Assembly: GCA_951812825.1 (NCBI GenBank)
Contig: OX638324.1
Coordinates: 1,177,141 to 1,241,140 of the forward strand
Direction: 5' to 3'
Source of the DNA: an uncultured Dehalococcoidia bacterium
GTDB lineage: Bacteria; Chloroflexota; Dehalococcoidia; Lucifugimonadales; GCA-2712585
Length of the DNA stretch: 64,000 nucleotides
In this document: piece after piece, positions 1 through 64,000 of the stretch
Layout of the letters: every line of letters starts with the position of its first letter
Numbering within the stretch: the first letter of the stretch is position 1
Made by a program: the position numbers and the translations under genes
The notes under the pieces: model-generated
Told to the model about the DNA's origin: nothing
Database searches by the model: none
The model's input: only the letters and a program-made list of their open reading frames with translations

Positions 1-346
1 TGATGCGATGCATGATGTGGATGGTGCGCACGTTGATCTGATTTTCGTGGAAGATTCTGCTGACGCCGGCGAGGGCTCCGGGTTTATCGGGAAGGTGGAA
101 GACGATGGCATCCGAGGTTACGGCGCGCAAACCTTCCTCGAGCATGGCGTGAAGGGCCGCGTCGTCGTCGTCGGTCCTGAGGGATATCACGCCCAGCTCT
201 CCTATGGAACGTCCATCGATGTATTCGATGTTGATATTCGCCTCACCGAGCACCTGGGTAACGCGACCTAAAGACCCCGGCTCATGGGGAACCAGCACAA
301 TAATACGGCGGGGCCTTGCCGCGCTTTCGGCGAGATCAGCGCTCAT
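1..346 (-). CDS. ACT-domain regulatory protein, C-terminal part missing (window edge)
   Basis: Translating the minus strand from the ATG at 346-344 gives an unbroken frame to the window edge. It starts MSADLAESAARPRRIIVLVP. Residues about 14-75 fit one ACT domain (IIVLVPHEPGSLGRVTQVL, then NINIEYIDGRS), and a second begins near residue 80 with IVFHLPDKPGALAGVSRIF and NINVRTIHI-like spacing. ACT domains bind amino acids and regulate metabolic enzymes. The start codon lies inside the end of the decarboxylase gene upstream (11-base overlap), so the two are probably co-translated, and this protein may sense that enzyme's amino acid. The pairing is inference; the ACT fold call is firm. The C-terminus lies outside the window. 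Confidence 0.8.
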   Translation of the reverse strand, partial: MSADLAESAARPRRIIVLVPHEPGSLGRVTQVLGEANINIEYIDGRSIGELGVISLRTDDDDAALHAMLEEGLRAVTSDAIVFHLPDKPGALAGVSRIFHENQINVRTIHIMHRI

Positions 347-1469
347 TGGTCCCGGGCGGCCATTCAAGGCAATCAGCGATGATGTTATCCACCATTTCAC
401 GAGTGACGTGAGGCATGGTTATCAGGTGGGCAATGTCGCCAAAGGGAGCGAGTTGCCACTGGAACAGGACGTATGGAGATGGGCGCGGAAACACGATGGT
501 TGCGCTGTTCTTCCCCCGCCAGGCGGGAATGCCGTTAGCGTTGAATTGCCGGACTGCGTATTCCGCGGTATCGAGCATCTTCGCCACAATTCGGCGAAAG
601 CCGTCCCGTCCATTCTTGGTCAGGGAATACCAGATTATCACCGGGGTAAAGGCGTTGCGAGAGCCAAGGAGCGTGGTATCCAGGGCGCCCACGTATTCGA
701 TTGCGCGTCCAATCTGGGCCGTGTAATCTCGCTTGGTGACGACAACGCCGCAGGGTAGAGGCGAACCGATCAGTTTATGGCCCGATATGGCTATGCTGTC
801 GATGCCGCTGTCGAATCCGAAGGGCTGCGGATCATCGACGAAGGGAAGGATCATGCCGCTAAGCGCAGCATCGGCATGGATGTACGAGCGGGGGAGCGCC
901 AACTCGCTGAGAATGCCCCGAATCTTGTCTAGGTCATCAACGGCTCCCTTCATGGTGGTGCCGATATTGGCCACTATCAACGGCGGCTTATCCCGGTTGA
1001 TGAATATGGACTCGCGGAGGTCGTCATAGTCCATCTCGCCGTTTTCCTGACTGCGGATCATGATGTTTCGCACATTCAGTACGTGCAGGATTTTGAGCAC
1101 CGAATAATGGGTGTCCTGTGAGAAGTAGGCTATGGGATCGCGCAACATCTCGCGGCCCACATAGATGCCGTACATGTTGCCCTCGGTGCCGCCCGTCGTG
1201 ACGTAGCCCCAGGCCTCATCCGCCGGCAGCCTCACCATCTCAGCGATGGCCCGCACAACCTCGCGTTCCGTTTCGTGGGTGTTTGACTGATAGCGAGAGT
1301 GGGCGAAAGGGTCGCCCACGTTGTTCCCGCAGTACCCCAGCAGCGGGTAGAGATCTGAGTAGTCGAATTCCTGATTGACTGGATAACCCGCAGAGAACGG
1401 GCTCAGTAGTTCGAATTCGGAGCGTATCTGGTGGATTCTACGGTCTAGTTCGGTTTGCTTCTCGAGCAT
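336..1469 (-). CDS. hdc: PLP-dependent histidine decarboxylase family protein
   Basis: This 377-residue protein matches the length of the PLP-type bacterial histidine decarboxylases (about 378 residues). Visible marks are TTGGTEGNMYGIYVGRE near residue 91 (cofactor phosphate loop), a FSQDTHYSV segment, IHADAALSGMILPF, and the Schiff-base lysine in SISGHKL-type context (IAISGHKLIGSPLPCGVV near residue 230). The family removes CO2 from histidine or a related amino acid in the cytoplasm. The exact substrate cannot be read from sequence; other group II decarboxylases share the motifs. The ATG at 1469 follows a short upstream region. The gene overlaps the downstream ACT-domain gene by 11 bases, which suggests regulation by an amino acid. 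Confidence 0.8.
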   Translation of the reverse strand: MLEKQTELDRRIHQIRSEFELLSPFSAGYPVNQEFDYSDLYPLLGYCGNNVGDPFAHSRYQSNTHETEREVVRAIAEMVRLPADEAWGYVTTGGTEGNMYGIYVGREMLRDPIAYFSQDTHYSVLKILHVLNVRNIMIRSQENGEMDYDDLRESIFINRDKPPLIVANIGTTMKGAVDDLDKIRGILSELALPRSYIHADAALSGMILPFVDDPQPFGFDSGIDSIAISGHKLIGSPLPCGVVVTKRDYTAQIGRAIEYVGALDTTLLGSRNAFTPVIIWYSLTKNGRDGFRRIVAKMLDTAEYAVRQFNANGIPAWRGKNSATIVFPRPSPYVLFQWQLAPFGDIAHLITMPHVTREMVDNIIADCLEWPPGTNER

Positions 1470-1775
1470 TCTCAGCAGCGTCCTGACATCTATTTGTATG
1501 CGCTTTGTGAGTCAAGACATTATATCATGCGCCAGTAGAGACGATGCCCGGCGCACACATTCACGTACAAAGCATATTGCCCGCCGACATGCGTCGGCGC
1601 TGTCGATGAGGGGGAAACCAGTGAACCTCCAGGTCAAGTCATAATGGCGATGCGAGAAGGGGCCGGCATCCCTACCGTGGAATTCCACATCGGTTCTCAA
1701 GCGACGCCATTCAGGTAAAATAGATGCGCGGCGGGTAGGTGGCGACGCCCGTTATTTGGACAGTTGGGGCAAGAG
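1470..1775. other. Intergenic region between divergent genes
   Basis: About 306 bases separate the minus-strand decarboxylase from the plus-strand channel gene. I see no convincing gene. The best promoter candidate toward the channel has a -10-like TAAAAT at 1716-1721 with TTCTCA at 1694-1699, 16 bases upstream; the -35 match is weak. No hairpin of note was seen. Confidence 0.4.
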
Positions 1776-2534
1776 ATGAAGAGTTTGGCGCGGATCTTTC
1801 GGCTGCGGTTGGCGCGGGGGCTGACGACGCTGGTGTTCCTGGTGGTTGGGGGCGGGGCGGGGTATGTGGTGATCGAAGGGTGGTCGATTCTCGACGCGTC
1901 GTATATGGTGGTGGTTACGTTCACCACCGTCGGGTATGAAGAGGTGAATCCGCTTTCGCAAGAGGGCCGGCTTTTTACGATGGCATTGATGGTGGCGGGG
2001 ATTGGGGTGATGTTTTACACGTTGACGGGCATGGTGCAGCTGGTGGTGGAGCAGGAGGTGCTGCGCAGCATTGTACGGAGGCATAGGATGAGATCACAGT
2101 TGTCCAGGCTCAAGGGGCACTTCATTGTTTGTGGTTTCGGCCGGGTGGGCAGGGCGGTGGCTTACACGCTTAAGGGGGAGTCGGCGTCGCTATTGATTCT
2201 CGACAAGGACGAGGAGGCTCTGGAGGACGCCCGGGATCTAGGCTATCTGTACGTTCAGGGGGACTGTACGAGGGACGCGGACCTGCTGGCGGCTCAGGTG
2301 AAGGATGCGCGGGGACTGGTGGCGGCGACGGGGGACGACGCCGAGAACGTCTATATTTCGCTGACGGCGCGGGGACTCAATCCGAAGCTGCACATCGTGG
2401 CGCGGGCTTCGAGTTCCGACGCGGAGGACAAGCTGCGGAGGGCGGGAGCGGACCAGGTGGTGTCGCCGTATGCCATAGGAGGCAGGCACATGGCGCTAAC
2501 GGCCATAGAGTCGCAGCGAGAGTCTAACGGCTAG
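1776..2534 (+). CDS. Potassium channel with TrkA-N (RCK) domain
   Basis: A two-helix K+ channel pore is followed by a cytoplasmic NAD-binding RCK domain. The first membrane helix is GLTTLVFLVVGGGAGYVVI. The pore helix and filter read VVVTFTTVGYEE, with TVGY the K+ selectivity signature, and the second helix is FTMALMVAGIGVMFYTLTGMV. The TrkA-N domain starts at HFIVCGFGRVGRAVAYTL (GxGxxG nucleotide loop) and contains the acidic end of strand 2 in LLILDKDEEAL. The start is set at the ATG at 1776; an in-frame TTG at 1764 is possible but has no better ribosome site. It probably mediates ligand-gated K+ flux. No partner gene lies adjacent. Confidence 0.88.
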   Translation: MKSLARIFRLRLARGLTTLVFLVVGGGAGYVVIEGWSILDASYMVVVTFTTVGYEEVNPLSQEGRLFTMALMVAGIGVMFYTLTGMVQLVVEQEVLRSIVRRHRMRSQLSRLKGHFIVCGFGRVGRAVAYTLKGESASLLILDKDEEALEDARDLGYLYVQGDCTRDADLLAAQVKDARGLVAATGDDAENVYISLTARGLNPKLHIVARASSSDAEDKLRRAGADQVVSPYAIGGRHMALTAIESQRESNG

Positions 2535-2556
2535 GGTTGGAGGGAGCGGGTCCCGG

Positions 2557-5500
2557 TTATTCTTCCGCTTCCATATCCATAGATACGTCGGCAACTAGAT
2601 ATCCCTGGCCGATGCCCTCGCGAACTTGCGCCAAGGCTGCTGCGAGAGCGGCAGGAGGCGGGGTGTAGACCTCGCCTGTCCTCAGGAACACGAGGCCAGC
2701 CTCCGGCGTTTCGCCCGTGGCTCGCTTGAGGGCTTCGCGGTAGAGGGCAAGCTGGGCGAGATAGCGGCCCGCGACATCGGCGACGGGGCGGCCGCGGACG
2801 TCGTCCGTCTTGAAGTCCATCACGCGCCAGCCTGAGCCGGTGCGGTAGACGAGGTCTATAGTCCCGTGGACGGGGATGCCGTCCCAGTCCCAGGAGAAGG
2901 GCATTTCGAAGTAGGGATCGGTGTTGTCGTCTCGGAGGGTCTTCGCCAGGGGGCTGCCGTCGAGCCAGTCGAGCATCACATCGACCTCGGAGGTCAGGCG
3001 GGCCACTTCCTCATCGGACAGTCCGTCGTCGATGCGACGGGCCATGTCGCCCAGGCAAGGGCGGCGGCCAGAGGTGAACCAGAGCTCGATGGCCTGGTGG
3101 GCCAGATTTCCCCTGGCCAGGCCGAGACCCGGGCCGTAATTCGCGAATCCGTAGAATTCTTCTGAAGTTTCGAGAGCGGTTACGGGGGTGCTGGAACGCA
3201 TGGGGATGACAGGCGGGCGGGAGACGTAGGATGACGTCACTTCCTCTTCGTCGGCCACGTCCGGCAAGGAGAGGAAGGCTTGGTTTGGCCGCTTCGCGAT
3301 GCCAGACATATCGATGGGGATGGTAGGGCGGACTTCGACACCGGTCCACGCGCGCGTATTCAGGGCATCCTGCGCCATGGCCATCCAGCTTTCGCCGCTT
3401 TTGGTCTCCACGCCGCTCAGGTAGAGCTTGTCCGACGCTCTGGTGGCGGCGACGTAGAATAGACGCTTGTATTCGGCAGCCTCTTCGACCTTGTCGCGCT
3501 GCTCCAAGTGGGAGCAGAAACCGGGTTTCCGCCGCTTGTTGTCGCCGTCGAAGTCGGGGGTCAGGGTTGCCGAGATACCTGCATCGCGACGCCATTGGAC
3601 GGTGTCATAGGAGTTGCGGCGGTTGGCGTCGCACTCGGGGACGAAGACCACGGGGAACTCCAGCCCCTTGGCGCCGTGGATGGTCAACAGGCGGACGGCG
3701 TTCAGGTCATCGAGAGGAGCTTGACCCTCGCGGGCCACGGTGTCCTCGATTCGACGTCGCAGGTATAGGGCGGCCTCGTCCAGGGACTGACCGCTCAGGC
3801 CGCGCAACATGCCCACGAGTTTGCGGATGTTGGCCAAGGCTTGCTCTCCACCCGGAAGCGCGCCCCAGGAGGCTTCGAAGCCGGTTTGCGCCAGCGCTTG
3901 CTCCACCAGGTCGTGGGCCGAGGCGTAGGGAGCTTCGGCCCTGAGGTTTGCGAGAATTTTCCATGCCGCGTGGCAGGACCGGCGAGCGTCTTGGTCCAAC
4001 TCCGGCGGGGGATGTTGGAGGGAGTCCAACCAGCCGGCGTTGGGAGAATGGGTGCGGAGGAGGAGCAGGGTCTGGTCGTCCAGCATAAACATGGGAGAGC
4101 GTAGCAGGCCCACGAGGGCGATGGCGTCGTCGGGCTGGGCGAGCCAACGGACCAGGTTGACGAGGTCCAGAACTTCCTGCCGTCGGAAGAAGCCAGGGCC
4201 GGACATGGTCCGGTAGGACACGCCGTGGTTTTCCAGGGCCTGCTCAAAGAAGTGGACGTTGGAGAGGCGGCGGAGCAGGATAGCGACGTCTGAGGGGCAA
4301 ATGGGGCGCGTTTCGTTCAGAGCGGAGTCCCAGACCGGAGCGGACTGTCGGAGGAGGGCTTCCACTTCGGCGGCGACGGCGTCCGCTTCCACTCGACGTT
4401 TGCGATTCTCCGGCGCTCTTTTGCCATCGGGGGTCTTGTCCGACAACTGCATCAGCGCCATGCAAGGCTGGGAAGGAGAATCTCTGCCGGTGCCGCTCAT
4501 GGCTTCCATGGGGGCCTCGAAGTCCTCCGCCGCGCCGTGGAAGACGTGGCGGAAGAGGCCGTTCAGTCCCTCGACCAAGGGGTCGTGGGCGCGGAAGGTG
4601 CGGGTAAGGCTGTGGAGGCCGCCGGTTTCTTCCACCTCTCGCTGAAGCTGCCGGAAGGTGCGAACGTCCCCTCCTCGGAAGCGGTAGATGGCCTGCTTGG
4701 CGTCGCCGACGAAGAAGGTATTTGGGCCTCCGGGGCCCCGGAGCAGCTGCAGAAGCTCAATCTGGGCGGGGTTGGTGTCCTGGAGCTCGTCGACCATGAG
4801 GTGCTTGAAGCGACGCCGGTGACTTTCTGCGATCTGCTTATGGTCGCGCAGGAGCTGTCGGGCCTTGATCTCCAGGTCGAGGTAGTCAAGGCCGCCGAGG
4901 GCATCCTTGGACTGCTGATACCGGGCGCAGGCGTGGTCGAAGAGGTGGCGCAAGTCGGCCAGAGCTTCGAGGGCCAAGCCGTCGTGCTCGTTCCAGCGGG
5001 GAAGGCTGTTAAATTGCTGCGCCACTTCTCGCAGGCAGCGCAGAACGTCCTTTACCTCAGCGAGGTTGCCGCCCCAATTTCGGTCGCTGCCGCCCCTGAG
5101 GTTGATTTCAGACTTGGCCCCGATGACGCGGTCCAAGAGATCTTTCCAGGTCGCAGTTTGGAGTTCGCCCAAGACTTCCAGGACATTGCCAACGCGGTCC
5201 TTCTGCACGTCTTCGCCAGCCTGCTCGTGGGCCACCTGTAAGTAGTCGACCCACTCATTAAGTTGGGGGCGGGCAGCGTCTACAACGGGCTGCGCTTCTG
5301 TATCCATAAGGGAGCGTAGGCCCTCAGCCCACTGTTCGGGGGAGTCGCCGGGCATGGAGCGGAAGGCCCGGTCGACGTCGTCCCTGCGGCGGACCATTTC
5401 GGGCAGCATTCTGCGCACTTCGTGGACACCCATTTCCTGCAGGGCCAGCAGGCCGCGGCCATCCCGGGGGGCAGCCTCCAGGGTTTCAGCACAGGCATTG

Positions 5501-5871
5501 AGGCGCTCCACCTCCGCTTCGTCTTCCGAGAGCACAAAGGCGGCGGGATCCATGCGGGCCTCCACGGGATTTTCGCGAAGAATCTGGAGGCACAGGGAAT
5601 GAATGGTGCCAATGACGGCTTTGTCCAGGTCCTTGCGATGGTCGGCCAGGTCATCCCTGGACATGACCTCGCGGCGGACCCGTTCGCGCATCTCCGCGGC
5701 CGCAGCGTCGGTGAAGGTGACGGCCCCAATCTCGCTTATTTTGTGGGAGCGGAGGAGGTCGAGGTAGCGCTCGACAAGGACGCGGGTCTTGCCGGTGCCG
5801 GCGCCGGCGGTGACTACCACGTCGCGGTGGACGTCTGCGACGATGGCTGTCTGCTCCGGGGTTAGATTCAT
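2557..5871 (-). CDS. addA: AddA-type UvrD/Rep helicase-nuclease subunit
   Basis: A superfamily 1A helicase of about 1104 residues. Motifs in order are NLTPEQTAIV (Q motif), VVTAGAGTGKT (Walker A, residues about 20-30), VDELQDTNPAQIELL (Walker B), FVGDAKQAIYRFRGGD (motif III), RLLTIHGAKGLEFPVVFV (motif V) and RLFYVAATRA (motif VI). The C-terminus carries a RecB-type nuclease signature, GTIDLVYRTG followed by RVMDFKTDD. With its partner it should resect double-strand breaks for recombination. The start is the ATG at 5871-5869, which overlaps the upstream stop as TAATG, giving translational coupling. A longer frame to 5940 runs inside the upstream gene and is less likely. Confidence 0.9.
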   Translation of the reverse strand: MNLTPEQTAIVADVHRDVVVTAGAGTGKTRVLVERYLDLLRSHKISEIGAVTFTDAAAAEMRERVRREVMSRDDLADHRKDLDKAVIGTIHSLCLQILRENPVEARMDPAAFVLSEDEAEVERLNACAETLEAAPRDGRGLLALQEMGVHEVRRMLPEMVRRRDDVDRAFRSMPGDSPEQWAEGLRSLMDTEAQPVVDAARPQLNEWVDYLQVAHEQAGEDVQKDRVGNVLEVLGELQTATWKDLLDRVIGAKSEINLRGGSDRNWGGNLAEVKDVLRCLREVAQQFNSLPRWNEHDGLALEALADLRHLFDHACARYQQSKDALGGLDYLDLEIKARQLLRDHKQIAESHRRRFKHLMVDELQDTNPAQIELLQLLRGPGGPNTFFVGDAKQAIYRFRGGDVRTFRQLQREVEETGGLHSLTRTFRAHDPLVEGLNGLFRHVFHGAAEDFEAPMEAMSGTGRDSPSQPCMALMQLSDKTPDGKRAPENRKRRVEADAVAAEVEALLRQSAPVWDSALNETRPICPSDVAILLRRLSNVHFFEQALENHGVSYRTMSGPGFFRRQEVLDLVNLVRWLAQPDDAIALVGLLRSPMFMLDDQTLLLLRTHSPNAGWLDSLQHPPPELDQDARRSCHAAWKILANLRAEAPYASAHDLVEQALAQTGFEASWGALPGGEQALANIRKLVGMLRGLSGQSLDEAALYLRRRIEDTVAREGQAPLDDLNAVRLLTIHGAKGLEFPVVFVPECDANRRNSYDTVQWRRDAGISATLTPDFDGDNKRRKPGFCSHLEQRDKVEEAAEYKRLFYVAATRASDKLYLSGVETKSGESWMAMAQDALNTRAWTGVEVRPTIPIDMSGIAKRPNQAFLSLPDVADEEEVTSSYVSRPPVIPMRSSTPVTALETSEEFYGFANYGPGLGLARGNLAHQAIELWFTSGRRPCLGDMARRIDDGLSDEEVARLTSEVDVMLDWLDGSPLAKTLRDDNTDPYFEMPFSWDWDGIPVHGTIDLVYRTGSGWRVMDFKTDDVRGRPVADVAGRYLAQLALYREALKRATGETPEAGLVFLRTGEVYTPPPAALAAALAQVREGIGQGYLVADVSMDMEAEE

Positions 5872-8756
5872 TACCATCGCTTCCACCGTGAGAACTCGTT
5901 GACGCGGCAAGCGTGCTTGAAGGCGCAATATGTGGGGCACTTTTCCGGTTGTGGAAAGACGCGGAAGTCTCCGGCGTCAACGGACTGTCGGACTTCTGCC
6001 GCTGCCTTCAGGGCATCCTGCAAGAGGCGATTGTCCTCTTCGTCGGTGGAGTCCAGGGACCAGTGTTTGTGGCGGGGGTTCAGCCACGCGTAGCGCGCAA
6101 CCACATTATTGATGCCCATCTCGGTTGCAGCCAGGTGGGTGTAGAGCTGTAGCTGGAGAAGTTCCGCGTCTGCAAGTCGATTTCTTGAGATGTACTGGCC
6201 CGACTTGTAGTCGACGACCACCAATTCATCTGGGCCTGCGTCAAGACGGTCGATGTAGGCTTGAAGCTTCATTGGTGGATCCAGGGGTAGGTCGCCCACT
6301 ATCTCTTTTTCGATGCCCAAAATTCGGTCAACCCCCAAGTCGCGGCTGAAGGCGGCCTCGTTGGTCAGCATCCGCTCCAGTCTGTCGAGGGTGGACTGCC
6401 AGTCGAGGCTCCAGGTATGGACGTTGCCAAAGCCATACCTGGAAGGGGCAGCGTTCCAGATGGTCTCGCCCTGCTGTCGAAGTCGCTCCAGGACCTCCTC
6501 CAGATTGTCGGGATCAAGGCAAAGCTCTTGGTCTCGCAGCGGGGCCAGCGCGTGTTCCAAGACTTCGTGGACTACTCTGCCACGGGTGGCAGCATCGGGC
6601 TCCGTCATCTCTTCGTCTAGTTCGTTCAAGGCGAGGCCATAGCGACTGAAGAACTGGAAGGCGCAGGTTCGGTAGCTTTCCAAGCGGCTCGCGCTCCATT
6701 TGGCTTCGGGGCCGGTAAGCCAAGGAACCAAACCGGCGGCAATGAGACCTTCGTACTTGCCGGCGTCGCTGAAGGAACGGCGACGCTTTTCCACCTGTAC
6801 GGACTCCCGCACCGTGGGCCAGTTGCCGTATTCCTTCGGACGCAGGAACCCGCCGTGACGCCATTGGGCGGCGCAGGCTATCGCCAGCTCCCGGAGGGAG
6901 GAGGCGGTTTCATGGGAGGGTTGGGGGAGTTCGATGGGCTTGGCACTAAGCCGGTCATAGTAGTAGGAGCCGGAGGCGGGGCGGCCCCGGGAGTCCAGGC
7001 GGGTCTTCCACAGGTACAGGGCGCTTTCGGCGCGGGAGCGGGCGGAGTCCCAGAGCTGGTCTTCCGAAAGGCCCGGCTCCGGCGGCAGTTGAAGACCCGC
7101 AGCAGATAGGGCATCCAACGCTTTCTCGCTCAGCAGGGCGGTGGAGGCTCGTGGAGCGGGAAACTCCCCTTCCACCAGTCCGCCGACGAAAACGGAGTGA
7201 AATCGAAGACCGGCGAGGGCGCGGATGGGGGCTAGGACTACGCCCCCCACTTCCCGAAGCAGGAGCGACGGCGCTTCCATGCGGGATTCGAGCCAATTGG
7301 CAAAAACCTCAAATGAGGCTTCCTTGCCTCCCAGAGCTTTTTGCACGGACACCAGCTCCCTCAGATGCTGGCGGAGGAGGTTCACACCCGCTTCCACATG
7401 AGGGCGTTTGAGGGACTCCGGGTCTATGAGCGGCGTTTCGCCGAACAGGGCGGTTTCCCATTGGATCGCGCGGTCTCCAAGGGAGCCGACGGGGTCTTCC
7501 AGGAGGGACCGCAAGTCTTCCAGGGCCTGGGCCATTCCTACCCGGGCACGACTGTCTTCGAGGTGGCCGCCTGCTCCCAGCAGGGTCGGATGCCCTCGCC
7601 ACTGATTCTTAGCCCTGGCCTTGCGAGTGAAGGCGCGCACATCTTCTCTGGTCACGTTCCACCGGGCCAGGTTGATGAAGCCCCCCTCCAGGACGGCGGC
7701 CAAGTCGGCGAGACGCCAACCATCCGCGCCAAGATTAAGGAGCCGGCGTAGCCATGCCCCCAGGGGTCGGTCTCGCAAGGCGTCGCCTGCGGCCGGGTCA
7801 AGGGGGAGTTGATATTCGGCAAAGACCTGCCGAGCCAATGCAAGGTGTGGGGCAATCTGCCTGAAGGCGACGGCGAAGTCCGAGGGCCGGAGCTCCGGGT
7901 CCTCCACCAACTTTCGCTTGATGAAACGAGCAACGTCTCTGAGCTGAGCTTCGTGGTCGGCGCTTTCGCCCCCCAGGACCTGCAGGGCCGGGGCGTCTTT
8001 GGAGGCGCCAAGATCTATGACCTCCGCTTGGGGAAATTGGCGTCGGAGTCTCTGGAAGTCATGGCGTGCCCGAGACCCCGAGCCGGGGTCCATGCTCAGG
8101 AGCAGGGACGTCCTTTCCGCTACTTCCTTGAGCAGCGCCAGTTCCGTACCTCGGAACATCTGGAAGCCGTCGAGAACTACCAGTTGGGGCAGACCCGCGC
8201 CATCGTTGACTGCCTTGGCTGCTTCAAAGGGCTGGGCTGCCGGGTGCGCCCAACCCCGTCGACTTAATTCCTCAAGGTAGGCGGAGTATATGGCGGCCAG
8301 GGCATGGAGGGCCGGCATGCCGGTATTTGCGGCTGCCGTCCGAAACCGTCGGGGGTCTGCGCCCTCCGACACCAGGTTGGGGATGGCGGCTCTGAGGAGC
8401 CTGCCCAGGCCTCGCGTGTGGAGGATGGGTCTGAAATAGGATGCGCCTCCGGCTTCCACCTCCCGACGGGTTATTCGAAGAAGCAGCTCTTCCGCAACGG
8501 AGTGTGGTATCGTCGTGGATGCCCGGCTTGCGGCTATCCGGTGGCTGAAGCGGGGCAGGCTTTCCACCCTGAGGCCCATGGCTACGCCGCATTTGGCGAC
8601 CAGGCGACGGCGGAGCTGGTCGGCGTGCCGGACGCCGGGGGTCAGGAGGAGCACATCCCATATCCTGCCGCCCGCATAGCCGCGGGCCAGCCTGGAGATT
8701 ATCTCCTCCGTTTTGCCGGTCCCCGGCCCTCCAGCGATAAGGGTGACTTCAGCCAT
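5871..8756 (-). CDS. addB: AddB-type helicase/PD-(D/E)XK nuclease subunit with FeS-cluster cysteines
   Basis: About 961 residues. The N-terminal Walker A is IAGGPGTGKTEEI. The middle is a degenerate UvrD-like helicase. The C-terminal RecB nuclease has ELVVVDYKSGQYI as its catalytic core. A cysteine in YRTCAFQFFSRYG and the later cluster CPTYCAFKHAC match the AddB iron-sulphur 'staple' spacing, one Cys before and three after the nuclease. This separates AddB from plain RecB. The preferred start is the ATG at 8756 (MAEVTLIAGG); an in-frame TTG at 8807 is the alternative. The stop overlaps addA, so the two subunits are made together. No recD-like or third gene is adjacent. Confidence 0.87.
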   Translation of the reverse strand: MAEVTLIAGGPGTGKTEEIISRLARGYAGGRIWDVLLLTPGVRHADQLRRRLVAKCGVAMGLRVESLPRFSHRIAASRASTTIPHSVAEELLLRITRREVEAGGASYFRPILHTRGLGRLLRAAIPNLVSEGADPRRFRTAAANTGMPALHALAAIYSAYLEELSRRGWAHPAAQPFEAAKAVNDGAGLPQLVVLDGFQMFRGTELALLKEVAERTSLLLSMDPGSGSRARHDFQRLRRQFPQAEVIDLGASKDAPALQVLGGESADHEAQLRDVARFIKRKLVEDPELRPSDFAVAFRQIAPHLALARQVFAEYQLPLDPAAGDALRDRPLGAWLRRLLNLGADGWRLADLAAVLEGGFINLARWNVTREDVRAFTRKARAKNQWRGHPTLLGAGGHLEDSRARVGMAQALEDLRSLLEDPVGSLGDRAIQWETALFGETPLIDPESLKRPHVEAGVNLLRQHLRELVSVQKALGGKEASFEVFANWLESRMEAPSLLLREVGGVVLAPIRALAGLRFHSVFVGGLVEGEFPAPRASTALLSEKALDALSAAGLQLPPEPGLSEDQLWDSARSRAESALYLWKTRLDSRGRPASGSYYYDRLSAKPIELPQPSHETASSLRELAIACAAQWRHGGFLRPKEYGNWPTVRESVQVEKRRRSFSDAGKYEGLIAAGLVPWLTGPEAKWSASRLESYRTCAFQFFSRYGLALNELDEEMTEPDAATRGRVVHEVLEHALAPLRDQELCLDPDNLEEVLERLRQQGETIWNAAPSRYGFGNVHTWSLDWQSTLDRLERMLTNEAAFSRDLGVDRILGIEKEIVGDLPLDPPMKLQAYIDRLDAGPDELVVVDYKSGQYISRNRLADAELLQLQLYTHLAATEMGINNVVARYAWLNPRHKHWSLDSTDEEDNRLLQDALKAAAEVRQSVDAGDFRVFPQPEKCPTYCAFKHACRVNEFSRWKRW

Positions 8757-8967
8757 TGCGCTTTGCTTTTCCGCCCGGTTGAAATTCCTGCAACTCAGGT
8801 GAGCCAAGGGTAGCCAAGTTTTGGTTGGTTGCCAACAGGAAGGGTCCTATAAGGAGGTGGGCGTGGGTGGGGGCGCGGGACGACCAGAGCTGAGAGATTC
8901 CTTTGGACATAGGGATGCGGTGCTGATAAACTGAGGCAGCATCTCCCAGTAGTGCAGGAGGTTAGAC

Positions 8968-10182
8968 ATGACTACTTCTCCCTCTCAGAAAATTCTATGT
9001 GTTCTCTACCCGGACCCCGTTGGCGGCTACCCGCCCAAGTACGCGCGGGACGGCATTCCCACCCTCAGCCAGTACCCGGACGGGCAGTCGCTGCCCACAC
9101 CCAAGGGGCTCGGCTTCACGCCGGGGCAGCTTGTCGGCTCGGTGTCAGGCGGGCTGGGACTGCGCCAGTTTCTTGAAGGGCAGGGGCACCGGTTTGTGGT
9201 GACTTCGGACAAGGACGGCCCGGATTCGGTCTTCGAGAAGGAACTGCCCGACGCCGACATTGTAATATCGCAGCCCTTCTGGCCGGGCTACCTGACGGCG
9301 GAGCGGATCGCCAAGGCTCCTAAACTGAAGATGGCCATAACCGCGGGCATCGGCTCCGACCACGTGGACCTGCAGGCGGCAATCGAGAACAACATCACCG
9401 TATGCGAAGTCACGTTCTCCAACAGCATCAGCGTTGTGGAACACGCCATCATGCAGATTCTGGCGCTGGTGCGGGACTTCGTTCCCCAGTACCAGTGGGT
9501 GGTGAACGGCGGCTGGAACATCGCCGACGCCGTTTCCCGTTCCTATGACCTGGAAGGCATGGACGTGGGAGTGGTAGGCTCCGGGCGCATCGGTTTCGGA
9601 GTGTTGAAGCGGCTGAAGCCCTTCGACGTGAAGCTCCACTATAATGACCGGTACCGGCTGCCCACGGAAGTTGAGGAAGAATTGGGCCTCACCTTCCACG
9701 AGACGGTGGACTCGCTGGTTTCGGCGTGCGACGTGGTGAGCATCCACTGTCCGCTGCACCCGGAGACGGAGCACATGTTTAACGACGAACTGATCGCGAA
9801 GATGAGGCGGGGTTCGTACATCGTCAATACGGCCCGGGGGAAGATATGCGACCGGGAGGCGATAGCGCGGGCTTTGGAGAGCGGGCATCTGGCCGGCTAC
9901 GCCGGGGACGTCTGGTTCCCGCAGCCGGCGCCGCTGGACCACCCGTGGCGGACGATGCCGAACCACGCGATGACGCCGCATACGTCCGGCTCTTCCCTTG
10001 CGGGGCAACACAGGTACGCCGCCGGAGTGCGGGAGATTCTGGAGTGCTGGTTTGAGGGACGGCCCATTCGGAACGAGTATCTGATTACCCAGGGTGGCGC
10101 GCTGGCTGGAGCCGGCGCCCACTCCTACAGCGAGGGGGACGCCACGGGCGGCTCCGAGGAGGCGGCCCGCTTTACTGCCTGA
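8968..10182 (+). CDS. fdh: NAD-dependent formate dehydrogenase (D-2-hydroxyacid dehydrogenase family)
   Basis: 404 residues, the usual length for metal-free NAD formate dehydrogenase. It opens with KILCVLYPDPVGGYPP, typical of that subgroup. Family catalytic residues are in place: the Asn in FSNSISVVEHAIM, the Arg in NTARGKICDREA, the Gln in GDVWFPQPAPLDHPWR, and the His in MTPHTSGSSLAGQ. The Rossmann loop is VGVVGSGRIGFGVL. It oxidises formate to CO2 with reduction of NAD. The ATG is preceded by AGGAGG six bases upstream. It stands alone between a short leader and a good terminator, so it is probably monocistronic. Confidence 0.93.
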   Translation: MTTSPSQKILCVLYPDPVGGYPPKYARDGIPTLSQYPDGQSLPTPKGLGFTPGQLVGSVSGGLGLRQFLEGQGHRFVVTSDKDGPDSVFEKELPDADIVISQPFWPGYLTAERIAKAPKLKMAITAGIGSDHVDLQAAIENNITVCEVTFSNSISVVEHAIMQILALVRDFVPQYQWVVNGGWNIADAVSRSYDLEGMDVGVVGSGRIGFGVLKRLKPFDVKLHYNDRYRLPTEVEEELGLTFHETVDSLVSACDVVSIHCPLHPETEHMFNDELIAKMRRGSYIVNTARGKICDREAIARALESGHLAGYAGDVWFPQPAPLDHPWRTMPNHAMTPHTSGSSLAGQHRYAAGVREILECWFEGRPIRNEYLITQGGALAGAGAHSYSEGDATGGSEEAARFTA

Positions 10183-10215
10183 TAGCGTCTCCGGCAATCC
10201 AAAAGGCCAGCCAAG

Positions 10216-10243
10216 AAGCGCCGCCCGGAAATGGGCGGCGCTT
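10216..10243 (+). terminator. Hairpin terminator after formate dehydrogenase
   Basis: An 11-bp perfect inverted repeat (10216-10226 with 10233-10243, core GCGCCGCCC) closes a 6-base loop 34 bases after the stop codon. The tail is only mildly T-rich, but stem strength and position fit an intrinsic terminator. Confidence 0.7.
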
Positions 10244-10448
10244 CGCTTCTGTTGTGTCAGCATCGCTGGGCCTTCAGACCAAAGAAGTTTCGGTCGGCGA
10301 ATGCAGGGCCTTCAAACCCTAATTCCACAAGTATTTCCCCATTAGCGGACATTATCGTGCCAGTGTTACGTCGGAAAGCGGTAGTTGCTTGCCAATATAA
10401 GCCCCATAGTCCATCCTAACCCCCATATTGCATAAAGGAGGTTCAAAC

Positions 10449-11129
10449 ATGGGCACCATATCCGTGAACCGGGTGGCGGGTCTGTCCCTCATATTCGGCC
10501 CCTTAATCGCATTCGTCTTCTTTCTCATCGAACCGGGTGGATTGCTCATTGACAGCGTAAAGGTCTCAGATGCCGCTGGCACCATCACCGCCAAAGGAAG
10601 CAACGCCGCGCTGACCAATATAACCAACATTGCCGGCATCCTTGGTCTCGCCCTGATCCTTTCCGGCCTCTACGCCCTGATGCGGAACGTAACCTTGCAG
10701 GGCAACGGGAAGGCCCTTGTGCAGACCGGCTTCTTCATGGTCTTTTTGGGTATATCGTGGTGGATTCTATCCGGCGGTATAGACTTCATTCTGGCCGACG
10801 CCCAAACCCCCGAGCAGATCACAGCCAGCGTGCCCGTCTACTACGTGGGTTCCGCCCTGTTATATGCCGGTGGGATTACCCTGGGGTTTGGCGGTTTCAT
10901 CTTCGCCCTGGGTCTTTCCACCAGGGAAGACTTCAATCAGATCATCTCCCTTCTGGCAGCGGTAGTCAGCCTGGCGGTGATGGTGTTCTTCGTGATTGCC
11001 GTCCTCAGCAACGACAGCCGAGACACGTTCATCACCCTCGCCCGCAGCTTCTACGTGCTGCTGGTCATCTGGTACGGATATCTGGGCTTCGCTCTGGCGA
11101 ACAGGCCGGACCCCGATCTCTGGCAATAG
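10449..11129 (+). CDS. Six-helix integral membrane protein of unknown function
   Basis: 226 residues from the ATG at 10449, which follows AAAGGAGG by eight bases. Six hydrophobic segments are visible: LSLIFGPLIAFVFFLI, IAGILGLALILSGLYAL, FFMVFLGISWWILSG, YYVGSALLYAGGITLGFGGF, LLAAVVSLAVMVFFVIAVL and FYVLLVIWYGYLGFAL. Loops are short with few charges, and I see no catalytic or transport motif. I do not recognise the family. A terminator-like hairpin follows the gene, and it is separated from both neighbours by terminators, so it is probably transcribed alone. Confidence 0.75.
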   Translation: MGTISVNRVAGLSLIFGPLIAFVFFLIEPGGLLIDSVKVSDAAGTITAKGSNAALTNITNIAGILGLALILSGLYALMRNVTLQGNGKALVQTGFFMVFLGISWWILSGGIDFILADAQTPEQITASVPVYYVGSALLYAGGITLGFGGFIFALGLSTREDFNQIISLLAAVVSLAVMVFFVIAVLSNDSRDTFITLARSFYVLLVIWYGYLGFALANRPDPDLWQ

Positions 11130-11148
11130 ACGGAATCAAGGACTTCCC

Positions 11149-11178
11149 GGCGGCTGGCCCACCATCGGGTCAGCCGCC
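11149..11178 (+). terminator. Terminator-like hairpin after membrane protein
   Basis: A 12-bp stem with one G-U pair (11149-11160 with 11167-11178) and a 6-base loop lies 20 bases after the stop codon of the membrane protein. Confidence 0.55.
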
Positions 11179-11315
11179 AAGGCGTCCCCGGGACTTCCAT
11201 TCACTCCGGTCAAGGTTGCCGCAATAGCGGCCTCCAAATATAATCGCAGGGCCGCGACAGCCCGGCTTACGGCCAATCTGAACGGAGGGCCTGCGACGCC
11301 AGCCTAATCCCACCC

Positions 11316-13532
11316 ATGCTCCTCACCAAACTTCTGGAGCCTTTTGCTGAACTGCTGAACGACGCCGGGAGGATGTCGAAGCTGTGGCCCGCCCTCAGCA
11401 TCGGCGCAATCCTCGGCGTACTGGTCATCATATTCCAGATTTCCTTCTCGGCCATCGTCTTTTCCGGCCCGTTGGCGCCCCTCGCCATCCGTGGTGTCGG
11501 CCTTCTTCTCTTTGGCGCGCTGGTCACCGTGGTCATCACAGGGCTGACGAGCAACTACAAGGGGATCATTTCCTTTCCGATGGAAGTGACCATCTCCGTG
11601 CTGGCGATTATCGGCGTGGGTGTGGCGGCCAGCATCGATGGACCGGTTGATCAACGTCATCTGGTCACCATGGCCGCCATCATGGGGTTAACCAGCCTCA
11701 TCGCCGCCGCCGCATATCTGTCCATTGGGAAGTTCCGCCTGACAAACTATCTGCGGTTCATACCCTTTCCGGTGGCTGCGGGAATACTTGCGGCCACGGG
11801 GTGGATTCTCATTAGAGGCAGCCTGGCGGTGATGACGGGGGACGTTGCCAGCTGGGACGCCATTGTGCAAAGCGTGGAACCTTCCACGCTGGTAAAGTGG
11901 GGGCCGGGGGTTGCCTACGGGGTCCTGATATTCTTTGCCAGCAGGAAGTGGGGGCATTTTCTGGTGCTGCCCGTTGCCCTTGCTATGGGAATTTTGCTCT
12001 ACCATCTGGCGCTGCTGGGATTGGGCATATCAATAGCCGAGGCCCGCGAAGACGGCCTGCTGTTCTCCCTGGGAGGGGCGCAGAGCGGGGCGCTGTGGCC
12101 GCCGTTTCAGCCAAGCGAGTTGGGGCTGATTGAATGGAGCGTGGTCTTTTCGCAGATGCCGATTATTCTGGCGGCGGCCTTCGTCACCCTGATCGCGGCG
12201 CTGGTCTACACCAACGCGCTGGAGCTTTCCAGCGGCGTGGAACTGGATATGAACCGGGAGTTCCGGGCCATGGGATTCGCCTCCGTCGCAGCGGGGCTGG
12301 GTGGGAGCGCGCCCGGGCATCACGTACCCCCGCTTTCCACTATGAGCCTGGTGGGGGGCGCATACACCCGGCTCACTCCGATCATTGCGGCGCTGGTGGT
12401 CGCCTTCGCCATCTTCCTGAGCGGGGCGGCGCTGGAGATTATGCCAATGACGCTGCTGGGCAGCCTTGTGTTCTTCGTCGGCTTCCGGAATATGTACACC
12501 TGGCTGTATGCGGTGCGAAAGATGCTGCCTTACGTCGACTACGGCATCATCCTGCTCATAGTGGGGGTCATTGCCGTAGCGGGATTCATCCCGGGGATAG
12601 CGGCGGGGCTGGTGGTGACGGTGTTGATATTTGCCTTCCGGTTCAGCCGGGTGGAGGTGGTGGATGCTCCCGTCACGGGGGAGCATATTCAGAGCAAGAA
12701 ACGGCGGCCCATACTTCACCGGGCCATACTGGCGGACCAGAGTTCTCTCATTCAGGGCTACCACCTGAAGGGGTATATCTTCTTCGGCAGCGCGTATCCA
12801 ATGGTGGACCGGCTGAACTTGGCCCTGGACTCGGACCCTGTCCCCAAGTGCGTTATCGTGGACTTCGACAGCGTGACGGGGTTCGATGTTTCGGCAGGCA
12901 GCGCACTGCACCGGTTCGCCCGCAGCGCAAGGGTGAGGGGAACACGGGTGGTGGTTACGTCCATGTCGCGGGCGTATCGGGCCATGCTGCTGCGAGGACT
13001 GCCGATGGCGGACCGGCACAACATCCACTTCGCGGAGGACTTCGACTACGGGCTGGAGTGGTGCGAAGACCTGGTGATCGAATCGTGGGACCGGCTGGCG
13101 AAGCAGCAGCAGGAGCCCCGTAACGTTCTCGTTGACGTTTCGAAGGAAGAGGCCGAGCGCGTGTCCGACCTGCAGGCCAGGTTTGCCGAGCTGACGGAGC
13201 GGTTGGAACCCCATGCGGAAGCGGTCGATTTCAAGGCGGGGCAGATGATGGTGGAGATAGGCTCTCATCCGCCGGGAATTCAGCTGCTGGTTTCGGGGCT
13301 GGCGACGGCCCACCACGGGCTGGACCATCACCGGCTGAGGGAGTACGGGCCGGGGTCCGTGCTGACGGTGCCGGCGGCCTTTGGCGACTACGCGTCTAAG
13401 GAGGAGATTCAGGCGGAGGAGGGGTGCAGAGTCCTCGTCTTGACCAGGGAGGTTCGGCAGTCGCTGGAATCGGAAGACCCGGATCTGGCGATGCGGCTGT
13501 ACAGCTATCTGTTGAGCCAGGGTGGAGACTGA
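11316..13532 (+). CDS. SulP-family transporter fused to STAS and C-terminal cyclic-nucleotide-binding-like domain
   Basis: 738 residues. About ten hydrophobic segments fill residues 20-440 (for example IGAILGVLVIIFQISFSAIVF and YGIILLIVGVIAVAGFIPGIAAG), as in SulP anion transporters. A STAS domain follows near 480-590, recognisable by HLKGYIFFGSAYPMVDRL and CVIVDFDSVTGFDVSAGSAL. Residues about 645-738 (VDFKAGQMMVEIGSHPPGIQLLVSGLATAHH, then YGPGSVLTVPAAFGDY) have the layout of a cyclic-nucleotide-binding beta roll. Bacterial SulP proteins commonly end after STAS, so the extra sensor is notable. The substrate anion is not predictable from sequence. Confidence 0.82.
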   Translation: MLLTKLLEPFAELLNDAGRMSKLWPALSIGAILGVLVIIFQISFSAIVFSGPLAPLAIRGVGLLLFGALVTVVITGLTSNYKGIISFPMEVTISVLAIIGVGVAASIDGPVDQRHLVTMAAIMGLTSLIAAAAYLSIGKFRLTNYLRFIPFPVAAGILAATGWILIRGSLAVMTGDVASWDAIVQSVEPSTLVKWGPGVAYGVLIFFASRKWGHFLVLPVALAMGILLYHLALLGLGISIAEAREDGLLFSLGGAQSGALWPPFQPSELGLIEWSVVFSQMPIILAAAFVTLIAALVYTNALELSSGVELDMNREFRAMGFASVAAGLGGSAPGHHVPPLSTMSLVGGAYTRLTPIIAALVVAFAIFLSGAALEIMPMTLLGSLVFFVGFRNMYTWLYAVRKMLPYVDYGIILLIVGVIAVAGFIPGIAAGLVVTVLIFAFRFSRVEVVDAPVTGEHIQSKKRRPILHRAILADQSSLIQGYHLKGYIFFGSAYPMVDRLNLALDSDPVPKCVIVDFDSVTGFDVSAGSALHRFARSARVRGTRVVVTSMSRAYRAMLLRGLPMADRHNIHFAEDFDYGLEWCEDLVIESWDRLAKQQQEPRNVLVDVSKEEAERVSDLQARFAELTERLEPHAEAVDFKAGQMMVEIGSHPPGIQLLVSGLATAHHGLDHHRLREYGPGSVLTVPAAFGDYASKEEIQAEEGCRVLVLTREVRQSLESEDPDLAMRLYSYLLSQGGD

Positions 13533-13958
13533 CGGGAGCGGGGGTCCCAGAGCGCAGGGAGTTCACCCCCATGTCATCCTGAGCGTAGCGCAGCCTGAGA
13601 ATCTCGTTGCCACAGCACGGCAACCCTCATCTGCCACAACCTTTCCAAAATTGACAACATTCCCTTGCCATAATTCCCCACCCTCTGCTATCCTTCCTCA
13701 AATGGAACATATAACCGCACTTCACAACGCCGCGGCAGGCTCCGCTGAACTCCTCCTCCGCGCCGGCTATTCCCTTCCAAAGGCAATTCTTCCCCTGGCT
13801 AATGCGCCATTCGTTTTCACTACAGCAAATTACGAATCCCCGTTTACGAAGGAAAACACCCTTCGTTTCCACCACCCAATATAACGAATCACGCTGAAAC
13901 GAATAACCCCACTACAGCAATTCCCTTCTTTGATGAGTAAGGCGTTTTAGTGGGGGAG
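13533..13958. other. Intergenic region with interspersed-repeat copy, no gene seen
   Basis: This 426-base stretch lies between convergent genes. 13575-13610 resembles, in opposite orientation, a sequence at 50006-50038 (CATCCTGAGCG type). From about 13640 the base use becomes A/T-rich, with short recurring words: ACTACAGCAA occurs twice (near 13819 and 13911), and ATTCGT or its complement occurs several times. Open frames here are short and show no protein-like features. Confidence 0.5.
13575..13610 (+). repeat. Interspersed repeat, copy 1
   Basis: The sequence beginning CATCCTGAGCGTAGCGCAGC and ending ATCTCGTTGC is related to the reverse complement of 50006-50038, sharing the CTGAGCG, GCAGC and ATCTCGT words. 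Both copies are intergenic, which fits a short non-coding interspersed element. Confidence 0.5.
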
Positions 13959-14732
13959 TTATCGGCGGGGTTCCCATCGGAAAAAGCGCACGGCGACGGT
14001 CATGCCCGCGACGAGCCACAGGGCCATCACGCCCAGGCTTGCCATCTCGAAGCCCTGGCCTGACTCGAAGGGATTGAAGGCGGTGTGCATGGTAGTCGCG
14101 AAGTGGCGGATGGGGAAAACGTCGGCGAAGGTGGTCAGCCACGAGGGGGCGTCTCTGAGAGGGATGAACACGTCCGAGATGAACATCAGGGGCAAGACGG
14201 AGGCCTGGACCACCGCCGGGGCCGCATCCGCATTGGGGATTACGGAAGTTATCGCCAGGCCGAGGGCGCAGAAGGTGGCAGCCGCCAGGACGAGGGACAG
14301 GATGAAGGCAGGGCTGGTGTTGGTGGGAGCATCCACGTCATAGAAGAGAATTCCAGCAGCCGTAACGATGATTACCAGCAGGATGGAGATGAGGACGGAA
14401 TGGACGACCTTGCCCATGAGGAGGGCCGACGCAGGCAGCGGCGTGCCTCGAACGCGCTTGAGTGACCCTTCGTCGCGGGAAAAGGTGACGCCCATGGCTA
14501 TGTTGGTGTAGCAGGCGGTTACCACCGAGAGGACCAGGATGGCGGGCACGTAGAAGTTGGAGGTGCTTATGACGCCGCCGTAGGTCTCCATGTCGCGGGT
14601 GCCGAAGAGCAGGTTGAAGATTACGAGGAACATCAGGGGGAAGACGAAGACGAAGAAACCGGCAACGGGGTTGCGCCAGAATACACGGTTTTCGTACTTG
14701 ACCTGGCGCAGGGTTAGAAAGAGAGCCTTCAC
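13959..14732 (-). CDS. ABC-2 type transporter permease
   Basis: 257 residues from the GTG at 14732-14730, which overlaps the ATPase stop (GTGA) and follows GGAGG. Six membrane segments are visible, including VAGFFVFVFPLMFLVIFNLLFG, FILSLVLAAATFCALGLAITSVI and LGVMALWLVAGMTVAVRFF. DEGSLKRVRGTPLPASALL is the conserved cytoplasmic loop of ABC-2 permeases that contacts the ATPase. The protein forms the membrane channel of an exporter. A longer in-frame extension upstream runs inside the ATPase gene and is rejected because of the coupled GTG. Confidence 0.86.
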   Translation of the reverse strand: MKALFLTLRQVKYENRVFWRNPVAGFFVFVFPLMFLVIFNLLFGTRDMETYGGVISTSNFYVPAILVLSVVTACYTNIAMGVTFSRDEGSLKRVRGTPLPASALLMGKVVHSVLISILLVIIVTAAGILFYDVDAPTNTSPAFILSLVLAAATFCALGLAITSVIPNADAAPAVVQASVLPLMFISDVFIPLRDAPSWLTTFADVFPIRHFATTMHTAFNPFESGQGFEMASLGVMALWLVAGMTVAVRFFRWEPRR

Positions 14733-15649
14733 GCCTCCTCCGGGCCTTGAGAGGCCGTCAGCTGGAGGAAAAGGTCCTCCAGAGTAGGGCGGATGACGGT
14801 TAGTTCCTGGAGCTCTACTCCCTCCCTGATCGCCCAGGTCGTCAGCCGGTGGAGGGCCAGGGTGGGACAATCGGTGACGAGGACGTAGTGTTCGTCGGAC
14901 TGCAGAACGCCGCCGTCCAGCTCATCGGGCATGGGAGCGGCGTCGGCGGAGAGCTTGTAGCGGATGGTGGCGCCTCCGCCGTGGCTCAGAAGCTCGTCGG
15001 GGGTGCCATCAACGACTATCTTGCCCTTGACCATGATCGCGACGCGGTCTGCCAGGTTTTGGGCTTCGTCCATGTAGTGGGTGGTGAGGACAACGGTCTT
15101 GCCGAGGTGCTGGAGGTTGCGAATCATGCCCCATGCATCCCGACGGGCGGAGGGATCGAAGCCCGTTGTGGGCTCGTCGAGAAAAAGCAGGTCGGGGTCG
15201 CCGGAGAGGCCAATGGCCACGTCCAGCCTGCGCTGCTGGCCGCCGGAGAGTTTCTTGACGCGGGTCTTGCGCTGGGGGCCCAGGCCCGTGGCCTGCAGAA
15301 CGTCCTCCAGGGGCATGGGATGGGGGTAGTAGCCGCGGAAGAGGTCTATAGTCTCCTCCACGTTCAGGTAGGGTTGCGCGCCGGTGGACTGAAGAACGAT
15401 GCCGATTCGCTCCCGGAAGGCGGTCTCTTTTCGGGCCGGGTCGTGGCCCAGCACGTGGACTTCGCCCGCAGACTTCTGCAGATAGCCTTCGAGGATTTCG
15501 ATGGTTGTGGTCTTGCCGGCGCCGTTGGGACCCAGAAGGGCGAAGACCTCGCCCGTCGACACTTCGAGGTCGATGCCGCGAACGGCCTCCACATCCCCGT
15601 AGGACTTTCGAAGGCCGCGGACCTGGATGGCGGTGGAGGTTTGATTCAT
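14729..15649 (-). CDS. ABC exporter ATP-binding subunit (DrrA/CcmA-like)
   Basis: 306 residues from the ATG at 15649 (MNQTSTAIQVRGLRKSYGDV). Motifs are LLGPNGAGKTTTIEIL (Walker A), GIVLQSTGAQP (Q loop), KLSGGQQRRLDVA (ABC signature), LLFLDEPTTGFD (Walker B) and VVLTTHYMDEAQ (H loop). The C-terminal extension of about 80 residues is typical of drug, antibiotic or polysaccharide export ATPases. It powers the permease encoded immediately downstream. A longer frame to 15745 lacks a better start signal. Confidence 0.9.
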   Translation of the reverse strand: MNQTSTAIQVRGLRKSYGDVEAVRGIDLEVSTGEVFALLGPNGAGKTTTIEILEGYLQKSAGEVHVLGHDPARKETAFRERIGIVLQSTGAQPYLNVEETIDLFRGYYPHPMPLEDVLQATGLGPQRKTRVKKLSGGQQRRLDVAIGLSGDPDLLFLDEPTTGFDPSARRDAWGMIRNLQHLGKTVVLTTHYMDEAQNLADRVAIMVKGKIVVDGTPDELLSHGGGATIRYKLSADAAPMPDELDGGVLQSDEHYVLVTDCPTLALHRLTTWAIREGVELQELTVIRPTLEDLFLQLTASQGPEEA

Positions 15650-15797
15650 GTGGGCGTCTCTGTGAACGCCGGGTATGGTAAGGGAGATTGCAGGGGATGT
15701 CCAGAGTGGGGGTGTTTGGTAGTGAGTTGGGGGAGGCGCTTGCACTCGACTGCGCGAGTACCAGCTCCGCGTATTGGTGCCGACGAAGACCGACCAG

Positions 15798-16115
15798 CTA
15801 TCGAATGGCTTGCACCTTAAGCTGGATGCCTTCGTGAACCTGAATACGGCTGATCACCTCGAAGAGATTGCGGGCTTGGGGGTTGCCGGAAGGTCCGAAC
15901 ATGCGCATGAGACTCTTGGGAGACTTTTTGGTTAGGGAGCCGAGCTCTTCGAACCCGATTGTGGCGTTGATATAGTCCCGCAACAGTATCTTTCCAGTTT
16001 CTACGTCTCCTACCAGAAGGCACTCCACCCCCTCTCTCAGCAACTCCTCTCGGAATACAGGATCGTGCCGGGCTCGTTCCATTACGGTCTCTTTGAAATC
16101 ACGTGTGAGGGCCAT
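15798..16115 (-). CDS. HigA-like antitoxin (HI1420-type addiction module)
   Basis: 105 residues from the ATG at 16115, eight bases after AGGAGG. The C-terminal half, LTKKSPKSLMRMFGPSGNP and LFEVISRIQ, is the helix-turn-helix of the 'downstream' antidote family paired with HI1419-like killers. It should bind and neutralise the toxin encoded 12 bases upstream and repress the shared promoter. An in-frame GTG at 16124 sits inside the ribosome site and is unlikely to be used. Confidence 0.82.
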   Translation of the reverse strand: MALTRDFKETVMERARHDPVFREELLREGVECLLVGDVETGKILLRDYINATIGFEELGSLTKKSPKSLMRMFGPSGNPQARNLFEVISRIQVHEGIQLKVQAIR

Positions 16116-16127
16116 CTTTCGCACCTC

Positions 16128-16448
16128 CTATCGTTTACGTTGCTTGTATTGCAGCCAAAGCTGACGGGCGTCTTCTATGTCCCTCTGCTGACGCCTCTTG
16201 GTACCACCGGCAAGCAAGATTATCAGAGAGTCTCCATCCCTGCCAAAATATATCCTGTATCCTGGGCCAAAGTGTATCCGCCGCTCTAACACTCCGCTAC
16301 CGACGCCTCTAACGTTGGACAGGTTTCCAGTCTCGATTCGCGCGAGAGTTATTCTCACGCGGGCCGCTGCTCTCGAGTCGAGACCATTGAACCATTGTCC
16401 GAAGCGGCTTCTGCCTCGCTCGTCAAGGTATTCTCTGATCTCAAACAC
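16128..16448 (-). CDS. HigB/RelE-like toxin (HI1419-type addiction module killer)
   Basis: 106 residues from a GTG at 16448. LDERGRSRFGQWFNGLDSRAAARV at the start, GVLERRIHFGPGYRIYFGRDG in the middle and LLAGGTKRRQQRDIEDARQLW at the end are the hallmark order of Gp49/HI1419 killers, a RelE-fold mRNA interferase group. The toxin gene precedes the antitoxin gene, as usual for this type. No Shine-Dalgarno is visible before the GTG. A -10-like TACTAT lies only about ten bases upstream of it, so translation could be leaderless. Confidence 0.83.
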   Translation of the reverse strand: MFEIREYLDERGRSRFGQWFNGLDSRAAARVRITLARIETGNLSNVRGVGSGVLERRIHFGPGYRIYFGRDGDSLIILLAGGTKRRQQRDIEDARQLWLQYKQRKR

Positions 16449-16457
16449 GGCTTTATA

Positions 16458-16473
16458 GTAACGGCCACGTTAC
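16458..16473. promoter_or_regulatory. Perfect palindrome upstream of toxin-antitoxin pair, operator candidate
   Basis: GTAACG, a 4-base spacer and CGTTAC form a perfect inverted repeat ten bases before the toxin start codon. On the minus strand it overlaps a plausible promoter: TTGCTG, 17 bases, TACTAT. Antitoxins of this class autorepress through such sites. The site could also affect the divergent hydrolase gene at 16571. Confidence 0.55.
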
Positions 16474-16570
16474 CTTTCAGCAAGGGCAACGGCAAGAAGC
16501 AACACTGTATTGACCCGTTGGCTTGGCGGGGATACCATGACGACATCCGAAAGTAAGGACGGGGGTAGCT

Positions 16571-17674
16571 ATGAGTGCACTGAACGGCTCCATAACCGGC
16601 AAGGTCATGACGGTAAACGGCCCCATTGATTCCGATGAGGTGGGCGTTTGCATTATGCACGAGCACATCTTCATAGACTTCTGGCGGGACAAGGAGCCGG
16701 GGTTCAACGCACCGGCGACGGACGTGGCCCACTGGAACGAGGAGTTGACGCTGGAGAACTTGTACCTGGCGCGCAGCCACAAGCCCATCAAGGACAACTA
16801 CATGTTGACGGACGAGGGGGTGGCCGCCAAGGACCTGTTGGCCTACCGCCACCTGGGCGGGACGACGGTGGTGGACGTTACCAACATCGGGCTGGGGAGG
16901 GACCCGCTGGCCCTCCAGCGGATTTCCAATGCCACGGGTCTGAACATTGTGATGGGATCCGGCTGGTACCAGAAGTTCTACCATCCCGCGGACATGGACG
17001 AGCGCACGGTGGAGGACCTGACGGAGGAGATTATCCGAGACGTGACGGTGGGCGTGGGGAACACAGGGGTGAAGTCGGGCATCATCGGAGAGGTGGGAGT
17101 CAACGGCAACCCGTTGACGCCCAACGAGGAGAAGAGCATCCGCGCGTCCGGGCGGGCCAGCAGGGCCACAGGCGCAGCCATCACCTTTCACAGCGGGGGC
17201 ACGGGTCGCGAAAAATTCCAGGTTGCAAAGTGGCTGGCAGAGGAGGGGGCAGACCTGTCGCGGACCATCTACGGACACAGCAACTCCTACGCCGGGGAAG
17301 TGGACCTGCTGCTGGAGCTTCTGGAGCTTGGGGTGTATGTGCAGTTTGATACCCTGGGCCGGGTGATGGCGCCGGTGGCGCGGAAGCCGATTACGCTGGC
17401 GCCGCCCAAGCCGGCGGACCCTCAGGTGGCCGCCGACGCGCTGGTGGCCGAGTGCATCCCGCAGCTTCTGGAAGCGGGTTACGAGGACAAACTTCTGCTA
17501 TCGCAAGACGTGTGCATGAAGATGCACCTGCACGCCTACGGGGGAACGGGGTACACCTTTGTGCTGGAGAAGTTCCTGCCGTACCTGCGGCACCTGGGGG
17601 TGACGGAGGAGCAGATCCACAAGATGATGGTTGCCAACCCCAAACAGGCGCTGGCGCTGGCGGAACCGGGGTAG
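16571..17674 (+). CDS. Phosphotriesterase-family metallohydrolase
   Basis: 367 residues of an amidohydrolase-superfamily TIM barrel. Metal ligands by family alignment are HEH (CIMHEHIFIDF, near residue 31), the Glu in GIIGEVGVNG where phosphotriesterase has a carbamylated Lys, the His in ITFHSGG, the His in TIYGHSNSY, and the Asp in LLSQDVCMK. The Glu bridge resembles E. coli Php rather than true phosphotriesterase, so a lactonase or esterase role is as likely as organophosphate hydrolysis. The natural substrate is unknown. The gene stands alone on the plus strand, facing a convergent lyase gene nine bases beyond its stop. Confidence 0.87.
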   Translation: MSALNGSITGKVMTVNGPIDSDEVGVCIMHEHIFIDFWRDKEPGFNAPATDVAHWNEELTLENLYLARSHKPIKDNYMLTDEGVAAKDLLAYRHLGGTTVVDVTNIGLGRDPLALQRISNATGLNIVMGSGWYQKFYHPADMDERTVEDLTEEIIRDVTVGVGNTGVKSGIIGEVGVNGNPLTPNEEKSIRASGRASRATGAAITFHSGGTGREKFQVAKWLAEEGADLSRTIYGHSNSYAGEVDLLLELLELGVYVQFDTLGRVMAPVARKPITLAPPKPADPQVAADALVAECIPQLLEAGYEDKLLLSQDVCMKMHLHAYGGTGYTFVLEKFLPYLRHLGVTEEQIHKMMVANPKQALALAEPG

Positions 17675-17683
17675 GGGGAACTG

Positions 17684-18541
17684 CTACTCCCTCCCCAGGA
17701 ACTCCCGCTCCCATTGGGCGAATGCGTCTGTGTTGAGAACGGCGTTCTGGAGTTCAGCCGACGCGGCGATTTCGTTGAGTGCGGACGCAGAGCCGCCATC
17801 TACCAAGTGCTTCATGGCGTCGTGGAGGGCCTTCATGGCGACAAAGAAGGTCTGATGTCCGCGAAGGACGACGCGGACGCCGTTGGCACGGAGGAATTCT
17901 TCATCTGACACGTCCGGGCTGCTGCTGCCCATTACCAGGGGGAGCGACGTGGTTTGACGGATGGCTTCCAGCTGGTCACGCTTGGTGACGCCGATGAGCA
18001 TGATTCCGTCAACGCCGGTTTCGGCGTAGGCCGCCACCCTTTGGCGCACCTCCTCGGCGGAGCGGGTGGCGGGGGCCGAAGTTCGGGCGAGGACGACCAG
18101 GCTTGGATCCCGGCGGCCCGTGACGCCCGCCCGCAGCTTGCCGACCATTTCGTCAACGCTGATGAGTCCGAGAGAGCTTTCGCCGTAGGCCGAGGGCAGG
18201 GCGGTGTCTTCCAGGGTCAGGGCCGACGCGCCGGCGGCTTCCAGTTCTTCCACGGTGCGCATAGCGCTGAGGGCGTTGCCATAGCCGTGGTCTGCGTCCA
18301 CCAGCAGGCTCACGTCGGCGGCGCGGGTTATTCGACGCACCTGGTCGGCCAATTCGGAGAGGGTCAAGACTATCAGGTCGGGGGCGCCGAGAACGACTGC
18401 CGAGGCTATGGACCCGCCCAGGATTCCGAGGTCGGCGCCGAGATGACGGGCCAACCGGGCCGATACAGGGTCAAAGACGGAGACGGGATAGCCGATGGCG
18501 TCTCCTTCCAGGTATTGTCGGAACCGCTGCCTAGGCGTCAT
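17684..18541 (-). CDS. Oxaloacetate decarboxylase-like lyase (PEP mutase/isocitrate lyase superfamily)
   Basis: 285 residues. SVFDPVSARLARHLGAD at the start, LLVDADHGYGNALSAMRTVEELEAAGASALTLED in the middle and LVVLARTSA after it place it in the PEP mutase/ICL superfamily. Length and the GYGN motif resemble the PA4872-type oxaloacetate decarboxylases. Mg2+ would be held by the DAD and ED acids. There is no KKCGH loop of true isocitrate lyase. The ATG overlaps the upstream amidohydrolase stop by 11 bases, so the two probably work in one pathway that yields a 2-keto or oxalo acid. The substrate is inferred only. Confidence 0.8.
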   Translation of the reverse strand: MTPRQRFRQYLEGDAIGYPVSVFDPVSARLARHLGADLGILGGSIASAVVLGAPDLIVLTLSELADQVRRITRAADVSLLVDADHGYGNALSAMRTVEELEAAGASALTLEDTALPSAYGESSLGLISVDEMVGKLRAGVTGRRDPSLVVLARTSAPATRSAEEVRQRVAAYAETGVDGIMLIGVTKRDQLEAIRQTTSLPLVMGSSSPDVSDEEFLRANGVRVVLRGHQTFFVAMKALHDAMKHLVDGGSASALNEIAASAELQNAVLNTDAFAQWEREFLGRE

Positions 18542-19751
18542 GGCCTACCTCCCCGTCAGAGTTAGAGTTGGTCTTCTTTGGAGCCCAGCGGCGTCCGTCC
18601 TTGATGGTGTGGGACGGGGCAAAGCGGCGCTCGGCCTGCACCTCGTCGCCCAGCATATCGGGGTAAGCGAATTTTCCCTCCTCCAATTCAAGCACAGCCA
18701 CATCTCCAACGCTGCCTATGCGAAGGCTGCCCAAGTCTTCGCGACCGATGACAGAGGCGGGCCTGATGGTCACGCGCTCAATAACCTGCTCCACAGACAT
18801 GCCCATACCCAGGAAGATTGACATGACCTCTAGCAGGTTGTAGTTCTTGGGCGGATATGGGGCACAGTAGCGGATGAGGGCCGGCGCGGGCGGACAGTCG
18901 GCAACCTTGTCGGTGCTGAGGGTGTGGGGCAGCAGTCCTTCGGCGATGGCCTGTCGGCAGATAGGGATGGCGAAGTGCTTGGCAAAGCAGGCGGTATCGA
19001 AAATGACGCCGCTTTCGTAGGCGTCCCAAGTCTCGGAGGAGACCCGGCCTCGTTCGTTCAGGACGTTGTGGACGTCGCCGTGGAAGCAATGGGTGGCGAT
19101 GTCTCCGGGGTTCATATGCTCAAAGACGGCGGCCAGGGGAATGGGAGACTCCATGACGTGGACCATTAGCTGGGAGGATGTCTGGTCGCAGATGCCGCGG
19201 GCCATTTCCAGGGCAGGGACGGCGTTCTTGAGGGTGGTGCCGTTGGGGGTGAGGCGGACCTTCATCCCCAGCACCAGGTCCCTGTTTTCTTCAATGCACT
19301 TCATGGCCTCTTCGGATCGGGCGTAGCGGAAGTCTTCGAGGTCGGGGATCCGGATGGTGCCGGGCATGGTGCCGATGGACGATAGATGGATGAAGGCCAG
19401 GAGGCGGGTGTCTACCTTCTCTATGACGTAGCTGCGGAAGCCGGGGAAGTTCATCCAGCCGGTGCTGCCCGCATCTATGGCCGTGGTGACGCCAATGGCC
19501 AGGTTGGTCGGGTCGGGGTCGGCGCGGCCGGGAGAGATGCGGTAGGCGAAGTGGCCGTGGAGGTCGATGAGGCCGGGAGTGACCAGCTTGCCTTTCACGT
19601 CTATAACTTCATCGCAGAGCGCGGGGTCTATGTCCTCGGACACGGCGGCGACCTTGCCGTCCCTGAACGCCACGTCGCGGACGCCGCGTAGATTCTGGGC
19701 CGGGTCTATGACGTGGCCTCCCTTGAGCATCAGGCAAAATTTTGTCTGCAT
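18531..19751 (-). CDS. Amidohydrolase-family protein (dihydroorotase/deacetylase-like)
   Basis: 406 residues from the ATG at 19751, preceded by AGGGGGAAGAA. A urease-like beta sandwich start (LMLKGGHVIDPAQNLRGVRDVAFRDGKVAAV) leads into the metal site TPGLIDLHGHFAY. Later candidate ligands are the Lys in LGMKVRLTPNG, HVMESP, HCFHGDVHN and the Asp in LSTDKVAD. The layout (HxH, Lys, His, His, Asp) matches two-metal amidohydrolases such as the EF0837-type deacetylase/selenocysteine synthase-like group, hydantoinases and dihydroorotases. The substrate is unknown. The gene sits in a run with threonine aldolase, a lipoprotein and a lyase. Confidence 0.8.
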   Translation of the reverse strand: MQTKFCLMLKGGHVIDPAQNLRGVRDVAFRDGKVAAVSEDIDPALCDEVIDVKGKLVTPGLIDLHGHFAYRISPGRADPDPTNLAIGVTTAIDAGSTGWMNFPGFRSYVIEKVDTRLLAFIHLSSIGTMPGTIRIPDLEDFRYARSEEAMKCIEENRDLVLGMKVRLTPNGTTLKNAVPALEMARGICDQTSSQLMVHVMESPIPLAAVFEHMNPGDIATHCFHGDVHNVLNERGRVSSETWDAYESGVIFDTACFAKHFAIPICRQAIAEGLLPHTLSTDKVADCPPAPALIRYCAPYPPKNYNLLEVMSIFLGMGMSVEQVIERVTIRPASVIGREDLGSLRIGSVGDVAVLELEEGKFAYPDMLGDEVQAERRFAPSHTIKDGRRWAPKKTNSNSDGEVGHDA

Positions 19752-19815
19752 TTCTTCCCCCTGGTGAATGGTCATTTGCTGCTTTTCAGGTGTGGGCAGA
19801 ATTGAGTTCAAGCGG

Positions 19816-20751
19816 TCAACGAAGGGTGTCCAGAGCCTCCGACAGGGTTACTTCCGAGATAGCGTCGGTAAAGCCTTCGTCGCTGCCGGCTATCAGCCCT
19901 ACCAGTCTGCCATCGGGGGTTATGAGGGCGCCACCCGTTTCTCCTGAAGCCGCGGCGTCAGTCTGAATCAGCCAGCGTTCCCCCGTCATATCGAAGCGTA
20001 CGGAGGAGAAGACGCCCCGGGTTACGACTATTCCCGATCCCGGTTGAAGTCCGTATTGCAGAGCCACCAGCTCGTTGCCGATGGGGAGGGTCAGAGCGTC
20101 TCCGAAAGTGGCGGGCACTGCTTCGATGTCGCAGCAGATGCGCAGAAGGGCCAAGTCGCGCTTTTCGTCGGAGCCGTGAATGACAGCCTCGTACTTTGCG
20201 CCGCCGCCGGTGGAGGCTTCCAGACCGCCTGCGCCCACGAGACGGTTGAGTCCGGTGAGCGCGAAGACCTCGCCGGTGGAAGCATCTGCACTGACCACCA
20301 CACCCGTTGCAAGGAGTTGGCCATCGTCGCCTGCCGGGGTTATGCGGAGCATGGAATTTTGGGTGGCGCGGACCACTTCGGGGAGGGACGGGGTGGGCGG
20401 GGGCGTCGGGGTGGGAGTGGGGGTTGGGTCCGGGGTGGGCTCAGGCGTGGGTGTTTCCCTTGCTTCCAGGGTCGCCAGCACGCGTTCGGTGACTTCGAAG
20501 GTCAGGGCTTCCACATCTATGGTTGGTGCGGGCTCGGGAGTTTCGGGTGGAGGTTCGGCGGCGCGAGCCTCGGCCAACACTCGCCTGACGACGGATTCCA
20601 GGTCTGCCGTAGGGACGGGGGTTGATGGTTGCACGGGAGCGGATGTAGGTGTTTCGGCCGGCGTGGGAGTCTCCGTTGTCTCATCTCCACACGCCGATAT
20701 CATCAGCGATACCGTCAGCAATGCGGCAATGAGCCAGACCTTCCCAGCCAT
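19816..20751 (-). CDS. Lipoprotein with degenerate trypsin-like (DegP-type) domain
   Basis: 311 residues. The signal peptide ends in a lipobox, LMISAC (Cys 21). It is followed by a long Pro/Thr linker (residues 25-50 and 96-122, TPTPTP type) with a short helical insert. Residues 125-311 align with the DegP protease fold: RDLALLRI keeps the catalytic Asp (199), and QTDAAASGETGGALITPDGRLVGLIAG matches the active-site strand. The expected catalytic His is Asn 169 (ALTGLNRLV), and the expected Ser is Thr 272 (GETGG). It is therefore probably not a normal serine protease. It would be anchored outside the membrane. The gene starts 10 bases after the ltaE stop. Confidence 0.78.
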   Translation of the reverse strand: MAGKVWLIAALLTVSLMISACGDETTETPTPAETPTSAPVQPSTPVPTADLESVVRRVLAEARAAEPPPETPEPAPTIDVEALTFEVTERVLATLEARETPTPEPTPDPTPTPTPTPPPTPSLPEVVRATQNSMLRITPAGDDGQLLATGVVVSADASTGEVFALTGLNRLVGAGGLEASTGGGAKYEAVIHGSDEKRDLALLRICCDIEAVPATFGDALTLPIGNELVALQYGLQPGSGIVVTRGVFSSVRFDMTGERWLIQTDAAASGETGGALITPDGRLVGLIAGSDEGFTDAISEVTLSEALDTLR

Positions 20752-20761
20752 GCCCCGGAGA

Positions 20762-21808
20762 CTAACGCCCCATTTCTCCCATAAGTTGGGAGACGGCGGT
20801 CAGGGCAACGTCGACGTGGGCGGGGGTGATGTGGCGGTGGGTGACCATTCTGATGCGGCCGTAGCTGGAATTCACGCTAATGCCCTTTTCCCCAAGACGG
20901 CGGACAAACTCCGCTTCTGTGCCAAAACCTCCCTCAAGTTCGAAGAAGACGATGTTGGTCTGGGCGGTTTCGGGGTTGTGGACGATGCCGGAAATCTGGG
21001 CCAGACCCTGGGAAAGAAGCCGGGCGTTGGAGTGGTCTACGGCGAGCCTCTCTACCATGCTTTCCAAAGCGACTATGCCGGGAGCTGCGATGATTCCGGC
21101 CTGACGCATGCCGCCGCCGACCATCTTGCGCCAGCGGCGGGCTTTGGCGATGAACTCATGGGAGCCGCAGAGAACGGAGCCGATGGGGGCGCTGAGGCCC
21201 TTGGAGAGGCAGAAGGTTATGTCGTCGACCTCCCGGACCAGCTCGTGGACGGGGGTTTCCAGATAGACGGCGGCGTTGAAGATCCGTGCCCCGTCCACGT
21301 GGACGGGGATGTCGCGGTCGTGGGCCACACGACAGACGCCTTCTATCTCTTCGGTCGTTACCACGCCGCCGTTGCACTGGTTCTGGGTGTTCTCCAGGCA
21401 AAGGAGGGTGGTCGGGGGATAGTGGGTGTCACCGCCCGGGCGGATGGCGGCTTCCACGTCCTCGGGCAACATGGCGCCCTGTTTCTGGTTGGGCACCAGG
21501 TGAGTCTGTATGCCGCCAAGGGCTGCGGCGCCGGCGCTTTCGTTCCAGAAGATGTGGGAGTTGGCCCCGGCGATGATTTCGTCACCGCTGCGGCAGTGGG
21601 CCAAAATGGCCAGCAGATTGCCCTGGGTTCCGCTGGCCACCAACACGGCGGCCTCCTTGCCCAAACGCTCGGCTGCCATCTCTTCCAGGCGGTTTACGGT
21701 TGGGTCCTCGCCGGAAACGTCGTCTCCCAGTTCGGCTTCGTACATGGCCCGCCGCATCTCCTCCGTGGGCAGAGTAACAACGTCGCTTCGAAGATCCACC
21801 GTCATCAT
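20762..21808 (-). CDS. ltaE: Low-specificity L-threonine aldolase
   Basis: 348 residues from the ATG at 21808 (MMTVDLRSDVVTLPT), with GGGGAGG upstream. Family marks are LRSDVVTLPTEEM, GDDVSGEDPTVNRLE, ASGTQGNLLAIL, IPVHVDGARIFNAAV and the PLP lysine in ITFCLSKGLSAPIGSVL. It cleaves threonine or allo-threonine to glycine and acetaldehyde in the cytoplasm. The frame can be extended to 21898, but that would overlap the divergent lspA start and lacks a ribosome site. It heads the minus-strand run ltaE, lipoprotein, amidohydrolase, lyase. Confidence 0.92.
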   Translation of the reverse strand: MMTVDLRSDVVTLPTEEMRRAMYEAELGDDVSGEDPTVNRLEEMAAERLGKEAAVLVASGTQGNLLAILAHCRSGDEIIAGANSHIFWNESAGAAALGGIQTHLVPNQKQGAMLPEDVEAAIRPGGDTHYPPTTLLCLENTQNQCNGGVVTTEEIEGVCRVAHDRDIPVHVDGARIFNAAVYLETPVHELVREVDDITFCLSKGLSAPIGSVLCGSHEFIAKARRWRKMVGGGMRQAGIIAAPGIVALESMVERLAVDHSNARLLSQGLAQISGIVHNPETAQTNIVFFELEGGFGTEAEFVRRLGEKGISVNSSYGRIRMVTHRHITPAHVDVALTAVSQLMGEMGR

Positions 21809-21839
21809 AGGTGTGGGAACCTCCCCATAGAGTGCCGTT

Positions 21840-21868
21840 ATTCTAGCAGTCCACCTTGTCAAGGCCAA
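21840..21868 (-). promoter_or_regulatory. Promoter candidate for ltaE run
   Basis: On the minus strand TTGGCC, 17 bases and TAGAAT preceded by TGC (extended -10) lie about 30 bases upstream of the ltaE start. The -10 box is 21845-21840. The divergent lspA run probably has an overlapping promoter (TTGTCA, 18 bases, TAATAT), so the two could compete. Confidence 0.45.
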
Positions 21869-21896
21869 GGCAGACCCCCTAATATGGATAGAGGCC

Positions 21897-22466
21897 ATGG
21901 CGACGCGAACCCCGATACCCTTCTATAAGGACTGGCTCCTTATACCCATAATTGGCCTGGTTTATCTGCTGGACCAGTTCACGAAATACCTGGTCGAGGA
22001 GCAACTTTGCAACCGTCAGCCTTTCCCGGCCGAGGGAACATTTCAACTCAAGTGCTCCTTCAACACGGGAGCGGCCTTCGGGCTTTTTATGGACCACACG
22101 GCCCTGCTCATCATCGCGTCGTTCATTGGGATGGGGGTGCTTCTGTACATCTACCGGCTTCATCCCGCCCACGGGCTGCTGCTTCGCATAAGCCTCGGCC
22201 TGCAGCTTGGAGGGGCGATCGGCAATCTGACGGACCGGATCCGCTTCGGACAGGTGACGGACTTCGTGAAGCTGGGGCCGTGGCCGATTTTTAACCTGGC
22301 TGACGCCTGCATAGTGGTGGGGATCATCATGCTGATAGCTCTTTTCTTCCTGAACGGCGATAGGGAGTCGGCATTGGCCCAGCCTTCCGATCAGTACCTG
22401 TACACGCCTTCGGAAGAGTTATCGGAGGACCGGGCCGCTTCTTTCTACGGGGAGGAGGAGCCGTGA
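21897..22466 (+). CDS. lspA: Lipoprotein signal peptidase (signal peptidase II)
   Basis: 189 residues with four membrane segments: LLIPIIGLVYLLDQFTKYLV, TALLIIASFIGMGVLLYIY, LLRISLGLQLGGAIGNLTDR and DACIVVGIIMLIALFFL. The aspartyl protease pair is visible in GNLTDRIRFGQVTDFV and FNLADACI. FNTGAAFGLF is the conserved NTGAAF motif. It removes signal peptides from lipoproteins after lipidation; the window itself holds two such lipoproteins. The C-terminal tail of about 40 residues is longer and more acidic than usual. The stop overlaps rluD as GTGA. Confidence 0.94.
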   Translation: MATRTPIPFYKDWLLIPIIGLVYLLDQFTKYLVEEQLCNRQPFPAEGTFQLKCSFNTGAAFGLFMDHTALLIIASFIGMGVLLYIYRLHPAHGLLLRISLGLQLGGAIGNLTDRIRFGQVTDFVKLGPWPIFNLADACIVVGIIMLIALFFLNGDRESALAQPSDQYLYTPSEELSEDRAASFYGEEEP

Positions 22467-23422
22467 CCTCCACCGAGTTGGTATCGACGGCAAAGCCCTG
22501 CCGGCTGGACAGATACCTGGCCGCTCAGGATTTGGGACTAAGCCGCGCCAGGCTGCAACGGCTCATCCGGGAAGGGTGCGTGATGTTGAACGGGGGGACG
22601 GCGAAGGCAAGCGCCCTGGTTAAGGCCGGGGACAGGGTTGTGGTGCGGATTCCGCCGCCCAAACCCCTCGACCTTTTACCGGAGAACATTCCGCTGGACA
22701 TTGTTTACGATGATGCTCACCTGGCAGTTGTGGACAAGCCCGCGGGGCTGACGGTGCATCCGGCGCCGGGACACGCAAGCGGGACGCTGGTAAACGCCCT
22801 GCTGGCGCGTTACCCGGACCTGCCGGGCATAGGGGGATGGCAGAGACCGGGCATCGTGCACCGGCTGGACAAGGATACCTCCGGGCTGATGGTGGTCGCG
22901 AAGACGGACGAGGCGCATCACTCCCTTTCGGGGCAGCTTGAGGAGCGACGGATACGGAAGGGGTACACGGCGCTGGTCGGCGGCATGGTGGCGGATGAGG
23001 AGGGGATTATCGACGCGCCAATTGGCAGGGACCCGCGGCACAGAAAGCGGATGGCGGTGGTGGATGGGGGGCGGCCTTCGCAGACGAGCTATGCCGTCGT
23101 CCGCAGAACCGGCAGGGCTACGCTGGTAGAGGTGTTTCCAACCACGGGGAGAACTCACCAGATACGGGTGCATTTCGCTTCCCTGGGGCATCCCCTGGTC
23201 GGAGACGAACTTTATGGGGGGATGACCGACGTGCTCAACCGGCAGTTCCTTCACGCTCATCTATTGGGATTCGAGCATCCGCAATCCGGGAAGTGGGTGG
23301 AGTTTCGGTCGTCGCTGCCGCCGGAGCTTCGACAAACTCTTGCTATGCTTGAGAGGGAGTCCAATAAGAGGCAAGAATTTCCGGCCAGCCATCAAACCAT
23401 CAGAGAGGCGAGGCGTTCTTGA
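22463..23422 (+). CDS. rluD: 23S rRNA pseudouridine synthase, RluD type
   Basis: 319 residues. An S4 RNA-binding domain (LDRYLAAQDLGLSRARLQRLIREGCVMLNG) is followed by the RluA-family catalytic domain with PGIVHRLDKDTSGLMVVAK, whose Asp is the nucleophile, and TTGRTHQIRVHFASLGHPLVGDELYG. It converts specific uridines of large-subunit rRNA to pseudouridine. The start is a GTG overlapping the lspA stop, and the stop overlaps the gltX TTG, so the three genes are translationally linked. The order lspA-rluD is common in bacteria. Confidence 0.93.
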   Translation: MTSTELVSTAKPCRLDRYLAAQDLGLSRARLQRLIREGCVMLNGGTAKASALVKAGDRVVVRIPPPKPLDLLPENIPLDIVYDDAHLAVVDKPAGLTVHPAPGHASGTLVNALLARYPDLPGIGGWQRPGIVHRLDKDTSGLMVVAKTDEAHHSLSGQLEERRIRKGYTALVGGMVADEEGIIDAPIGRDPRHRKRMAVVDGGRPSQTSYAVVRRTGRATLVEVFPTTGRTHQIRVHFASLGHPLVGDELYGGMTDVLNRQFLHAHLLGFEHPQSGKWVEFRSSLPPELRQTLAMLERESNKRQEFPASHQTIREARRS

Positions 23423-24900
23423 ACATTAACAACAACAACAAGAGGGTGCGCGTGCGATACGCGCCAAGTCCAACGGGACTGCCCCACGTGGGGAACGTGA
23501 GGACGGCGCTTTTCAACTGGCTGTTTGCCCGTCGTACCAACGGGGCCTTCATCGTGAGGGTGGAGGACACGGACCAGAACAGGCTGGTGCGGGAGGCGGT
23601 GGCCGGGATTCTTGAGGGGCTGCGGTGGCTGGACTTGGACTGGGACGAAGGGCCGGAGGTGGGCGGGCCTTACGGACCGTATATGCAGTCGGAGAGGCTG
23701 GACATCTACCACGAGGCGGCGGCGGACCTTATCCGGCGCGGGCATGCCTACTACTGCATCTGCTCGCCGGAGAGGCTGAAGGAGCTGCGGAAACAGCAGT
23801 CCAGGGAGAAGAAGAATCCCGGGTACGACGGTAAGTGCCAGACATTGTCGGAGCGGGAACTTCAGGAGTACCGGGATGGCGGAAACACGCCCGTTGTGCG
23901 GTTCAAGATGGTGCGAGACGAGACCATTTCGGTAGACGATATCGTGCGTGGGCGTGTGGACTGGAACAGCAACCTGACCGACGACTTCGTGATCATCAAG
24001 TCGGACGGGTTTCCCACGTACCACTTGGCGAACGTACTGGACGACCACCTGATGGAGATTACCCACGTGCTGCGGGCGGAGGAGTGGCTCTCCAGCACGC
24101 CGCGACACATTGCGCTGTACGGGGCGTTGGGACTGAAGCCTCCCCAGTTCGGGCATCTGCCGATGATTCTGGGGCCGGACCGTTCCAAGCTCTCAAAGCG
24201 GCACGGGTCGACGGCGCTGCTGGAATATCGGGACATGGGCTACTTGCCGGAGTCAATGGTGAACTTCATGGCGCTGCTGGGGTGGTCCCTGGACGACCGG
24301 ACGGAGATCCTCGACCGCTCGGCTTTGGTGGAGTCTTTCTCGCTGGAGAGGGTGGTGAAGTCGGGGGCGATCTTCAACATCGACAAGCTGGAGTGGATGA
24401 ACGGCATCTATATCAGGAGCCTCAGCCCGGAGGCCCTGGCCGGGCGGATTCGGGATTACTGGCAGCTTTCGCCGCCCACCGGGATTCCTCAGCCGGTGGA
24501 CATGGCATACTTATGCCGGATTGCGCCGCTTATTCAGCCGCGGCTGAAAACGCTGGTAGACGCCGCAGAGCGTACTGAGTTCTTCTTCAAGGTGGGCCTC
24601 GACCATGTGCCGAAGGATCTGATTCAGAAGGGAATGGATGCCGAGAGTACGCGCGCTGCTCTGGAGGAGTCACTGGCGCTGATGGGGATCAGTGACGAGT
24701 TGGGGGCGGATAGGCTGGAGGAGGCATTCGAGGATTTACGGCTGAAGCTGGAGCTTTCGCGGCGGCAGTTCTTCAGCCTGCTGCGGGTAGCTATCACGGC
24801 CAGCCGTGTTTCGCCGCCGCTTTTCGAGACGATGGAGGTGTTGGGCAGAGACCGGTGCGTCGACCGGATAACGGGGGCGATTGGGGCGTTGAGGGGCTAG
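23419..24900 (+). CDS. gltX: Glutamyl-tRNA synthetase
   Basis: 493 residues. RYAPSPTGLPHVGNVRTALFNWLFAR holds the class I HIGH-type signature as HVGN, and DRSKLSKRHGSTALLEYRD holds the KMSKS-type loop as KLSKR. VRVEDTDQNR and YYCICSPERL are also typical of GluRS. It charges tRNA with glutamate; an Asn- or Gln-charging role cannot be excluded, because I see no glnS or gatCAB here. The start is a TTG overlapping the rluD stop (TTGA), giving MNINNNNKRVRVRYAPSPTG. The stop lies four bases inside the end of the convergent CoA-transferase gene. Confidence 0.94.
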   Translation: MNINNNNKRVRVRYAPSPTGLPHVGNVRTALFNWLFARRTNGAFIVRVEDTDQNRLVREAVAGILEGLRWLDLDWDEGPEVGGPYGPYMQSERLDIYHEAAADLIRRGHAYYCICSPERLKELRKQQSREKKNPGYDGKCQTLSERELQEYRDGGNTPVVRFKMVRDETISVDDIVRGRVDWNSNLTDDFVIIKSDGFPTYHLANVLDDHLMEITHVLRAEEWLSSTPRHIALYGALGLKPPQFGHLPMILGPDRSKLSKRHGSTALLEYRDMGYLPESMVNFMALLGWSLDDRTEILDRSALVESFSLERVVKSGAIFNIDKLEWMNGIYIRSLSPEALAGRIRDYWQLSPPTGIPQPVDMAYLCRIAPLIQPRLKTLVDAAERTEFFFKVGLDHVPKDLIQKGMDAESTRAALEESLALMGISDELGADRLEEAFEDLRLKLELSRRQFFSLLRVAITASRVSPPLFETMEVLGRDRCVDRITGAIGALRG

Positions 24901-26105
24901 CTCAAGACCCCTGACTGGCGCAGGTCTTCCATTTCTCCCTCGGGGATGCCGAGGATTTCCCTTAACACCCAGTCCGTGTGCTCGCCCAGCAGTGGCGCGG
25001 GCTTGTAGATGGGAGGGCTTTCCGAGAGGGTGAAGCAATTGGCGTCGTAGGCGTGGCGACCTATCTCCTTGTGGTCCAGGTAGACGTAGTGGCCCCGGTG
25101 AGCAAGCTGCTCATCGTTGAACAGGTCCTCGCAGGTCTCCACTACGCCGGCGGGCACTCCCGCTTTCTGACACCGGTGCATCAGCTCGAAGGCGTCTTGC
25201 GGTTCCGTCCAGCGTCCTATGATTTCGTCCAAGGCTTCCTCGTTCTGCTTGCGGGCCTCGGCGGTTGAGAACCTGGGGTCGGAGGCGAGGGAGGGTTGGC
25301 CCATCAGGCGGCCGAGGGACTGCCATTCGTCGTCGGTGGTGCAGGCGATGGCGCACCAGCGGTCGTCCCCGGCGCAGGGGTAGGCGTTGTGGGGAGCGTA
25401 GACGGGGTGCCGGTTTCCCTGCCGGGTCTGGATTCGGCCGTTGACGGCATAGTCCATGAGGGGCGGCGCGACAAAATAGAGGGAGCCTTCCAGCTGGGAG
25501 AAGTCGATGTGGCAGCCTTCTCCCGTGCGTTGACGCCTATCGAGGGCGGCGGTGATTGCTGCAACGGTCAGGTGGGGCAGCAGGAAGTCGGTGTAGGCGC
25601 CGTAGGGGCTGGTGGGGGTGCGGTCGGGCCAGCCGGTGAGATGGGTGTGGCTGGAGAGTGCCGTCAGCACGGGGCCGAAGCCGGGGTGGTTGGAGTAGGG
25701 ACCGCCGCGGCCCTGCATGGAAGCGCTGAACATAACGACGCCGGGGTTGGACTGACGGATATCGTCGTAGCCCAAGCCCCACCGTTCCATGATGCCAGGG
25801 GTGAAGTTTTCCGTGACCACGTCGGCCCACTTGGCGAGTTCCTTCGCCAGATCGCGGGCCTTGGGCTGGGACATGTTGAGGGCCATGCTGCGCTTGCCGC
25901 CGTTGTAGTTGGCGAAGTAGCCGCTGCGGTTGATGCCGGGAATGCCGTCCTTGTGGGGGGTTGCGGTGCGTAGGGTGTCGACGCGGTGGATGGACTCCAC
26001 CCGTATGACGGTAGCGCCGAAATCGGACAGGTAGCGGGTGGTCATGGGGCCGATGGCGACCCAGCAGAAGTCCAGGACTTTTATGCCTTCCAGGGCCGCG
26101 GTCAT
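24897..26105 (-). CDS. CaiB/BaiF CoA-transferase, catalytic-Asp subunit
   Basis: 402 residues of the family III CoA-transferases. GIKVLDFCWVAIGPMTTRYLSDFGATVIRVES is the conserved start. ADVVTENFTPGIMERWGLGYDDI and the C-terminal GEHTDWVLREILG are also typical. The catalytic Asp is present (D173 in GAYTDFLLP), where the acyl-CoA intermediate would form. The ATG overlaps the stop of the upstream paralogue (ATGA), so the two are made together, probably as a heteromer. It should move CoA between organic acids as the activating step of the pathway in this operon. The substrate acid is unknown. Confidence 0.88.
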   Translation of the reverse strand: MTAALEGIKVLDFCWVAIGPMTTRYLSDFGATVIRVESIHRVDTLRTATPHKDGIPGINRSGYFANYNGGKRSMALNMSQPKARDLAKELAKWADVVTENFTPGIMERWGLGYDDIRQSNPGVVMFSASMQGRGGPYSNHPGFGPVLTALSSHTHLTGWPDRTPTSPYGAYTDFLLPHLTVAAITAALDRRQRTGEGCHIDFSQLEGSLYFVAPPLMDYAVNGRIQTRQGNRHPVYAPHNAYPCAGDDRWCAIACTTDDEWQSLGRLMGQPSLASDPRFSTAEARKQNEEALDEIIGRWTEPQDAFELMHRCQKAGVPAGVVETCEDLFNDEQLAHRGHYVYLDHKEIGRHAYDANCFTLSESPPIYKPAPLLGEHTDWVLREILGIPEGEMEDLRQSGVLS

Positions 26106-27325
26106 ATTGTTTTCTCCCTTTGCAGGCGGGTTATTTCCTCGTCGGACATGCCCAGTTCGTCCTGGTAGATCTCGCGGTTGTGCTCGCCGATGCGGGGGGC
26201 GCGTCGGAAGCTGCCGGTGGAGATGAAGGGGCCAAGGGTCTTCATGGTTTCAGACACTTCCGTGTAGGAAGGCAGTTCCGCCTCCCGGAAGTAGTCTCGT
26301 GCGAGCAGTTGGGGATAGCTGAAGACATCCTTGGGGTCGTGGACGGGGAAGAGAAGGATACGACGCTCCAGGGCCTGTTCAGCGAGATGGGCCTTCGTCT
26401 TCGACATGAAGAACTGCTCCAGGGGCGGCGTCATGGCTTCAACAAGCTCCGGACTGAGCTGGCCGAAGCCAATTTCGCCCCAATCGGTCTCACGCAAGAC
26501 GGCGTGGCCCACACCCTCCTCGTCCATCCAGTCAGAGAGGTTGCTCATGCTGCGCCCGCCTGTGTGGCCGCCGGGCTGGATGAAGTTGACATAGCCGTCG
26601 GCGCACTCCCAGTTGATGCGGAGGTTAATTTTCCCCACGGGACGGAAGGGGCCCTGACGCTGCATGTTCATGCGGCTCATGTCCCAGATCATGGGGGCGT
26701 GGGAGAGGGAGCGAGCAACGGCCTGCTGGCAAGAAACGTCGACCAGCTGCCCCTTGCCGGTGAGGAGGCGGTGGTGGTTGGCAATGAGCGCTCCTGCCGC
26801 AGCAGAGGCGGAGCCGATGGCCCAAAACTGGGGCGTGGAGATTCTGACGGGGGGACGGTCAGCATCTCCCGTAAGGTACATCATGCCGCTCAGAGCCATG
26901 CCGGTAAGGTCGGTGGCCTTGTAGCTGGCGTAGGGGCCGTCCTGACCGAAGGGGGTGATGGACACGTAGATGATTGAGGGGTTTATCTCTTTGACTGCTC
27001 CATAGCCGAGTCCCAACGTTTCAATATGTCCGGGTCGGAAGGACTCTATCAGAAAGTGGGAGGATTTGATGAGGCGGGTTAGGAGGGGACGGGAATCTTC
27101 GGCGTCGACGTCGAGGGTGACGCTGCGCTTGTTGGCGGCATTGAAGGCCCAGAAGAGGCTGTTTTCAGGATGAGGGTCGTCCTTGTAGAATGGGCCAATG
27201 CGGCGGGCGTCGTCGCCCCAGGGAGGCTCCACTTTGATAACGTCCGCGCCCAGGTCGCCGAGGACGCGTCCGCAGAGGGCGCCCCGGCCGTCGGTCAGAT
27301 CCAGCACTCGATAGGGGGCAAGCAT
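26102..27325 (-). CDS. CaiB/BaiF CoA-transferase paralogue lacking the catalytic Asp
   Basis: 407 residues, the same fold as its neighbour: YRVLDLTDGRGALCGRVLGDLGADVIKVEPPWGD, NKRSVTLDVD, FLIESFRPGHIETLGLGYGAV, and GKGQLVDVSCQQA. Aligning the stretch before the active-site helix (PVRISTPQFWAIGSASAAAG), the position of the family Asp falls on Trp 168. The protein is therefore probably a structural or substrate-binding partner for the Asp-containing subunit encoded four bases downstream. A 33-base gap separates it from the upstream acyl-CoA dehydrogenase gene. Confidence 0.83.
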   Translation of the reverse strand: MLAPYRVLDLTDGRGALCGRVLGDLGADVIKVEPPWGDDARRIGPFYKDDPHPENSLFWAFNAANKRSVTLDVDAEDSRPLLTRLIKSSHFLIESFRPGHIETLGLGYGAVKEINPSIIYVSITPFGQDGPYASYKATDLTGMALSGMMYLTGDADRPPVRISTPQFWAIGSASAAAGALIANHHRLLTGKGQLVDVSCQQAVARSLSHAPMIWDMSRMNMQRQGPFRPVGKINLRINWECADGYVNFIQPGGHTGGRSMSNLSDWMDEEGVGHAVLRETDWGEIGFGQLSPELVEAMTPPLEQFFMSKTKAHLAEQALERRILLFPVHDPKDVFSYPQLLARDYFREAELPSYTEVSETMKTLGPFISTGSFRRAPRIGEHNREIYQDELGMSDEEITRLQREKTI

Positions 27326-27358
27326 GGGTGGGTCGCCTCGCCGGGCCGCAGCCCGAAG

Positions 27359-28468
27359 CTAGAGGCCCAACTCCGCAGCCAGACGGACCTTGTGGTGGGT
27401 CGGGTCTCCCAGGTAGTGGTAGAGGGTGCGGGACATGCGGGTATGGAGCGTGAGTCCGTATTCGCGCATGATGCCGAGACCGGCGTGGACCTCGTGGGCA
27501 GCATTGCAGGACTGATAGTAGGCTTCGCTGGCAACAGCCGCGGAGACGTGGACCGCGGTGGCGGCGTCGGGTTTGCTTTCGTCCAGTTTCCACAGGGCTT
27601 CGTAGGTGGTCCAGCGGGCGGCGTCCTTGAGGTTGACTATCTGGATGACGTGGTCCTGAACGCGCTGGAAACGGCCAATGGGGAGGCCGAACTGGATGCG
27701 GGTGTTGGCGTAGTCCAGGGTCATGTCGAAGACGCGCTCGCAAGCGCCGACCTGGTAGGCTCCGAGGACAGGCAGGGACTGGAGTATAGCCTGCTCCAGC
27801 GCATCTCGGCCGCCGGGCATGAGGGACGCTTGGGGTACTTCCACGTTGTTAAGTTTGATTTCGAAGGTGTCGGAGACGAAACCGGGAAGGGGGCGCACCG
27901 AGACGCCGGGGAGGGAGGCGTCCACGAGGAAGAGGCCAACTTCGCCATCGCCCATGCGGGCGGTGCAGAGGAGGAGGTCTGCGTTGGCGGCGTCCTGGAC
28001 AAAGAGTTTTACACCATGCAGCAGATAGCCTCCATGGCTGGCAGTCGCCCTTGTGAGAGTCAACGACTTGCTCCAGCCGTAGCGGGACTCGGTGGCGGCG
28101 AGGGCGATCCTGTTTTCGCCGAATGCAATCTTGGGGAGCACGGCATCTCTCTGCTCTTCGGAACCGCCCTCCATGAGGGCCAAAACGCCGAGGACCGCGG
28201 TGGAGAAAAACGTTCCAGGGGCAGGTGCGCGGCCCAGCTCCTGCAGCAGTACGGCGGCGTCGGTGAGGGAACCACCTTCGCCGCCGTACTTGGTGGGGAC
28301 GAGAATGCCGGGCCAGCCGGCGGCAGCGGTCTTCTGCCAAAGGGTCTCAGCCAGATCAGTGTCTCCCGACTCCAGAAGGAGGAGGTTTTCCTTGGAATAC
28401 TCGCGCTCTACCATTCCGCGGGCGGCGGCAAGAAGCATTTCCTGGCTCTGGGTTAGGGCGAGGTCCAC
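27359..28468 (-). CDS. Acyl-CoA dehydrogenase-like subunit, apparently non-catalytic
   Basis: 369 residues. The ACAD fold is clear: GWPGILVPTKYGGEGGSLTDAAVLLQELGRA, RIQFGLPIGRFQRVQDHVIQI and HEVHAGLGIMREYGLTLHTRM. No Glu is seen at either usual catalytic-base site: the helix reads LQSLPVLGAYQVG, and the C-terminus reads LGDPTHHKVRLAAE. Such subunits occur in the heteromeric FadE pairs of steroid side-chain degradation. The GTG start lies three bases after the stop of the larger ACAD, so they probably form a heterotetramer with shared FAD sites. Confidence 0.85.
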   Translation of the reverse strand: MDLALTQSQEMLLAAARGMVEREYSKENLLLLESGDTDLAETLWQKTAAAGWPGILVPTKYGGEGGSLTDAAVLLQELGRAPAPGTFFSTAVLGVLALMEGGSEEQRDAVLPKIAFGENRIALAATESRYGWSKSLTLTRATASHGGYLLHGVKLFVQDAANADLLLCTARMGDGEVGLFLVDASLPGVSVRPLPGFVSDTFEIKLNNVEVPQASLMPGGRDALEQAILQSLPVLGAYQVGACERVFDMTLDYANTRIQFGLPIGRFQRVQDHVIQIVNLKDAARWTTYEALWKLDESKPDAATAVHVSAAVASEAYYQSCNAAHEVHAGLGIMREYGLTLHTRMSRTLYHYLGDPTHHKVRLAAELGL

Positions 28469-28471
28469 GGA

Positions 28472-29707
28472 CTACTTCAGCCTGCCAGACTTTTGGGGCT
28501 CTCCGCGTCCGATGCCCAGCCGCCTTGCCATTATGACCTTCTGAATCTCCACGGTGCCCCCCGGATGCTGGGCGACAATGCTTCCCCGCTGCTGGACTTC
28601 AACGTGGCCATCTTCCAGGCCCACTTCTTGATCGGTGGTTAAGGCATAGGGGCCAAAGAGCCTGTGGAGGGCCTTGGCGGTGCGCAGGGCGGATCGCTTG
28701 ACGTGGAGGTAGGCCTGGGGGCCGTGATAGGTGACAGGACGGCCCGTACTTTGCAGCCAGTAGTTGCGGAGGTGGAAGAGACGGCCAATTTGGGAGTCGA
28801 TGTACATGTCGGCGAGGAGGTTGGGGGCATCGGGACAGTCCATGAGGGGCGTCCCGCCGGACTTGTCTTCCTTGTACAGGCGCACGACTCGCTCCCAGAG
28901 GCTGTCGCCACGGAGGGAGGTCTGCATGAGGCCATGCTCCAATTCCAGGTGGGTAGCGGCGACGCGCCAGCCGTTGTTCTCGCCGCCGATGAGGTTGAAG
29001 GCGGGGAGCCTGACGTTTTCAAAATACACCGTTTGCTTGTGGCCGCTTGCGGCGCCTCGCTCATTGCCCGCGAATAGCAGGTCCATGGGGGCCCAGGTCA
29101 CGCCGGGCGAGTCCATGGGGACCATGAACCAGCTGAGGTTCTGATGGCGGGGGCCGCCAGGGTGGGTGTTGACGAGCATCCAGGACATTTCGGCGCCGTG
29201 GGTGCTGCCGACGTAGATCTTCTGGCCATTGATGATGTATTCGTCGCCTTCGCGGTGGGCTGTGGTTTGAACGTTGGCGAGATCAGAACCGGCCTCTGGT
29301 TCGGTTAAAAGCTGCCAGGTACGGACTTCACCGCGGAATATGGGAGGCAGGAAAGCCGCCTTCTGCTCTTCAGTGCCCCAGACCATGATGGAGGCTGCGC
29401 CGAGCTTGCCGCCGGAGTCGTAGTAGGGAGGCAGGGTGAAGCCGTGGCGGTCGAGTTCCTGCTCTATAATCAGGGCTTCTTCCGCCGAGAGACCGCCGCC
29501 ACCGTATTCGGAAGGATAAGTGGGATAGAGCCAACCCTTCTTTCCCAGTGCGCGGCCCAACTGGCGTTGCTTTTTGTAGCCTCCTGGAGTCAATTGGCCT
29601 GGGTCGGCGGGATGTTCCATGTCCGGCGGAGCGTGTTCATCAAGCCACGAACGTACTTCGGCGCGGAAAGTCTCCTGTTCGGGAGTAGAGGTTAGTTCAA
29701 AGTTCAT
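28472..29707 (-). CDS. Acyl-CoA dehydrogenase, catalytic subunit
   Basis: 411 residues. Features are LTEPEAGSDLANVQTTA (FAD and substrate loop), GQKIYVGSTHGAEMSWMLV, and the C-terminal HPGGTVEIQKVIMARRLG. The C-terminal site reads GGT rather than EGT, so the base is more likely Glu 257 in ATHLELEHGLM, the isovaleryl-CoA dehydrogenase-like position. It would desaturate an acyl-CoA thioester and pass electrons to ETF. No etf gene is in the window. It is flanked by a crotonase 9 bases upstream and the partner ACAD 3 bases downstream. Confidence 0.88.
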   Translation of the reverse strand: MNFELTSTPEQETFRAEVRSWLDEHAPPDMEHPADPGQLTPGGYKKQRQLGRALGKKGWLYPTYPSEYGGGGLSAEEALIIEQELDRHGFTLPPYYDSGGKLGAASIMVWGTEEQKAAFLPPIFRGEVRTWQLLTEPEAGSDLANVQTTAHREGDEYIINGQKIYVGSTHGAEMSWMLVNTHPGGPRHQNLSWFMVPMDSPGVTWAPMDLLFAGNERGAASGHKQTVYFENVRLPAFNLIGGENNGWRVAATHLELEHGLMQTSLRGDSLWERVVRLYKEDKSGGTPLMDCPDAPNLLADMYIDSQIGRLFHLRNYWLQSTGRPVTYHGPQAYLHVKRSALRTAKALHRLFGPYALTTDQEVGLEDGHVEVQQRGSIVAQHPGGTVEIQKVIMARRLGIGRGEPQKSGRLK

Positions 29708-29716
29708 GGGACGGCT

Positions 29717-30574
29717 TTATGTCCCGGTGAACCTGGGCTTCCGCTTCTCCAGGAAGGCGCGGACAGCCTCGCGGTGGTCGGATGTGTGGCGGGCCAATTC
29801 CTGGGCGGCATGGGCCATGTCGAGGCTATCTTCGAGGCCCATGTCCAGAGATTTCTGGACCATGTACTTGGTGAGGGACATCGCGTAGGTGGCTCCTTGG
29901 GCCATCCGCAGGGCGAGCTCCTTCGCAGACTTCATAAGTTCGTCGTGGGGGTAGACGCGGCTGACCAGCCCGATGCGGTGGGCTTCGACGCCGTCGAGTC
30001 GGTCGCCGGTGTACTGAAGCAGAAAAGTGTGGCTCAGGCCGATGAGGCGGGGAAGCTGCCAGCAGCTACCGTCGCCGGGCACGAGACCCATCCGGACGAA
30101 GGCTTCGGAGAAGACGGCCTTTTCCGAGGCCAGCCGGACGTCGCATGCGAGGGCGAGGCCCATGCCGACCCCGATGGCGTAGCCGTTGACGGCGGCGATG
30201 CTCGGTTTCTGGAGGCGATGGAGTCGGAGGGGCATGAAGGCGCCGGAGGTGGGATCGACATCCCGGGGTTTGTCCATTTCCGCTTCGAGGCTGTCCCAGG
30301 GGGAGCCTTCATCAGACGCGGGCGGCGGTGATTCTTCGTCGGTGCTTTCTTCAATGGATTGGTTGAATCGGCGAACGTTGGCGCCGGAGCAGAAGGACGG
30401 CTCCGAGCCGGTTAGGAGCAGGACACGGTCCTCGGGGTTGCGGTCGAACTTGTCCAGCTCGTCATTGAGGGCCGCAACCATCTCCGGACCCAGGGCGTTG
30501 CGGGTAGGAGGGTCGTGCATCGTAAGGGTTAAGACGCCTTCCTGTCGTTCGACTATCAGAAATTCGTGGGACAA
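29717..30574 (-). CDS. Enoyl-CoA hydratase/isomerase family protein
   Basis: 285 residues of the crotonase fold. The oxyanion elements are FCSGANVRRF and NGYAIGVGMGLALACDVRLASEKAVFSEAFVRMGLVPGDGSCWQLPRLIG. The two Glu of true hydratases are absent (Gly in GVGMGLAL and Phe in SEAFVRMG), while PGDGS keeps an Asp at the spot used by PaaG-like isomerases. An isomerase, or a different crotonase reaction, is therefore more likely than simple hydration. An acidic low-complexity insert (EESTDEESPPPASDEGSPWDS) follows the first oxyanion loop. It heads the five-gene acyl-CoA operon. Confidence 0.85.
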   Translation of the reverse strand: MSHEFLIVERQEGVLTLTMHDPPTRNALGPEMVAALNDELDKFDRNPEDRVLLLTGSEPSFCSGANVRRFNQSIEESTDEESPPPASDEGSPWDSLEAEMDKPRDVDPTSGAFMPLRLHRLQKPSIAAVNGYAIGVGMGLALACDVRLASEKAVFSEAFVRMGLVPGDGSCWQLPRLIGLSHTFLLQYTGDRLDGVEAHRIGLVSRVYPHDELMKSAKELALRMAQGATYAMSLTKYMVQKSLDMGLEDSLDMAHAAQELARHTSDHREAVRAFLEKRKPRFTGT

Positions 30575-30606
30575 ACCGCTTGGGCCTCCGATTGAAATCC
30601 GCCCAT

Positions 30607-30635
30607 ACTATAGAACAAGGCCGGTTGCGTCACAA
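30607..30635 (-). promoter_or_regulatory. Promoter candidate for the acyl-CoA operon
   Basis: Reading the minus strand, TTGTGA (30635-30630), 17 bases, then TATAGT (30612-30607) gives a good sigma-70-like promoter about 33 bases before the crotonase start. On the other strand a weaker TTGACT at 30652-30657 could serve the divergent amidohydrolase. Confidence 0.55.
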
Positions 30636-30731
30636 GGCCAATTTGTTTATGTTGACTATGCCTCGACAATAGTGTTAGAAAACCTGTGAACGGGAGCATT
30701 CAACCACCGCCAAGCTCAAAAGGGGGAAGAT

Positions 30732-31868
30732 ATGGACTACAAGCTGATTTCAGGGGACTCACACATAGACATGACGTGGATGCCGGGAAACGTGTTTCTG
30801 GAAAACGCGCCGGCCAAGTACAGGGACGCCGTTCCGCGGGTGGTGGAGACTGACTCAGGGCCTCACTGGCACGCCGAGGGGAAGGACCTGGGGGTCTACG
30901 GCGGACTGGGATTTGGCTTCACCAAGCCCACCCGCGGGCAGTCGAAGCACATAGATGAGATGTACGACGCAGGCTTCTACGAGGGCGGGCCGCATCCGAC
31001 GACGCCGGAGCTTCGGTACAAGGACATGCAGATAGACGGGATTGAGGCGGAAGTGATCTACGGCATTCTGGGCGTGGGGCTCCGATTTGAAGACCCTCGG
31101 ATGACGAGCGTTGTCTATGAGATTTACAACAGCTGGGCCGCCGATTTCTGCAATTCGAGACCCGGCACGTGGGCCGCGCTGGCCTGCATTCCGAACCACG
31201 ACCCCAAGGTCGCTGCGGCGGAGATTCGACGGGCCGCCGATCTGGGGCTGAAGGGGGCGGACTTCGCCGTGGCCACTGCCGTCAAGCCCATCTGGCATCG
31301 GGACTGGGACCCCTTCTGGGAGGCCGCCGCCGAGTGCGGCATTCCCATTTCCTTCCACACCACGGGGCCGAACGTGCGCGAGCCGAACGATGCGGAGATG
31401 GAAAGGGAGTATGACCTGGAGTACCGGATGACGAAGATCAGCCTGTTTCAGGTATGCGGGGCCGAGTACTTGGCGAGCATCATCTTCTCGGGCGCATGCG
31501 AGCGATATCCGGGGCTGAAGTTTGTGCTTGGGGAGTGCGGGGTGACATGGCTGCCCCACGTGCTGAACCGGATGGACGAGGAGTACGAGGACCGGGGCGA
31601 GGCGATGAGCAGCAAGCTGCCCAAGAAGCCGAGCGAGTATTGGAACCGCCAGGGGTATACCACGTACCAGCACGAAATCGGCGTACCGGAGTTTTTGCCC
31701 ATGGTTGGGGAAGACAACGTAATTTGGGGATCAGACTATCCGCACCCGGACGGGATCTGGCCGGAGTCGCAGAAATGGATAGAGGAGGACCTGGCCGGGG
31801 TGTCCGCTGAGACTAGGCGGAAGATTACGCGGGAGAATGCGGGGAGGCTTTACGGGTTAGGGGGTTAA
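30732..31868 (+). CDS. Amidohydrolase-2 (ACMSD-like TIM-barrel) family protein
   Basis: 378 residues, ATG after AAGGGGGAAGAT. The marks are GDSHIDMTW at the start (in place of the usual DxH metal pair), a His in GIPISFHTTGPN, the stretch SGACERYPGLKFVLGECGVTWLPHVLNRMD, and IWGSDYPHPDG with the catalytic Asp. This is the usual order for ACMSD-like decarboxylases/hydrolases. Members act on cyclic or aromatic carboxylates and lactones; the substrate is not evident. It is divergent from the acyl-CoA operon and may feed it. A strong symmetric terminator follows. Confidence 0.86.
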   Translation: MDYKLISGDSHIDMTWMPGNVFLENAPAKYRDAVPRVVETDSGPHWHAEGKDLGVYGGLGFGFTKPTRGQSKHIDEMYDAGFYEGGPHPTTPELRYKDMQIDGIEAEVIYGILGVGLRFEDPRMTSVVYEIYNSWAADFCNSRPGTWAALACIPNHDPKVAAAEIRRAADLGLKGADFAVATAVKPIWHRDWDPFWEAAAECGIPISFHTTGPNVREPNDAEMEREYDLEYRMTKISLFQVCGAEYLASIIFSGACERYPGLKFVLGECGVTWLPHVLNRMDEEYEDRGEAMSSKLPKKPSEYWNRQGYTTYQHEIGVPEFLPMVGEDNVIWGSDYPHPDGIWPESQKWIEEDLAGVSAETRRKITRENAGRLYGLGG

Positions 31869-31902
31869 GCCTCGCTGGAGACGAGTAACTTCGATAGGTT
31901 TG

Positions 31903-31938
31903 AAATACCAGGTGGGTTTAGCAACCCACCTGGTATTT
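31903..31938. terminator. Bidirectional hairpin terminator between convergent genes
   Basis: A perfect 16-bp inverted repeat (31903-31918 with 31923-31938) with a 4-base loop, flanked by A and T runs inside the stem, lies between the convergent amidohydrolase and hydrolase genes. It is the cleanest hairpin in the window. Confidence 0.85.
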
Positions 31939-31989
31939 GTGTCTAAGGATCGAATTCCCTGCACCCGCCCCTATTGCCGGTGCAGCTCG

Positions 31990-32817
31990 CTACAGGTTGA
32001 AGACGCGGCGGAAGTAGTCGTTGAGGACAGCGGCGGCGGTTTCCCCCAGCTGGTAGGTTGCGTGGCCCACACCTTCGAAAGTGTGGAAGGAGTATTTCGC
32101 GCCCAAGGGGCCAAGGACTCCCGACAGTCGCACCGGGTTTTCCTGGTAGAGCATGTTCTCGTCAACGTCGCCGTGAATGAAGAGCGCCTCCGGGAGTTCG
32201 CTGGCGAGGGCGCGTCCCTTCTCGCCGATAAGCAGTCTCGTACGGGTGACTGGATCGTTGAAGGAGAGGGCTGCTACGGCCAGGTCGTCGGGGGTATCTG
32301 CTGGAAGGCCGTAGGCCTCGAGCAGGAAGGACTTGAACTTGCCATGGCGGATGACGCTTTCGTAGGAGATGGTGGCCTGTTGCAGGCATATTGCGCGAAG
32401 CTTGCCAAGAAGAGGGCCGGTGACGGAGTTCCAGAGCAGCGCGCCACCCAGACCACCGCCCCACAAACCCATGCGCGACGCATCCACGTTGGACCCATCC
32501 ACCAGAGCGCCGAAGAGGGCGCCGTTGGCGGCGACCGCGCTGGGCCTGCCCCAGTGGTTGCCGGTGGCGTGGCTGCTGGCCACAGCGATGCCGCTGTCTA
32601 TCAGGCTGTTGACAAATTCAAGCTTGAAGTCTTCGGTGAGCCAGTCGGCCTCGCCGTCCTTGACGTAGCCGTGATGGCCGTGGCACTGGATTACGCAGGG
32701 GGTCGCGGGGCCTTCCGCGCGGTAGCTGGCGGGAGTTTTCAGGAAACACCATTCACCGCCCGCCTGGAAATAGACTGTCTGCTCACCGTCCTTTAGCTGG
32801 GGAATGGAACTGCTCAT
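31990..32817 (-). CDS. Alpha/beta-hydrolase-fold protein lacking the nucleophile Ser
   Basis: 275 residues. CVIQCHGHHGYVKDG is the oxyanion HG region, LFIHGDVDENM carries the acid, and FHTFEGVGHATY carries the His of the triad. The nucleophile elbow reads RMGLWGGGLGGALLW: the serine of GxSxG is Gly 122, codon GGT at 32454-32452, one transition away from AGT. The fold resembles dienelactone-hydrolase or acetyl-xylan-esterase-type enzymes. It is either an inactive paralogue, or a binding protein, or the Ser codon has been changed by a base error. It is divergent from the GMC oxidoreductase gene across a palindrome. Confidence 0.75.
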   Translation of the reverse strand: MSSSIPQLKDGEQTVYFQAGGEWCFLKTPASYRAEGPATPCVIQCHGHHGYVKDGEADWLTEDFKLEFVNSLIDSGIAVASSHATGNHWGRPSAVAANGALFGALVDGSNVDASRMGLWGGGLGGALLWNSVTGPLLGKLRAICLQQATISYESVIRHGKFKSFLLEAYGLPADTPDDLAVAALSFNDPVTRTRLLIGEKGRALASELPEALFIHGDVDENMLYQENPVRLSGVLGPLGAKYSFHTFEGVGHATYQLGETAAAVLNDYFRRVFNL

Positions 32818-32841
32818 CTGCGCCTCTCTTTCTCGCTTATC

Positions 32842-32863
32842 GACTCAACTGAGTCACTATAAT
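32842..32863. promoter_or_regulatory. Palindrome abutting a TATAAT box in divergent intergenic region
   Basis: GACTCA, AC, TGAGTC (32842-32855) is a perfect 6-bp inverted repeat, followed after two bases by a consensus TATAAT (32858-32863) that serves the plus strand. Its position, overlapping where a polymerase would sit between two divergent genes, suggests a repressor operator. No regulator gene is adjacent. Confidence 0.5.
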
Positions 32864-32916
32864 ATCATGGTAAACTCTATTGCCAAGGCCCCAGCCCTAG
32901 TTCTAAGGAGGACGAA

Positions 32917-34428
32917 ATGGCCTACGACTTCATCATCGTCGGAGCCGGTTCCGCCGGCGGCGCCCTTGCGGCTCGATTGACCGAAAACCCGGACTGCTCG
33001 GTGATGCTACTGGAAGCGGGACCCGACTATAGGGAGATCGATGACCTGCCTGACGACGTGCGGAACGGCGACGACGTAATCGCCGCATCCAGGGGCGCAA
33101 GCCTGTGGGAGTTCCCAGCCAGGGCGAACCGTCACCAGGAAGGGATAATGCGGGTGCCGAGGGGGAAGATCATCGGAGGGTCCAGTTCCGTCAACGGTAC
33201 CATTTTCATTCGCGGGGTGCCGGAGGACTACGACGCCTGGGCGGAACTGGGCAACGACGAGTGGGCCTTCCAGAAGGTGCTGCCGTACTTCACCAAGCTG
33301 GAGCGGGACCTGGATTATGGCGGCGACTTTCACGGCAAGGAAGGGCCGATTCCCGTCCGGCGCTTCCAGAGGGAGGACTGGCGGCCCAGCCTGGAGGCGT
33401 TCTACCAGGTGTGCAGGAGCGCCGGTTTTCCTCACGAATCGGATATGAACGGCCCGGACACTTCGGGCGTCGGGCCGCGGCCTCTGAACAACGTGGACAG
33501 CATGAGAATCAGTACCTTCATCGCATACCTCAAGCCCGCCATGCACAGGCTTAACCTGACCATAAAGGGCAACGCCAACGTCCGGCGGGTGCTGTTCGAA
33601 GGGAAGCGGGCCGTAGGGGTGGAAGTAGAGAGCGGCGGCGAGATTTTCCAGGTGCACGGCAGGGAGATTATCCTCTCTGGAGGTGCTATGGGATCTCCCT
33701 TCGTCCTGTTGCATTCGGGGGTGGGGCCTGCTGCAGAACTGGAGGCGCTGGGCATTCCGGTTGTGCACGACCTCCCAGGTGTCGGAGAGAATCTGAGGGA
33801 CCATCCATCGGTGCAGATGTGGTTCAAGATGACGGAGGAGGCGCGGGAGACGCCCTTCGCCAGTCAGGTGGGACTGCGCTGGACTGCTGCGGGGTCCAAC
33901 CTGCGCAACGATATGTTCATCAGCCCATACCCGGGGGAGGTGTATCAGGGCGAACCCCATGTGGGGTTCCGGGTGATTCTGGAGCTGGCCGTGGGTGCGG
34001 GCAAGCTCAGTCTGGCTTCCGCCGACCCCAACGTGTATCCCAAGCTGGACTACCGTTATCTGGATGATCCGTGGGACCTGGAGCGGCTGAAGGAGGGGGT
34101 CAAGCTGGGCCTCAAGCTGGCGTCAACGCCTCCCCTGAGCCGGTTCTTCGAGAGTCGGACAACGCCCACGGACAATGAGGTTGCCACGGACGAGGCGTTG
34201 GACCGCTGGATACTGACCAACGTGGAGACGCCCCACCACTCGTCGGGCACTTGCAAGATGGGACCCGCTTCCGACCCGTTGGCGGTGGTCGACCAATACT
34301 GCGCCGTTCACGGGCTGGAGGGGTTGCGGGTGGTGGACGCCTCGGTGATGCCGGACGTTATTCGCGCGAACACAAACGCTACCAGCATCATGATCGGCGA
34401 GCGGGTGATGGAGTGGCTGGGTAGGTGA
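32917..34428 (+). CDS. GMC-family FAD oxidoreductase (choline/alcohol dehydrogenase-like)
   Basis: 503 residues, ATG after AAGGAGG. The FAD loop YDFIIVGAGSAGGALAARL is at the very start, with ALLEAGP-type MLLEAGPDY after it. GMC signature 1 is PRGKIIGGSSSVNGTIFIRG. The active-site His lies in TPHHSSGTCKMG, and the C-terminal block is LRVVDASVMPDVIRANTNATSIMIGERVMEWL. There is no signal peptide, so it acts in the cytoplasm or on the inner membrane face. The alcohol substrate is unknown. A short region then leads to a different, AT-richer island. Confidence 0.92.
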   Translation: MAYDFIIVGAGSAGGALAARLTENPDCSVMLLEAGPDYREIDDLPDDVRNGDDVIAASRGASLWEFPARANRHQEGIMRVPRGKIIGGSSSVNGTIFIRGVPEDYDAWAELGNDEWAFQKVLPYFTKLERDLDYGGDFHGKEGPIPVRRFQREDWRPSLEAFYQVCRSAGFPHESDMNGPDTSGVGPRPLNNVDSMRISTFIAYLKPAMHRLNLTIKGNANVRRVLFEGKRAVGVEVESGGEIFQVHGREIILSGGAMGSPFVLLHSGVGPAAELEALGIPVVHDLPGVGENLRDHPSVQMWFKMTEEARETPFASQVGLRWTAAGSNLRNDMFISPYPGEVYQGEPHVGFRVILELAVGAGKLSLASADPNVYPKLDYRYLDDPWDLERLKEGVKLGLKLASTPPLSRFFESRTTPTDNEVATDEALDRWILTNVETPHHSSGTCKMGPASDPLAVVDQYCAVHGLEGLRVVDASVMPDVIRANTNATSIMIGERVMEWLGR

Positions 34429-34460
34429 GCCGACGCTACGCAAAAGTGACATCCCTGCCT

Positions 34461-34488
34461 TTGGAGAAAGCCTACGATATGTTATTAT
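34461..34488 (+). promoter_or_regulatory. Promoter candidate for ATPase-PIN island
   Basis: TTGGAG (34461-34466), 16 bases, TATTAT (34483-34488, five of six to consensus) lies 30 bases before the ATPase start. The ATPase ATG lacks a strong Shine-Dalgarno (GAAGACGTACCGCA precedes it). Confidence 0.5.
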
Positions 34489-34518
34489 GTTCCAAAGTTA
34501 AGTTGAAGACGTACCGCA

Positions 34519-35859
34519 ATGAATAAAATAACCCTTGAAAACTACCGTTGTTTCGGCGAAAGGCAGACCGCCCGCATGGCGCCTCTTACGCTGCTTGTGG
34601 GGGAGAATAGTACGGGCAAAACATCTCTGTTAGCGCTAATTCGCGCCCTGACAGACCTCGCCCACCACTCTAAAATTCCCAACTTCAAGGAAGATCCCTA
34701 TGATCTTGGAAGTTACGATGAGATTGCCCATGTCAGAGACGGCAGAGGTGGCCGGGCAAAGACTTTCAAAGCCGGATTTACGTTCCGTACAAATCACAAG
34801 AAAGCTGCGTTGACTAACTTTGATTTCACTTTCAGAGATATTGGGACCGCTCCTGTCCCCATTAGGCGACAGCTTTTCCGCGGAAAGACTTGGATCGACG
34901 AATCATATTCCACGGATAGGCGAAGCACAATGAAAGTGGGCACAAGTCGAGGGATCTGGGAGGTCAACTTGCCTGGAAGAACAGACCGCCCGATAGTCGT
35001 GCGAGGAGATTCGCTACATCCGTATTCGTTAATCTTCCTAATGGATGCGGTAAGAGAAGATGAACGATTTGGTGTGACTGTTAAGCCGATACAGAACTCT
35101 TTACCTATCAGCGAAGAAGATTATAAGCAACTAGCTACTCTTGCAGATTGTCAGTTGGGAATTGGACAACCACGCGCATTCGCAAGTGCCCCGGTCCGTT
35201 CAAAGCCGCGCCGCACGTACGATCCTGCCCGACCTTCTCAAGACTCAGAAGGCGACTATGTTCCCATGCTTCTCGCTGATATGTTTTCTAGGGATACACG
35301 GGCATGGACTAAGCTAAAGTCAAGCCTTGAGAGATTTGGAAGTCTCTCTGGACTATTTGACGAAATCTCCATCAGGCGCCTCGGAAAACGCGAAAGCGAG
35401 CCATTTCAAGTCCAGATTAGAAAATTCCGAGGCCGACGCAAAGGCCCTCAACACAATTTAATCGATGTAGGCTACGGAGTAAGTCAAGCCCTTCCCGTCA
35501 TAACGGAGTTACTAGGCGACAACAAGACGGAACTTTTTCTGTTACAGCAACCGGAAGTCCACCTGCATCCGCGTGCCCAAGCTGCTCTCGGTAGTTTGTT
35601 CTGCGAAGTCGCCGAACCCGACCGACAATTGGTAGTCGAAACCCATAGCGACTATTTGCTTGACAGGGTGCGGATGGAAGTTAGAGACGGCACAGCAGGA
35701 CTCAAGCCGGAGGACGTGTCCATCCTCTTCTTCGAGCGCGTAGGCCTGGATGTCAAAATCCACTCCCTCAGAATCGGAAAACAAGGCAACATTGAAGGTG
35801 CGCCAAACGCGTATCGCCAGTTCTTTATGGAAGAAACGACCAAGTCCTTGGGTCTTTAG
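34519..35859 (+). CDS. OLD/RecF-like AAA ATPase, probable defence or toxin-module partner
   Basis: 446 residues. MNKITLENYRCFGERQTARM and LLVGENSTGKTSLLALI (Walker A, residues 28-36) are the start typical of AAA15/OLD-like SMC-related ATPases. A divergent middle follows, then DVGYGVSQALPVITELL (signature-like), LFLLQQPEVHLHPRAQAAL (Walker B with EVHLHP) and VVETHSDYLLDRVRMEV (His switch). There is no TOPRIM domain after the ATPase, unlike true OLD nucleases. A PIN nuclease gene starts three bases after its stop, so the ATPase may sense a signal and control that nuclease. Base composition is visibly AT-richer than its neighbours, which suggests transfer. Confidence 0.85.
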   Translation: MNKITLENYRCFGERQTARMAPLTLLVGENSTGKTSLLALIRALTDLAHHSKIPNFKEDPYDLGSYDEIAHVRDGRGGRAKTFKAGFTFRTNHKKAALTNFDFTFRDIGTAPVPIRRQLFRGKTWIDESYSTDRRSTMKVGTSRGIWEVNLPGRTDRPIVVRGDSLHPYSLIFLMDAVREDERFGVTVKPIQNSLPISEEDYKQLATLADCQLGIGQPRAFASAPVRSKPRRTYDPARPSQDSEGDYVPMLLADMFSRDTRAWTKLKSSLERFGSLSGLFDEISIRRLGKRESEPFQVQIRKFRGRRKGPQHNLIDVGYGVSQALPVITELLGDNKTELFLLQQPEVHLHPRAQAALGSLFCEVAEPDRQLVVETHSDYLLDRVRMEVRDGTAGLKPEDVSILFFERVGLDVKIHSLRIGKQGNIEGAPNAYRQFFMEETTKSLGL

Positions 35860-35862
35860 CCT

Positions 35863-36327
35863 GTGTGCGCGATTGTCGACGCAAACGTGGCCAGCGAGGT
35901 GTTCGGCGCAACTCGCCCACCCGCGGGAAAGAAATTCTTTGACTGGTTGAACACGGGCAGAGGGCGACTCGTGGTCGGCGGCAAACTGCTCCTGGAACTT
36001 GACAAGACTCCAGCCCGAGATTGGATTAGGCAGGCAATCCTATCGGGTAGAACTAGACTAGAAGACTCGTCTCTGATTGCGGAGAGGGCATCGGAGTTAA
36101 CGGACAACCGGCTATGCAAGTCCGACGACACACACGTCATCGCATTGGCACAAATTAGTGGTGCCCGGCTGCTATACTCCAACGACTCCAATTTGCAACG
36201 CGATTTCAAAACCAAGAGCTTGGTAGACAACCCACGCGGCAGGGTCTATACAACAGTCATTCACACAGATGTCAATAGCAGCCACAGGCGACTCCTACGG
36301 ATGCCCAACTTGTGCAGAATGCCCTAA
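35863..36327 (+). CDS. PIN-domain ribonuclease paired with the upstream ATPase
   Basis: 154 residues from a GTG three bases after the ATPase stop. PIN acidic residues are visible: D6 in CAIVDANVASEVF, E45 in KLLLELDK, D88 and D89 in CKSDDTHVIALAQ, and D108 in LLYSNDSNLQRDF. PIN domains cut RNA with bound Mg2+ or Mn2+. No antitoxin of VapB type precedes it; the partner position is filled by the ATPase. The last ~25 residues (after VIHTDVN) look non-conserved. The stop lies close to the convergent SDR gene, and the AT-richer composition ends here. Confidence 0.82.
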   Translation: MCAIVDANVASEVFGATRPPAGKKFFDWLNTGRGRLVVGGKLLLELDKTPARDWIRQAILSGRTRLEDSSLIAERASELTDNRLCKSDDTHVIALAQISGARLLYSNDSNLQRDFKTKSLVDNPRGRVYTTVIHTDVNSSHRRLLRMPNLCRMP

Positions 36328-36331
36328 ACCG

Positions 36332-37102
36332 CTATGCCCGGACGGTGGGTTTGCCGGCGGAGTAGCCGCCGTCGACGTGGATAGTTTCGCCGGTGACGTA
36401 GCCGGATTCAGGAGAGACGAGGAATCGGACCGCGCGGGCAACGTCGCGGGGGTGGGCCGCGCGGCCGAGGCTTACCTGGGCGAGGAACGAGTTGCGGTAG
36501 GCCTGGTTTGCGCTCACGTTGGGGCCGGCTATGGTGTCGGTCAGGCCCGGGGACACGGAGTTCACGTTGATTCCGTGAGGGCCCAGCTCCATAGCCAGAA
36601 CCCGAGTAAGCTGGAGGATACCCGCCTTGGAGGCGCAGTAGGCGCCGCCCTCGACGCGGGCGTTGTCGCCTGCGCTGGAGGCAATGTTGACGATGCGCCC
36701 ACCCTTGCCCTGAGCCACCATCGTCTTTGACGCCTCACGGCAGCAGAGGAAGGTGCCTTTCAGGTTGACGCCAAGGACGTGGTCAAGTTCTTCGTCGGTC
36801 GTCTCCATGACGGAGGCGCTGATGCCGATGCCCGCGTTGTTAACAAGGATGTCCAGGGACCCGAGGGCTTCCGACGCAGCGTTCACCATGTTCTTTACCT
36901 GCGCACTGTCGGAAATATCGACGGCGATTGCCATGGCGAAGCGACCCATTTCCTGTATGGTATTCGCCGTCTGCTGGGCGGAGGTCAGGTTAATATCTGC
37001 GACAGCCACGGAGGCCCCAGCTTCGGCGAGTTCGAGGGCTATCTCGCGCCCGATGCCCCTGCCGCCGCCGGTCACCACTGCGTTCAAACCTTCCAACTGC
37101 AT
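36332..37102 (-). CDS. Short-chain dehydrogenase/reductase (FabG-like)
   Basis: 256 residues from the ATG at 37102, seven bases after AGGAGG. NAVVTGGGRGIGREIAL is the Gly-rich cofactor loop. VADINLTS (acidic residue after strand 2) suggests NAD preference. ILVNNAGIG, the Ser in VNIASSAGDN, and YCASKAGI (Tyr-x-x-x-Lys) complete the catalytic set. It is divergent from a second SDR across a 224-base gap. The substrate is unknown. Confidence 0.9.
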   Translation of the reverse strand: MQLEGLNAVVTGGGRGIGREIALELAEAGASVAVADINLTSAQQTANTIQEMGRFAMAIAVDISDSAQVKNMVNAASEALGSLDILVNNAGIGISASVMETTDEELDHVLGVNLKGTFLCCREASKTMVAQGKGGRIVNIASSAGDNARVEGGAYCASKAGILQLTRVLAMELGPHGINVNSVSPGLTDTIAGPNVSANQAYRNSFLAQVSLGRAAHPRDVARAVRFLVSPESGYVTGETIHVDGGYSAGKPTVRA

Positions 37103-37326
37103 TTTCAAGCCTCCTAAATCGATGGTGCTTATTACGCGACCTCATCCTACCAGAGTTTTTCTTTCCCCTGGAAGCCAAACCTGGACCACGCCCGTGCAGT
37201 CTATTCAAATTATGGGTGTTCCAGAGTTGCCATATTGCATGCCCGACCTGCGACATTCAAGCACTACCCCAAGCTGGCCTGCCTTGGTAAAATCGGCACA
37301 GCCGAGACATCTTAGGAGAAAATGCG

Positions 37327-38076
37327 ATGCGACTGAAGGATAAGGTAGCCCTCATCAGTGGAGGGGCGCGGGGGATGGGAGCAGTGGAAGCCGAACTGTT
37401 TACTTCTCATGGGGCGAAGGTTGTCCTGGGTGACGTGTTGGTGGAAGAAGGGCAAATGACTGCGGAGAAGATAGTGGAGCAGGGGGGAGAGGCCCACTTT
37501 CAGCCGCTGGACGTGACGGACGAGGGCCAGTGGTCGAGCATCGTCGAGGAAACCATCTCACGGTTTGGGCGTATCGACGTACTGGTAAACAACGCCGGCA
37601 TATACCGAGTAGCATCGATTGAAGAGACGCCGGTGGACATGGTGCGTCAGATATTGGAGGTTAACGTGACGGGGGTGTTCCTGGGGACGAAGGCGGTGAT
37701 CCCGCAGATGCGGAACCAGGGAGGAGGCTCGATCATCAACATCTCGTCAACGGCGGGGCTTGCGGGCAGCGCCAACAGCAGCGCATACCAGGCTTCCAAG
37801 GGGGCGGTGCGGATCTTCACGAAGTCGACGGCGATTGAGCACGTGAGCGCGGGGATTCGGGCCAACTCCGTACACCCCGGAATGATCGATACAGACATGA
37901 TAAACATTCTGCTGAAAGACCCGGAGGAACGTCGACAGCGCATTTCCACCGTTCCTCTAGGCCGGATTGGCACAGCTATGGACGTGGCTTACGCTGTTCT
38001 TTATTTGGCGTCGGACGAATCGTCCTTCGTTACGGGGGCGGAGCTGGTGGTGGACGGGGGGAGGACGGCTCAATGA
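37327..38076 (+). CDS. Short-chain dehydrogenase/reductase
   Basis: 249 residues, ATG after TTAGGAG. VALISGGARGMGAVEAELF binds the cofactor, GDVLVEEGQ sets NAD preference, and VLVNNAGIY, NISSTAGLAG and YQASKGAV form the active site, ending TGAELVVDGGRTAQ. It is closely similar to the SDR at 40126 (GGARG, GDVL.EEG, VDGG.TAQ), so the two are local paralogues. The stop codon overlaps an ATG (ATGA) that would start the MFS gene if a frameshift is allowed. Confidence 0.9.
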   Translation: MRLKDKVALISGGARGMGAVEAELFTSHGAKVVLGDVLVEEGQMTAEKIVEQGGEAHFQPLDVTDEGQWSSIVEETISRFGRIDVLVNNAGIYRVASIEETPVDMVRQILEVNVTGVFLGTKAVIPQMRNQGGGSIINISSTAGLAGSANSSAYQASKGAVRIFTKSTAIEHVSAGIRANSVHPGMIDTDMINILLKDPEERRQRISTVPLGRIGTAMDVAYAVLYLASDESSFVTGAELVVDGGRTAQ

Positions 38077-39337
38077 GCAGCATCGCGGCAGCAGCGGTCG
38101 GGCATCCAGAGAATCGGGGCCGGTCATCAAGCTAAGGGAAGACAGGCGCTTCATCCTGGGGGTGCTTTCGACGGGCCACGGCATCAGCCACTGGTTCGAC
38201 CAGGCTTTCATGATCCTGCTGCCCAGCATCACCGCCTCCCTGGGCCTCAGCGCCCTGCAAGTCGGCGTCCTTGGCGCCATCAGGCAGGTGGGATTTGGAG
38301 TCGTAAACCTGCCTGGCGGCTTTATCGTGGACATGCTCAAGGGCCAGTGGGGACTCATCCTGACCGGCTGCATGGTCTGGTCCGCGTTGGCCTACGCGCT
38401 GCTTGGGGCTTCATTCGTCTTTCCGGTTCTGCTCGTCGCGGTGGTCATGCTTTCCCTGCCCGGCGCGCTGTGGCATCTTCCTTCAACGGCGGCGCTATCC
38501 CAGCGATTCTCGGACGCGCGTGGCTTCGCCATCTCCATACATGGCTTCGGAGCGAACCTGGGCAACTTGCTGGGGCCCATTTCGGCGGGGGCGCTCCTGG
38601 GAGTTCTCCACTGGCGCGGCATTCTGTATGCCTACACAGTGCCCGCCCTCGTGATGGCCCTTGTGGTCTGGCTCACCCTGCGAAACATCGGTCGCGACGT
38701 GAAAGGAGAGGAACGACGAGACTTCAGAGAACAGTTCAGGTCCGCCATCGGGCTGCTCAAGAACCGCCCGATTCTGGGGCTGGCATCCGTGGCCCTGCTG
38801 CGAGACATGGCGCTCACCGCCCTGTTTCTGTGGACGCCCTTCTACCTGAAGGACGTGATTGGTATGAGCGACTGGAATATGGGGCTGCACATGGGCTTGG
38901 TCACCGGCACGGGGGTCCTGTCCACGCCCATTCTCGGATTCCTGTCCGATAGGTACAATCGCAAGCTGGTGCTTTTGCCGGGGCTTGCTATTTGCGTGGC
39001 TCTGTTGCTGGTAATCATCCACATTGGGGGCGGAATAGGTCTGACTATCACCTTAGCCAGTCTGGGCCTGTTTACTTTCGCCCTTCACCAGATAATTCAG
39101 GCCTCCGTGCTGGACCATGCCAGCCGCGGAGCGGAAGCCACCGCCATAGGATTCCTGTTCAGCGCCAGCAGCATCGTCGGGGCCGTATCCAACATCATCG
39201 CAGCAATCATCGTCGACCAGTACGGCCTGGTCAACATATTCTATTTCCAGGCCGCGCTGACTATGGCGAGCCTGCTGATTCTGATTCCGCTGAGAATCGG
39301 GCGGGCGGTAGCGGAGAGGGAATCACCCTCACCTTAG
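38073..39337 (+). CDS. MFS transporter, probable one-base frameshift near the 5' end
   Basis: About 12 membrane segments run from FILGVLSTGHGISHWF to MASLLILIPLRIG, including VGFGVVNLPGGFIVDML and FLSDRYNRKLVLLPG (the typical MFS cytoplasmic loop). The transport frame has no good start after the upstream SDR stop; the first in-frame GTG (38162) would cut into helix 1. The ATGA at 38073 opens another frame (MSSIAAAAVGHPENRG) that ends after 20 codons. One extra G in the GGGG run at 38116-38119 would join the two as ENRGPVIKLRED. A sequencing error or a real frameshift are both possible. A hairpin follows directly. Confidence 0.78.
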
Positions 39338-39359
39338 TCCTCTCCCTCAAGGGAGAGGA
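39338..39359 (+). terminator. Hairpin directly after MFS stop
   Basis: A 10-bp perfect stem with a 2-base loop (TCCTCTCCCT with its complement) begins one base after the TAG. It resembles widespread short palindromic repeats of this kind of genome as well as a terminator. Confidence 0.55.
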
Positions 39360-39476
39360 TTGGGACGGGGGAGGGGGCGATTCGAGAACCGCGCTTACCG
39401 TCTTGTGCAGGATGTCTTATGGGCGGCGTTGACCTGGGTTGCCGCTATACCTATACTCCAAACAACTGCCGTGACG

Positions 39477-39504
39477 CGGGAAGGATGCTTGGGCATCCTT
39501 CCCG
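39477..39504 (+). terminator. Perfect 12-bp hairpin upstream of the AllA-like gene
   Basis: 39477-39488 pairs exactly with 39493-39504 around TTGG. It ends 28 bases before the next start codon. It may terminate leftover transcription from the MFS gene, or act as a leader hairpin for the AllA-like gene. Confidence 0.5.
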
Positions 39505-39532
39505 TGAGAAGCGGTTAGCAGAGGAGGTTGCC

Positions 39533-40093
39533 ATGACGAAGGTCCATAAGTTGAAAGTAGAGCCAATGACGGAGGAGGCATTCAGCCCCTTCGGATATCT
39601 TTTAGACGCCACGGAACGGCCTGCGGACCACCGGATTATCGCGCCGGTGGACTTCGAGGCCGACGGAAGGGGCACCCTTGGGGTTGTCTGGCAACCCTAC
39701 GAGGGGGTGAGTTTCAGCCAGCTGGAGCGTCACTTCGCGGTTACGCAGAGCTTCATCCAGATGTCGGGGTCACCGGCCGTGGTTGCGGTAGCGAAACCGA
39801 CGGACATGGAAGATCCTATGGCTTCGCCCAACCCGGAAGACGTTCATGCCTTCCTGATCGACGGGAACAAGGGTTATGCATTGAAGAGGGGGACGTGGCA
39901 CTCCCTGAACCGGTACATCCTGACGCCGCCTGGGGCGGTGTTCGCCATCCTCAATTCCAACCCCAACCCCACGCAGATTGTGGACTACGAGAAGAACTAC
40001 AGCCTTACCTACACAGACCTGGGTTCGGACACCAGGCCAAAGAGGGTTGATCTGGGTGACAAGTACGGGCTTGTGTTTGAGCTCGACCTTTAA
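39533..40093 (+). CDS. allA: Ureidoglycolate lyase family protein (AllA-like)
   Basis: 186 residues, ATG after GAGGAGG. The AllA fold is seen in MTEEAFSPFGYLLDA, QLERHFAVTQSFIQMSGSPAVVAVA, and HAFLIDGNKGYALKRGTWHSL, where the last His is a family active-site residue. True AllA splits ureidoglycolate into glyoxylate and urea. It is slightly longer than E. coli AllA (160 residues) because of a C-terminal extension. Two PuuE-like deacetylases lie downstream, which supports a ureide or cyclic-amide pathway, but no allantoicase or urease is present in the window. Confidence 0.82.
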   Translation: MTKVHKLKVEPMTEEAFSPFGYLLDATERPADHRIIAPVDFEADGRGTLGVVWQPYEGVSFSQLERHFAVTQSFIQMSGSPAVVAVAKPTDMEDPMASPNPEDVHAFLIDGNKGYALKRGTWHSLNRYILTPPGAVFAILNSNPNPTQIVDYEKNYSLTYTDLGSDTRPKRVDLGDKYGLVFELDL

Positions 40094-40125
40094 TAGAGCC
40101 ACTTGAACCCGCGCAGGATAAACGG

Positions 40126-40881
40126 ATGCGTGTAAAGGGCAAGGTAGCTTTCGTCAGCGGCGGCGCTCGCGGACTGGGAGCGGCGGACGTTTGCCTGCTG
40201 TCTCAGGAGGGCGCAGCCGTAGCCTTTGGAGACGTGCTGGAGGAGGAGGGGCGAAAGCTGGAGTCGGAGCTGCGTGCGCAGGGGCGACGGGTGACGTTTA
40301 TACCCCTGGACGTGACGGACGAGACACAGTGGCGTCGTGCGGTGGCTGGGGCAGTTGCGGAGTTCGGCGGGCTGGACGTGATGGTGAACAACGCCGCCGT
40401 GGGTGGTGCAGGAAGCATCGAGGAGACGACGGTGGAGGGTTGGAACCGGGTAATGGCAGTGAACGTGACCGGGGTGTTTCTCGGAACTAAAGTGGCCATA
40501 CCGGAGATGCGCCGGCGGGGAGGGGGTTCCATCATCAACATTTCCTCGCAGATGGGGATAGTGGGGTCGGAGATGAGCAACGTGGTGTACCAGACTTCCA
40601 AGGGCGCCGTGCGGATGTTCACCAAGGCGGCGGCGATTCACCATGCCAAGGACGGAATACGGGTCAATTCGGTGCATCCCGGACCCATATTGACGCGGCA
40701 GATGGAGCGTGGGCTGGCGAACGACCCGGCGCAGGAGGGATACTATCTGGACAGGGTCCCGTTAGGCCGGCTGGGGCGTCCGCTGGACGTGGCTCACTGC
40801 GTTCTATACCTGGCGTCAGACGAATCGGCCTTCGTGACGGGGAGCGAGCAGGTGGTGGACGGGGGATGGACGGCGCAGTAG
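40126..40881 (+). CDS. Short-chain dehydrogenase/reductase, paralogue of 37327 gene
   Basis: 251 residues. VAFVSGGARGLGAADVCLL, GDVLEEEGRKL, VMVNNAAVG, INISSQMGIVG, YQTSKGAV and TGSEQVVDGGWTAQ give all SDR elements. It begins 32 bases after the AllA-like stop and ends 39 bases before the deacetylase, so it is likely in the same transcript. An oxidation or reduction of a hydroxy/keto intermediate is expected; the substrate is unknown. Confidence 0.9.
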   Translation: MRVKGKVAFVSGGARGLGAADVCLLSQEGAAVAFGDVLEEEGRKLESELRAQGRRVTFIPLDVTDETQWRRAVAGAVAEFGGLDVMVNNAAVGGAGSIEETTVEGWNRVMAVNVTGVFLGTKVAIPEMRRRGGGSIINISSQMGIVGSEMSNVVYQTSKGAVRMFTKAAAIHHAKDGIRVNSVHPGPILTRQMERGLANDPAQEGYYLDRVPLGRLGRPLDVAHCVLYLASDESAFVTGSEQVVDGGWTAQ

Positions 40882-40920
40882 GCGTCCCGCAGAGATTTGC
40901 AACATTTAGGAGGATAATCG

Positions 40921-41826
40921 GTGTCGCTGCCACCTCATAGAGTAGATTACAGTCCTATCATCGATCGGCCCACGCTGAAGTGGCCGGGGAATGCGAGGGT
41001 GGCGGTGTGGGTCGCGCCCAACATCGAGCATTACGAGTACCTGCCGGTGTACGACGGGCTTAGAAATCCATGGCCGCGGGTGCCATACCCCGACGTACAG
41101 CAGTATTCGCACCGGGACTACGGGAACCGTGTGGGGTTCTGGAGGATGCTGGAGGTGCTTGACAAGCACGGCATCAAGTGCGGGGTGTCGCTGAATATGG
41201 CGGTGCTGGAACACTACCCGGAGATAGCCGAGGCGATGGTGGAGCGGGACTGGGACTTCATGAGCCACGGCATCTACAACACACAGTATATCGAGACGTA
41301 CACGGAGGAGCAGGAGCGGGAGTTTTACCGGGACAGCATTGCTACATTGCGCCGTCACACGGGGAAGCAGCTGAGGGGGATGCTTGGGCCCGCGATGTCG
41401 AACTCGGCGCGGACGCCGGACCTGATGGCGGAAGCGGGGCTTATCTATCACGCGGACTGGATGCACGACGACCAGCCGGTGCCCATTCGGGTGAAGACTG
41501 GGCGGATGATTTCGGTGCCTTACTCCATTGAGGTTAATGATTCGGCGCTGTTCGGGAACCACTTCGAAGGGGAGTATTTCGCTAAGATCTGCAAGGCGCA
41601 GTTCGACCGGCTGTATCGGGAGGGCGAGGAGAGCGCACGGAGCATGTGCATTGCGTTGCATCCGCACCAGATAGGGCAGCCCCATCGGATCAAGTATCTG
41701 GACGAGATGCTGGGGTACGTGATGTCCCACGAGGGAGTGTGGCAGGCGACGGCGGACGAGATTGCGGAGTATTACATGGCCAACTACTACGACGGGATGA
41801 TGGCGCTCCTCGAGGGACGGGGTTAG
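40921..41826 (+). CDS. Polysaccharide deacetylase-fold hydrolase, PuuE-like
   Basis: 301 residues from a GTG after AGGAGG. LKWPGNARVAVWVAPNIEHYEY and HRDYGNRVGFWRMLEVLDKHGIKCGVSLN are the start shared with PuuE allantoinases and related amidases. WDFMSHGIYNTQY and the later SARTPDLMAEAG follow. The C-terminal CIALHPHQIGQPHR retains the His of this subgroup. The fold hydrolyses N-acyl or cyclic amide bonds. Together with the AllA-like gene it suggests ureide breakdown. No signal peptide is present, so polysaccharide is an unlikely substrate. Confidence 0.82.
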   Translation: MSLPPHRVDYSPIIDRPTLKWPGNARVAVWVAPNIEHYEYLPVYDGLRNPWPRVPYPDVQQYSHRDYGNRVGFWRMLEVLDKHGIKCGVSLNMAVLEHYPEIAEAMVERDWDFMSHGIYNTQYIETYTEEQEREFYRDSIATLRRHTGKQLRGMLGPAMSNSARTPDLMAEAGLIYHADWMHDDQPVPIRVKTGRMISVPYSIEVNDSALFGNHFEGEYFAKICKAQFDRLYREGEESARSMCIALHPHQIGQPHRIKYLDEMLGYVMSHEGVWQATADEIAEYYMANYYDGMMALLEGRG

Positions 41827-41828
41827 TC

Positions 41829-42740
41829 ATGCCAGGACACCGCGGATTCGGAATGGACCACCCCCACTATCCGTGGCGGCCGATGGTGAAGCGGACGCCA
41901 CTGCGATGGCCCGAGGGGGCTCGGGTGGCGCTGTGCGTAATTGTGAACCTGGAGCACATGGAGTGGAGGCCAGAGGAGGGGAGCTACTGGCGAAGAGAGA
42001 TGTCTGGCGGATTCGGAAACCGTCCGTTCCCTGACTATACGAGGAAGACGCATCGGGAGTACGGACATAGGGTGGGGATCTTCCGGGTGCTGGACGCGCT
42101 GGAGGCTGTGGGGATTCGTCCAACTATCGCCATGGACCTCATGACGGCGCAGAATTACCCGTTTCTGGTGGAGCACTGTCTGGGGCGAGGCGCGGAGATC
42201 ATCGCCCACGGAGTTTCGGTTACGCAGATGATTACCTCGGAGATGAAGGAGGCGGAGGAGCGAGAGTACATCGCGCGGTGCATAGAGGGGATGCGGGAAG
42301 CGACGGGGGCGACGCCCCGTGGGTGGCTGGGGCCGGAGTTTGGGGAGTCGGCCAGGACGCCGGGGCTGCTGGCGGAGGCGGGAGTGGAGTACGTGTGCGA
42401 CTGGACGAATGACGAACAGCCTTATGCGATGACAACGCCCTCGGGGTCTCTGATATCGCTGCCCATCTGCCTTGACCTGGACGACGTGAACGCGTTGTGG
42501 GAGCGTCGGATGGACGTGGAGCGATACGCTAAGCTGGTGAGGGAGAGCTTGGACAGGCTGTTGGAGGACGGGGAGACCTCAGGGAGGCTGCTGGTGTTGA
42601 ATCTGCGCCCGTGGCTGGTGGGTCAGCCGTTCCGTATCGGGTTCCTGGAGGATACGCTGGAGCACGTGACGGCGCACGAGGGGGTTTGGACGGCTACGGG
42701 GTCAGAGATCGTGGAGTGGTACCGGGAGGCTGCGGTTTAG
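41829..42740 (+). CDS. Second PuuE-like polysaccharide deacetylase paralogue
   Basis: 303 residues from the ATG two bases after the previous stop. LRWPEGARVALCVIVNLEHMEW, HREYGHRVGIFRVLDALEAVGIRPTIAMD, AEIIAHGVSVTQM and SARTPGLLAEAG align along its length with the preceding gene, so they are tandem paralogues. The C-terminal LHPHQIGQP of the first copy is NLRPWLVGQPFR here, so the final His is lost. The pair may form a heteromer or act on two substrates. A longer frame upstream only overlaps the first paralogue. Confidence 0.8.
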   Translation: MPGHRGFGMDHPHYPWRPMVKRTPLRWPEGARVALCVIVNLEHMEWRPEEGSYWRREMSGGFGNRPFPDYTRKTHREYGHRVGIFRVLDALEAVGIRPTIAMDLMTAQNYPFLVEHCLGRGAEIIAHGVSVTQMITSEMKEAEEREYIARCIEGMREATGATPRGWLGPEFGESARTPGLLAEAGVEYVCDWTNDEQPYAMTTPSGSLISLPICLDLDDVNALWERRMDVERYAKLVRESLDRLLEDGETSGRLLVLNLRPWLVGQPFRIGFLEDTLEHVTAHEGVWTATGSEIVEWYREAAV

Positions 42741-42803
42741 GGCTGGGATTGGGCGGGAATTAGAGGAGGTTGCAGGAGTCCGCTTGTCGCGGGGAGTTCC
42801 GTG

Positions 42804-42832
42804 TTGCCCATAGGCGTTTGGATTCATATAAT
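42804..42832 (+). promoter_or_regulatory. Promoter for DUF1800 operon
   Basis: TTGCCC (42804-42809), 17 bases, and a consensus TATAAT (42827-42832) lie about 85 bases before the DUF1800 start. Confidence 0.65.
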
Positions 42833-42916
42833 GTGGTTAGGATTCGTAGCAGCGGCGGTGGAGTTGGAGGGGAAATGCGACACGGATATGACGTTTGAAG
42901 CAAGGGAGTCCGGCTT

Positions 42917-44317
42917 ATGGGAGAGAATAGACTGGCCTTAACAGCCCACCTGATGCGTAGGGCGGGCTTTGGAGCAACGCGAGAGGAGTTGGAGACGCTG
43001 GCAGAGCGGGAATACGCAGAGTTGGTGGAGGACCTGGTGAACCCGGAGCGGTTTCCTCCCGTGGATGAGGACGTGCTGGAGCGATATTACGGCTGGTTGG
43101 AAGGAGTACAGGGTAAGGTGTGGAGCGGGGTTTGGATCTACCGGATGGTGAATTCCCAGCGGCCCCTGGAGGAGAAGATGGCGCTGTTCTGGCACCACGT
43201 CTTCGCCACGGGGGTGTCGAAGAGCGACCACCCGCCTTCTTCGATACAGCAGATAAAGATGCTCCGCCGGTTGGGACTTCAGGACTTGCGGACGATCCTG
43301 CTGGAGCTTTCCAGAGACCCGGCGATGATTTTCTGGCTGGACAACAACGAAAACCACGCTGCGGACCCAAACGAGAACTACGGTCGGGAGCTTCTGGAAC
43401 TGTTTTCCATGGGGGTGGGCAACTACTCGGAGACGGACATCAAAATGGCGGCGCGGGCGTTCACGGGTTGGACCTTCGAACAGCCGCTGGGGCTCTATCC
43501 CTGCGGTTTCTATCCATCGAGGTTTACGTACCGGGAGGACGACCACGACGAAAGCGAGAAAACGTTCCTGGGCGAGTCGGGGAAGTTTGATGGCGCCGAT
43601 ATTATCGATATCATCGTGAGGCAGCCGGCAACGGCTCGCTTCATTGCAAGGCACCTGTACAACTTCTTCGTCGCGGACGAGGCGCAGGTGCCGGCGTGGG
43701 GAACGGTGCCGCCACGGGACCCGGAGGCCATCGACACACTAGTGAAGGCGTACATGGACACCGACGGGGATATGCGGTCGGTGATGCGGACGCTGCTGAA
43801 TTCGGATTTCTTCAAGGAGTCGCAGTTCCAGCGGGTGAAGAGTCCGGTGGAGCTGGTGGTTGGGACCCTGAAGCTGGTGGATACGAACCGGTTCCCAGAC
43901 ACGAATGTGATGTCTTACCCCACGGCGACGATGGTGATGGGCCAGCAGTTATTGAACCCTCCAACGGTGGAAGGGTGGCATACGGGGAAGGAGTGGATCG
44001 ACGGAGGAACGCTGAACGAGCGGGTGAACTTCGCGGTGAACCTGGTAGCGGACACGTCAAAGCCCGGCGTACAGGCCATCATGGACCGACTGGAGAAGGA
44101 CGGTGGGTCGCTTACCCCTTCGGAGTTCGTCGAGCGGTGTCTGGACCTGACAGGACCGATTGAGGCCAGCGAGGAGACGCGGGCGGCGCTGCTTCGGTTC
44201 GCCGAGTCCGGCGGCGACCTGGACATGACATCGTCGGAGAACGGGGAGTCCACCCGTGAGCGCATCGTGCGGATGCTGCAACTGATTGTGGCTTCCCGCG
44301 AGTACCAGTTTGCATAG
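42917..44317 (+). CDS. DUF1800 family protein
   Basis: 466 residues. Family marks are TAHLMRRAGFGATREEL at the start, PLEEKMALFWHHVFATGVSK, DPNENYGRELLELFSMGVGNYSETDIKMAARAFTGWTF, and VEGWHTGKEWIDGG near the end. Its biochemical function is not established. Many relatives carry a Tat signal and are exported together with DUF1501 partners; no signal peptide is visible here. The DUF1501 gene follows within 16 bases, the usual partner, so the two probably form one unit. Confidence 0.88.
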   Translation: MGENRLALTAHLMRRAGFGATREELETLAEREYAELVEDLVNPERFPPVDEDVLERYYGWLEGVQGKVWSGVWIYRMVNSQRPLEEKMALFWHHVFATGVSKSDHPPSSIQQIKMLRRLGLQDLRTILLELSRDPAMIFWLDNNENHAADPNENYGRELLELFSMGVGNYSETDIKMAARAFTGWTFEQPLGLYPCGFYPSRFTYREDDHDESEKTFLGESGKFDGADIIDIIVRQPATARFIARHLYNFFVADEAQVPAWGTVPPRDPEAIDTLVKAYMDTDGDMRSVMRTLLNSDFFKESQFQRVKSPVELVVGTLKLVDTNRFPDTNVMSYPTATMVMGQQLLNPPTVEGWHTGKEWIDGGTLNERVNFAVNLVADTSKPGVQAIMDRLEKDGGSLTPSEFVERCLDLTGPIEASEETRAALLRFAESGGDLDMTSSENGESTRERIVRMLQLIVASREYQFA

Positions 44318-44333
44318 GACCAAGGAGGAAATG

Positions 44334-45464
44334 ATGAAAGAACGAAGCCAGGAGCCGGTGTTGGTTGTTCTTCAACTAAGCGGCGGCAACGACTTTATGA
44401 ATACGCTGATTCCGTATACCAGCGGGGACTATTACGACGCACGGCCCACGGTGGCCATTCCCCAGGAGGACGTGCTGCCCATTAACGACACCCTTGGGTT
44501 TCATCCGAGCGCGGGGCCGCTGAAGGAGTTGTACGAGAGAAACAAGATGGCCATTGTACAGGGCATAGGCTACCCGAACTCCAACCGGTCCCACTTTCGG
44601 GCCATGGACATCTGGCACACCTGCGAGCCCCACGAGGTGGGCACGGAGGGCTGGGTGGCCAAGGCGGTGCGAGAGCTGGATCCGCGGTCGGAGAACGTGC
44701 TCACGTGCGTTAGCCTGGGAAAGGGCCTGCCACGAGCGGTGGTATCCTCGGGGGTGCCGGTGACTTCGGTGGACAACCTGGAGGCCTATGGGGTGATGAC
44801 GGGTATCGCGGAGGAGGAACGGCTTGAGGCGCTGGAGATATTCAAGCACATGTACACGCCGGCCGTTGGAGCGCAGGCGGCGATGGACTATCTGGGCAAT
44901 ACGGGCCTGGACGTGCTCAAGGGCACGGACATGCTCAAGAAGGCCCCGGCGGAGTACAAGTCGGACGTGGAATACGCCAATAACGGGATTGCCAAGAGCC
45001 TTCGGGACGTGGCGCGTATTCATCTTGCAGACCTGGGCACGCGAATCTTCTACACCCAACACGGGGGATATGACACCCACTCCAGGGAGTTGTTGCTGCA
45101 CGAACAGCTTATGACGGAGCTCTCCGGGGCCGTTATGGACTTCTATACGGACTTGGAGGAGCACGCCGCAGGAGACAACGTGGCGATTCTGGTGTTCACG
45201 GAATTCGGTCGGCGGATCAGGGACAACGGCAGCGGGACGGACCACGGCTCCGGCGGCGGGGCTTTCATCATCGGTCCTCGCGTCAAGGGGGGGCTGTACG
45301 CCGAGTACCCGTCAGTGGTCCCCGCCAACTGGCTGAACGGCGAAGACCTGCGCCATACGATAGATTTCCGGGGCATCTACGGCACGATGCTCGAGCAGTG
45401 GATGGGGGTGGAGGCGGCGCCCATAGTCGGGGGCACATTCGAGCAGGTGCACCCCTTCGCTTAG
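44334..45464 (+). CDS. DUF1501 family protein (sulfatase/alkaline-phosphatase-like fold)
   Basis: 376 residues; an ATG at 44331 directly before is an alternative, and AAGGAGG precedes both. VLVVLQLSGGNDFMNTLIPY is the family start, followed by RSHFRAMDIWHT, YTQHGGYDTHS, VFTEFGRRIRDNGSGTDHGSGGGAFIIG and HTIDFRGIYGTMLEQWMG. The GGND, GxDTH and TDHG motifs match metal ligands of the alkaline-phosphatase fold. As with its DUF1800 partner, the Tat signal common in relatives is missing, which points to a cytoplasmic role. The substrate is unknown. Confidence 0.88.
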   Translation: MKERSQEPVLVVLQLSGGNDFMNTLIPYTSGDYYDARPTVAIPQEDVLPINDTLGFHPSAGPLKELYERNKMAIVQGIGYPNSNRSHFRAMDIWHTCEPHEVGTEGWVAKAVRELDPRSENVLTCVSLGKGLPRAVVSSGVPVTSVDNLEAYGVMTGIAEEERLEALEIFKHMYTPAVGAQAAMDYLGNTGLDVLKGTDMLKKAPAEYKSDVEYANNGIAKSLRDVARIHLADLGTRIFYTQHGGYDTHSRELLLHEQLMTELSGAVMDFYTDLEEHAAGDNVAILVFTEFGRRIRDNGSGTDHGSGGGAFIIGPRVKGGLYAEYPSVVPANWLNGEDLRHTIDFRGIYGTMLEQWMGVEAAPIVGGTFEQVHPFA

Positions 45465-45499
45465 GGGTTACGGCAAAGAAGAACGGGTAGAGGTGAGCC

Positions 45500-46516
45500 A
45501 TGGCTAGACCTTATGCAATGCTGAGGGCCGGATTCCCGTACGTGAAGACGGTGGGAATGCGACGACTGACGGTGAATTTCCCCGTGGACGTGGCGATCGG
45601 GCGGAACGACGCCCTGTACATCCTCTGCCGCAACGAAGAGGGCGTGATGGTACGGATGTTGAGCCAAGAGGACGAGGACCTTGGGTTTTTCTCTTCCTTG
45701 GGCACTGGCGATGGGCAGCTTCGTTGGCCGGTGGCCATCGTCAGCGACGGAGAGGGGAATTTCTTCATCTCGGACGAGGCGTGTCACCGTATATCGAAAT
45801 TCAATGCCGAAGGTGAGTTTCTGGGGAAGTGGGGAGAGTTCGGCTCGGAAGCGGGCCAGCTTAACGCACCGGCGGGGATGGCCTTCGACAGCGACGAGAA
45901 TATGTACGTGGCCGACGGGTTAAACCATAGGGTACAGAAATTCGCGAAGGACGGGGAGTTTCTGGGTCAGTGGGGCGGCTTCGGCACGGGCAACGGGGAG
46001 TTCAATATGCCATGGGGTGTGGCGGTGGATGAGTTCGACGACGTTTACGTTGCGGACTGGCGGAACGACCGGGTACAGAAGTTCGACGCGAACGGGGAGT
46101 TCATCTTCAAGTTTGGCAGCACTGGCAGCAGCGACGGAGAGTTCAACCGTCCGGCAGGTTTGACGCTGGATAGCGACGGGGACATCTACGTGGCGGATTC
46201 GGGGAACGACCGGGTACAGCTTTTCAACCAGGAAGGGAGCTTCGTCCAGAAATTCGTCGGGGACGCCACCCTGTCCAGGTCGGCGCGGGCGTATATGCTC
46301 TCTAACCCGATGTTCCTGCGACTGAGGGACATGGCATCCATAGACATGCAGAAGTACTTCCGACGGCCCCGTTCGGTGCGCGTCGATGACAAGGGGCGGA
46401 TGTACGTGCCGGACTACGGATCTTTTCGGGTGCAGATATACCAGAAAGACGTGGAGCGGCTGGAGGAGAGCCAGATTGCGGCGCCTCTGAAGGCTCCTTC
46501 GCTCCTGACGGCCTAA
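45500..46516 (+). CDS. NHL-repeat beta-propeller protein
   Basis: 338 residues. At least four NHL repeats are visible between residues 65 and 260, each of the form 'GxLxxPxGxxxDxxxxxYVADxxNxRVQKFxxxGEF': ISDEACHRISKFNAEGEFLG, VADGLNHRVQKFAKDGEFLG, VADWRNDRVQKFDANGEFIF and VADSGNDRVQLFNQEGSFV. A fifth, interrupted blade (VRVDDKGRMYVPDYGSFRVQIY) closes the propeller. No signal peptide is present. NHL propellers bind protein or RNA, and some are lyases; here it probably serves the DUF1800/DUF1501 pair encoded upstream. Confidence 0.85.
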   Translation: MARPYAMLRAGFPYVKTVGMRRLTVNFPVDVAIGRNDALYILCRNEEGVMVRMLSQEDEDLGFFSSLGTGDGQLRWPVAIVSDGEGNFFISDEACHRISKFNAEGEFLGKWGEFGSEAGQLNAPAGMAFDSDENMYVADGLNHRVQKFAKDGEFLGQWGGFGTGNGEFNMPWGVAVDEFDDVYVADWRNDRVQKFDANGEFIFKFGSTGSSDGEFNRPAGLTLDSDGDIYVADSGNDRVQLFNQEGSFVQKFVGDATLSRSARAYMLSNPMFLRLRDMASIDMQKYFRRPRSVRVDDKGRMYVPDYGSFRVQIYQKDVERLEESQIAAPLKAPSLLTA

Positions 46517-46548
46517 AGGCCGTCTTTTCTCGCAATTTTGGAGGTGTA

Positions 46549-47760
46549 ATGAGCAGCGGATTAGACTATACGAAGTTATTTGCCAAGGACATACCGGGAC
46601 CATCGTCAAGGGGGGAGCCGGACCCGCCCTACAACTTCACCTACGGCCACGGCAGCCCGGATCTGCTGCCCATCGAAGGTTTTGTTGACGCGGCGGCGGA
46701 CGTGTTTCGGAAGGACGGACGGAGCCTGGCGGTGTATCACGCCAACGGCGGAGGCCTGGGCTATCTCCCGCTGCGGGAGTTCTTGGTTGAGAAGCTGGCG
46801 AAGCATAGGGGCATCCAGGTGACGGCAGACGAGATTCTGATTACGTCCGGGTCGCAGCAAGGAATAATCGCCGTGATGGACGCCTTTCTGGAACCGGGAG
46901 ACACAGTTGTCACGGAGATGTTCTCCTACGCCGGGACGCTGGGCAACCTGCGTCGACACGGGGCGGAGGTGGTGGGAGTGCCCCTGGATGAAGAGGGGAT
47001 GCGGACGGACCTGCTGGAGAAGACGCTTACCGACCTACAGTCGCGAGGGATCAAGCCGAAGTTCATCTACACGATACCGACGCTGCACAATCCCACGGGG
47101 CGGGTGATGGGGATGGAGCGTCGGCGGGAGATGCTGGAGTTGAGCCGACGGTTCGGGGTGCCGATCTTCGAGGACGAGTGCTACGCGGATCTGGTATTTG
47201 AGAAGGAATACGAGCATGCCATCCGGTCGCTGGACAACTCGAACTACGTGCTGCACGTGGGGTCGTTCTCGAAGTCGCTGGCGCCTGGGGTGCGGCTGGG
47301 TTACGTGGTAGCGCCGTGGGAGGTGATGAGCCAGATTCTGCCTTTCAAGATGGACATCGGGACGAGCACGATGGGGCAGATGATTGTGGCGGAGTTCCTG
47401 GAGAATAACTTCGACAGTCACATGGAACATCTGAAGTCGGGATTGGAGCGGAAGAGGGATACGCTGATTGCGGCGCTGAAGGAGCATTTCGGGCCGGAGG
47501 TGCAGCCGAGCGAGCCGCGGGGCGGTATGTTTGTGTGGGTGCGGTTTCCCGAGGGTATAGACACCAGAAAGGCGTTGGAGGCGGCAAAGGCGGAGGGGGT
47601 GGCTTACAACCCGGGGCCGGACTGGGCCGTTTACGCCGATGACGACGAGCGGAACGGGATGAATTACGTGAGGTTGTGCTACGCGCTGCTAACGGAGTCG
47701 GAGACCTGGGAGGGGATTGAAAGGATGTCGCGGGCGTTCAGGGAGGCGGGATTGACCTAG
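46549..47760 (+). CDS. PLP-dependent class I/II aminotransferase (LysN/MocR-type domain)
   Basis: 403 residues, ATG after GGAGG. GGLGYLPLREFLVEKLAKHRGIQV, ILITSGSQQGIIAVMDAFLEPGDTVVTEMFSY, YTIPTLHNPTGRVM, PIFEDECYADLVF and HVGSFSKSLAPGVRLGYVVAP (PLP lysine) are the order seen in 2-aminoadipate/aromatic aminotransferases. There is no N-terminal HTH, so it is an enzyme rather than a MocR regulator. The amino donor and substrate are not predictable. It is the last gene of the DUF1800 operon, followed by a strong terminator. Confidence 0.9.
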   Translation: MSSGLDYTKLFAKDIPGPSSRGEPDPPYNFTYGHGSPDLLPIEGFVDAAADVFRKDGRSLAVYHANGGGLGYLPLREFLVEKLAKHRGIQVTADEILITSGSQQGIIAVMDAFLEPGDTVVTEMFSYAGTLGNLRRHGAEVVGVPLDEEGMRTDLLEKTLTDLQSRGIKPKFIYTIPTLHNPTGRVMGMERRREMLELSRRFGVPIFEDECYADLVFEKEYEHAIRSLDNSNYVLHVGSFSKSLAPGVRLGYVVAPWEVMSQILPFKMDIGTSTMGQMIVAEFLENNFDSHMEHLKSGLERKRDTLIAALKEHFGPEVQPSEPRGGMFVWVRFPEGIDTRKALEAAKAEGVAYNPGPDWAVYADDDERNGMNYVRLCYALLTESETWEGIERMSRAFREAGLT

Positions 47761-47770
47761 CGGGGAGGGA

Positions 47771-47790
47771 GTTCCTGCCTTCGCAGGAAC
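47771..47790. repeat. Palindromic repeat, 8-bp hairpin
   Basis: GTTCCTGC, CTTC, GCAGGAAC is a perfect hairpin followed by AAG. A related, longer form lies at 58224-58268, where parts of the palindrome are repeated. Both sit in repeat-rich intergenic DNA. Confidence 0.6.
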
Positions 47791-47796
47791 AAGAGG

Positions 47797-47835
47797 GGAC
47801 ACTGCGTGTCGGCAAGTTAGGGGTTGGGCGTGAGG
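47797..47835. repeat. Interspersed repeat family B, copy 1
   Basis: The word ACTGCGTG(T/A)CGGCA followed by a G/T-rich tail (GGGGTTGGGCGTG) recurs at 54169-54207 and 58081-58120. The core GTCACTGCGTGAC is itself a short palindrome in the other two copies. Confidence 0.6.
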
Positions 47836-47904
47836 GAGGGGTTGGGGGCTCGGGGCGTAGGACTTGGGCAGGGGAGCGGGCGGGACACAAGGACACTGAA
47901 TTAA

Positions 47905-47936
47905 AAGGGGGCGGCTCCTGGTGGAGCCGCCCCCTT
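47905..47936. terminator. Bidirectional terminator between convergent genes
   Basis: A 14-bp perfect stem (47905-47918 with 47923-47936) with loop TGGT, with A residues before it and T-rich sequence after it. It would stop transcription from both the aminotransferase operon and the solute-binding protein gene. Confidence 0.85.
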
Positions 47937-47970
47937 CTTGGGTTCGCCGGGGGAATCGCCCCCATCCAAA

Positions 47971-47993
47971 CCATCCCCCATCAAGGGGGATGG
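47971..47993. repeat. Palindromic hairpin repeat
   Basis: CCATCCCCC and GGGGGATGG pair around ATCAA just downstream of the solute-binding protein gene (minus strand). It may be a second terminator or a member of a short palindromic repeat family. Confidence 0.5.
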
Positions 47994-48009
47994 GTGAAGA
48001 GGGGAGGGG

Positions 48010-49893
48010 TTACTGGTAGACAGGGATCGTGTACTCGTGGTGGCGTACGGGACCCCAGTGCTGCCAGTTGGCCGTGTAGGTATCGATGACGCCCGGGTCG
48101 TAGGCGGAGACGGGGAAGAGGAAGGCGAGGGGTATGAGGAGGTAGTTGTCGTAGAGGTAGTCGCCTATGGCCTGTTCCCACATCAGGATATCGTCCGGGT
48201 TGACCGCAGCTTTGAAGTTGAGGTAGAGCTGGTCCAGCTCGTCGTATTCCCAGGTGGGATTGCCGCAGCCGCCGGCTACGGAGCTCATGGGGTAGCAGGG
48301 GTCGCTGGGGAAGGGGTTGCCGGCGCCGTAGCGGATGGTGTAGACGTTCTGTCCCCAGGTGCGCTCGCGGGCGCGTTTGAGGATTTCGCCGAATTCGACG
48401 GGTTCGATGGTGCTGGTGAGGCCGACCTCGGTCCACATGGAAGCGAGGACTTCGGCAACTTCCGGCCCTTCGGGGACGCCGCCCATCTTGGCGGTGGTGA
48501 CGGTGAATTCGAAGCCGTCAGGGTAGCCGGCCTCAGCGAGGAGGCTCCTGGCCTGTTCGGGGTCGTAGGGGTAGGGGGTCCACTCTTCCTTAAAGTCGTA
48601 GCGGTAGGGCGGGATGCCGTAGGTACTGGCGGGAACTGCCGCATCGCCCCAGAAGGTCTCGATAATGAGATCCCGGTCGATGGCAAGGTTCATGGCCTTG
48701 CGCACGGTGGCGTTCCGCATGGGGTTGTCGGCGATGAAGCCACCGGCGATGGGTTCGGTTTCGCCCTTGCGGGAGCCGGCGAGGATCTCCTTGGGTTGGT
48801 CGTAGTAGAGGCCGCCGAAGTAGGCGAACATGAAGATGCCGGGGAGGGTGGCCACGACGGTCTCGAAGCCGCGCTCGTTGGCCTGGGGCAGGAGGGTGCG
48901 GGGGATGTCCGCCAAGTGGACTTCGCTGGTGAGGAGCATCGCCAGGCGGGTGGCGTCTTCCGGGGTGTAGTAGATCATGAGCTCGTGGAATTCGGGGGTC
49001 TTGCGCCAGTGGTCTTCCACGCGTTCTACGTGGAGCCCGACGCCGATTTTGAGGTCGATGTAGCTGAAGGGGCCGGTGCCGACGGGGTTTTCGGCGTAGG
49101 CATCTTCGCCGCCGACAGCGTCCCAGTAGTCTTTGCTGAGCATGGCGACGAGGCCGCCTTCGGAGATGTGGCCGAGGAGGAGGGGTTCGGCCTGGTCCAT
49201 GTTGTAGTCGAAGGAGTAGTCGTTCTGAACGTCGAAGTTGGAGTCGGCAACGCCGTAGATGTTCCAGCGACCGGGGTTGTAGGAGGTCTCACCGGCGGAG
49301 GTGCGGATGCTGAATATGACGTCTTCGACGGTGAGTTCGTCGCCTCCCCCATTGTCGTTGGTGTGGAAGGGGATGCCTTGTTTAAGGGTGAAGGACCAGC
49401 TTGTAGCGTCGTCGGACATGGACCATTCTTCGACGACGTGGTCGTTGGTGTAGTCGCCGGAGTGGGGGTCTATGTAGACCATTTCCTCATACATGGTCTT
49501 GATGGGGCCGGATGAGGAGTGGAAGGTCTGGTGGACCATGGTTACCTGGTGGCCGGGTGGGACCATGGAGATTTCCAGCCGTGGGGAAACGGGCACTTTT
49601 GCCATCATGGTGGGTTCCGGGGTGGGGGCCGGCGTGGGTGTGGCGGTGGGGGTGGGCCGCGGTGTGGAGGGTGCGGCGGTGGGGGTGGGTCTGGGGGTGG
49701 CCGGCATGGCGGTGGGGGTTGGGGCCATGGTGGGTGGCGGAGTTGCAGGGACGGCGGTGGGTGGCGGGGCCGCGGTGGGGGACTGGGTGGCCTCTTCATC
49801 GTCACCGCAAGCGAGGATGAAGAGGAGGGTGAGGAGCAAAGCTCCTAAAAGGGCGTATATGGACAGATTTGATATGGGTTTGAAGTGTGGCAT
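48010..49893 (-). CDS. ABC transporter solute-binding lipoprotein (peptide/nickel family 5)
   Basis: 627 residues. A signal with lipobox LLFILAC is followed by an acidic patch (GDDEEATQ) and a Pro/Thr/Ala linker of about 60 residues. The family 5 body starts near RLEISMVPPG and includes YNPGRWNIYGVAD, VGTGPFSYIDL, MRNATVRKAMNLAIDRDLIIETF and the lobe hinge EEWTPYPYDPEQARSLLAEAGYPDGFEF. It captures peptides or similar solutes outside the membrane. The matching permease and ATPase genes are not adjacent, so it is an orphan binding protein or serves a distant importer. Confidence 0.9.
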   Translation of the reverse strand: MPHFKPISNLSIYALLGALLLTLLFILACGDDEEATQSPTAAPPPTAVPATPPPTMAPTPTAMPATPRPTPTAAPSTPRPTPTATPTPAPTPEPTMMAKVPVSPRLEISMVPPGHQVTMVHQTFHSSSGPIKTMYEEMVYIDPHSGDYTNDHVVEEWSMSDDATSWSFTLKQGIPFHTNDNGGGDELTVEDVIFSIRTSAGETSYNPGRWNIYGVADSNFDVQNDYSFDYNMDQAEPLLLGHISEGGLVAMLSKDYWDAVGGEDAYAENPVGTGPFSYIDLKIGVGLHVERVEDHWRKTPEFHELMIYYTPEDATRLAMLLTSEVHLADIPRTLLPQANERGFETVVATLPGIFMFAYFGGLYYDQPKEILAGSRKGETEPIAGGFIADNPMRNATVRKAMNLAIDRDLIIETFWGDAAVPASTYGIPPYRYDFKEEWTPYPYDPEQARSLLAEAGYPDGFEFTVTTAKMGGVPEGPEVAEVLASMWTEVGLTSTIEPVEFGEILKRARERTWGQNVYTIRYGAGNPFPSDPCYPMSSVAGGCGNPTWEYDELDQLYLNFKAAVNPDDILMWEQAIGDYLYDNYLLIPLAFLFPVSAYDPGVIDTYTANWQHWGPVRHHEYTIPVYQ

Positions 49894-49958
49894 GGGGGAT
49901 TATCTCCTTATCACGCCGTCAGGAGCGTGGGTGTTTACGAAGGTTGGGGGATGGGTTG

Positions 49959-49987
49959 ATGGTAGGGAATTTGGGTGTGATTGTCAA
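49959..49987 (-). promoter_or_regulatory. Promoter for solute-binding protein gene
   Basis: Minus strand: consensus TTGACA (49987-49982), 17 bases, TACCAT (49964-49959), about 65 bases upstream of the ATG. AAGGAG lies before the start codon. Confidence 0.65.
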
Positions 49988-50005
49988 ACGAGGGGGGCAC
50001 TGGGT

Positions 50006-50038
50006 GACGAGATCCTTCGGCTGCGCTCAGCATGAAAT
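50006..50038 (-). repeat. Interspersed repeat, copy 2
   Basis: The reverse complement (CATGCTGAGCGCAGC... GATCTCGTC) resembles 13575-13610. This copy lies just upstream of the solute-binding protein promoter and adjoins a palindromic repeat. Confidence 0.5.
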
Positions 50039-50053
50039 GTGGGGGGAGGGAGG

Positions 50054-50083
50054 GGATGGATTCCCGCATCCGCGGGAATGACG
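50054..50083. repeat. REP-like palindrome family A, copy 1
   Basis: GGATGG followed by ATTCCCGC, ATCC, GCGGGAAT and GACG. The same element recurs at 54211-54240, 58183-58212 and 58487-58516, always between genes. In the 54211 copy the loop reads GGAT, the complement of ATCC, so its hairpin core is flipped relative to its left flank. Confidence 0.75.
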
Positions 50084-50100
50084 GGGAAGGGGATAATAGG

Positions 50101-50130
50101 AAGAGGGCGGACCGTGTGGCCCGCCCTCTT
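50101..50130 (-). terminator. Terminator of surface-protein copy A
   Basis: A 10-bp perfect stem (AAGAGGGCGG with its complement) around a 10-base loop lies 24 bases beyond the stop codon. It is identical to 54284-54313 after copy B. Confidence 0.75.
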
Positions 50131-50153
50131 CTGCGTTTCCTCCGGTTGTGAGG

Positions 50154-53100
50154 CTAGGGGACGATTATCCCTGCCTCGTTGGCGTAGACCCAGTAGGCTG
50201 CGCCGGTCTCGACCATGTCCGTGGAGCCCTCTCCAACGGAGAGCCTTACCAGCTTGCCTTCCAAGGATTCGTAGCCGTAGACAACTTCCGCGTCGATGTT
50301 GGCGAAGTAGTCCACCGCCAGAATCTCGGTCCCTGCCTCAGCCTGGTCGGCGTCTACCACACCTACCAGGTTCCAACCCTCGGTTACCGCGATGTGCGGC
50401 GGAGGCTGGAAGTCCGTTCCCTCTTGCAGTCCAACACTCACGTCCAGGACGCCGTCGGAGACGACCCAGTAGCCGTTCATCCCGTTGATGGTGGTCAGAT
50501 CGCCTCCCAGGGTGCCGTCGGCTCCTCGGGTGGCCGTCTGCCACAAACCAGTGGCGTTGTCAAAGGTCAGCACGGCCATGACGTCCTCGTTGCCCTCGCC
50601 TCCGAAGACCGCGTTTACGTCTCCGTCCGCGGGGTCCGCAGGGAAGGAGATGAGGTTCGGCCCGGGGTTCAGCGCAATCTCGTAGTCAGGCTTGTCCACC
50701 TTCTCGAACTCGTGACTGAACTCATCCTCGTTGCCAGCGGCGTCCATGACTTCGATGGTGAAGGTGTGTTCCCCGTTGGTCAGGTTCCCCGGCCTGTATA
50801 CGAACAGCACGTTGTCCCTGGTGATTACGTCGGCAGTCACGTCGTCCCCATTGAAGGTCGCGCTCATGAGAGTGACCGTGCCGCTGGTGTCGAAGTCAGT
50901 TGTTACCATGGAAGGATCTTCTGTGGCGGCGGAGGAGTCGTCATCCTCGGCCAGACCGTACTCCTTGCCTTCGTCGGCGAAGTCCGCCCGTACGAACGCA
51001 CCGGCGTTGGTCGTGGATCCCTCGGGCTTGAAGGCAGGAGCCTGGACTTCGTTGTCCACCTCGAAGAGGATGGCGCTGTCGTCGTCCGGGTCGTGCTTGT
51101 AATCACCAGTGGGCTCGTCATCGTCGTCCATCTGAGCGACGCCCATGGTGCCGGTGGTAGCCTCGAGCTTGAGTGCTCCGCTGCCCAGGTCGTTGCCGGA
51201 GACCATCACGTTGTAGAGACCGTCGTCGCCATCGGCATTGAAGCTGGGCGTGTAGGACCACTGATTGACGGCGCCCGTGGGACTGGCCGTACCTTCCGTA
51301 TCGTCTTGCAGAAGGTTGTTGGCGCCAACCTTGGTTATGGTCACCATGGGGTTGCCCGCGAGCCTTTCGTCCGACTCGATCATTATGGTGATCTCGCCAT
51401 CGGTGATGGGCCGGTCGCCCTCGGCGGTCCCCGTTACCGTTACGCTCAGCTTGGCGGGTATGCCGTCGTTGGCCGTTATCTCATCTTCGTCCCCGATGGG
51501 GTTGCCCGCCCTGTCCGTGAGAGACTCGTTCCCAACCGCAATGTCCGGCCTGTCGTTGGGGTCAAGCTCGTCCACGTCCAGGTAGACCTTGCTCCCGTCA
51601 CAGGTGACTCCGTTGGGGTTGCTTCCGTCGACCTCGAAGTCATCGGCGTCCACGCTGGAGCAGTCCAGGGCCTCGTTGAAGGCGACCACTATGCTGGTCC
51701 GCTTCGCGTCGGTGCCGGACTTCTCCGTGTCACCGTCGAGCCAGGTGCCCGTGTAGGTTTGGGTCTCGTCCAGCTCGGGAGAAGCCGCGTCCACGCGAAC
51801 CACGAAGGGATCGCAGCCTCTGCCCTCAATGTCATTATCCTCATCCTCGGCCACGATGGTGCCGTCAAGGGCAACGAGGGCTCCATCGGAATCGGTGATG
51901 TCAAGCCCCGCCGGGACGGCACACCTGGTGTCTCCGTCGGAGTCGCTGACTCCCACGTTCCCGGCCAGGTCGGTGGAGACCGCCCACCAGTGAATCTGGT
52001 ATTCGGATCCGGCGTTGGCCGCGTCCGCGTCCAGGTCGGATGCTCCTTCTTCTATGCTCACCGATGCGGTGTAGCCGCTGGTCGTTTCTTCCAGCTTCAG
52101 GTCGTCCCGCTCGTAGGCAATGGTCTCCCCAAGGGAGTTCCCTTCAATGGAATAGAGCCCGGCGAGGACGTATATGCTGGACGCGTCGTCCTTGTCTTCG
52201 CTGATGCCCGAGTCCGTGTCCTGCACGTCGAAGGAGACGGTGGGCTCATCCTCCCGACCGGCGGTCCCGCTGGCAGGCGCCATGTTGCTGAAGGAGGGGC
52301 TATCCACGTCCAGCGGTATGCTGGCGCTTCGGTTGCGACTCGGATCCGAGTCCACGTAGACAACCCTGACGGTGTCCCCCGCGTTGTTTACGGGGAGCGT
52401 TACCATGCCCATCCGGTCACTGATGCCAGCGCCGTCGCCCGAATCGGCCTGGGTGGCTACACAATCCTCCTCGGCGGAGTCGCATATCTCCAGCATGGCC
52501 GCAAACTTGCCGCTCCTGGCGGCCGTCTCCGACATAACAATGGAGATTCCCCCGGGGAAGGCATCGCTGCTTAACGTGACGCGGTTGTCTTCTTCGCCGT
52601 AGGCGGGGAGGGGCACGTTCAAGGTGAGGGTTGCTGTGCTTGCGATTTGGATAGCTACAACAGGAGGTGTCGCGCTAGCATCAGCATTAACGGGTCTGTA
52701 GCTGCGAACCGAAATATCTGCCGGGACATCGTCCGACGGATCATTAGGCGTGCCGCTATCGCTGAATTCCGTATCTATCCGGTATTCAAGAACAATGTCC
52801 GGTTCGGACGGCGTGCCTTTGGGAGTATTGGTGGCCCTGACAGCGGCCGCCCCAATGCTACCGTCGTTTTGATTATCCCTAAGATCCGCTGAAGCCATCG
52901 GAGTTATGCCGACGTCGTTAGCGTCAACTTTTCCGTCTCCGTTGGTGTCCAGGATGTCCAACCAGGTCCAGTCGCCAACGGCGTTGTCTGTATCGGCGGC
53001 GTTGAACGCTGTTGGTTCGACATCGGTAATGAATGACAAAGATACTTCACTATCGTCAGCCTGAGCCGTAAGAGTAGCAAGCCTCTTTTCGGAGGCGGCG

Positions 53101-53693
53101 TCTCTGCCGCTGATATCGTCCTGTTCGAAGATCTGGAACTCAAGGTGGGTGGCATTGACGGGATCGTTCGGCAGGGTCGCGACATTCAGAGTGCCGGCTT
53201 GAGTATTGAGAGTCAACTCTCCGGGTTCGATGGTAACCACCGTCTCAAAGGATTGGCGCATGGCGTCGCTTCTCCGAGGGTCATCAGCGGTGGTTTCTCC
53301 CGCATCCGCATCGAACTGATCGTAGTCCGCGGCCTCGCCGGAGCCATCGACAAAGGCGGTGAAGTCCTGATAGTTCACGTTTCCATCGCCGTTGGCGTCA
53401 GCCAGATTGGCCCAGTCCACGGTGTTCGCTTCGGTGTCCGTGGTCTTAGCGCCAACGGCGGCGGTGACCGTTCGCGTCGTGGGCTCATTCAGGTCCTGGT
53501 CCTCGACCTGAATCATGATGGCGTTGCCAGCGCCGCCGAGACCATTGAGGCTGAGGTAGCTGATTTCGTCCCCGTCGCCATCGAGGAACGATATCTCCCC
53601 TGCGTCAGCGGCGAAAGCGGGCATCGCCCACAGTAGCCCCAGTAGCAGGGTCAAAAGTATGCCAGGGATAAACCAAGTTGCTTTTTGTCTCAC
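50154..53693 (-). CDS. Large secreted surface protein, copy A (S-layer/adhesin-like)
   Basis: 1179 residues from the GTG at 53693. The signal peptide ends AMPAFA-AD near residue 29. Two dockerin-like calcium loops are visible, DANGDGNVNYQDFTAF (near 99) and LDTNGDGKVDANDVGI (near 248). The middle is a very acidic series of beta-sandwich-like segments with DTDSGISEDKDD and SVSTDLAGNVGVSDSDGD types. The C-terminus (about 1005-1179) has paired 'NPGPNLISFPADP' and 'GWNLVGVVDADQA' motifs, a likely cell-surface or assembly domain. I do not recognise a named family. The start overlaps an 18-codon leader ORF. Copy B at 54337-57831 is nearly identical except in short islands. Confidence 0.85.
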   Translation of the reverse strand: MRQKATWFIPGILLTLLLGLLWAMPAFAADAGEISFLDGDGDEISYLSLNGLGGAGNAIMIQVEDQDLNEPTTRTVTAAVGAKTTDTEANTVDWANLADANGDGNVNYQDFTAFVDGSGEAADYDQFDADAGETTADDPRRSDAMRQSFETVVTIEPGELTLNTQAGTLNVATLPNDPVNATHLEFQIFEQDDISGRDAASEKRLATLTAQADDSEVSLSFITDVEPTAFNAADTDNAVGDWTWLDILDTNGDGKVDANDVGITPMASADLRDNQNDGSIGAAAVRATNTPKGTPSEPDIVLEYRIDTEFSDSGTPNDPSDDVPADISVRSYRPVNADASATPPVVAIQIASTATLTLNVPLPAYGEEDNRVTLSSDAFPGGISIVMSETAARSGKFAAMLEICDSAEEDCVATQADSGDGAGISDRMGMVTLPVNNAGDTVRVVYVDSDPSRNRSASIPLDVDSPSFSNMAPASGTAGREDEPTVSFDVQDTDSGISEDKDDASSIYVLAGLYSIEGNSLGETIAYERDDLKLEETTSGYTASVSIEEGASDLDADAANAGSEYQIHWWAVSTDLAGNVGVSDSDGDTRCAVPAGLDITDSDGALVALDGTIVAEDEDNDIEGRGCDPFVVRVDAASPELDETQTYTGTWLDGDTEKSGTDAKRTSIVVAFNEALDCSSVDADDFEVDGSNPNGVTCDGSKVYLDVDELDPNDRPDIAVGNESLTDRAGNPIGDEDEITANDGIPAKLSVTVTGTAEGDRPITDGEITIMIESDERLAGNPMVTITKVGANNLLQDDTEGTASPTGAVNQWSYTPSFNADGDDGLYNVMVSGNDLGSGALKLEATTGTMGVAQMDDDDEPTGDYKHDPDDDSAILFEVDNEVQAPAFKPEGSTTNAGAFVRADFADEGKEYGLAEDDDSSAATEDPSMVTTDFDTSGTVTLMSATFNGDDVTADVITRDNVLFVYRPGNLTNGEHTFTIEVMDAAGNEDEFSHEFEKVDKPDYEIALNPGPNLISFPADPADGDVNAVFGGEGNEDVMAVLTFDNATGLWQTATRGADGTLGGDLTTINGMNGYWVVSDGVLDVSVGLQEGTDFQPPPHIAVTEGWNLVGVVDADQAEAGTEILAVDYFANIDAEVVYGYESLEGKLVRLSVGEGSTDMVETGAAYWVYANEAGIIVP

Positions 53694-53746
53694 TTCTCCT
53701 CCCTTTGCGTCTGAGTTTGAGGAACCGACCGGTGGTTATACGTCAT
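53690..53746 (-). CDS. 18-codon leader ORF overlapping copy A start
   Basis: The ATG at 53746-53744 follows AAGGAGG and encodes MTYNHRSVPQTQTQREEK. Its stop TGA overlaps the GTG of the surface protein (GTGA), and the GGGAGGAG encoding its last residues is the ribosome site of the big gene. This arrangement couples translation of the large protein to the leader peptide. The copy B leader at 57828-57884 differs by one residue (Q10R). Because the whole unit is duplicated, conservation between copies alone does not prove function. Confidence 0.6.
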   Translation of the reverse strand: MTYNHRSVPQTQTQREEK

Positions 53747-54075
53747 AGACCAACCTCCTTGTGTCTGATGCCTTGAGGGCGCCAGGGAGGGCCGGTGTTT
53801 CCAAGATGAACGGGTCCGTAATAGTGCATTGCTTCCCTCTCCTGGGACGTGGTTTCCGTAATGTTGGGGGGCTTGCATGGTGAATTGGGGCGTTGGGTGC
53901 GCGGGAAGGCTATCCCAAGGATAGGCCGCGCCGCAGGCGAGCCTGCGGAGGCGTCGAAGGGGACAGCGGCCCTTGCGTATGCCGTAGGTATGTATCTTTG
54001 CCTCTGGTAGGGTTTGGGATGGGCAAGCCTTTATTGGTCATGCGGTACTCTACACAACCCCCCTTGAGATTGTCA
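53747..54075 (-). promoter_or_regulatory. Long leader and promoter of copy A
   Basis: A consensus promoter, TTGACA (54076-54071), 18 bases, TAGAGT (54052-54047), lies about 300 bases upstream of the leader ORF, so the transcript would carry a long untranslated leader. A second -10-like TATAAT lies near 54160. Bases 53747-53892 are almost identical to 57885-58030 before copy B. No known riboswitch class was recognised. Confidence 0.5.
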
Positions 54076-54168
54076 AGTAGTGGGTCGGCCAAAATTCGGC
54101 GGATAATTGATGGGTTTTTGCGATGGTTTCTGGCCGTTTGTTCAATGGACGCGGGGGGTATTATACAG

Positions 54169-54207
54169 GGGTCACTGCGTGACGGCAAGCTGGGGTTGGG
54201 AAGGGCG
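54169..54207. repeat. Interspersed repeat family B, copy 2
   Basis: GTCACTGCGTGACGGCAAGC with a G/T-rich tail, matching 47797-47835 and 58081-58120. It lies close to a TATAAT on the minus strand. Confidence 0.6.
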
Positions 54208-54210
54208 AGA

Positions 54211-54240
54211 GGATGGATTCCCGCGGATGCGGGAATCACG
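54211..54240. repeat. REP-like palindrome family A, copy 2 (flipped core)
   Basis: GGATGGATTCCCGC, GGAT, GCGGGAAT and CACG. Compared with the other three copies the loop is the reverse complement, while the GGATGG left flank is unchanged. Confidence 0.7.
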
Positions 54241-54283
54241 AGGGGGCGAGGGAACAAGAGGAGGAGGGGAAGGGGATAATAGG

Positions 54284-54313
54284 AAGAGGGCGGACCGTGT
54301 GGCCCGCCCTCTT
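54284..54313 (-). terminator. Terminator of surface-protein copy B
   Basis: Identical in sequence and in spacing from the stop codon to the copy A terminator at 50101-50130. Confidence 0.75.
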
Positions 54314-54336
54314 CTGCGTTTCCTCCGGTTGTGAGG

Positions 54337-57300
54337 CTAGGGGACGATTATCCCTGCCTCGTTGGCGTAGACCCAGTAGGCTGCGCCGGTCTCGACCATG
54401 TCCGTGGAGCCCTCTCCAACGGAGAGCCTTACCAGCTTGCCTTCCAGGGATTCGTAGCCGTAGACAACTTCCGCGTCGATGTTGGCGAAGTAGTCCACCG
54501 CCAGAATCTCGGTCCCTGCCTCAGCCTGGTCGGCGTCTACCACACCTACCAGGTTCCAACCCTCGGTTACCGCGATGTGCGGCGGAGGCTGGAAGTCCGT
54601 TCCCTCTTGCAGTCCGACACTCACGTCCAGGACGCCGTCGGAGACGACCCAGTAGCCGTTCATCCCGTTGATGGTGGTCAGATCGCCTCCCAGGGCGCCG
54701 TCGGCTCCTCGGGTGGCCGTCTGCCACAAACCGGTGGCGTTGTCAAAGGTCAGCACGGCCATGATGTCCTCGTTGCCCTCGCCTCCGAAGACCGCGTTTA
54801 CATCTCCGTCCGCGGGGTCCGCAGGGAAGGAGATGAGGTTCGGCCCGGGGTTCAGCGCAATCTCGTAGTCAGGCTTGTCCACCTTCTCGAACTCGTGGCT
54901 GAACTCATCCTCGTTGCCAGCGGCGTCCATGACTTCGATGGTGAAGGTGTGTTCCCCGTTGGTCAGGTTCCCAGGCCTGTATACGAACAGCACGTTGTCC
55001 CTGGTGATTACGTCGGCAGTCACGTCGTCCCCATTGAAGGTCGCGCTCATGAGAGTGACCCCGCCGCTGGTGTCGAAGTCGGTGTCGACTTCACCGGGGG
55101 TTACCGCGACAGCGCCGTTCTCGTCCAGACCGTACTCCTTGCCTTCGTCGGCGAAGTCCGCGCGTACGAACGCACCGGCGTTGGTCGTGGATCCCTCGGG
55201 CTTGAAGGCGGGAGCCTGGACTTCGTTGTCCACCTCGAAGAGGATGGCGCTGTCGTCGTCCGGGTCGTGCATGGGACGCCTGGGAATGCCATCGTCGCCC
55301 ACCGGAACGTCGCCCATGGTGCCGGCGGTGGCCTCGAGCTTGAGTGCTCCGCTGCCCAGGTCGTTGCCGGAGACCACGACGTTGTAGAGACCGTGGTCGT
55401 CATCGGCATTGAAGCCGCGCGTGTAGGACCACTGATTAACGGCGCCCGTGGGACTGGCCGTACCGGTGGCATTTGCATCCCCATACAGGACGTAGTCGAA
55501 GACAACCTTGGTTATGGTCACCATGGGATTGCCCGCGAGCCTTTCGTCCGACTCGATCATTATGGTGATCTCGCCATCGGTGATGGGCCGGTCGCCCTCG
55601 GCGGTCCCCGTTACGGTTACGCTCAGCTTGGCGGGTATACCGTCGTTGGCGGTTATCTCATCTTCGTCCCCGATGAGGTTGCCCGCCCTGTCCGTGAGGG
55701 ACTCGTTCCCAACTTCAATGTCCGGCCTGTCGTTCGGGTCAAGCTCGTCCACGTCCAGGTAGACCTTGTTGCCGTCACAGGTGACTCCGTTGGGGTTGCT
55801 TCCGTCGACCTCAAAGTCATCGGCGTCCACGCTGGAGCAGTCCAGGGCCTCGTTGAAGGCAACCACTATGCTGGTCCGCTTCGCGTCGGAGCCGGACTTC
55901 TCCGTGTCACCGTCCAGCCAGGTGCCCGTGTAGGTTTGGGTCTCGTCCAGCTCGGGAGAAGCCGCGTCCACGCGAACCACGAAGGGATCGCAGCCTCTGC
56001 CCACAGTTGTCACGTTGCCATCGTCGTCCTTGACCTCGGCCACGATGCCTGCGTCAAGGAGTAGGAGGGAGCCATCAGAATCGGTGGCGCTAAACCGGAA
56101 CGGGACAGCACACTCGGTATCTCCGTCGGAGTCGCTGACTCCCACGTTCCCGGCCAGGTCGGTGGAGACCGCCCACCAGTGAATCTGGTATTCGGATCCG
56201 GCGTTGGCCGCGTCCGCGTCCAGGTCGGATGCTCCTTCTTCTATGCTCACCGATGCGGTGTAGCCGCTGGTCGTTTCTTCCAGCTTCAGGTCGTCCCGCT
56301 CGTAGGCTATGGTCTCCCCAAGGGGGTTCCCTTCAATGGAATAGAGCCCCGCGAGGACGTATATGCTGGACGCGTCGTCCTTGTCTTCGCTGATCCCCGA
56401 GTCCGTGTCCTGCACGTCGAAGGAGACGGTGGGCTCATCCTCCCGACCGGCGGTCCCGCTGGCCGGGGCCAGATTGCTGAAGGAGGGGGCATCCACGTCC
56501 AGCGGTATGCTGGCCGTTCGGTTGCGACTCGGATCCGAGTCCGCGTAGACAACCCTGACGGTGTCTCCGGCGTTGTTCACGGGGAGCCTTACCATGCCCA
56601 TCCGGTCACTGATGCCAGTGCCGTCGCCCGAATCGCCCTGGGTGGCTACACAATGGGGGTGGGCGCATATCTGCAGCATGGCCGCAAACTTGCCGCTCCT
56701 GGCGGCCGTCTCCGACAGAACAACGGAGATTCCCCCGGGGAAGGCATCGCTGCTTACCGTGACGCGGTTGTCTTCCGAGCCGTAGGCCGGGAGGGGCACG
56801 TTCAAGGTGAGGGTTACATTTACCTCAACGTTGCCATAGGCTGTGACCGTCACTATTGCCAGGGTGTCGTCGGTATAGTCGTCCGGCGTGTCATTATCAT
56901 CGAAAGCCGCGGTTATGTCGTATTCGACCTCCAACACTTCGATACCACGTGCATTGACGGCCCTAATGGCAGCAGCGTCAAGGGTACCGTCGTTACTGTT
57001 ACCATTAAGGGTACTCGAATCTGCCACTGGGTTAACGCCGACGTCGTCACCATCCAGGTCACCGTCTCTGTTGGTGTCCAGGATGTCCAGCCAGGTCCAA
57101 ACCGTATCACTGACTCGATTCTGGTAGGTATCGGGCTTGGGCGGCGCGACGTCGGTAATGGAAGGAACAGCCAAGGTGCGAGATGCCTCCGCTGAACCCG
57201 AATCATTATAGAACCGCCTTTCCCAGGCGGCGTCTCTGCCGCCGATGACGTCCTGTTCGAAGATCTGGAACTCGATGTGGGTGGAATTGGCGGGATCGTT

Positions 57301-57831
57301 CGGCAGGATCGCGATATTCAGAGTGCCGGCTTGAGTATTGAGATTCAGATCTCCAGGTTGGATGGGAACCACCGTCTCAAAGGACTGGCGCTTGGCGTCG
57401 CTTCTCCGAGGGTCATCAGCGGTGGTTTCTCCCGCATCCCCATCGAACTGATCGTAGTCCGCGTCCGCGCCGGAGCCATCGATAAAGGCGGTGAAGTCCT
57501 GATAGTTCACGTTTCCATCGCCGTTGGCGTCAGCCAGATTGGCCCAGTCCACGGTGTTCGCTGGAGTCTCGGTGTCCGTGGTCTTATCGCCCCTGGCGGA
57601 GGTGATCGTTCGCGTCGTGGGCTCGTTCAGGTCCTGGTCCTCTACCTGAATCATGATGGCGTTGCCGGCGGCGCCGAGCCCCACGTGGCTGAGGTAGCTG
57701 ATTTCGTTCCCGTCGCCATCGAGGAACGATATCTCCCCTGCGTCAGCGGCGAAAGCGGGCATCGCCCACAGTAGCCCCAGTAGCAGGGTCAAAAGTATGC
57801 CAGGGATAAACCGGGTTGCTTTTTGTCTCAC
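54337..57831 (-). CDS. Large secreted surface protein, copy B (tandem paralogue)
   Basis: 1164 residues from the GTG at 57831, with the same signal peptide (one residue differs, W7R) and the same C-terminal 175 residues apart from single changes such as V/I and T/A. Calcium loops are DANGDGNVNYQDFTAF and LDTNRDGDLDGDDVGV. It diverges from copy A in islands near residues 200-355 and in short, length-changing patches (for example CAHPHC in place of CDSAEEDC, FDYVLYGDANA in place of GANNLLQDDTE, DENGAVAVTPGEVD in place of AEDDDSSAATEDPSMVT). Blocks between islands are nearly identical at the DNA level. It should be exported and Ca2+-stabilised at the cell surface. Confidence 0.85.
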   Translation of the reverse strand: MRQKATRFIPGILLTLLLGLLWAMPAFAADAGEISFLDGDGNEISYLSHVGLGAAGNAIMIQVEDQDLNEPTTRTITSARGDKTTDTETPANTVDWANLADANGDGNVNYQDFTAFIDGSGADADYDQFDGDAGETTADDPRRSDAKRQSFETVVPIQPGDLNLNTQAGTLNIAILPNDPANSTHIEFQIFEQDVIGGRDAAWERRFYNDSGSAEASRTLAVPSITDVAPPKPDTYQNRVSDTVWTWLDILDTNRDGDLDGDDVGVNPVADSSTLNGNSNDGTLDAAAIRAVNARGIEVLEVEYDITAAFDDNDTPDDYTDDTLAIVTVTAYGNVEVNVTLTLNVPLPAYGSEDNRVTVSSDAFPGGISVVLSETAARSGKFAAMLQICAHPHCVATQGDSGDGTGISDRMGMVRLPVNNAGDTVRVVYADSDPSRNRTASIPLDVDAPSFSNLAPASGTAGREDEPTVSFDVQDTDSGISEDKDDASSIYVLAGLYSIEGNPLGETIAYERDDLKLEETTSGYTASVSIEEGASDLDADAANAGSEYQIHWWAVSTDLAGNVGVSDSDGDTECAVPFRFSATDSDGSLLLLDAGIVAEVKDDDGNVTTVGRGCDPFVVRVDAASPELDETQTYTGTWLDGDTEKSGSDAKRTSIVVAFNEALDCSSVDADDFEVDGSNPNGVTCDGNKVYLDVDELDPNDRPDIEVGNESLTDRAGNLIGDEDEITANDGIPAKLSVTVTGTAEGDRPITDGEITIMIESDERLAGNPMVTITKVVFDYVLYGDANATGTASPTGAVNQWSYTRGFNADDDHGLYNVVVSGNDLGSGALKLEATAGTMGDVPVGDDGIPRRPMHDPDDDSAILFEVDNEVQAPAFKPEGSTTNAGAFVRADFADEGKEYGLDENGAVAVTPGEVDTDFDTSGGVTLMSATFNGDDVTADVITRDNVLFVYRPGNLTNGEHTFTIEVMDAAGNEDEFSHEFEKVDKPDYEIALNPGPNLISFPADPADGDVNAVFGGEGNEDIMAVLTFDNATGLWQTATRGADGALGGDLTTINGMNGYWVVSDGVLDVSVGLQEGTDFQPPPHIAVTEGWNLVGVVDADQAEAGTEILAVDYFANIDAEVVYGYESLEGKLVRLSVGEGSTDMVETGAAYWVYANEAGIIVP

Positions 57832-57884
57832 TTCTCCTCCCTTTGCGTCTGAGTTCGAGGAACCGACCGGTGGTTATATGTCAT
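57828..57884 (-). CDS. 18-codon leader ORF overlapping copy B start
   Basis: The ATG at 57884-57882 after AAGGAGG encodes MTYNHRSVPRTQTQREEK and ends in the GTGA overlap with copy B. An upstream one-base difference from copy A (CAAAGGAGG against CAAGGAGG) shifts any longer upstream frame, so only this short frame is shared by both copies. Confidence 0.55.
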   Translation of the reverse strand: MTYNHRSVPRTQTQREEK

Positions 57885-58080
57885 AGACCAACCTCCTTTG
57901 AGTCTGATGCCTTGAGGGCGCCAGGGAGGGCCGGTGTTTCCAAGATGAACGGGTCCGTAATAGTGCATTGCTTCCCTCTCCTGGGACGTGGTTTCCGTGA
58001 TGTTGAGGGGCTTGCATGGTGAATTGGGGTGTCGGTGCGGGGGAAATTATACAGTGTGTATGAGGGGAGGGGAAGGGAGT

Positions 58081-58120
58081 GGGTCACTGCGTGACGGCAG
58101 GTTTGGGGTTGGGCGTGGGG
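58081..58120. repeat. Interspersed repeat family B, copy 3
   Basis: GGGTCACTGCGTGACGGCAG with a tail ending GGGGTTGGGCGTGGGG, matching 47797-47835 and 54169-54207. Confidence 0.6.
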
Positions 58121-58142
58121 GGCTTCGGGGCGGCGGGGTTCT

Positions 58143-58179
58143 GGGGGGGTTGGGGGGGTTGGGGGGGTTGGGAAGGGGG
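58143..58179 (+). repeat. G-tract array, TT-separated G7 runs (G-quadruplex candidate)
   Basis: Three runs of seven G (58143-58149, 58152-58158, 58161-58167) are separated by TT, then GGG and GGGGG runs follow. Four or more G runs with 2-base loops fit an intramolecular G-quadruplex on the plus strand. The 9-base unit repeats exactly and could change length by slippage. Confidence 0.75.
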
Positions 58180-58182
58180 AGG

Positions 58183-58212
58183 GGATGGATTCCCGCATCC
58201 GCGGGAATGACG
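58183..58212. repeat. REP-like palindrome family A, copy 3
   Basis: The same 30 bases as 50054-50083 (hairpin arms ATTCCCGC and GCGGGAAT, loop ATCC). Confidence 0.75.
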
Positions 58213-58274
58213 GAGGGGGGTGGGTTCCTGCCTTAGCGGGCACAAGCCTTCGTTCGCAGGAACAAGGGGGGCGG

Positions 58275-58304
58275 TTGACACTGTGTTGGAGGCGGGGATA
58301 TACT
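58275..58304 (+). promoter_or_regulatory. Strong promoter for pyrG-tal-rho
   Basis: Consensus TTGACA (58275-58280), 18 bases, TATACT (58299-58304, five of six). It is the best-matching promoter on the plus strand and drives the housekeeping run starting at 58568. Confidence 0.75.
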
Positions 58305-58486
58305 CTTTTCGTCAGCTTTCCCCGTCGCATCGGCCCGGAATGGGGTCGAAGGATGGGAGGAAGCGCCGAAGATTCCACACCCCGGAGCGCCCCCAGTCCT
58401 TCCTTTGTATATGAAGGTTTTGCGTTGTCCCACGACTGTTGCCGGTTTAGCGGTGCGTTTGTTGTTGTCGGATGTTTTGAGGGAGG

Positions 58487-58516
58487 GGATGGATTCCCGC
58501 CTCCGCGGGAATGACG
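58487..58516. repeat. REP-like palindrome family A, copy 4
   Basis: Hairpin arms ATTCCCGC and GCGGGAAT with loop CTCC, inside the leader of pyrG, about 50 bases before its start codon. Confidence 0.7.
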
Positions 58517-58567
58517 AAGAGGGGCGGGGGAGGGGGCACCCGCACTCGCGGGGGAACGGGGCGTGTT

Positions 58568-60271
58568 GTGAGCACTAAGTTCATTTTTGTGACGGGGGGA
58601 GTGGTGAGCGCCGTGGGGAAGGGCGTCAGTGTCGCGTCTATCGGGCGGATACTGAAGAGCCGGGGTATTTCCGTTTCAGTGATTAAGCTGGACCCGTACC
58701 TGAACGTGGACCCGGGGACAATGTCTCCGTACCAGCACGGGGAGGTGTTTGTGACGAAGGACGGCGGCGAGACGGATATGGACCTGGGGCACTACGAGCG
58801 GTTCATCGACATCGAGGTGACGCGTTCGTCGAATCTGACGGCGGGGCAGGTGTACCAGTCGTTGATTGCGAAGGAGCGTCGGGGGGATTTTCTGGGGGGG
58901 ACGATTCAGGCGGTGTCGCACGTTACGAATGAGATAAAGGGGAGGATACTTTCGCTGGCGGAGGAGTCGGGCGCGGAGGTGGTGGTGGTGGAGGTTGGGG
59001 GCACGGTAGGGGACATGGAGGGGCAGCCGTTTCTGGAGGCTATCCGGCAGATGCGGAAGGAGGTGGGACGGGAGAATGTCTTCTATATTCACGTGACTCT
59101 CTTACCTTATATATATGCGACGGGGGAGTTGAAGACTAAGCCGACGCAGCATTCGGTGCGGGACCTGCGGGCTATCGGGATTCAGCCGGACGCGATTATC
59201 TGCCGCAGCGACTTTGAGGTTTCCGAGGGGATCCGGGACAAGATTGCGTTGTTCTGCGACGTGGATAAGGATGCGGTGATTCCGCTTTTGACGGTGGATA
59301 CTATCTACCGGGTGCCGCTGATTCTGGAGGAGTGGCGGCTGGGGGACCTGCTGGCGTCTACGCTGAATCTGCGGGCGGAGCAGCGGGATATGGAGGGGTG
59401 GTCGGCGATGGTGGATCGGATGCGGACGCTGAACGGCCGGGTGCCGATTGCGCTGGTGGGGAAGTACGTGGAGTTGCAGGACAGTTATATTTCGGTAAAG
59501 GAGGCGCTGCAGCACGCGGCGTTGCATCACGGGCAGGAGGTGGAAGTGCAGTGGGTGCACGCGGAACAGGTGGAGGCGGAGGGTCCGGAGGGGCTTTTGG
59601 CGTCGGCGTGCGGGATTGTGGTGCCGGGGGGGTTCGGGTCGAGGGGGGTGGAGGGGATGATTTCGACGGCGCAGTACGCGCGGGAGAACGGGATTCCGTA
59701 CCTGGGGCTGTGCCTGGGGTTGCAGGTGATGGTGGTGGAGTTCGCACGGAATGTGCTGCGGATGAAGGGGGCGCATTCTTACGAGGTGGACCCGGATTGC
59801 GCGGACCCGGTGGTGCATTTTATGCCGGAGCAGCAGAATGTGACGAATATGGGGGGTACGATGCGGCTGGGGAATTATCCGTGTGTGCTGGTGGAGGATA
59901 GTCTGGCGCACCGGGCGTACGGAGAGGCGGAGGTGTGGGAGCGTCACCGGCACCGGTTTGAGCTGAATAACGATTATCGCGAACGTCTGGAGGGGGCGGG
60001 GATGAGGGCCAGCGGGCTTTCGCCGGACCGTCGGCTGGTGGAGATAACGGAGGTGGAGGGGCACCCGTTTATGCTGGGGGTGCAGTTTCATCCGGAGTTC
60101 CGGTCTAGGCCGCACCGACCCCACCCGCTGGTGAGCGAGTTTGTGGGGACGGCGATGAAGACCCTGCGGGAGGGGAGTCAGCCTTCGCTACCGCTGGGGG
60201 AGGATGCGATGACGATTCCCCGGAGGCCGCCGCATTTCAATGGGGGGAATTTCAGGGGTCAGAGGATATGA
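58568..60271 (+). CDS. pyrG: CTP synthase
   Basis: 567 residues from the GTG at 58568 ([20 protein letters not shown]). The synthetase domain shows [40 protein letters not shown]. The glutaminase domain shows the oxyanion [16 protein letters not shown], the nucleophile Cys in [18 protein letters not shown], and the His/Glu in [13 protein letters not shown]. It makes CTP from UTP, ATP and glutamine. An in-frame extension upstream is Gly/Arg-rich, covers a palindromic repeat, and is rejected. The C-terminal tail after the glutaminase ([20 protein letters not shown]) is a slight extension. Confidence 0.96.
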
Positions 60272-60927
60272 AGCTATTTGTGGATACGGCAGACGTGGAC
60301 GAGGTGCGGCGGGCCGCTCGGCTGGGGGTGGTGTCCGGCGTGACGACGAATCCTTCTCTGGCGGCGCAGGCGGGAGTGTCGGGGATGGAGGGGTACCGGG
60401 CGGCGGTGGCGGAGATCGCTTCGATTGTGGACGGGCCGATTTCGATTGAGGTGGTGAGCGAGGACGTGGAGGGGATGATTACGGAGGGGAAGGAGTACGC
60501 GACCTGGGCGCCAACGCCGTGGGTGAAGCTGCCAAGTACGGCGGCGGGGTTCGAGGCGATGAAGGCATTGTCGGACGAGGGGATTGAGATCAACCAGACG
60601 CTGTGCTTTTCGGTGAACCAGGCGCTGCTTGGGGCGCAGGCGGGCGCGGCGGCGGTGAGTCCCTTTGTGGGGCGCGTGGACGACACGGGACAGCGGGGGA
60701 TGGACCTGGTGGAGGAGATTGTGTCGATTTATCGGAATTACGGAATCAGGACGCAGGTGCTGGCGGCAAGCATACGTCACCCACTGCACTGCGTGGAGGC
60801 AGCAAGGGCGGGGGCGCATATTGCGACGGTGCCGTGCGCGGTGCTGGAGCAGATGGTGAAGCACCCGCTGACAACGGTGGGGGTGGAGCGGTTTCGCCAG
60901 GACTGGCAGAGGGCCAGCGGCAGCTGA
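60268..60927 (+). CDS. tal: Transaldolase, short (fructose-6-phosphate aldolase-like) form
   Basis: 219 residues, the short TalC/Fsa class. [36 protein letters not shown] is the family start. ISIEVVSEDVEGMI, the Lys in WVKLPSTAAGFEAMKAL (Schiff base), INQTLCFSVNQALLGAQAGAAAVSPFVGRVDD and VLAASIRHPLHCVEAA follow. It transfers dihydroxyacetone units in the pentose phosphate pathway. The ATG overlaps the pyrG stop by four bases, so they are co-translated. Aldolase-only activity cannot be excluded. Confidence 0.93.
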   Translation: MKLFVDTADVDEVRRAARLGVVSGVTTNPSLAAQAGVSGMEGYRAAVAEIASIVDGPISIEVVSEDVEGMITEGKEYATWAPTPWVKLPSTAAGFEAMKALSDEGIEINQTLCFSVNQALLGAQAGAAAVSPFVGRVDDTGQRGMDLVEEIVSIYRNYGIRTQVLAASIRHPLHCVEAARAGAHIATVPCAVLEQMVKHPLTTVGVERFRQDWQRASGS

Positions 60928-60975
60928 GGCGACGGTTCAGAGTGCCTCAGCGGAGCAAAAATCTTTGGAAAGAAT

Positions 60976-62274
60976 GTGATCCAAGTGTCCCCTAAACCGA
61001 CGTTAGACGTTTCAGAACTGGAAAGGAAGAGCAAGGAGGAGCTGTTGGACATTGCCCAGCAGATGGGCATGGAAAACGGCAACGCGCTCACTTCGCTCCG
61101 CAAGGAGGACGTGGTGGTGCGGATTGCCCACAGGTTCCCGGACCAGCACCGGCTGAGAGGGTCGGGGGTGCTGGAGCTGATGAGCGACGGGTACGGGTTC
61201 CTCCGGCACACAGGCTTGAAGCCGGGGCCGGGGGATATCTACGTGTCGCAGTCGCAGATCCGGCGGTTCGGGCTGAGGTGCGGGGATACGGTGGCGGGAG
61301 GCGTCCGCTCGCCCAAGGGAGGGGAGCGGTACTTCGGGATGACGCGGGTTGATACGGTCAACGAGCTTACGCCGCCCCAGGCGCGGTCGCGGCCGACCTT
61401 CGAGGAGTTGACGCCCGTATTCCCGGATCAGCAGATAACGCTGGAGACCACCCCGGATAACCTGACGACGCGGATGATAGACCTCTTCTCTCCCATAGGC
61501 CGCGGCCAGCGGGGGCTTATCGTGTCGCCGCCCAAGGCGGGGAAGACAACGATATTGAAGCACGTGGCCAGCGGGGTGACGGCGAACTTCCCGGACATCC
61601 ACATAATGGTGGTGCTCATCGGGGAGCGGCCAGAGGAGGTGACGGACATGCGCCGCTCGGTGAAGGGGGAGGTCTTTGCTTCCACCTTCGACGAGTCGGT
61701 GGAGGACCAGGTGCGGCTGGCGGATCTTGCGCTGGACCGGGCGAAGCGGCTGGTGGAGTCGGGCAAGGACGTGCTGATACTGATGGACAGCATCACGCGA
61801 GCCACGCGGGCCTATAACCTGGCGCTGCCCAGCAGCGGACGTACGCTTTCGGGAGGCATCGACCCGGTGGCGCTCTATCCGCCCAAGAAGTTCTTCGGAG
61901 CGGCCCGGAACGTGGAGTTCGGGGGTAGCTTGACCATCATCGCCAACTGCCTGGTAGACACGGGCAGTCGCATGGACGAGGTGATTTACGAGGAGTTCAA
62001 GGGCACGGGGAACATGGAGCTTCACCTGGACAGGAAGCTGGCGGAGAAGCGCATCTTCCCCGCCATAGACATCGGCCGAAGCAGCACCCGTAGGGAAGAG
62101 TTGATGTTCGACGCGAAGATGGTGAAGAACATCTGGCTGCTGCGGCGCATCGTGGGCCTGCTGGTGCACGAGTCGGGCAACTTCACCGACGGCATCGAGC
62201 GGATACTGGAACGGCTCTCCCAAAGCAAAAGTAACGCTGAATTCCTGGCGCGGCTGGCCAAGGACCCCAGCTAA
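60976..62274 (+). CDS. rho: Transcription termination factor Rho
   Basis: 432 residues from a GTG. The N-terminal helix bundle is [33 protein letters not shown], and the RNA-binding cold-shock domain is [45 protein letters not shown]. The ATPase has [19 protein letters not shown] (P loop), [30 protein letters not shown] (Walker B) and [22 protein letters not shown]. It is a hexameric RNA helicase that ends transcription. Rho lies 48 bases after the transaldolase gene. Confidence 0.96.
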
Positions 62275-62304
62275 CGCGCACAGGTCTTTGGAGGCATTTA
62301 CGGG

Positions 62305-62571
62305 ATGACACTGGAAACGAATCACGGAGTTAACGTGGTAACCGGGGAAGGCAACACCAGGGTGTTGCTGGGCTGCACGCACCAGCGGGGGCTCGTCTAC
62401 ATGGTGCCGGCGGAGAAGAGCTGGGTATGCACGGAGGAGATGCTGCCGGGCCACGCGCTGGCGGGATTCCTGGGAGAACTTACTGCCCGCGGAGACCCGG
62501 ATGTGGAAGAGATGATGCAGAGGTGGGGCATCTACTTTAGGCAGATGCCGCTGGACGAGTCCCAGGGCTAA
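62305..62571 (+). CDS. Small protein of unknown function
   Basis: 88 residues, ATG about 10 bases after TTTGGAGG. MTLETNHGVNVVTGEGNTRVLLGC, then HQRGLVYMVPAEKSWVCTEEML and ALAGFLGELTARGDPDVEEMMQRWGIYF. Two cysteines (positions 24 and 42) are too few and too far apart to form a clear zinc site. No signal peptide or membrane segment is present. It follows rho by 30 bases and could be in the same transcript. I do not recognise the family. Confidence 0.6.
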   Translation: MTLETNHGVNVVTGEGNTRVLLGCTHQRGLVYMVPAEKSWVCTEEMLPGHALAGFLGELTARGDPDVEEMMQRWGIYFRQMPLDESQG

Positions 62572-62595
62572 GGAACCAGAGGGGGGAAGGCGCGG

Positions 62596-64000
<1,405 letters not shown>

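What the first reader, a model, noticed from the sequence alone, without database searches (positions are those of the whole stretch)
50083..58030. Tandem duplicated ~3.8 kb surface-protein units with mosaic, length-variable islands
Two head-to-tail units (about 50083-53892 and 54266-58030) share leader, 18-codon uORF, signal peptide, long coding blocks and terminator at near identity. The proteins diverge abruptly in patches: copy A residues ~200-355, ~402-416, ~590-625, ~789-802, ~846-867, ~914-940. Patches keep frame but change length and sequence (e.g. CDSAEEDC vs CAHPHC). Sharp edges between identical and divergent blocks are seen directly. Gene conversion homogenising the frame while islands diversify, perhaps exposed loops under phage or immune pressure, is inference.
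Basis: partly seen in the sequence, partly recalled or inferred. Interest (0 to 1): 0.85.

Follow-up and report, generated by a model that had tools for sequence, protein, structure and literature searches.

The report
Tandem mosaic surface-protein gene pair
A Dehalococcoidia (Chloroflexota) chromosome carries two side-by-side copies of a large cell-surface protein gene whose backbone is nearly identical while six sharply bounded patches are almost unrelated, and the same backbone/patch mosaic appears between single-copy versions in related species, which points to DNA exchange that keeps the backbone common while variable surface regions are swapped or diversified.

Summary
Copies A (50154-53693, -) and B (54337-57831, -) share leader, 18-codon uORF, signal peptide, terminator and a framework with dS 0.07. 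Six islands have dS about 1.0, dN 0.69 and in-frame indels, with edges sharp to a few codons. Synonymous sites jump too, so selection on the protein alone cannot explain the pattern; recombination is needed. Islands coincide with family-wide indel-rich columns. The specific claim of gene conversion between the two copies is not supported: framework synonymous changes are evenly spread, there are no silent cassettes and no reverse transcriptase, and old tandem pairs in other genera are not homogenised. Instead, single-copy orthologues of sister species show the same mosaic. In one genus the flanking genes differ at about 50% of four-fold sites, the framework at 9-26% and the N-terminal island at 21-55%. 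Best reading: a putative S-layer-type protein whose alleles are mosaics made by homologous recombination between lineages, with A and B a recent duplication (or two joined alleles). A keeps a genus-conserved promoter that B lacks. Phage or immune pressure and S-layer identity are inference; structure models failed. This resembles known recombining surface-protein loci; I found no report for this clade in the library searched.

The parts
50154..53693 (-). Copy A: surface-type protein gene, 1179 aa, GTG start, signal peptide, two EF-hand-like Ca loops, bacterial Ig-like domains, conserved C-terminal domain
54337..57831 (-). Copy B: tandem paralogue, 1164 aa, framework 95% identical in amino acids to A, islands 33%
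53690..53746 (-). 18-codon uORF of A (MTYNHRSVPQTQTQREEK), its TGA overlaps the GTG start
57828..57884 (-). 18-codon uORF of B (MTYNHRSVPRTQTQREEK)
52632..53093 (-). Island 1 of A (residues ~201-354, with two short identical stretches); GC3 0.52 versus 0.82 in framework after residue 355
56812..57225 (-). Island 1 of B (residues ~203-340); GC3 0.59
   Evidence: B limits derived from the alignment
52464..52484 (-). Island 2 of A: Cys-bracketed loop CDSAEEDC (B: CAHPHC, about 56653-56667)
51825..51929 (-). Island 3 of A, residues 589-623 (B about 56002-56118)
51291..51326 (-). Island 4 of A, residues 790-801 (B about 55462-55503)
51093..51140 (-). Island 5 of A, residues 852-867 (B about 55267-55311)
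50898..50954 (-). Island 6 of A, residues 914-932 (B about 55081-55128)
50100..50131 (-). Terminator-like 14-bp hairpin after A
54283..54314 (-). Identical terminator-like hairpin after B
54047..54076 (-). Promoter of A, TTGACA-18-TAGAGT; same motif TTGACAA..GGTTGTGTA(G/C)AGTACCG upstream of the G001 and G002 orthologues, absent upstream of B
50057..50079 (-). REP-like palindrome ATTCCCGCGGATGCGGGAATCCA downstream of A
54217..54239 (+). REP-like palindrome between the units (inverted loop)
58186..58208 (-). REP-like palindrome upstream of B; this exact 21-nt variant occurs only at the three unit boundaries among 14 matches in the genome

Best explanation
A and B encode a secreted, Ca-loop and Ig-domain surface protein, plausibly the S-layer-type protein of this Dehalococcoidia lineage. 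Alleles of this family are mosaics: a conserved framework (leader, signal peptide, Ig domains, C-terminal anchor-like domain) is exchanged by homologous recombination between strains and even species. A hypervariable N-terminal region and several short loops are carried along, swapped or locally replaced, and so keep deep divergence. The pair in this genome arose recently (framework dS about 0.07) by tandem duplication, possibly at the flanking REP-like repeats, or by joining of two alleles; the copies then differ in island content. A has the genus-conserved promoter and B has lost it, so B is probably expressed less or differently. Shown: the mosaic, its synonymous component, the cross-species parallel, the promoter asymmetry. 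Inferred: S-layer role, surface exposure of islands, selective agent, REP-mediated duplication, and how the short islands get codon-exact edges.
For: Framework dS 0.068 / dN 0.024 versus islands dS 1.0 / dN 0.69; four-fold sites p = 3e-11; 2dLL 640. Framework synonymous changes uniform with no rise towards island edges. Single-copy orthologues in genus g26: flanking genes 46-57% four-fold divergence, framework 9-26%, N-terminal island 46-55% in five of six pairs and 21% in G087-G028, where the whole gene is low. Fisher tests on three pairs: framework versus flanks p <= 3e-21, island versus flanks not significant; nucleotide profile G087-G076: flanks about 80-85%, leader/signal peptide 93-97%, island about 69%, framework 91-100%, downstream about 85%. 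Codon bias cannot explain the low framework divergence (expected mismatch at saturation about 0.6). A control genus shows the family diverging to rho level, so no intrinsic synonymous constraint. G114-G120 copy 2: 49-71% four-fold divergence over residues 46-900 against a 17% background, with 7% at residues 1-45 and 32% after 900, i.e. a divergent middle between retained ends. Islands sit on family-wide indel-rich columns (circular-shift p = 0.001). Conserved promoter in A, G001, G002 but not B. Family in 69 of 98 relatives.
Against: No second allele of this species could be sampled, so recombination in its own population is not observed. Island edges are sharp to a few codons even for 7-19-codon islands, which homologous import explains only if the donor already shares the framework. 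Strong selection on synonymous sites in one genus cannot be fully excluded, and four-fold sites are near saturation in the background. G087-G028 shows low divergence in the island too, so island and framework can move together.
Confidence: 0.56

Rival explanations
1. Old tandem duplicates whose framework is repeatedly homogenised by gene conversion between the two copies, while islands escape.
For: Head-to-tail arrangement; framework, leader and terminator alike while islands are deeply diverged. Two tandem pairs in another genus share near-identical signal-peptide DNA but little else.
Against: Framework synonymous changes are homogeneous among blocks with no long converted tracts and no edge gradient. 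Old tandem pairs elsewhere are diverged (48-50% identical where scored) and saturated at four-fold sites. The same mosaic arises without a second copy. G001, same genus, yields only one copy.
Confidence: 0.2
2. An in-genome antigen or receptor switching pair: A is the expressed copy with the conserved promoter, B a weakly expressed reserve that donates islands.
For: The genus-conserved promoter is upstream of A only; B has just TTCCCC-17-TATAAT. Homologous framework flanks every island.
Against: Only one possible donor, no silent cassettes in the single-contig chromosome, no reverse transcriptase, no sign of recent A-to-B transfer in islands.
Confidence: 0.1
3. Assembly artefact: two strain alleles of one locus placed in tandem in a metagenome-assembled chromosome.
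For: The organism appears to be an uncultured metagenome-assembled genome (inference); framework dS 0.07 would suit two strains; G001 yields one copy.
Against: One 2.47 Mb contig; the junction contains unique sequence, and A and B have different upstream regions and promoters; shared ends at the junction are short (about 20-40 nt), not long overlaps; tandem copies of this family are also found in other genera.
Confidence: 0.09
4. Diversifying selection alone on loops after a recent duplication.
For: Islands lie at loop-like, indel-rich family positions.
Against: Island synonymous sites are also strongly diverged (dS about 1 versus 0.07) and island GC3 is 0.53-0.62 versus 0.80; point selection does not do that.
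Confidence: 0.03

Closest known systems
Clostridioides difficile S-layer cassette (slpA)
   Same: Major surface protein whose locus lies in a high-recombination zone (PMC7677006); SlpA reported as general phage receptor (PMC10100898, title and abstract).
   Different: No relationship seen in the searches run here; a multi-gene cassette, not a tandem mosaic pair; phage role tested there, not here.
Haloquadratum walsbyi S-layer glycoprotein / cell-wall island
   Same: Environmental organism; S-layer gene diversified by homologous recombination, proposed to limit viral infection (PMC4535781).
   Different: Archaeal protein; variation described at gene and island scale; here a conserved framework with short codon-exact islands and in-frame indels.
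Neisseria opa family
   Same: Several copies per genome with semivariable and hypervariable regions, near-identical copies in one genome (PMC13183285).
   Different: Dispersed loci with phase-variable reading frames; the paper finds little interspecies recombination, whereas here the framework looks shared across species.
SiiE-type Ca-binding bacterial Ig domains
   Same: Best profile match of the family to a solved structure, 2yn3 at E = 1e-6 over about 70 positions (its identity as SiiE is from my own knowledge).
   Different: Only Ig-like stretches match; overall architecture and secretion differ.

Membership tests
Recombining mosaic surface-protein locus (slpA/opa-like behaviour) | Conserved frame with sharply bounded divergent regions, visible at synonymous sites | tested here: met
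Recombining mosaic surface-protein locus (slpA/opa-like behaviour) | Allelic recombination observed among strains of one species | not testable with these tools
Recombining mosaic surface-protein locus (slpA/opa-like behaviour) | Variable regions are surface-exposed loops | tested here: inconclusive
   family indel and conservation mapping fits; AlphaFold models too poor
Bacterial S-layer protein | Secreted, acidic, large, repeated beta domains, conserved terminal domain | tested here: met
   signal peptide by sequence inspection; pI about 4.0; Big_5/Big_13 and EF-hand hits below cut-off; conserved C-terminus
Bacterial S-layer protein | Forms the paracrystalline layer or is the most abundant surface protein | not testable with these tools
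   literature says SAR202 lacks peptidoglycan and has an S-layer (PMC11994032, PMC10444878) but does not name this protein in the passages read
Silent-cassette antigenic variation | Unexpressed donor cassettes elsewhere in the genome | tested here: not met
   (island 1 of A and B searched as DNA; whole proteins)
Diversity-generating retroelement target | Reverse transcriptase; adenine-specific substitutions without indels | tested here: not met
   no RVT_1 in genome; indels and mixed substitution types
Paralogue gene conversion (concerted evolution) | Patchy, tract-like homogenisation of the copies | tested here: not met
   uniform synonymous differences, no excess identical tracts; limited power, 41 synonymous codon differences

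The most novel reading that the evidence does not exclude
In this Chloroflexota clade the S-layer framework is a common good shared by recombination across species, while each lineage carries private hypervariable patches; some genomes, like this one, hold two alleles in tandem under different promoters so that one cell can present two surface variants.
Probability: 0.25. Interest if true: 0.75.

Novelty: new member of a known kind. Interest (0 to 1): 0.55.

Why it matters
SAR202-type Dehalococcoidia are described as lacking peptidoglycan, so their outermost protein is both wall and interface with phages, predators and hosts. A family present across the order, often near rho, with a framework shared between species and hypervariable patches gives a concrete candidate for that interface. 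It makes questions on phage receptors, strain coexistence and surface recombination in this clade testable from metagenomes.

Tried and rejected
Relatives in genome contigs and viral contigs: only the G001 genome was found. Silent cassettes: none. DGR: no reverse transcriptase, wrong substitution pattern. GTCACGCAGTGAC as a regulator site: it is part of an intergenic repeat found 7 times. Codon bias as cause of low framework divergence in g26: rejected. Intrinsic synonymous constraint: not seen in genus g73. Structure: full-length and fragment AlphaFold runs had pLDDT 31 and 40, so no fold search was made. NCBIfam: nothing above cut-off. PDB phmmer listed essentially calmodulin EF-hand matches.

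Full report
WHAT IS THERE. The window lies in a 2,472,204-base single-contig genome. Its same-genus relative G001 matches, in contig length and position, a public record titled 'uncultured Dehalococcoidia bacterium' (OY282371.1; Chloroflexota). That both are metagenome-assembled SAR202-type genomes is inference. Two minus-strand genes, A (50154-53693, 1179 aa) and B (54337-57831, 1164 aa), stand head to tail beside pyrG, a transaldolase-type gene and rho (the transaldolase name is by sequence inspection). Each has a leader, an 18-codon uORF whose TGA overlaps the GTG start, a signal peptide and an identical terminator-like hairpin. uORFs of the same length and position, with different peptides, are found in G001 and G002, so the coupling geometry is what is conserved.

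THE MOSAIC. A two-state HMM on the codon alignment improves on one state by 2dLL = 640. Framework: 956 codons, dS 0.068, dN 0.024. Islands: 233 alignment columns, dS 1.0, dN 0.69, in-frame indels. At four-fold sites coding the same residue, 25/373 differ in the framework and 17/30 in islands (p = 3e-11). Within 5 codons of an island only 1 of 60 framework codons has a synonymous change. Island third positions are GC-poor (0.53 in A, 0.62 in B) against 0.80 in the framework and 0.71-0.86 in all but one of the neighbouring genes sampled; the matching regions of paralogue C and of G001 are normal for those genes (0.69, 0.80). This is more than chance and more than amino-acid selection.

FAMILY. 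The protein belongs to a family found in 69 of 98 relatives at E <= 1e-3 and 120 of 250 order members at E <= 1e-15, often beside rho (contexts read). Domains are weak Big_5/Big_13 and EF-hand-like matches. A third, distant paralogue C lies at G000:C1:1892520-1895879. Beyond residue 355 the A/B islands fall on columns where the other members have gaps (mean 0.47 versus 0.06) and low conservation (0.23 versus 0.47; circular-shift p = 0.001), which is what variable loops look like.

MECHANISM TESTS. (1) If the copies were homogenised piecemeal by conversion, framework blocks should differ in synonymous divergence. They do not: chi2 p = 0.61; the longest run without a synonymous change is 65 codons versus 95 expected on shuffling. 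Power is limited (41 events). (2) Old tandem pairs in other genera (G114, G116, G119, G120, G097, G073) are diverged and saturated, apart from signal-peptide DNA in G097 and G073. (3) Single-copy orthologues of four species in genus g26 show the same mosaic. Flanking genes differ at 46-57% of four-fold sites. The framework differs at 9-26%. The N-terminal island differs at 46-55% in five pairs and at 21% in G087-G028, where the whole gene is low, including its island. Along G087-G076 nucleotide identity is about 80-85% in the flanks, 93-97% in leader and signal peptide, about 69% in the island, 91-100% in the framework, and about 85% after the gene. Codon bias does not explain this. (4) In control genus g73 the gene diverges at synonymous sites as much as rho, so there is no built-in constraint. 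There, G114-G120 flanks differ at 17%, whereas tandem copy 2 differs at 49-71% over residues 46-900, 7% at residues 1-45 and 32% after 900: a divergent middle between retained ends. Together these favour homologous recombination between lineages at this locus, for which a tandem partner is not required.

THE PAIR. Duplication is recent by framework dS. Three REP-like palindromes of one exact 21-nt variant, found nowhere else among 14 matches in the genome, sit at the three unit boundaries; the middle one is inverted. This suggests but does not prove repeat-mediated duplication. A keeps the promoter TTGACAA..GGTTGTGTA(G/C)AGTACCG seen upstream of G001 and G002; B has none, only a weak TTCCCC-17-TATAAT. 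B is therefore probably expressed less or differently (inference).

FUNCTION. SAR202 bacteria are reported to lack peptidoglycan and to have an S-layer (PMC11994032; PMC10444878). A secreted acidic Ig-domain protein with a conserved C-terminus and order-wide presence is a candidate for that layer, but this is inference; the passages read do not name this protein. Phage or immune pressure is plausible by analogy (C. difficile SlpA, H. walsbyi) but untested here. Island dN/dS is about 0.7, so no direct sign of positive selection.

OPEN. How 7-19-codon islands obtain codon-exact borders is unresolved; import requires donors that already share the framework, i.e. alleles of the same recombining population. 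No such allele could be sampled. An assembly artefact is unlikely but needs spanning reads.

Noticed in passing
window 34519-35859 (+): AAA_15/AAA_21 ATPase gene with GC3 0.50, far below the 0.71-0.86 of the other window genes sampled; looks recently acquired, possibly OLD-family/defence type.
   Followed up: partly
L080 (G097) and L081 (G073): Tandem paralogues with near-identical signal-peptide DNA (0/8 and 2/12 four-fold differences) but saturated divergence elsewhere.
   Followed up: partly
window 54171-54183 and 58083-58095: GTCACGCAGTGAC palindrome, seven exact copies of GTCACGCAGTGACCC in the genome; tail of an intergenic repeat.
   Followed up: yes
G120/G114 copy 2 (L078:3428-7282, L076:6935-10837): Between close species (17% background four-fold divergence) the middle of this tandem copy is divergent while residues 1-45 and the C-terminal part are kept.
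   Followed up: partly
window copy A versus copy B: B has 10 N-x-S/T sequons versus 5 in A, several of the extra ones in islands; possible glycosylation difference.
   Followed up: no
L034:7521-10910 (-): Third, dispersed family paralogue in the same genome without the uORF or conserved promoter.
   Followed up: partly

Follow-up and report, generated by a model that had tools for sequence, protein, structure and literature searches.

A candidate split leader ahead of tandem genes for large, probably S-layer-like proteins in an uncultured Dehalococcoidia bacterium

The tandem surface-protein genes A and B of an uncultured Dehalococcoidia bacterium are each preceded by a short open reading frame (ORF) of 18 codons, here called uORF2. 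We consider it probable that the leader of these genes is split, that uORF2 represents its downstream part, and that such a leader brings ribosomes to the start codon of a gene for a large, probably S-layer-like protein. The window analyzed is a stretch of 64,000 nucleotides, in which both genes lie on the minus strand (Table 1). An earlier note had reported that an SD and an ATG open 18 codons whose TGA overlaps the GTG of the surface gene in both copies. Its positions and peptides proved exact, and the observation of the 18-codon leader is confirmed; the interpretation given there is partly supported.

In the explanation that we favor, relatives have a single leader ORF with its own SD, starting about 130 to 150 nt upstream and open up to the gene start, and the translation of leader and surface gene would be coupled in them. 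In the lineage of the window, a frame change would have broken the long ORF, and a second SD-ATG would have taken over its last 18 codons. Copy A would then be a relay, in which the overlap of the uORF1 TGA with the uORF2 ATG is followed by that of the uORF2 TGA with the GTG, and copy B would be a leader fused again. Leader ribosomes would terminate at the gene start and then either re-initiate or hold it open, and the conserved uORF1 peptide might slow or stall the ribosome, adding a pause that tunes expression of the surface gene. The ORFs, the overlaps, their conservation, the selection on uORF1 in relatives and the promoter-like sites are read directly from the sequence; translation of the leader ORFs, the importance of their coupling and the order of evolutionary events are what we infer from them. 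Coupling is the best-supported part of the mechanism and would work as PMC12548453 describes for NTGA pairs and short uORFs.

The tandem genes and their leaders

Table 1. Features of the leaders and surface genes A and B in the window
Feature	Position (strand)	Description
uORF2, copy A	53690..53746 (-)	18 codons, MTYNHRSVPQTQTQREEK; ATG at 53746, TGA ending at 53690
SD2 of uORF2, copy A	53754..53760 (-)	AAGGAGG; predicted to pair with CCTCC of uORF1
SD of surface gene A	53698..53704 (-)	AGGGAGG, within the final uORF2 codons
Surface gene A	50154..53693 (-)	1179 aa; GTG start at 53693; signal-peptide-like N terminus; weak Ig-like matches
uORF1, copy A	53743..53829 (-)	28 codons, MHYYGPVHLGNTGPPWRPQGIRHKEVGL; own TGA overlaps the uORF2 ATG
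Promoter-like site, copy A	54047..54076 (-)	TTGACA-18-TAGAGT; hexamers and spacing identical in G001
uORF2, copy B	57828..57884 (-)	18 codons, MTYNHRSVPRTQTQREEK; arrangement as in copy A
Leader of copy B as a single ORF	57828..57968 (-)	46 codons; 1-base insertion fuses uORF1 to uORF2
Surface gene B	54337..57831 (-)	1164 aa; GTG start

A and B encode exported proteins of about 1170 aa each. Beyond the signal-peptide-like N-terminal stretch, the proteins gave only weak Ig-like matches; an NCBIfam search with the surface protein found no family, and a PDB profile search with its C-terminal domain returned one match, to a 60-residue stretch of 2yn3. Given how large they are, that they are exported and what has been published on SAR202 (PMC5395668 and PMC11994032), we suggest that the proteins are probably S-layer-like. 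Homologues of the surface gene were found in 45 of the 60 genomes searched, its own genome counted; within the order, 150 of 250 genomes have one. Among named relatives, SAR202/Dehalococcoidia MAGs are the nearest, and a scan of genome contigs with the C-terminal domain, which served solely for naming the group, gave nine loci, all in SAR202/Chloroflexi/Dehalococcoidia MAGs. The leader set comprised 72 of 80 retrieved stretches together with A and B (74 leaders), and the leader of G003 (L057) was added afterwards (75). Excluded from it were L056, L058 (the third paralogue), L061, L063, L089, L144 and L150 (contig ends, a wrong place or no usable start).

The last uORF2 codons also hold the ribosome site of the surface gene, as the earlier note had stated and as is the case in copy A. 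In both copies a further SD-led ORF, uORF1, starts about 28 codons before uORF2. The note had also described a one-base indel that left the 18-codon frame as the only one shared by the two copies. The indel is real and lies just upstream, but in copy B it makes the 18-codon frame the last part of an ORF of 46 codons. The 18-codon frame is not the sole one of importance either, as the separate uORF1 is the deeper conserved element.

The leader of copy B (window 57832-58300) is 95% identical to that of copy A (window 53694-54080) over 238 bases, and the homology upstream of the two genes stops short of the promoter of A. Promoter-like sites were found upstream in 54 of 70 leaders, compared with 1.25 expected from shuffled sequences, five of the 75 leaders having been dropped for doubtful starts. 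The promoter scan of the leaders found no TTGACA-type promoter for copy B, and this copy may be weakly expressed or silent. Two TTGACA promoters were seen in several leaders (for example, in G247, G053 and G080), about 350 to 390 and 200 bases 5′ of the start. A palindromic repeat, GATTCCCGC...GCGGGAAT, was noticed by eye 5′ of both copies (window 54190-54245 and 58180-58245). The third paralogue, L058 (G000:C1:1892520-1895879), is an open frame of 1443 aa about 0.66 Mb away and is without an obvious SD-started leader. The surface genes adjoin pyrG, transaldolase and rho (window 58511-62274), and homologues elsewhere (L055, L057 and L068) are linked to pyrG, transaldolase and rho in G003, to rho in G002 and to pyrG in G023, in differing arrangements; all these gene names were assigned by eye.

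Conservation of the 18-codon ORF and of the GTGA overlap

uORF2 with the GTGA overlap is present in five gene copies from four species and two genera (A and B of the window, G001, G002 and G003). It has 18 codons in the congeners G001 and G002 and 19 in the sister-genus genome G003, where the change is an in-frame one of 3 bases; the peptides across the species are MTYNHRSVPQTQTQREEK, MTDTGRLVLETQIDREAK, MTDGSGFNLEIQLHGEEK and MTVLDRAVFPETLEEGGLK. The comparison of orthologues that the earlier note had called for thus recovered the frame in these three genomes, but uORF2 is absent from G004 and G005, which represent two other genera of the window's family, and from most of the order. The agreement between A and B says little, because they are recent duplicates. 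Among A, G001 and G002, 23 of 32 columns are identical in the SD2-ATG2 block and 12 of 15 in the SD3-GTGA block, compared with 15 of 36 in the body of uORF2. SD2 is conserved as AAGGAGG or TAGGAGG, and the leader thus has its own initiation signals. The synonymous bias that had been looked for in uORF2 is not there (pN of 0.33 and pS of 0.32 for A, B, G001 and G002), and the 18-codon ORF was rejected as a conserved peptide. Since the start and end blocks are better kept and there is no synonymous bias, selection, if any, would act on starting and ending at these points and not on the peptide.

It had also been proposed that the leader is coupled to the surface gene by GTGA and could gate the translation of a very abundant protein. 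The overlap itself is no evidence of coupling, as it is family-wide and is present even without a leader: in the order, GTG was called as the start in 63 and GTGA in 61 of 74 cases, counts that come from automatic calls of which a few are probably wrong, and the GTGA starts include many leaders without an SD-preceded ORF. The SD of the surface gene is typically AAGGGGGTAG, immediately 5′ of the start. The gating proposal draws its support from a short frame with its own SD that four species of two genera keep coupled to the start of the gene, from the initiation signals as the best-conserved part and from a similar 18-codon bridging ORF in the lineage of G029. Among the 75 leaders, 7 have a short bridging ORF of 12 to 25 codons, namely, the five uORF2 copies and those of G029 and G036. 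Over half of the 74 leaders have no ORF that starts behind an SD and extends as far as the gene, which means that the gene can manage without one.

These counts also bear on the alternative that the 18-codon ORF is accidental, the product of a recently duplicated 5′ UTR, a GTGA common to the family and chance openness in a few species. The presence of GTGA irrespective of a leader, the near equality of pN and pS and the restriction of uORF2 to four species would all fit such an origin. However, the SD2-ATG2 block is conserved, the length change in G003 keeps the frame, the remaining two reading frames are closed in all five copies and G029 has a separate bridging ORF; we regard an accident as quite unlikely.

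The conserved uORF1 peptide of related families

At the position of uORF1, leaders of other families encode peptides such as MDLSSIFLVPPRADPSRASP... (G018), MDSSSYFLIPARADPSLLPRSGP... (G080), MHSSPYLSRADPSRTHR... (G029) and MASPASAPRAGPVPAG... (G247), which have some 20 conserved residues in common, M-[DHY]-x-S-S ... R-A-[DGS]-P-S. The motif RA[DGS]P (RADP, RAGP or RASP) was found within residues 6 to 18 in 15 of 74 leaders, in which 52 SD-preceded ATGs were scanned. The control sequence, 664,480 bases from loci L054-L093 and the window (both strands, leaders masked), contains 705 SD-preceded ATGs; none of them is followed by the motif, and shuffled sets gave 0.01 each. The strict pattern SD-ATG-RADPS had 11 matches in 247 genomes; in seven of them the motif is in frame, all at the surface-gene locus, and the other four have it in a different frame from the ATG (frames read by eye). 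A looser pattern, SD-ATG-RA[D/G/S/N]P, matched 291 of 393 genomes of the class and was uninformative, as chance and coding matches swamp it.

Substitutions point to selection at the protein level. Between the congeneric G018 and G053, codons 2 to 20 show 11 synonymous changes and 1 non-synonymous change; with the motif omitted, Sd is 10/12.2 and Nd is 1/29.8 (p=4.7e-7). Selection on the uORF1 peptide was also detected for G080/G081 with the motif omitted (p=0.0037) and for codons 2 to 20 of G247/G248 (p=0.028). The sequences behind the RADPS pN/pS figures were picked by the motif, and the motif-omitting tests are the fair ones. Beyond about codon 20 no constraint is left, and the tail varies freely while the ORF continues to 42 to 53 codons. 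By these counts, strong protein-level selection is acting on the first 20 or so uORF1 codons in the relatives; the conservation concerns the peptide and not just the RNA.

Strong purifying selection on codons 2 to 20 in congeneric pairs is likewise what one would see if uORF1 encoded a small protein with a function in trans, its location being ordinary operon structure. We consider this very improbable, as conservation ends near codon 20 of a much longer ORF whose tail is free to change and as the in-frame matches to the strict pattern are confined to the surface-gene locus.

In the genus of the window, A and B have NTGPP in the motif region, G001 has KPDPS and G002 has RADPS; RADPS is lost in A, B, G003 and G005. 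A comparison of the uORF1 of A with its relatives found no sign of protein-level constraint, and, as far as these sequences tell, selection on the uORF1 peptide is relaxed in the genus. An Rfam search with the leader region, taken up to E 1, gave no match.

In other families of the SAR202 type, a group of ocean bacteria, uORF1 mostly continues uninterrupted up to the start of the surface gene, in line with the split leader that we propose. In 11 genera outside the two of the window, a uORF1 was found that carries the motif or something close to it; nine of these have no stop in frame between motif and gene start, compared with 5.49 expected from dinucleotide shuffles, in a test with one sequence per genus that gives only P=0.019. 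The leader ORF of motif-bearing relatives ends mostly at positions -6 to +14 relative to the gene start. There are two exceptions in which uORF1 ends early. In G004, no bridging ORF was found; in G029, a second 18-codon ORF is GTGA-joined to uORF1 and ends 3 bases before the gene. Two lineages thus appear to bridge a broken leader by a short second ORF.

RNA pairing, known leader systems and significance

It is conceivable that the leader works by attenuation of the erm type. The DPS codons of uORF1 would hold SD2 in a helix or serve as the 5′ side of a hairpin resembling a terminator, and a ribosome that occupies these codons, or stalls there, would free SD2 or block the hairpin and turn the gene on. 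Local folds of all five copies predict pairing of SD2 with CCTC(C) of uORF1, and RNAalifold recovers this helix too; the fraction of upstream shuffles that fold SD2 as tightly is 0.033 for A, 0.083 for B, 0.357 for G001, 0.173 for G002 and 0.007 for G003. Of 67 leaders (7 of the 74 were dropped), 21 carry a terminator-like hairpin with a T-rich tail 5′ of the start, compared with 5.0 expected, and several of these hairpins sit right at or after the motif. However, no pair of the SD2 helix shows changes on both sides, SD2 is fully open in the full-length fold of G001 and the hairpin is missing in 8 of 20 uORF1 leaders scanned. Pairing of the RADPS codons with the SD of the gene itself was rejected as a general mechanism, being strong in B alone and weaker in G015 among the 19 leaders folded, and folding with a ribosome placed on uORF1 did not consistently unmask that SD. 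Taken together, we think attenuation of this kind unlikely. Pairing of the DPS/PP codons with SD2 in the window's family would give an erm-like switch, for which the support is weak, and transcription attenuation is possible even without a leader ORF.

In erm/cat-type translational attenuators, the nascent chain is very short and leader codons pair with the downstream SD. The leaders described here are similar in their very short chain, in the predicted SD pairing and in the Asp codon of the RADP leaders, which is placed much as the Asp-10 at which ermBL stalls (PMC9178857). They differ in that there is no known inducer and no resistance gene, in the extra relay ORF and in the weakly supported pairing. 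Coupled short uORFs and synthetic bicistronic designs share with them an SD-started short ORF, a stop over the next start and a second SD inside; PMC12548453 describes NTGA-coupled short uORFs and such designs, in which the ORF may merely deliver the ribosome. Unlike these, the leader of the window is a two-step relay from uORF1 through uORF2 to the gene, and in the relatives the N-terminal peptide of the leader is itself conserved.

That the peptide is conserved hints at a pause in addition to coupling, and its core resembles that of SecM. In PMC10987492, RAGP is the SecM arrest core, RADP and RASP are listed from uORFs that cluster with it, and TGPP is on the motif list. The leaders of the relatives thus resemble SecM/RAPP-like arrest peptides (PMC10987492 and PMC12992588) in the R-A-[DGS]-P core and in the position upstream of a gene; the uORF1 of the window carries the listed TGPP, and its copies are without RA[DGS]P. 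PMC10987492 sets as its criterion a localization signal and, after it, a spacer longer than 30 residues. Here, in contrast, 8 to 12 residues precede the R and 6 to 37 follow the P, so the motif is N-terminal and not C-terminal; the downstream gene encodes a surface protein and is not secA, secDF or yidC, and stalling is putative. Because of the signal, the spacer, the C-terminal position and the downstream gene, we do not file the leader with the SecM/RAPP-like family. A narrower version of our proposal, possible but doubtful, is that in SAR202-type Chloroflexota a very short SecM-type R-A-[D/G/S]-P leader, with its R 9 to 13 residues in, pauses the ribosome within the 5′ UTR and hands it to the envelope gene; in the lineage of the window the core would have decayed, and the coupling half would have been kept as a separate ORF, split or fused in the tandem copies. 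The RA[DGS]P leader peptide of the relatives is the more interesting object, its stalling being hypothetical.

In PMC11994032, SAR202 bacteria are described as peptidoglycan-free with an S-layer cell wall, and their cultivation has been reported (PMC10444878). In the collection of papers searched, none dealt with such a leader at an envelope-protein gene. A conserved leader at a probable envelope-protein gene would constitute a regulatory element for that protein, and the leader may set the amount of envelope protein made. If the pausing proposal is true, the SecM-type core would extend to leaders too short for export sensing.
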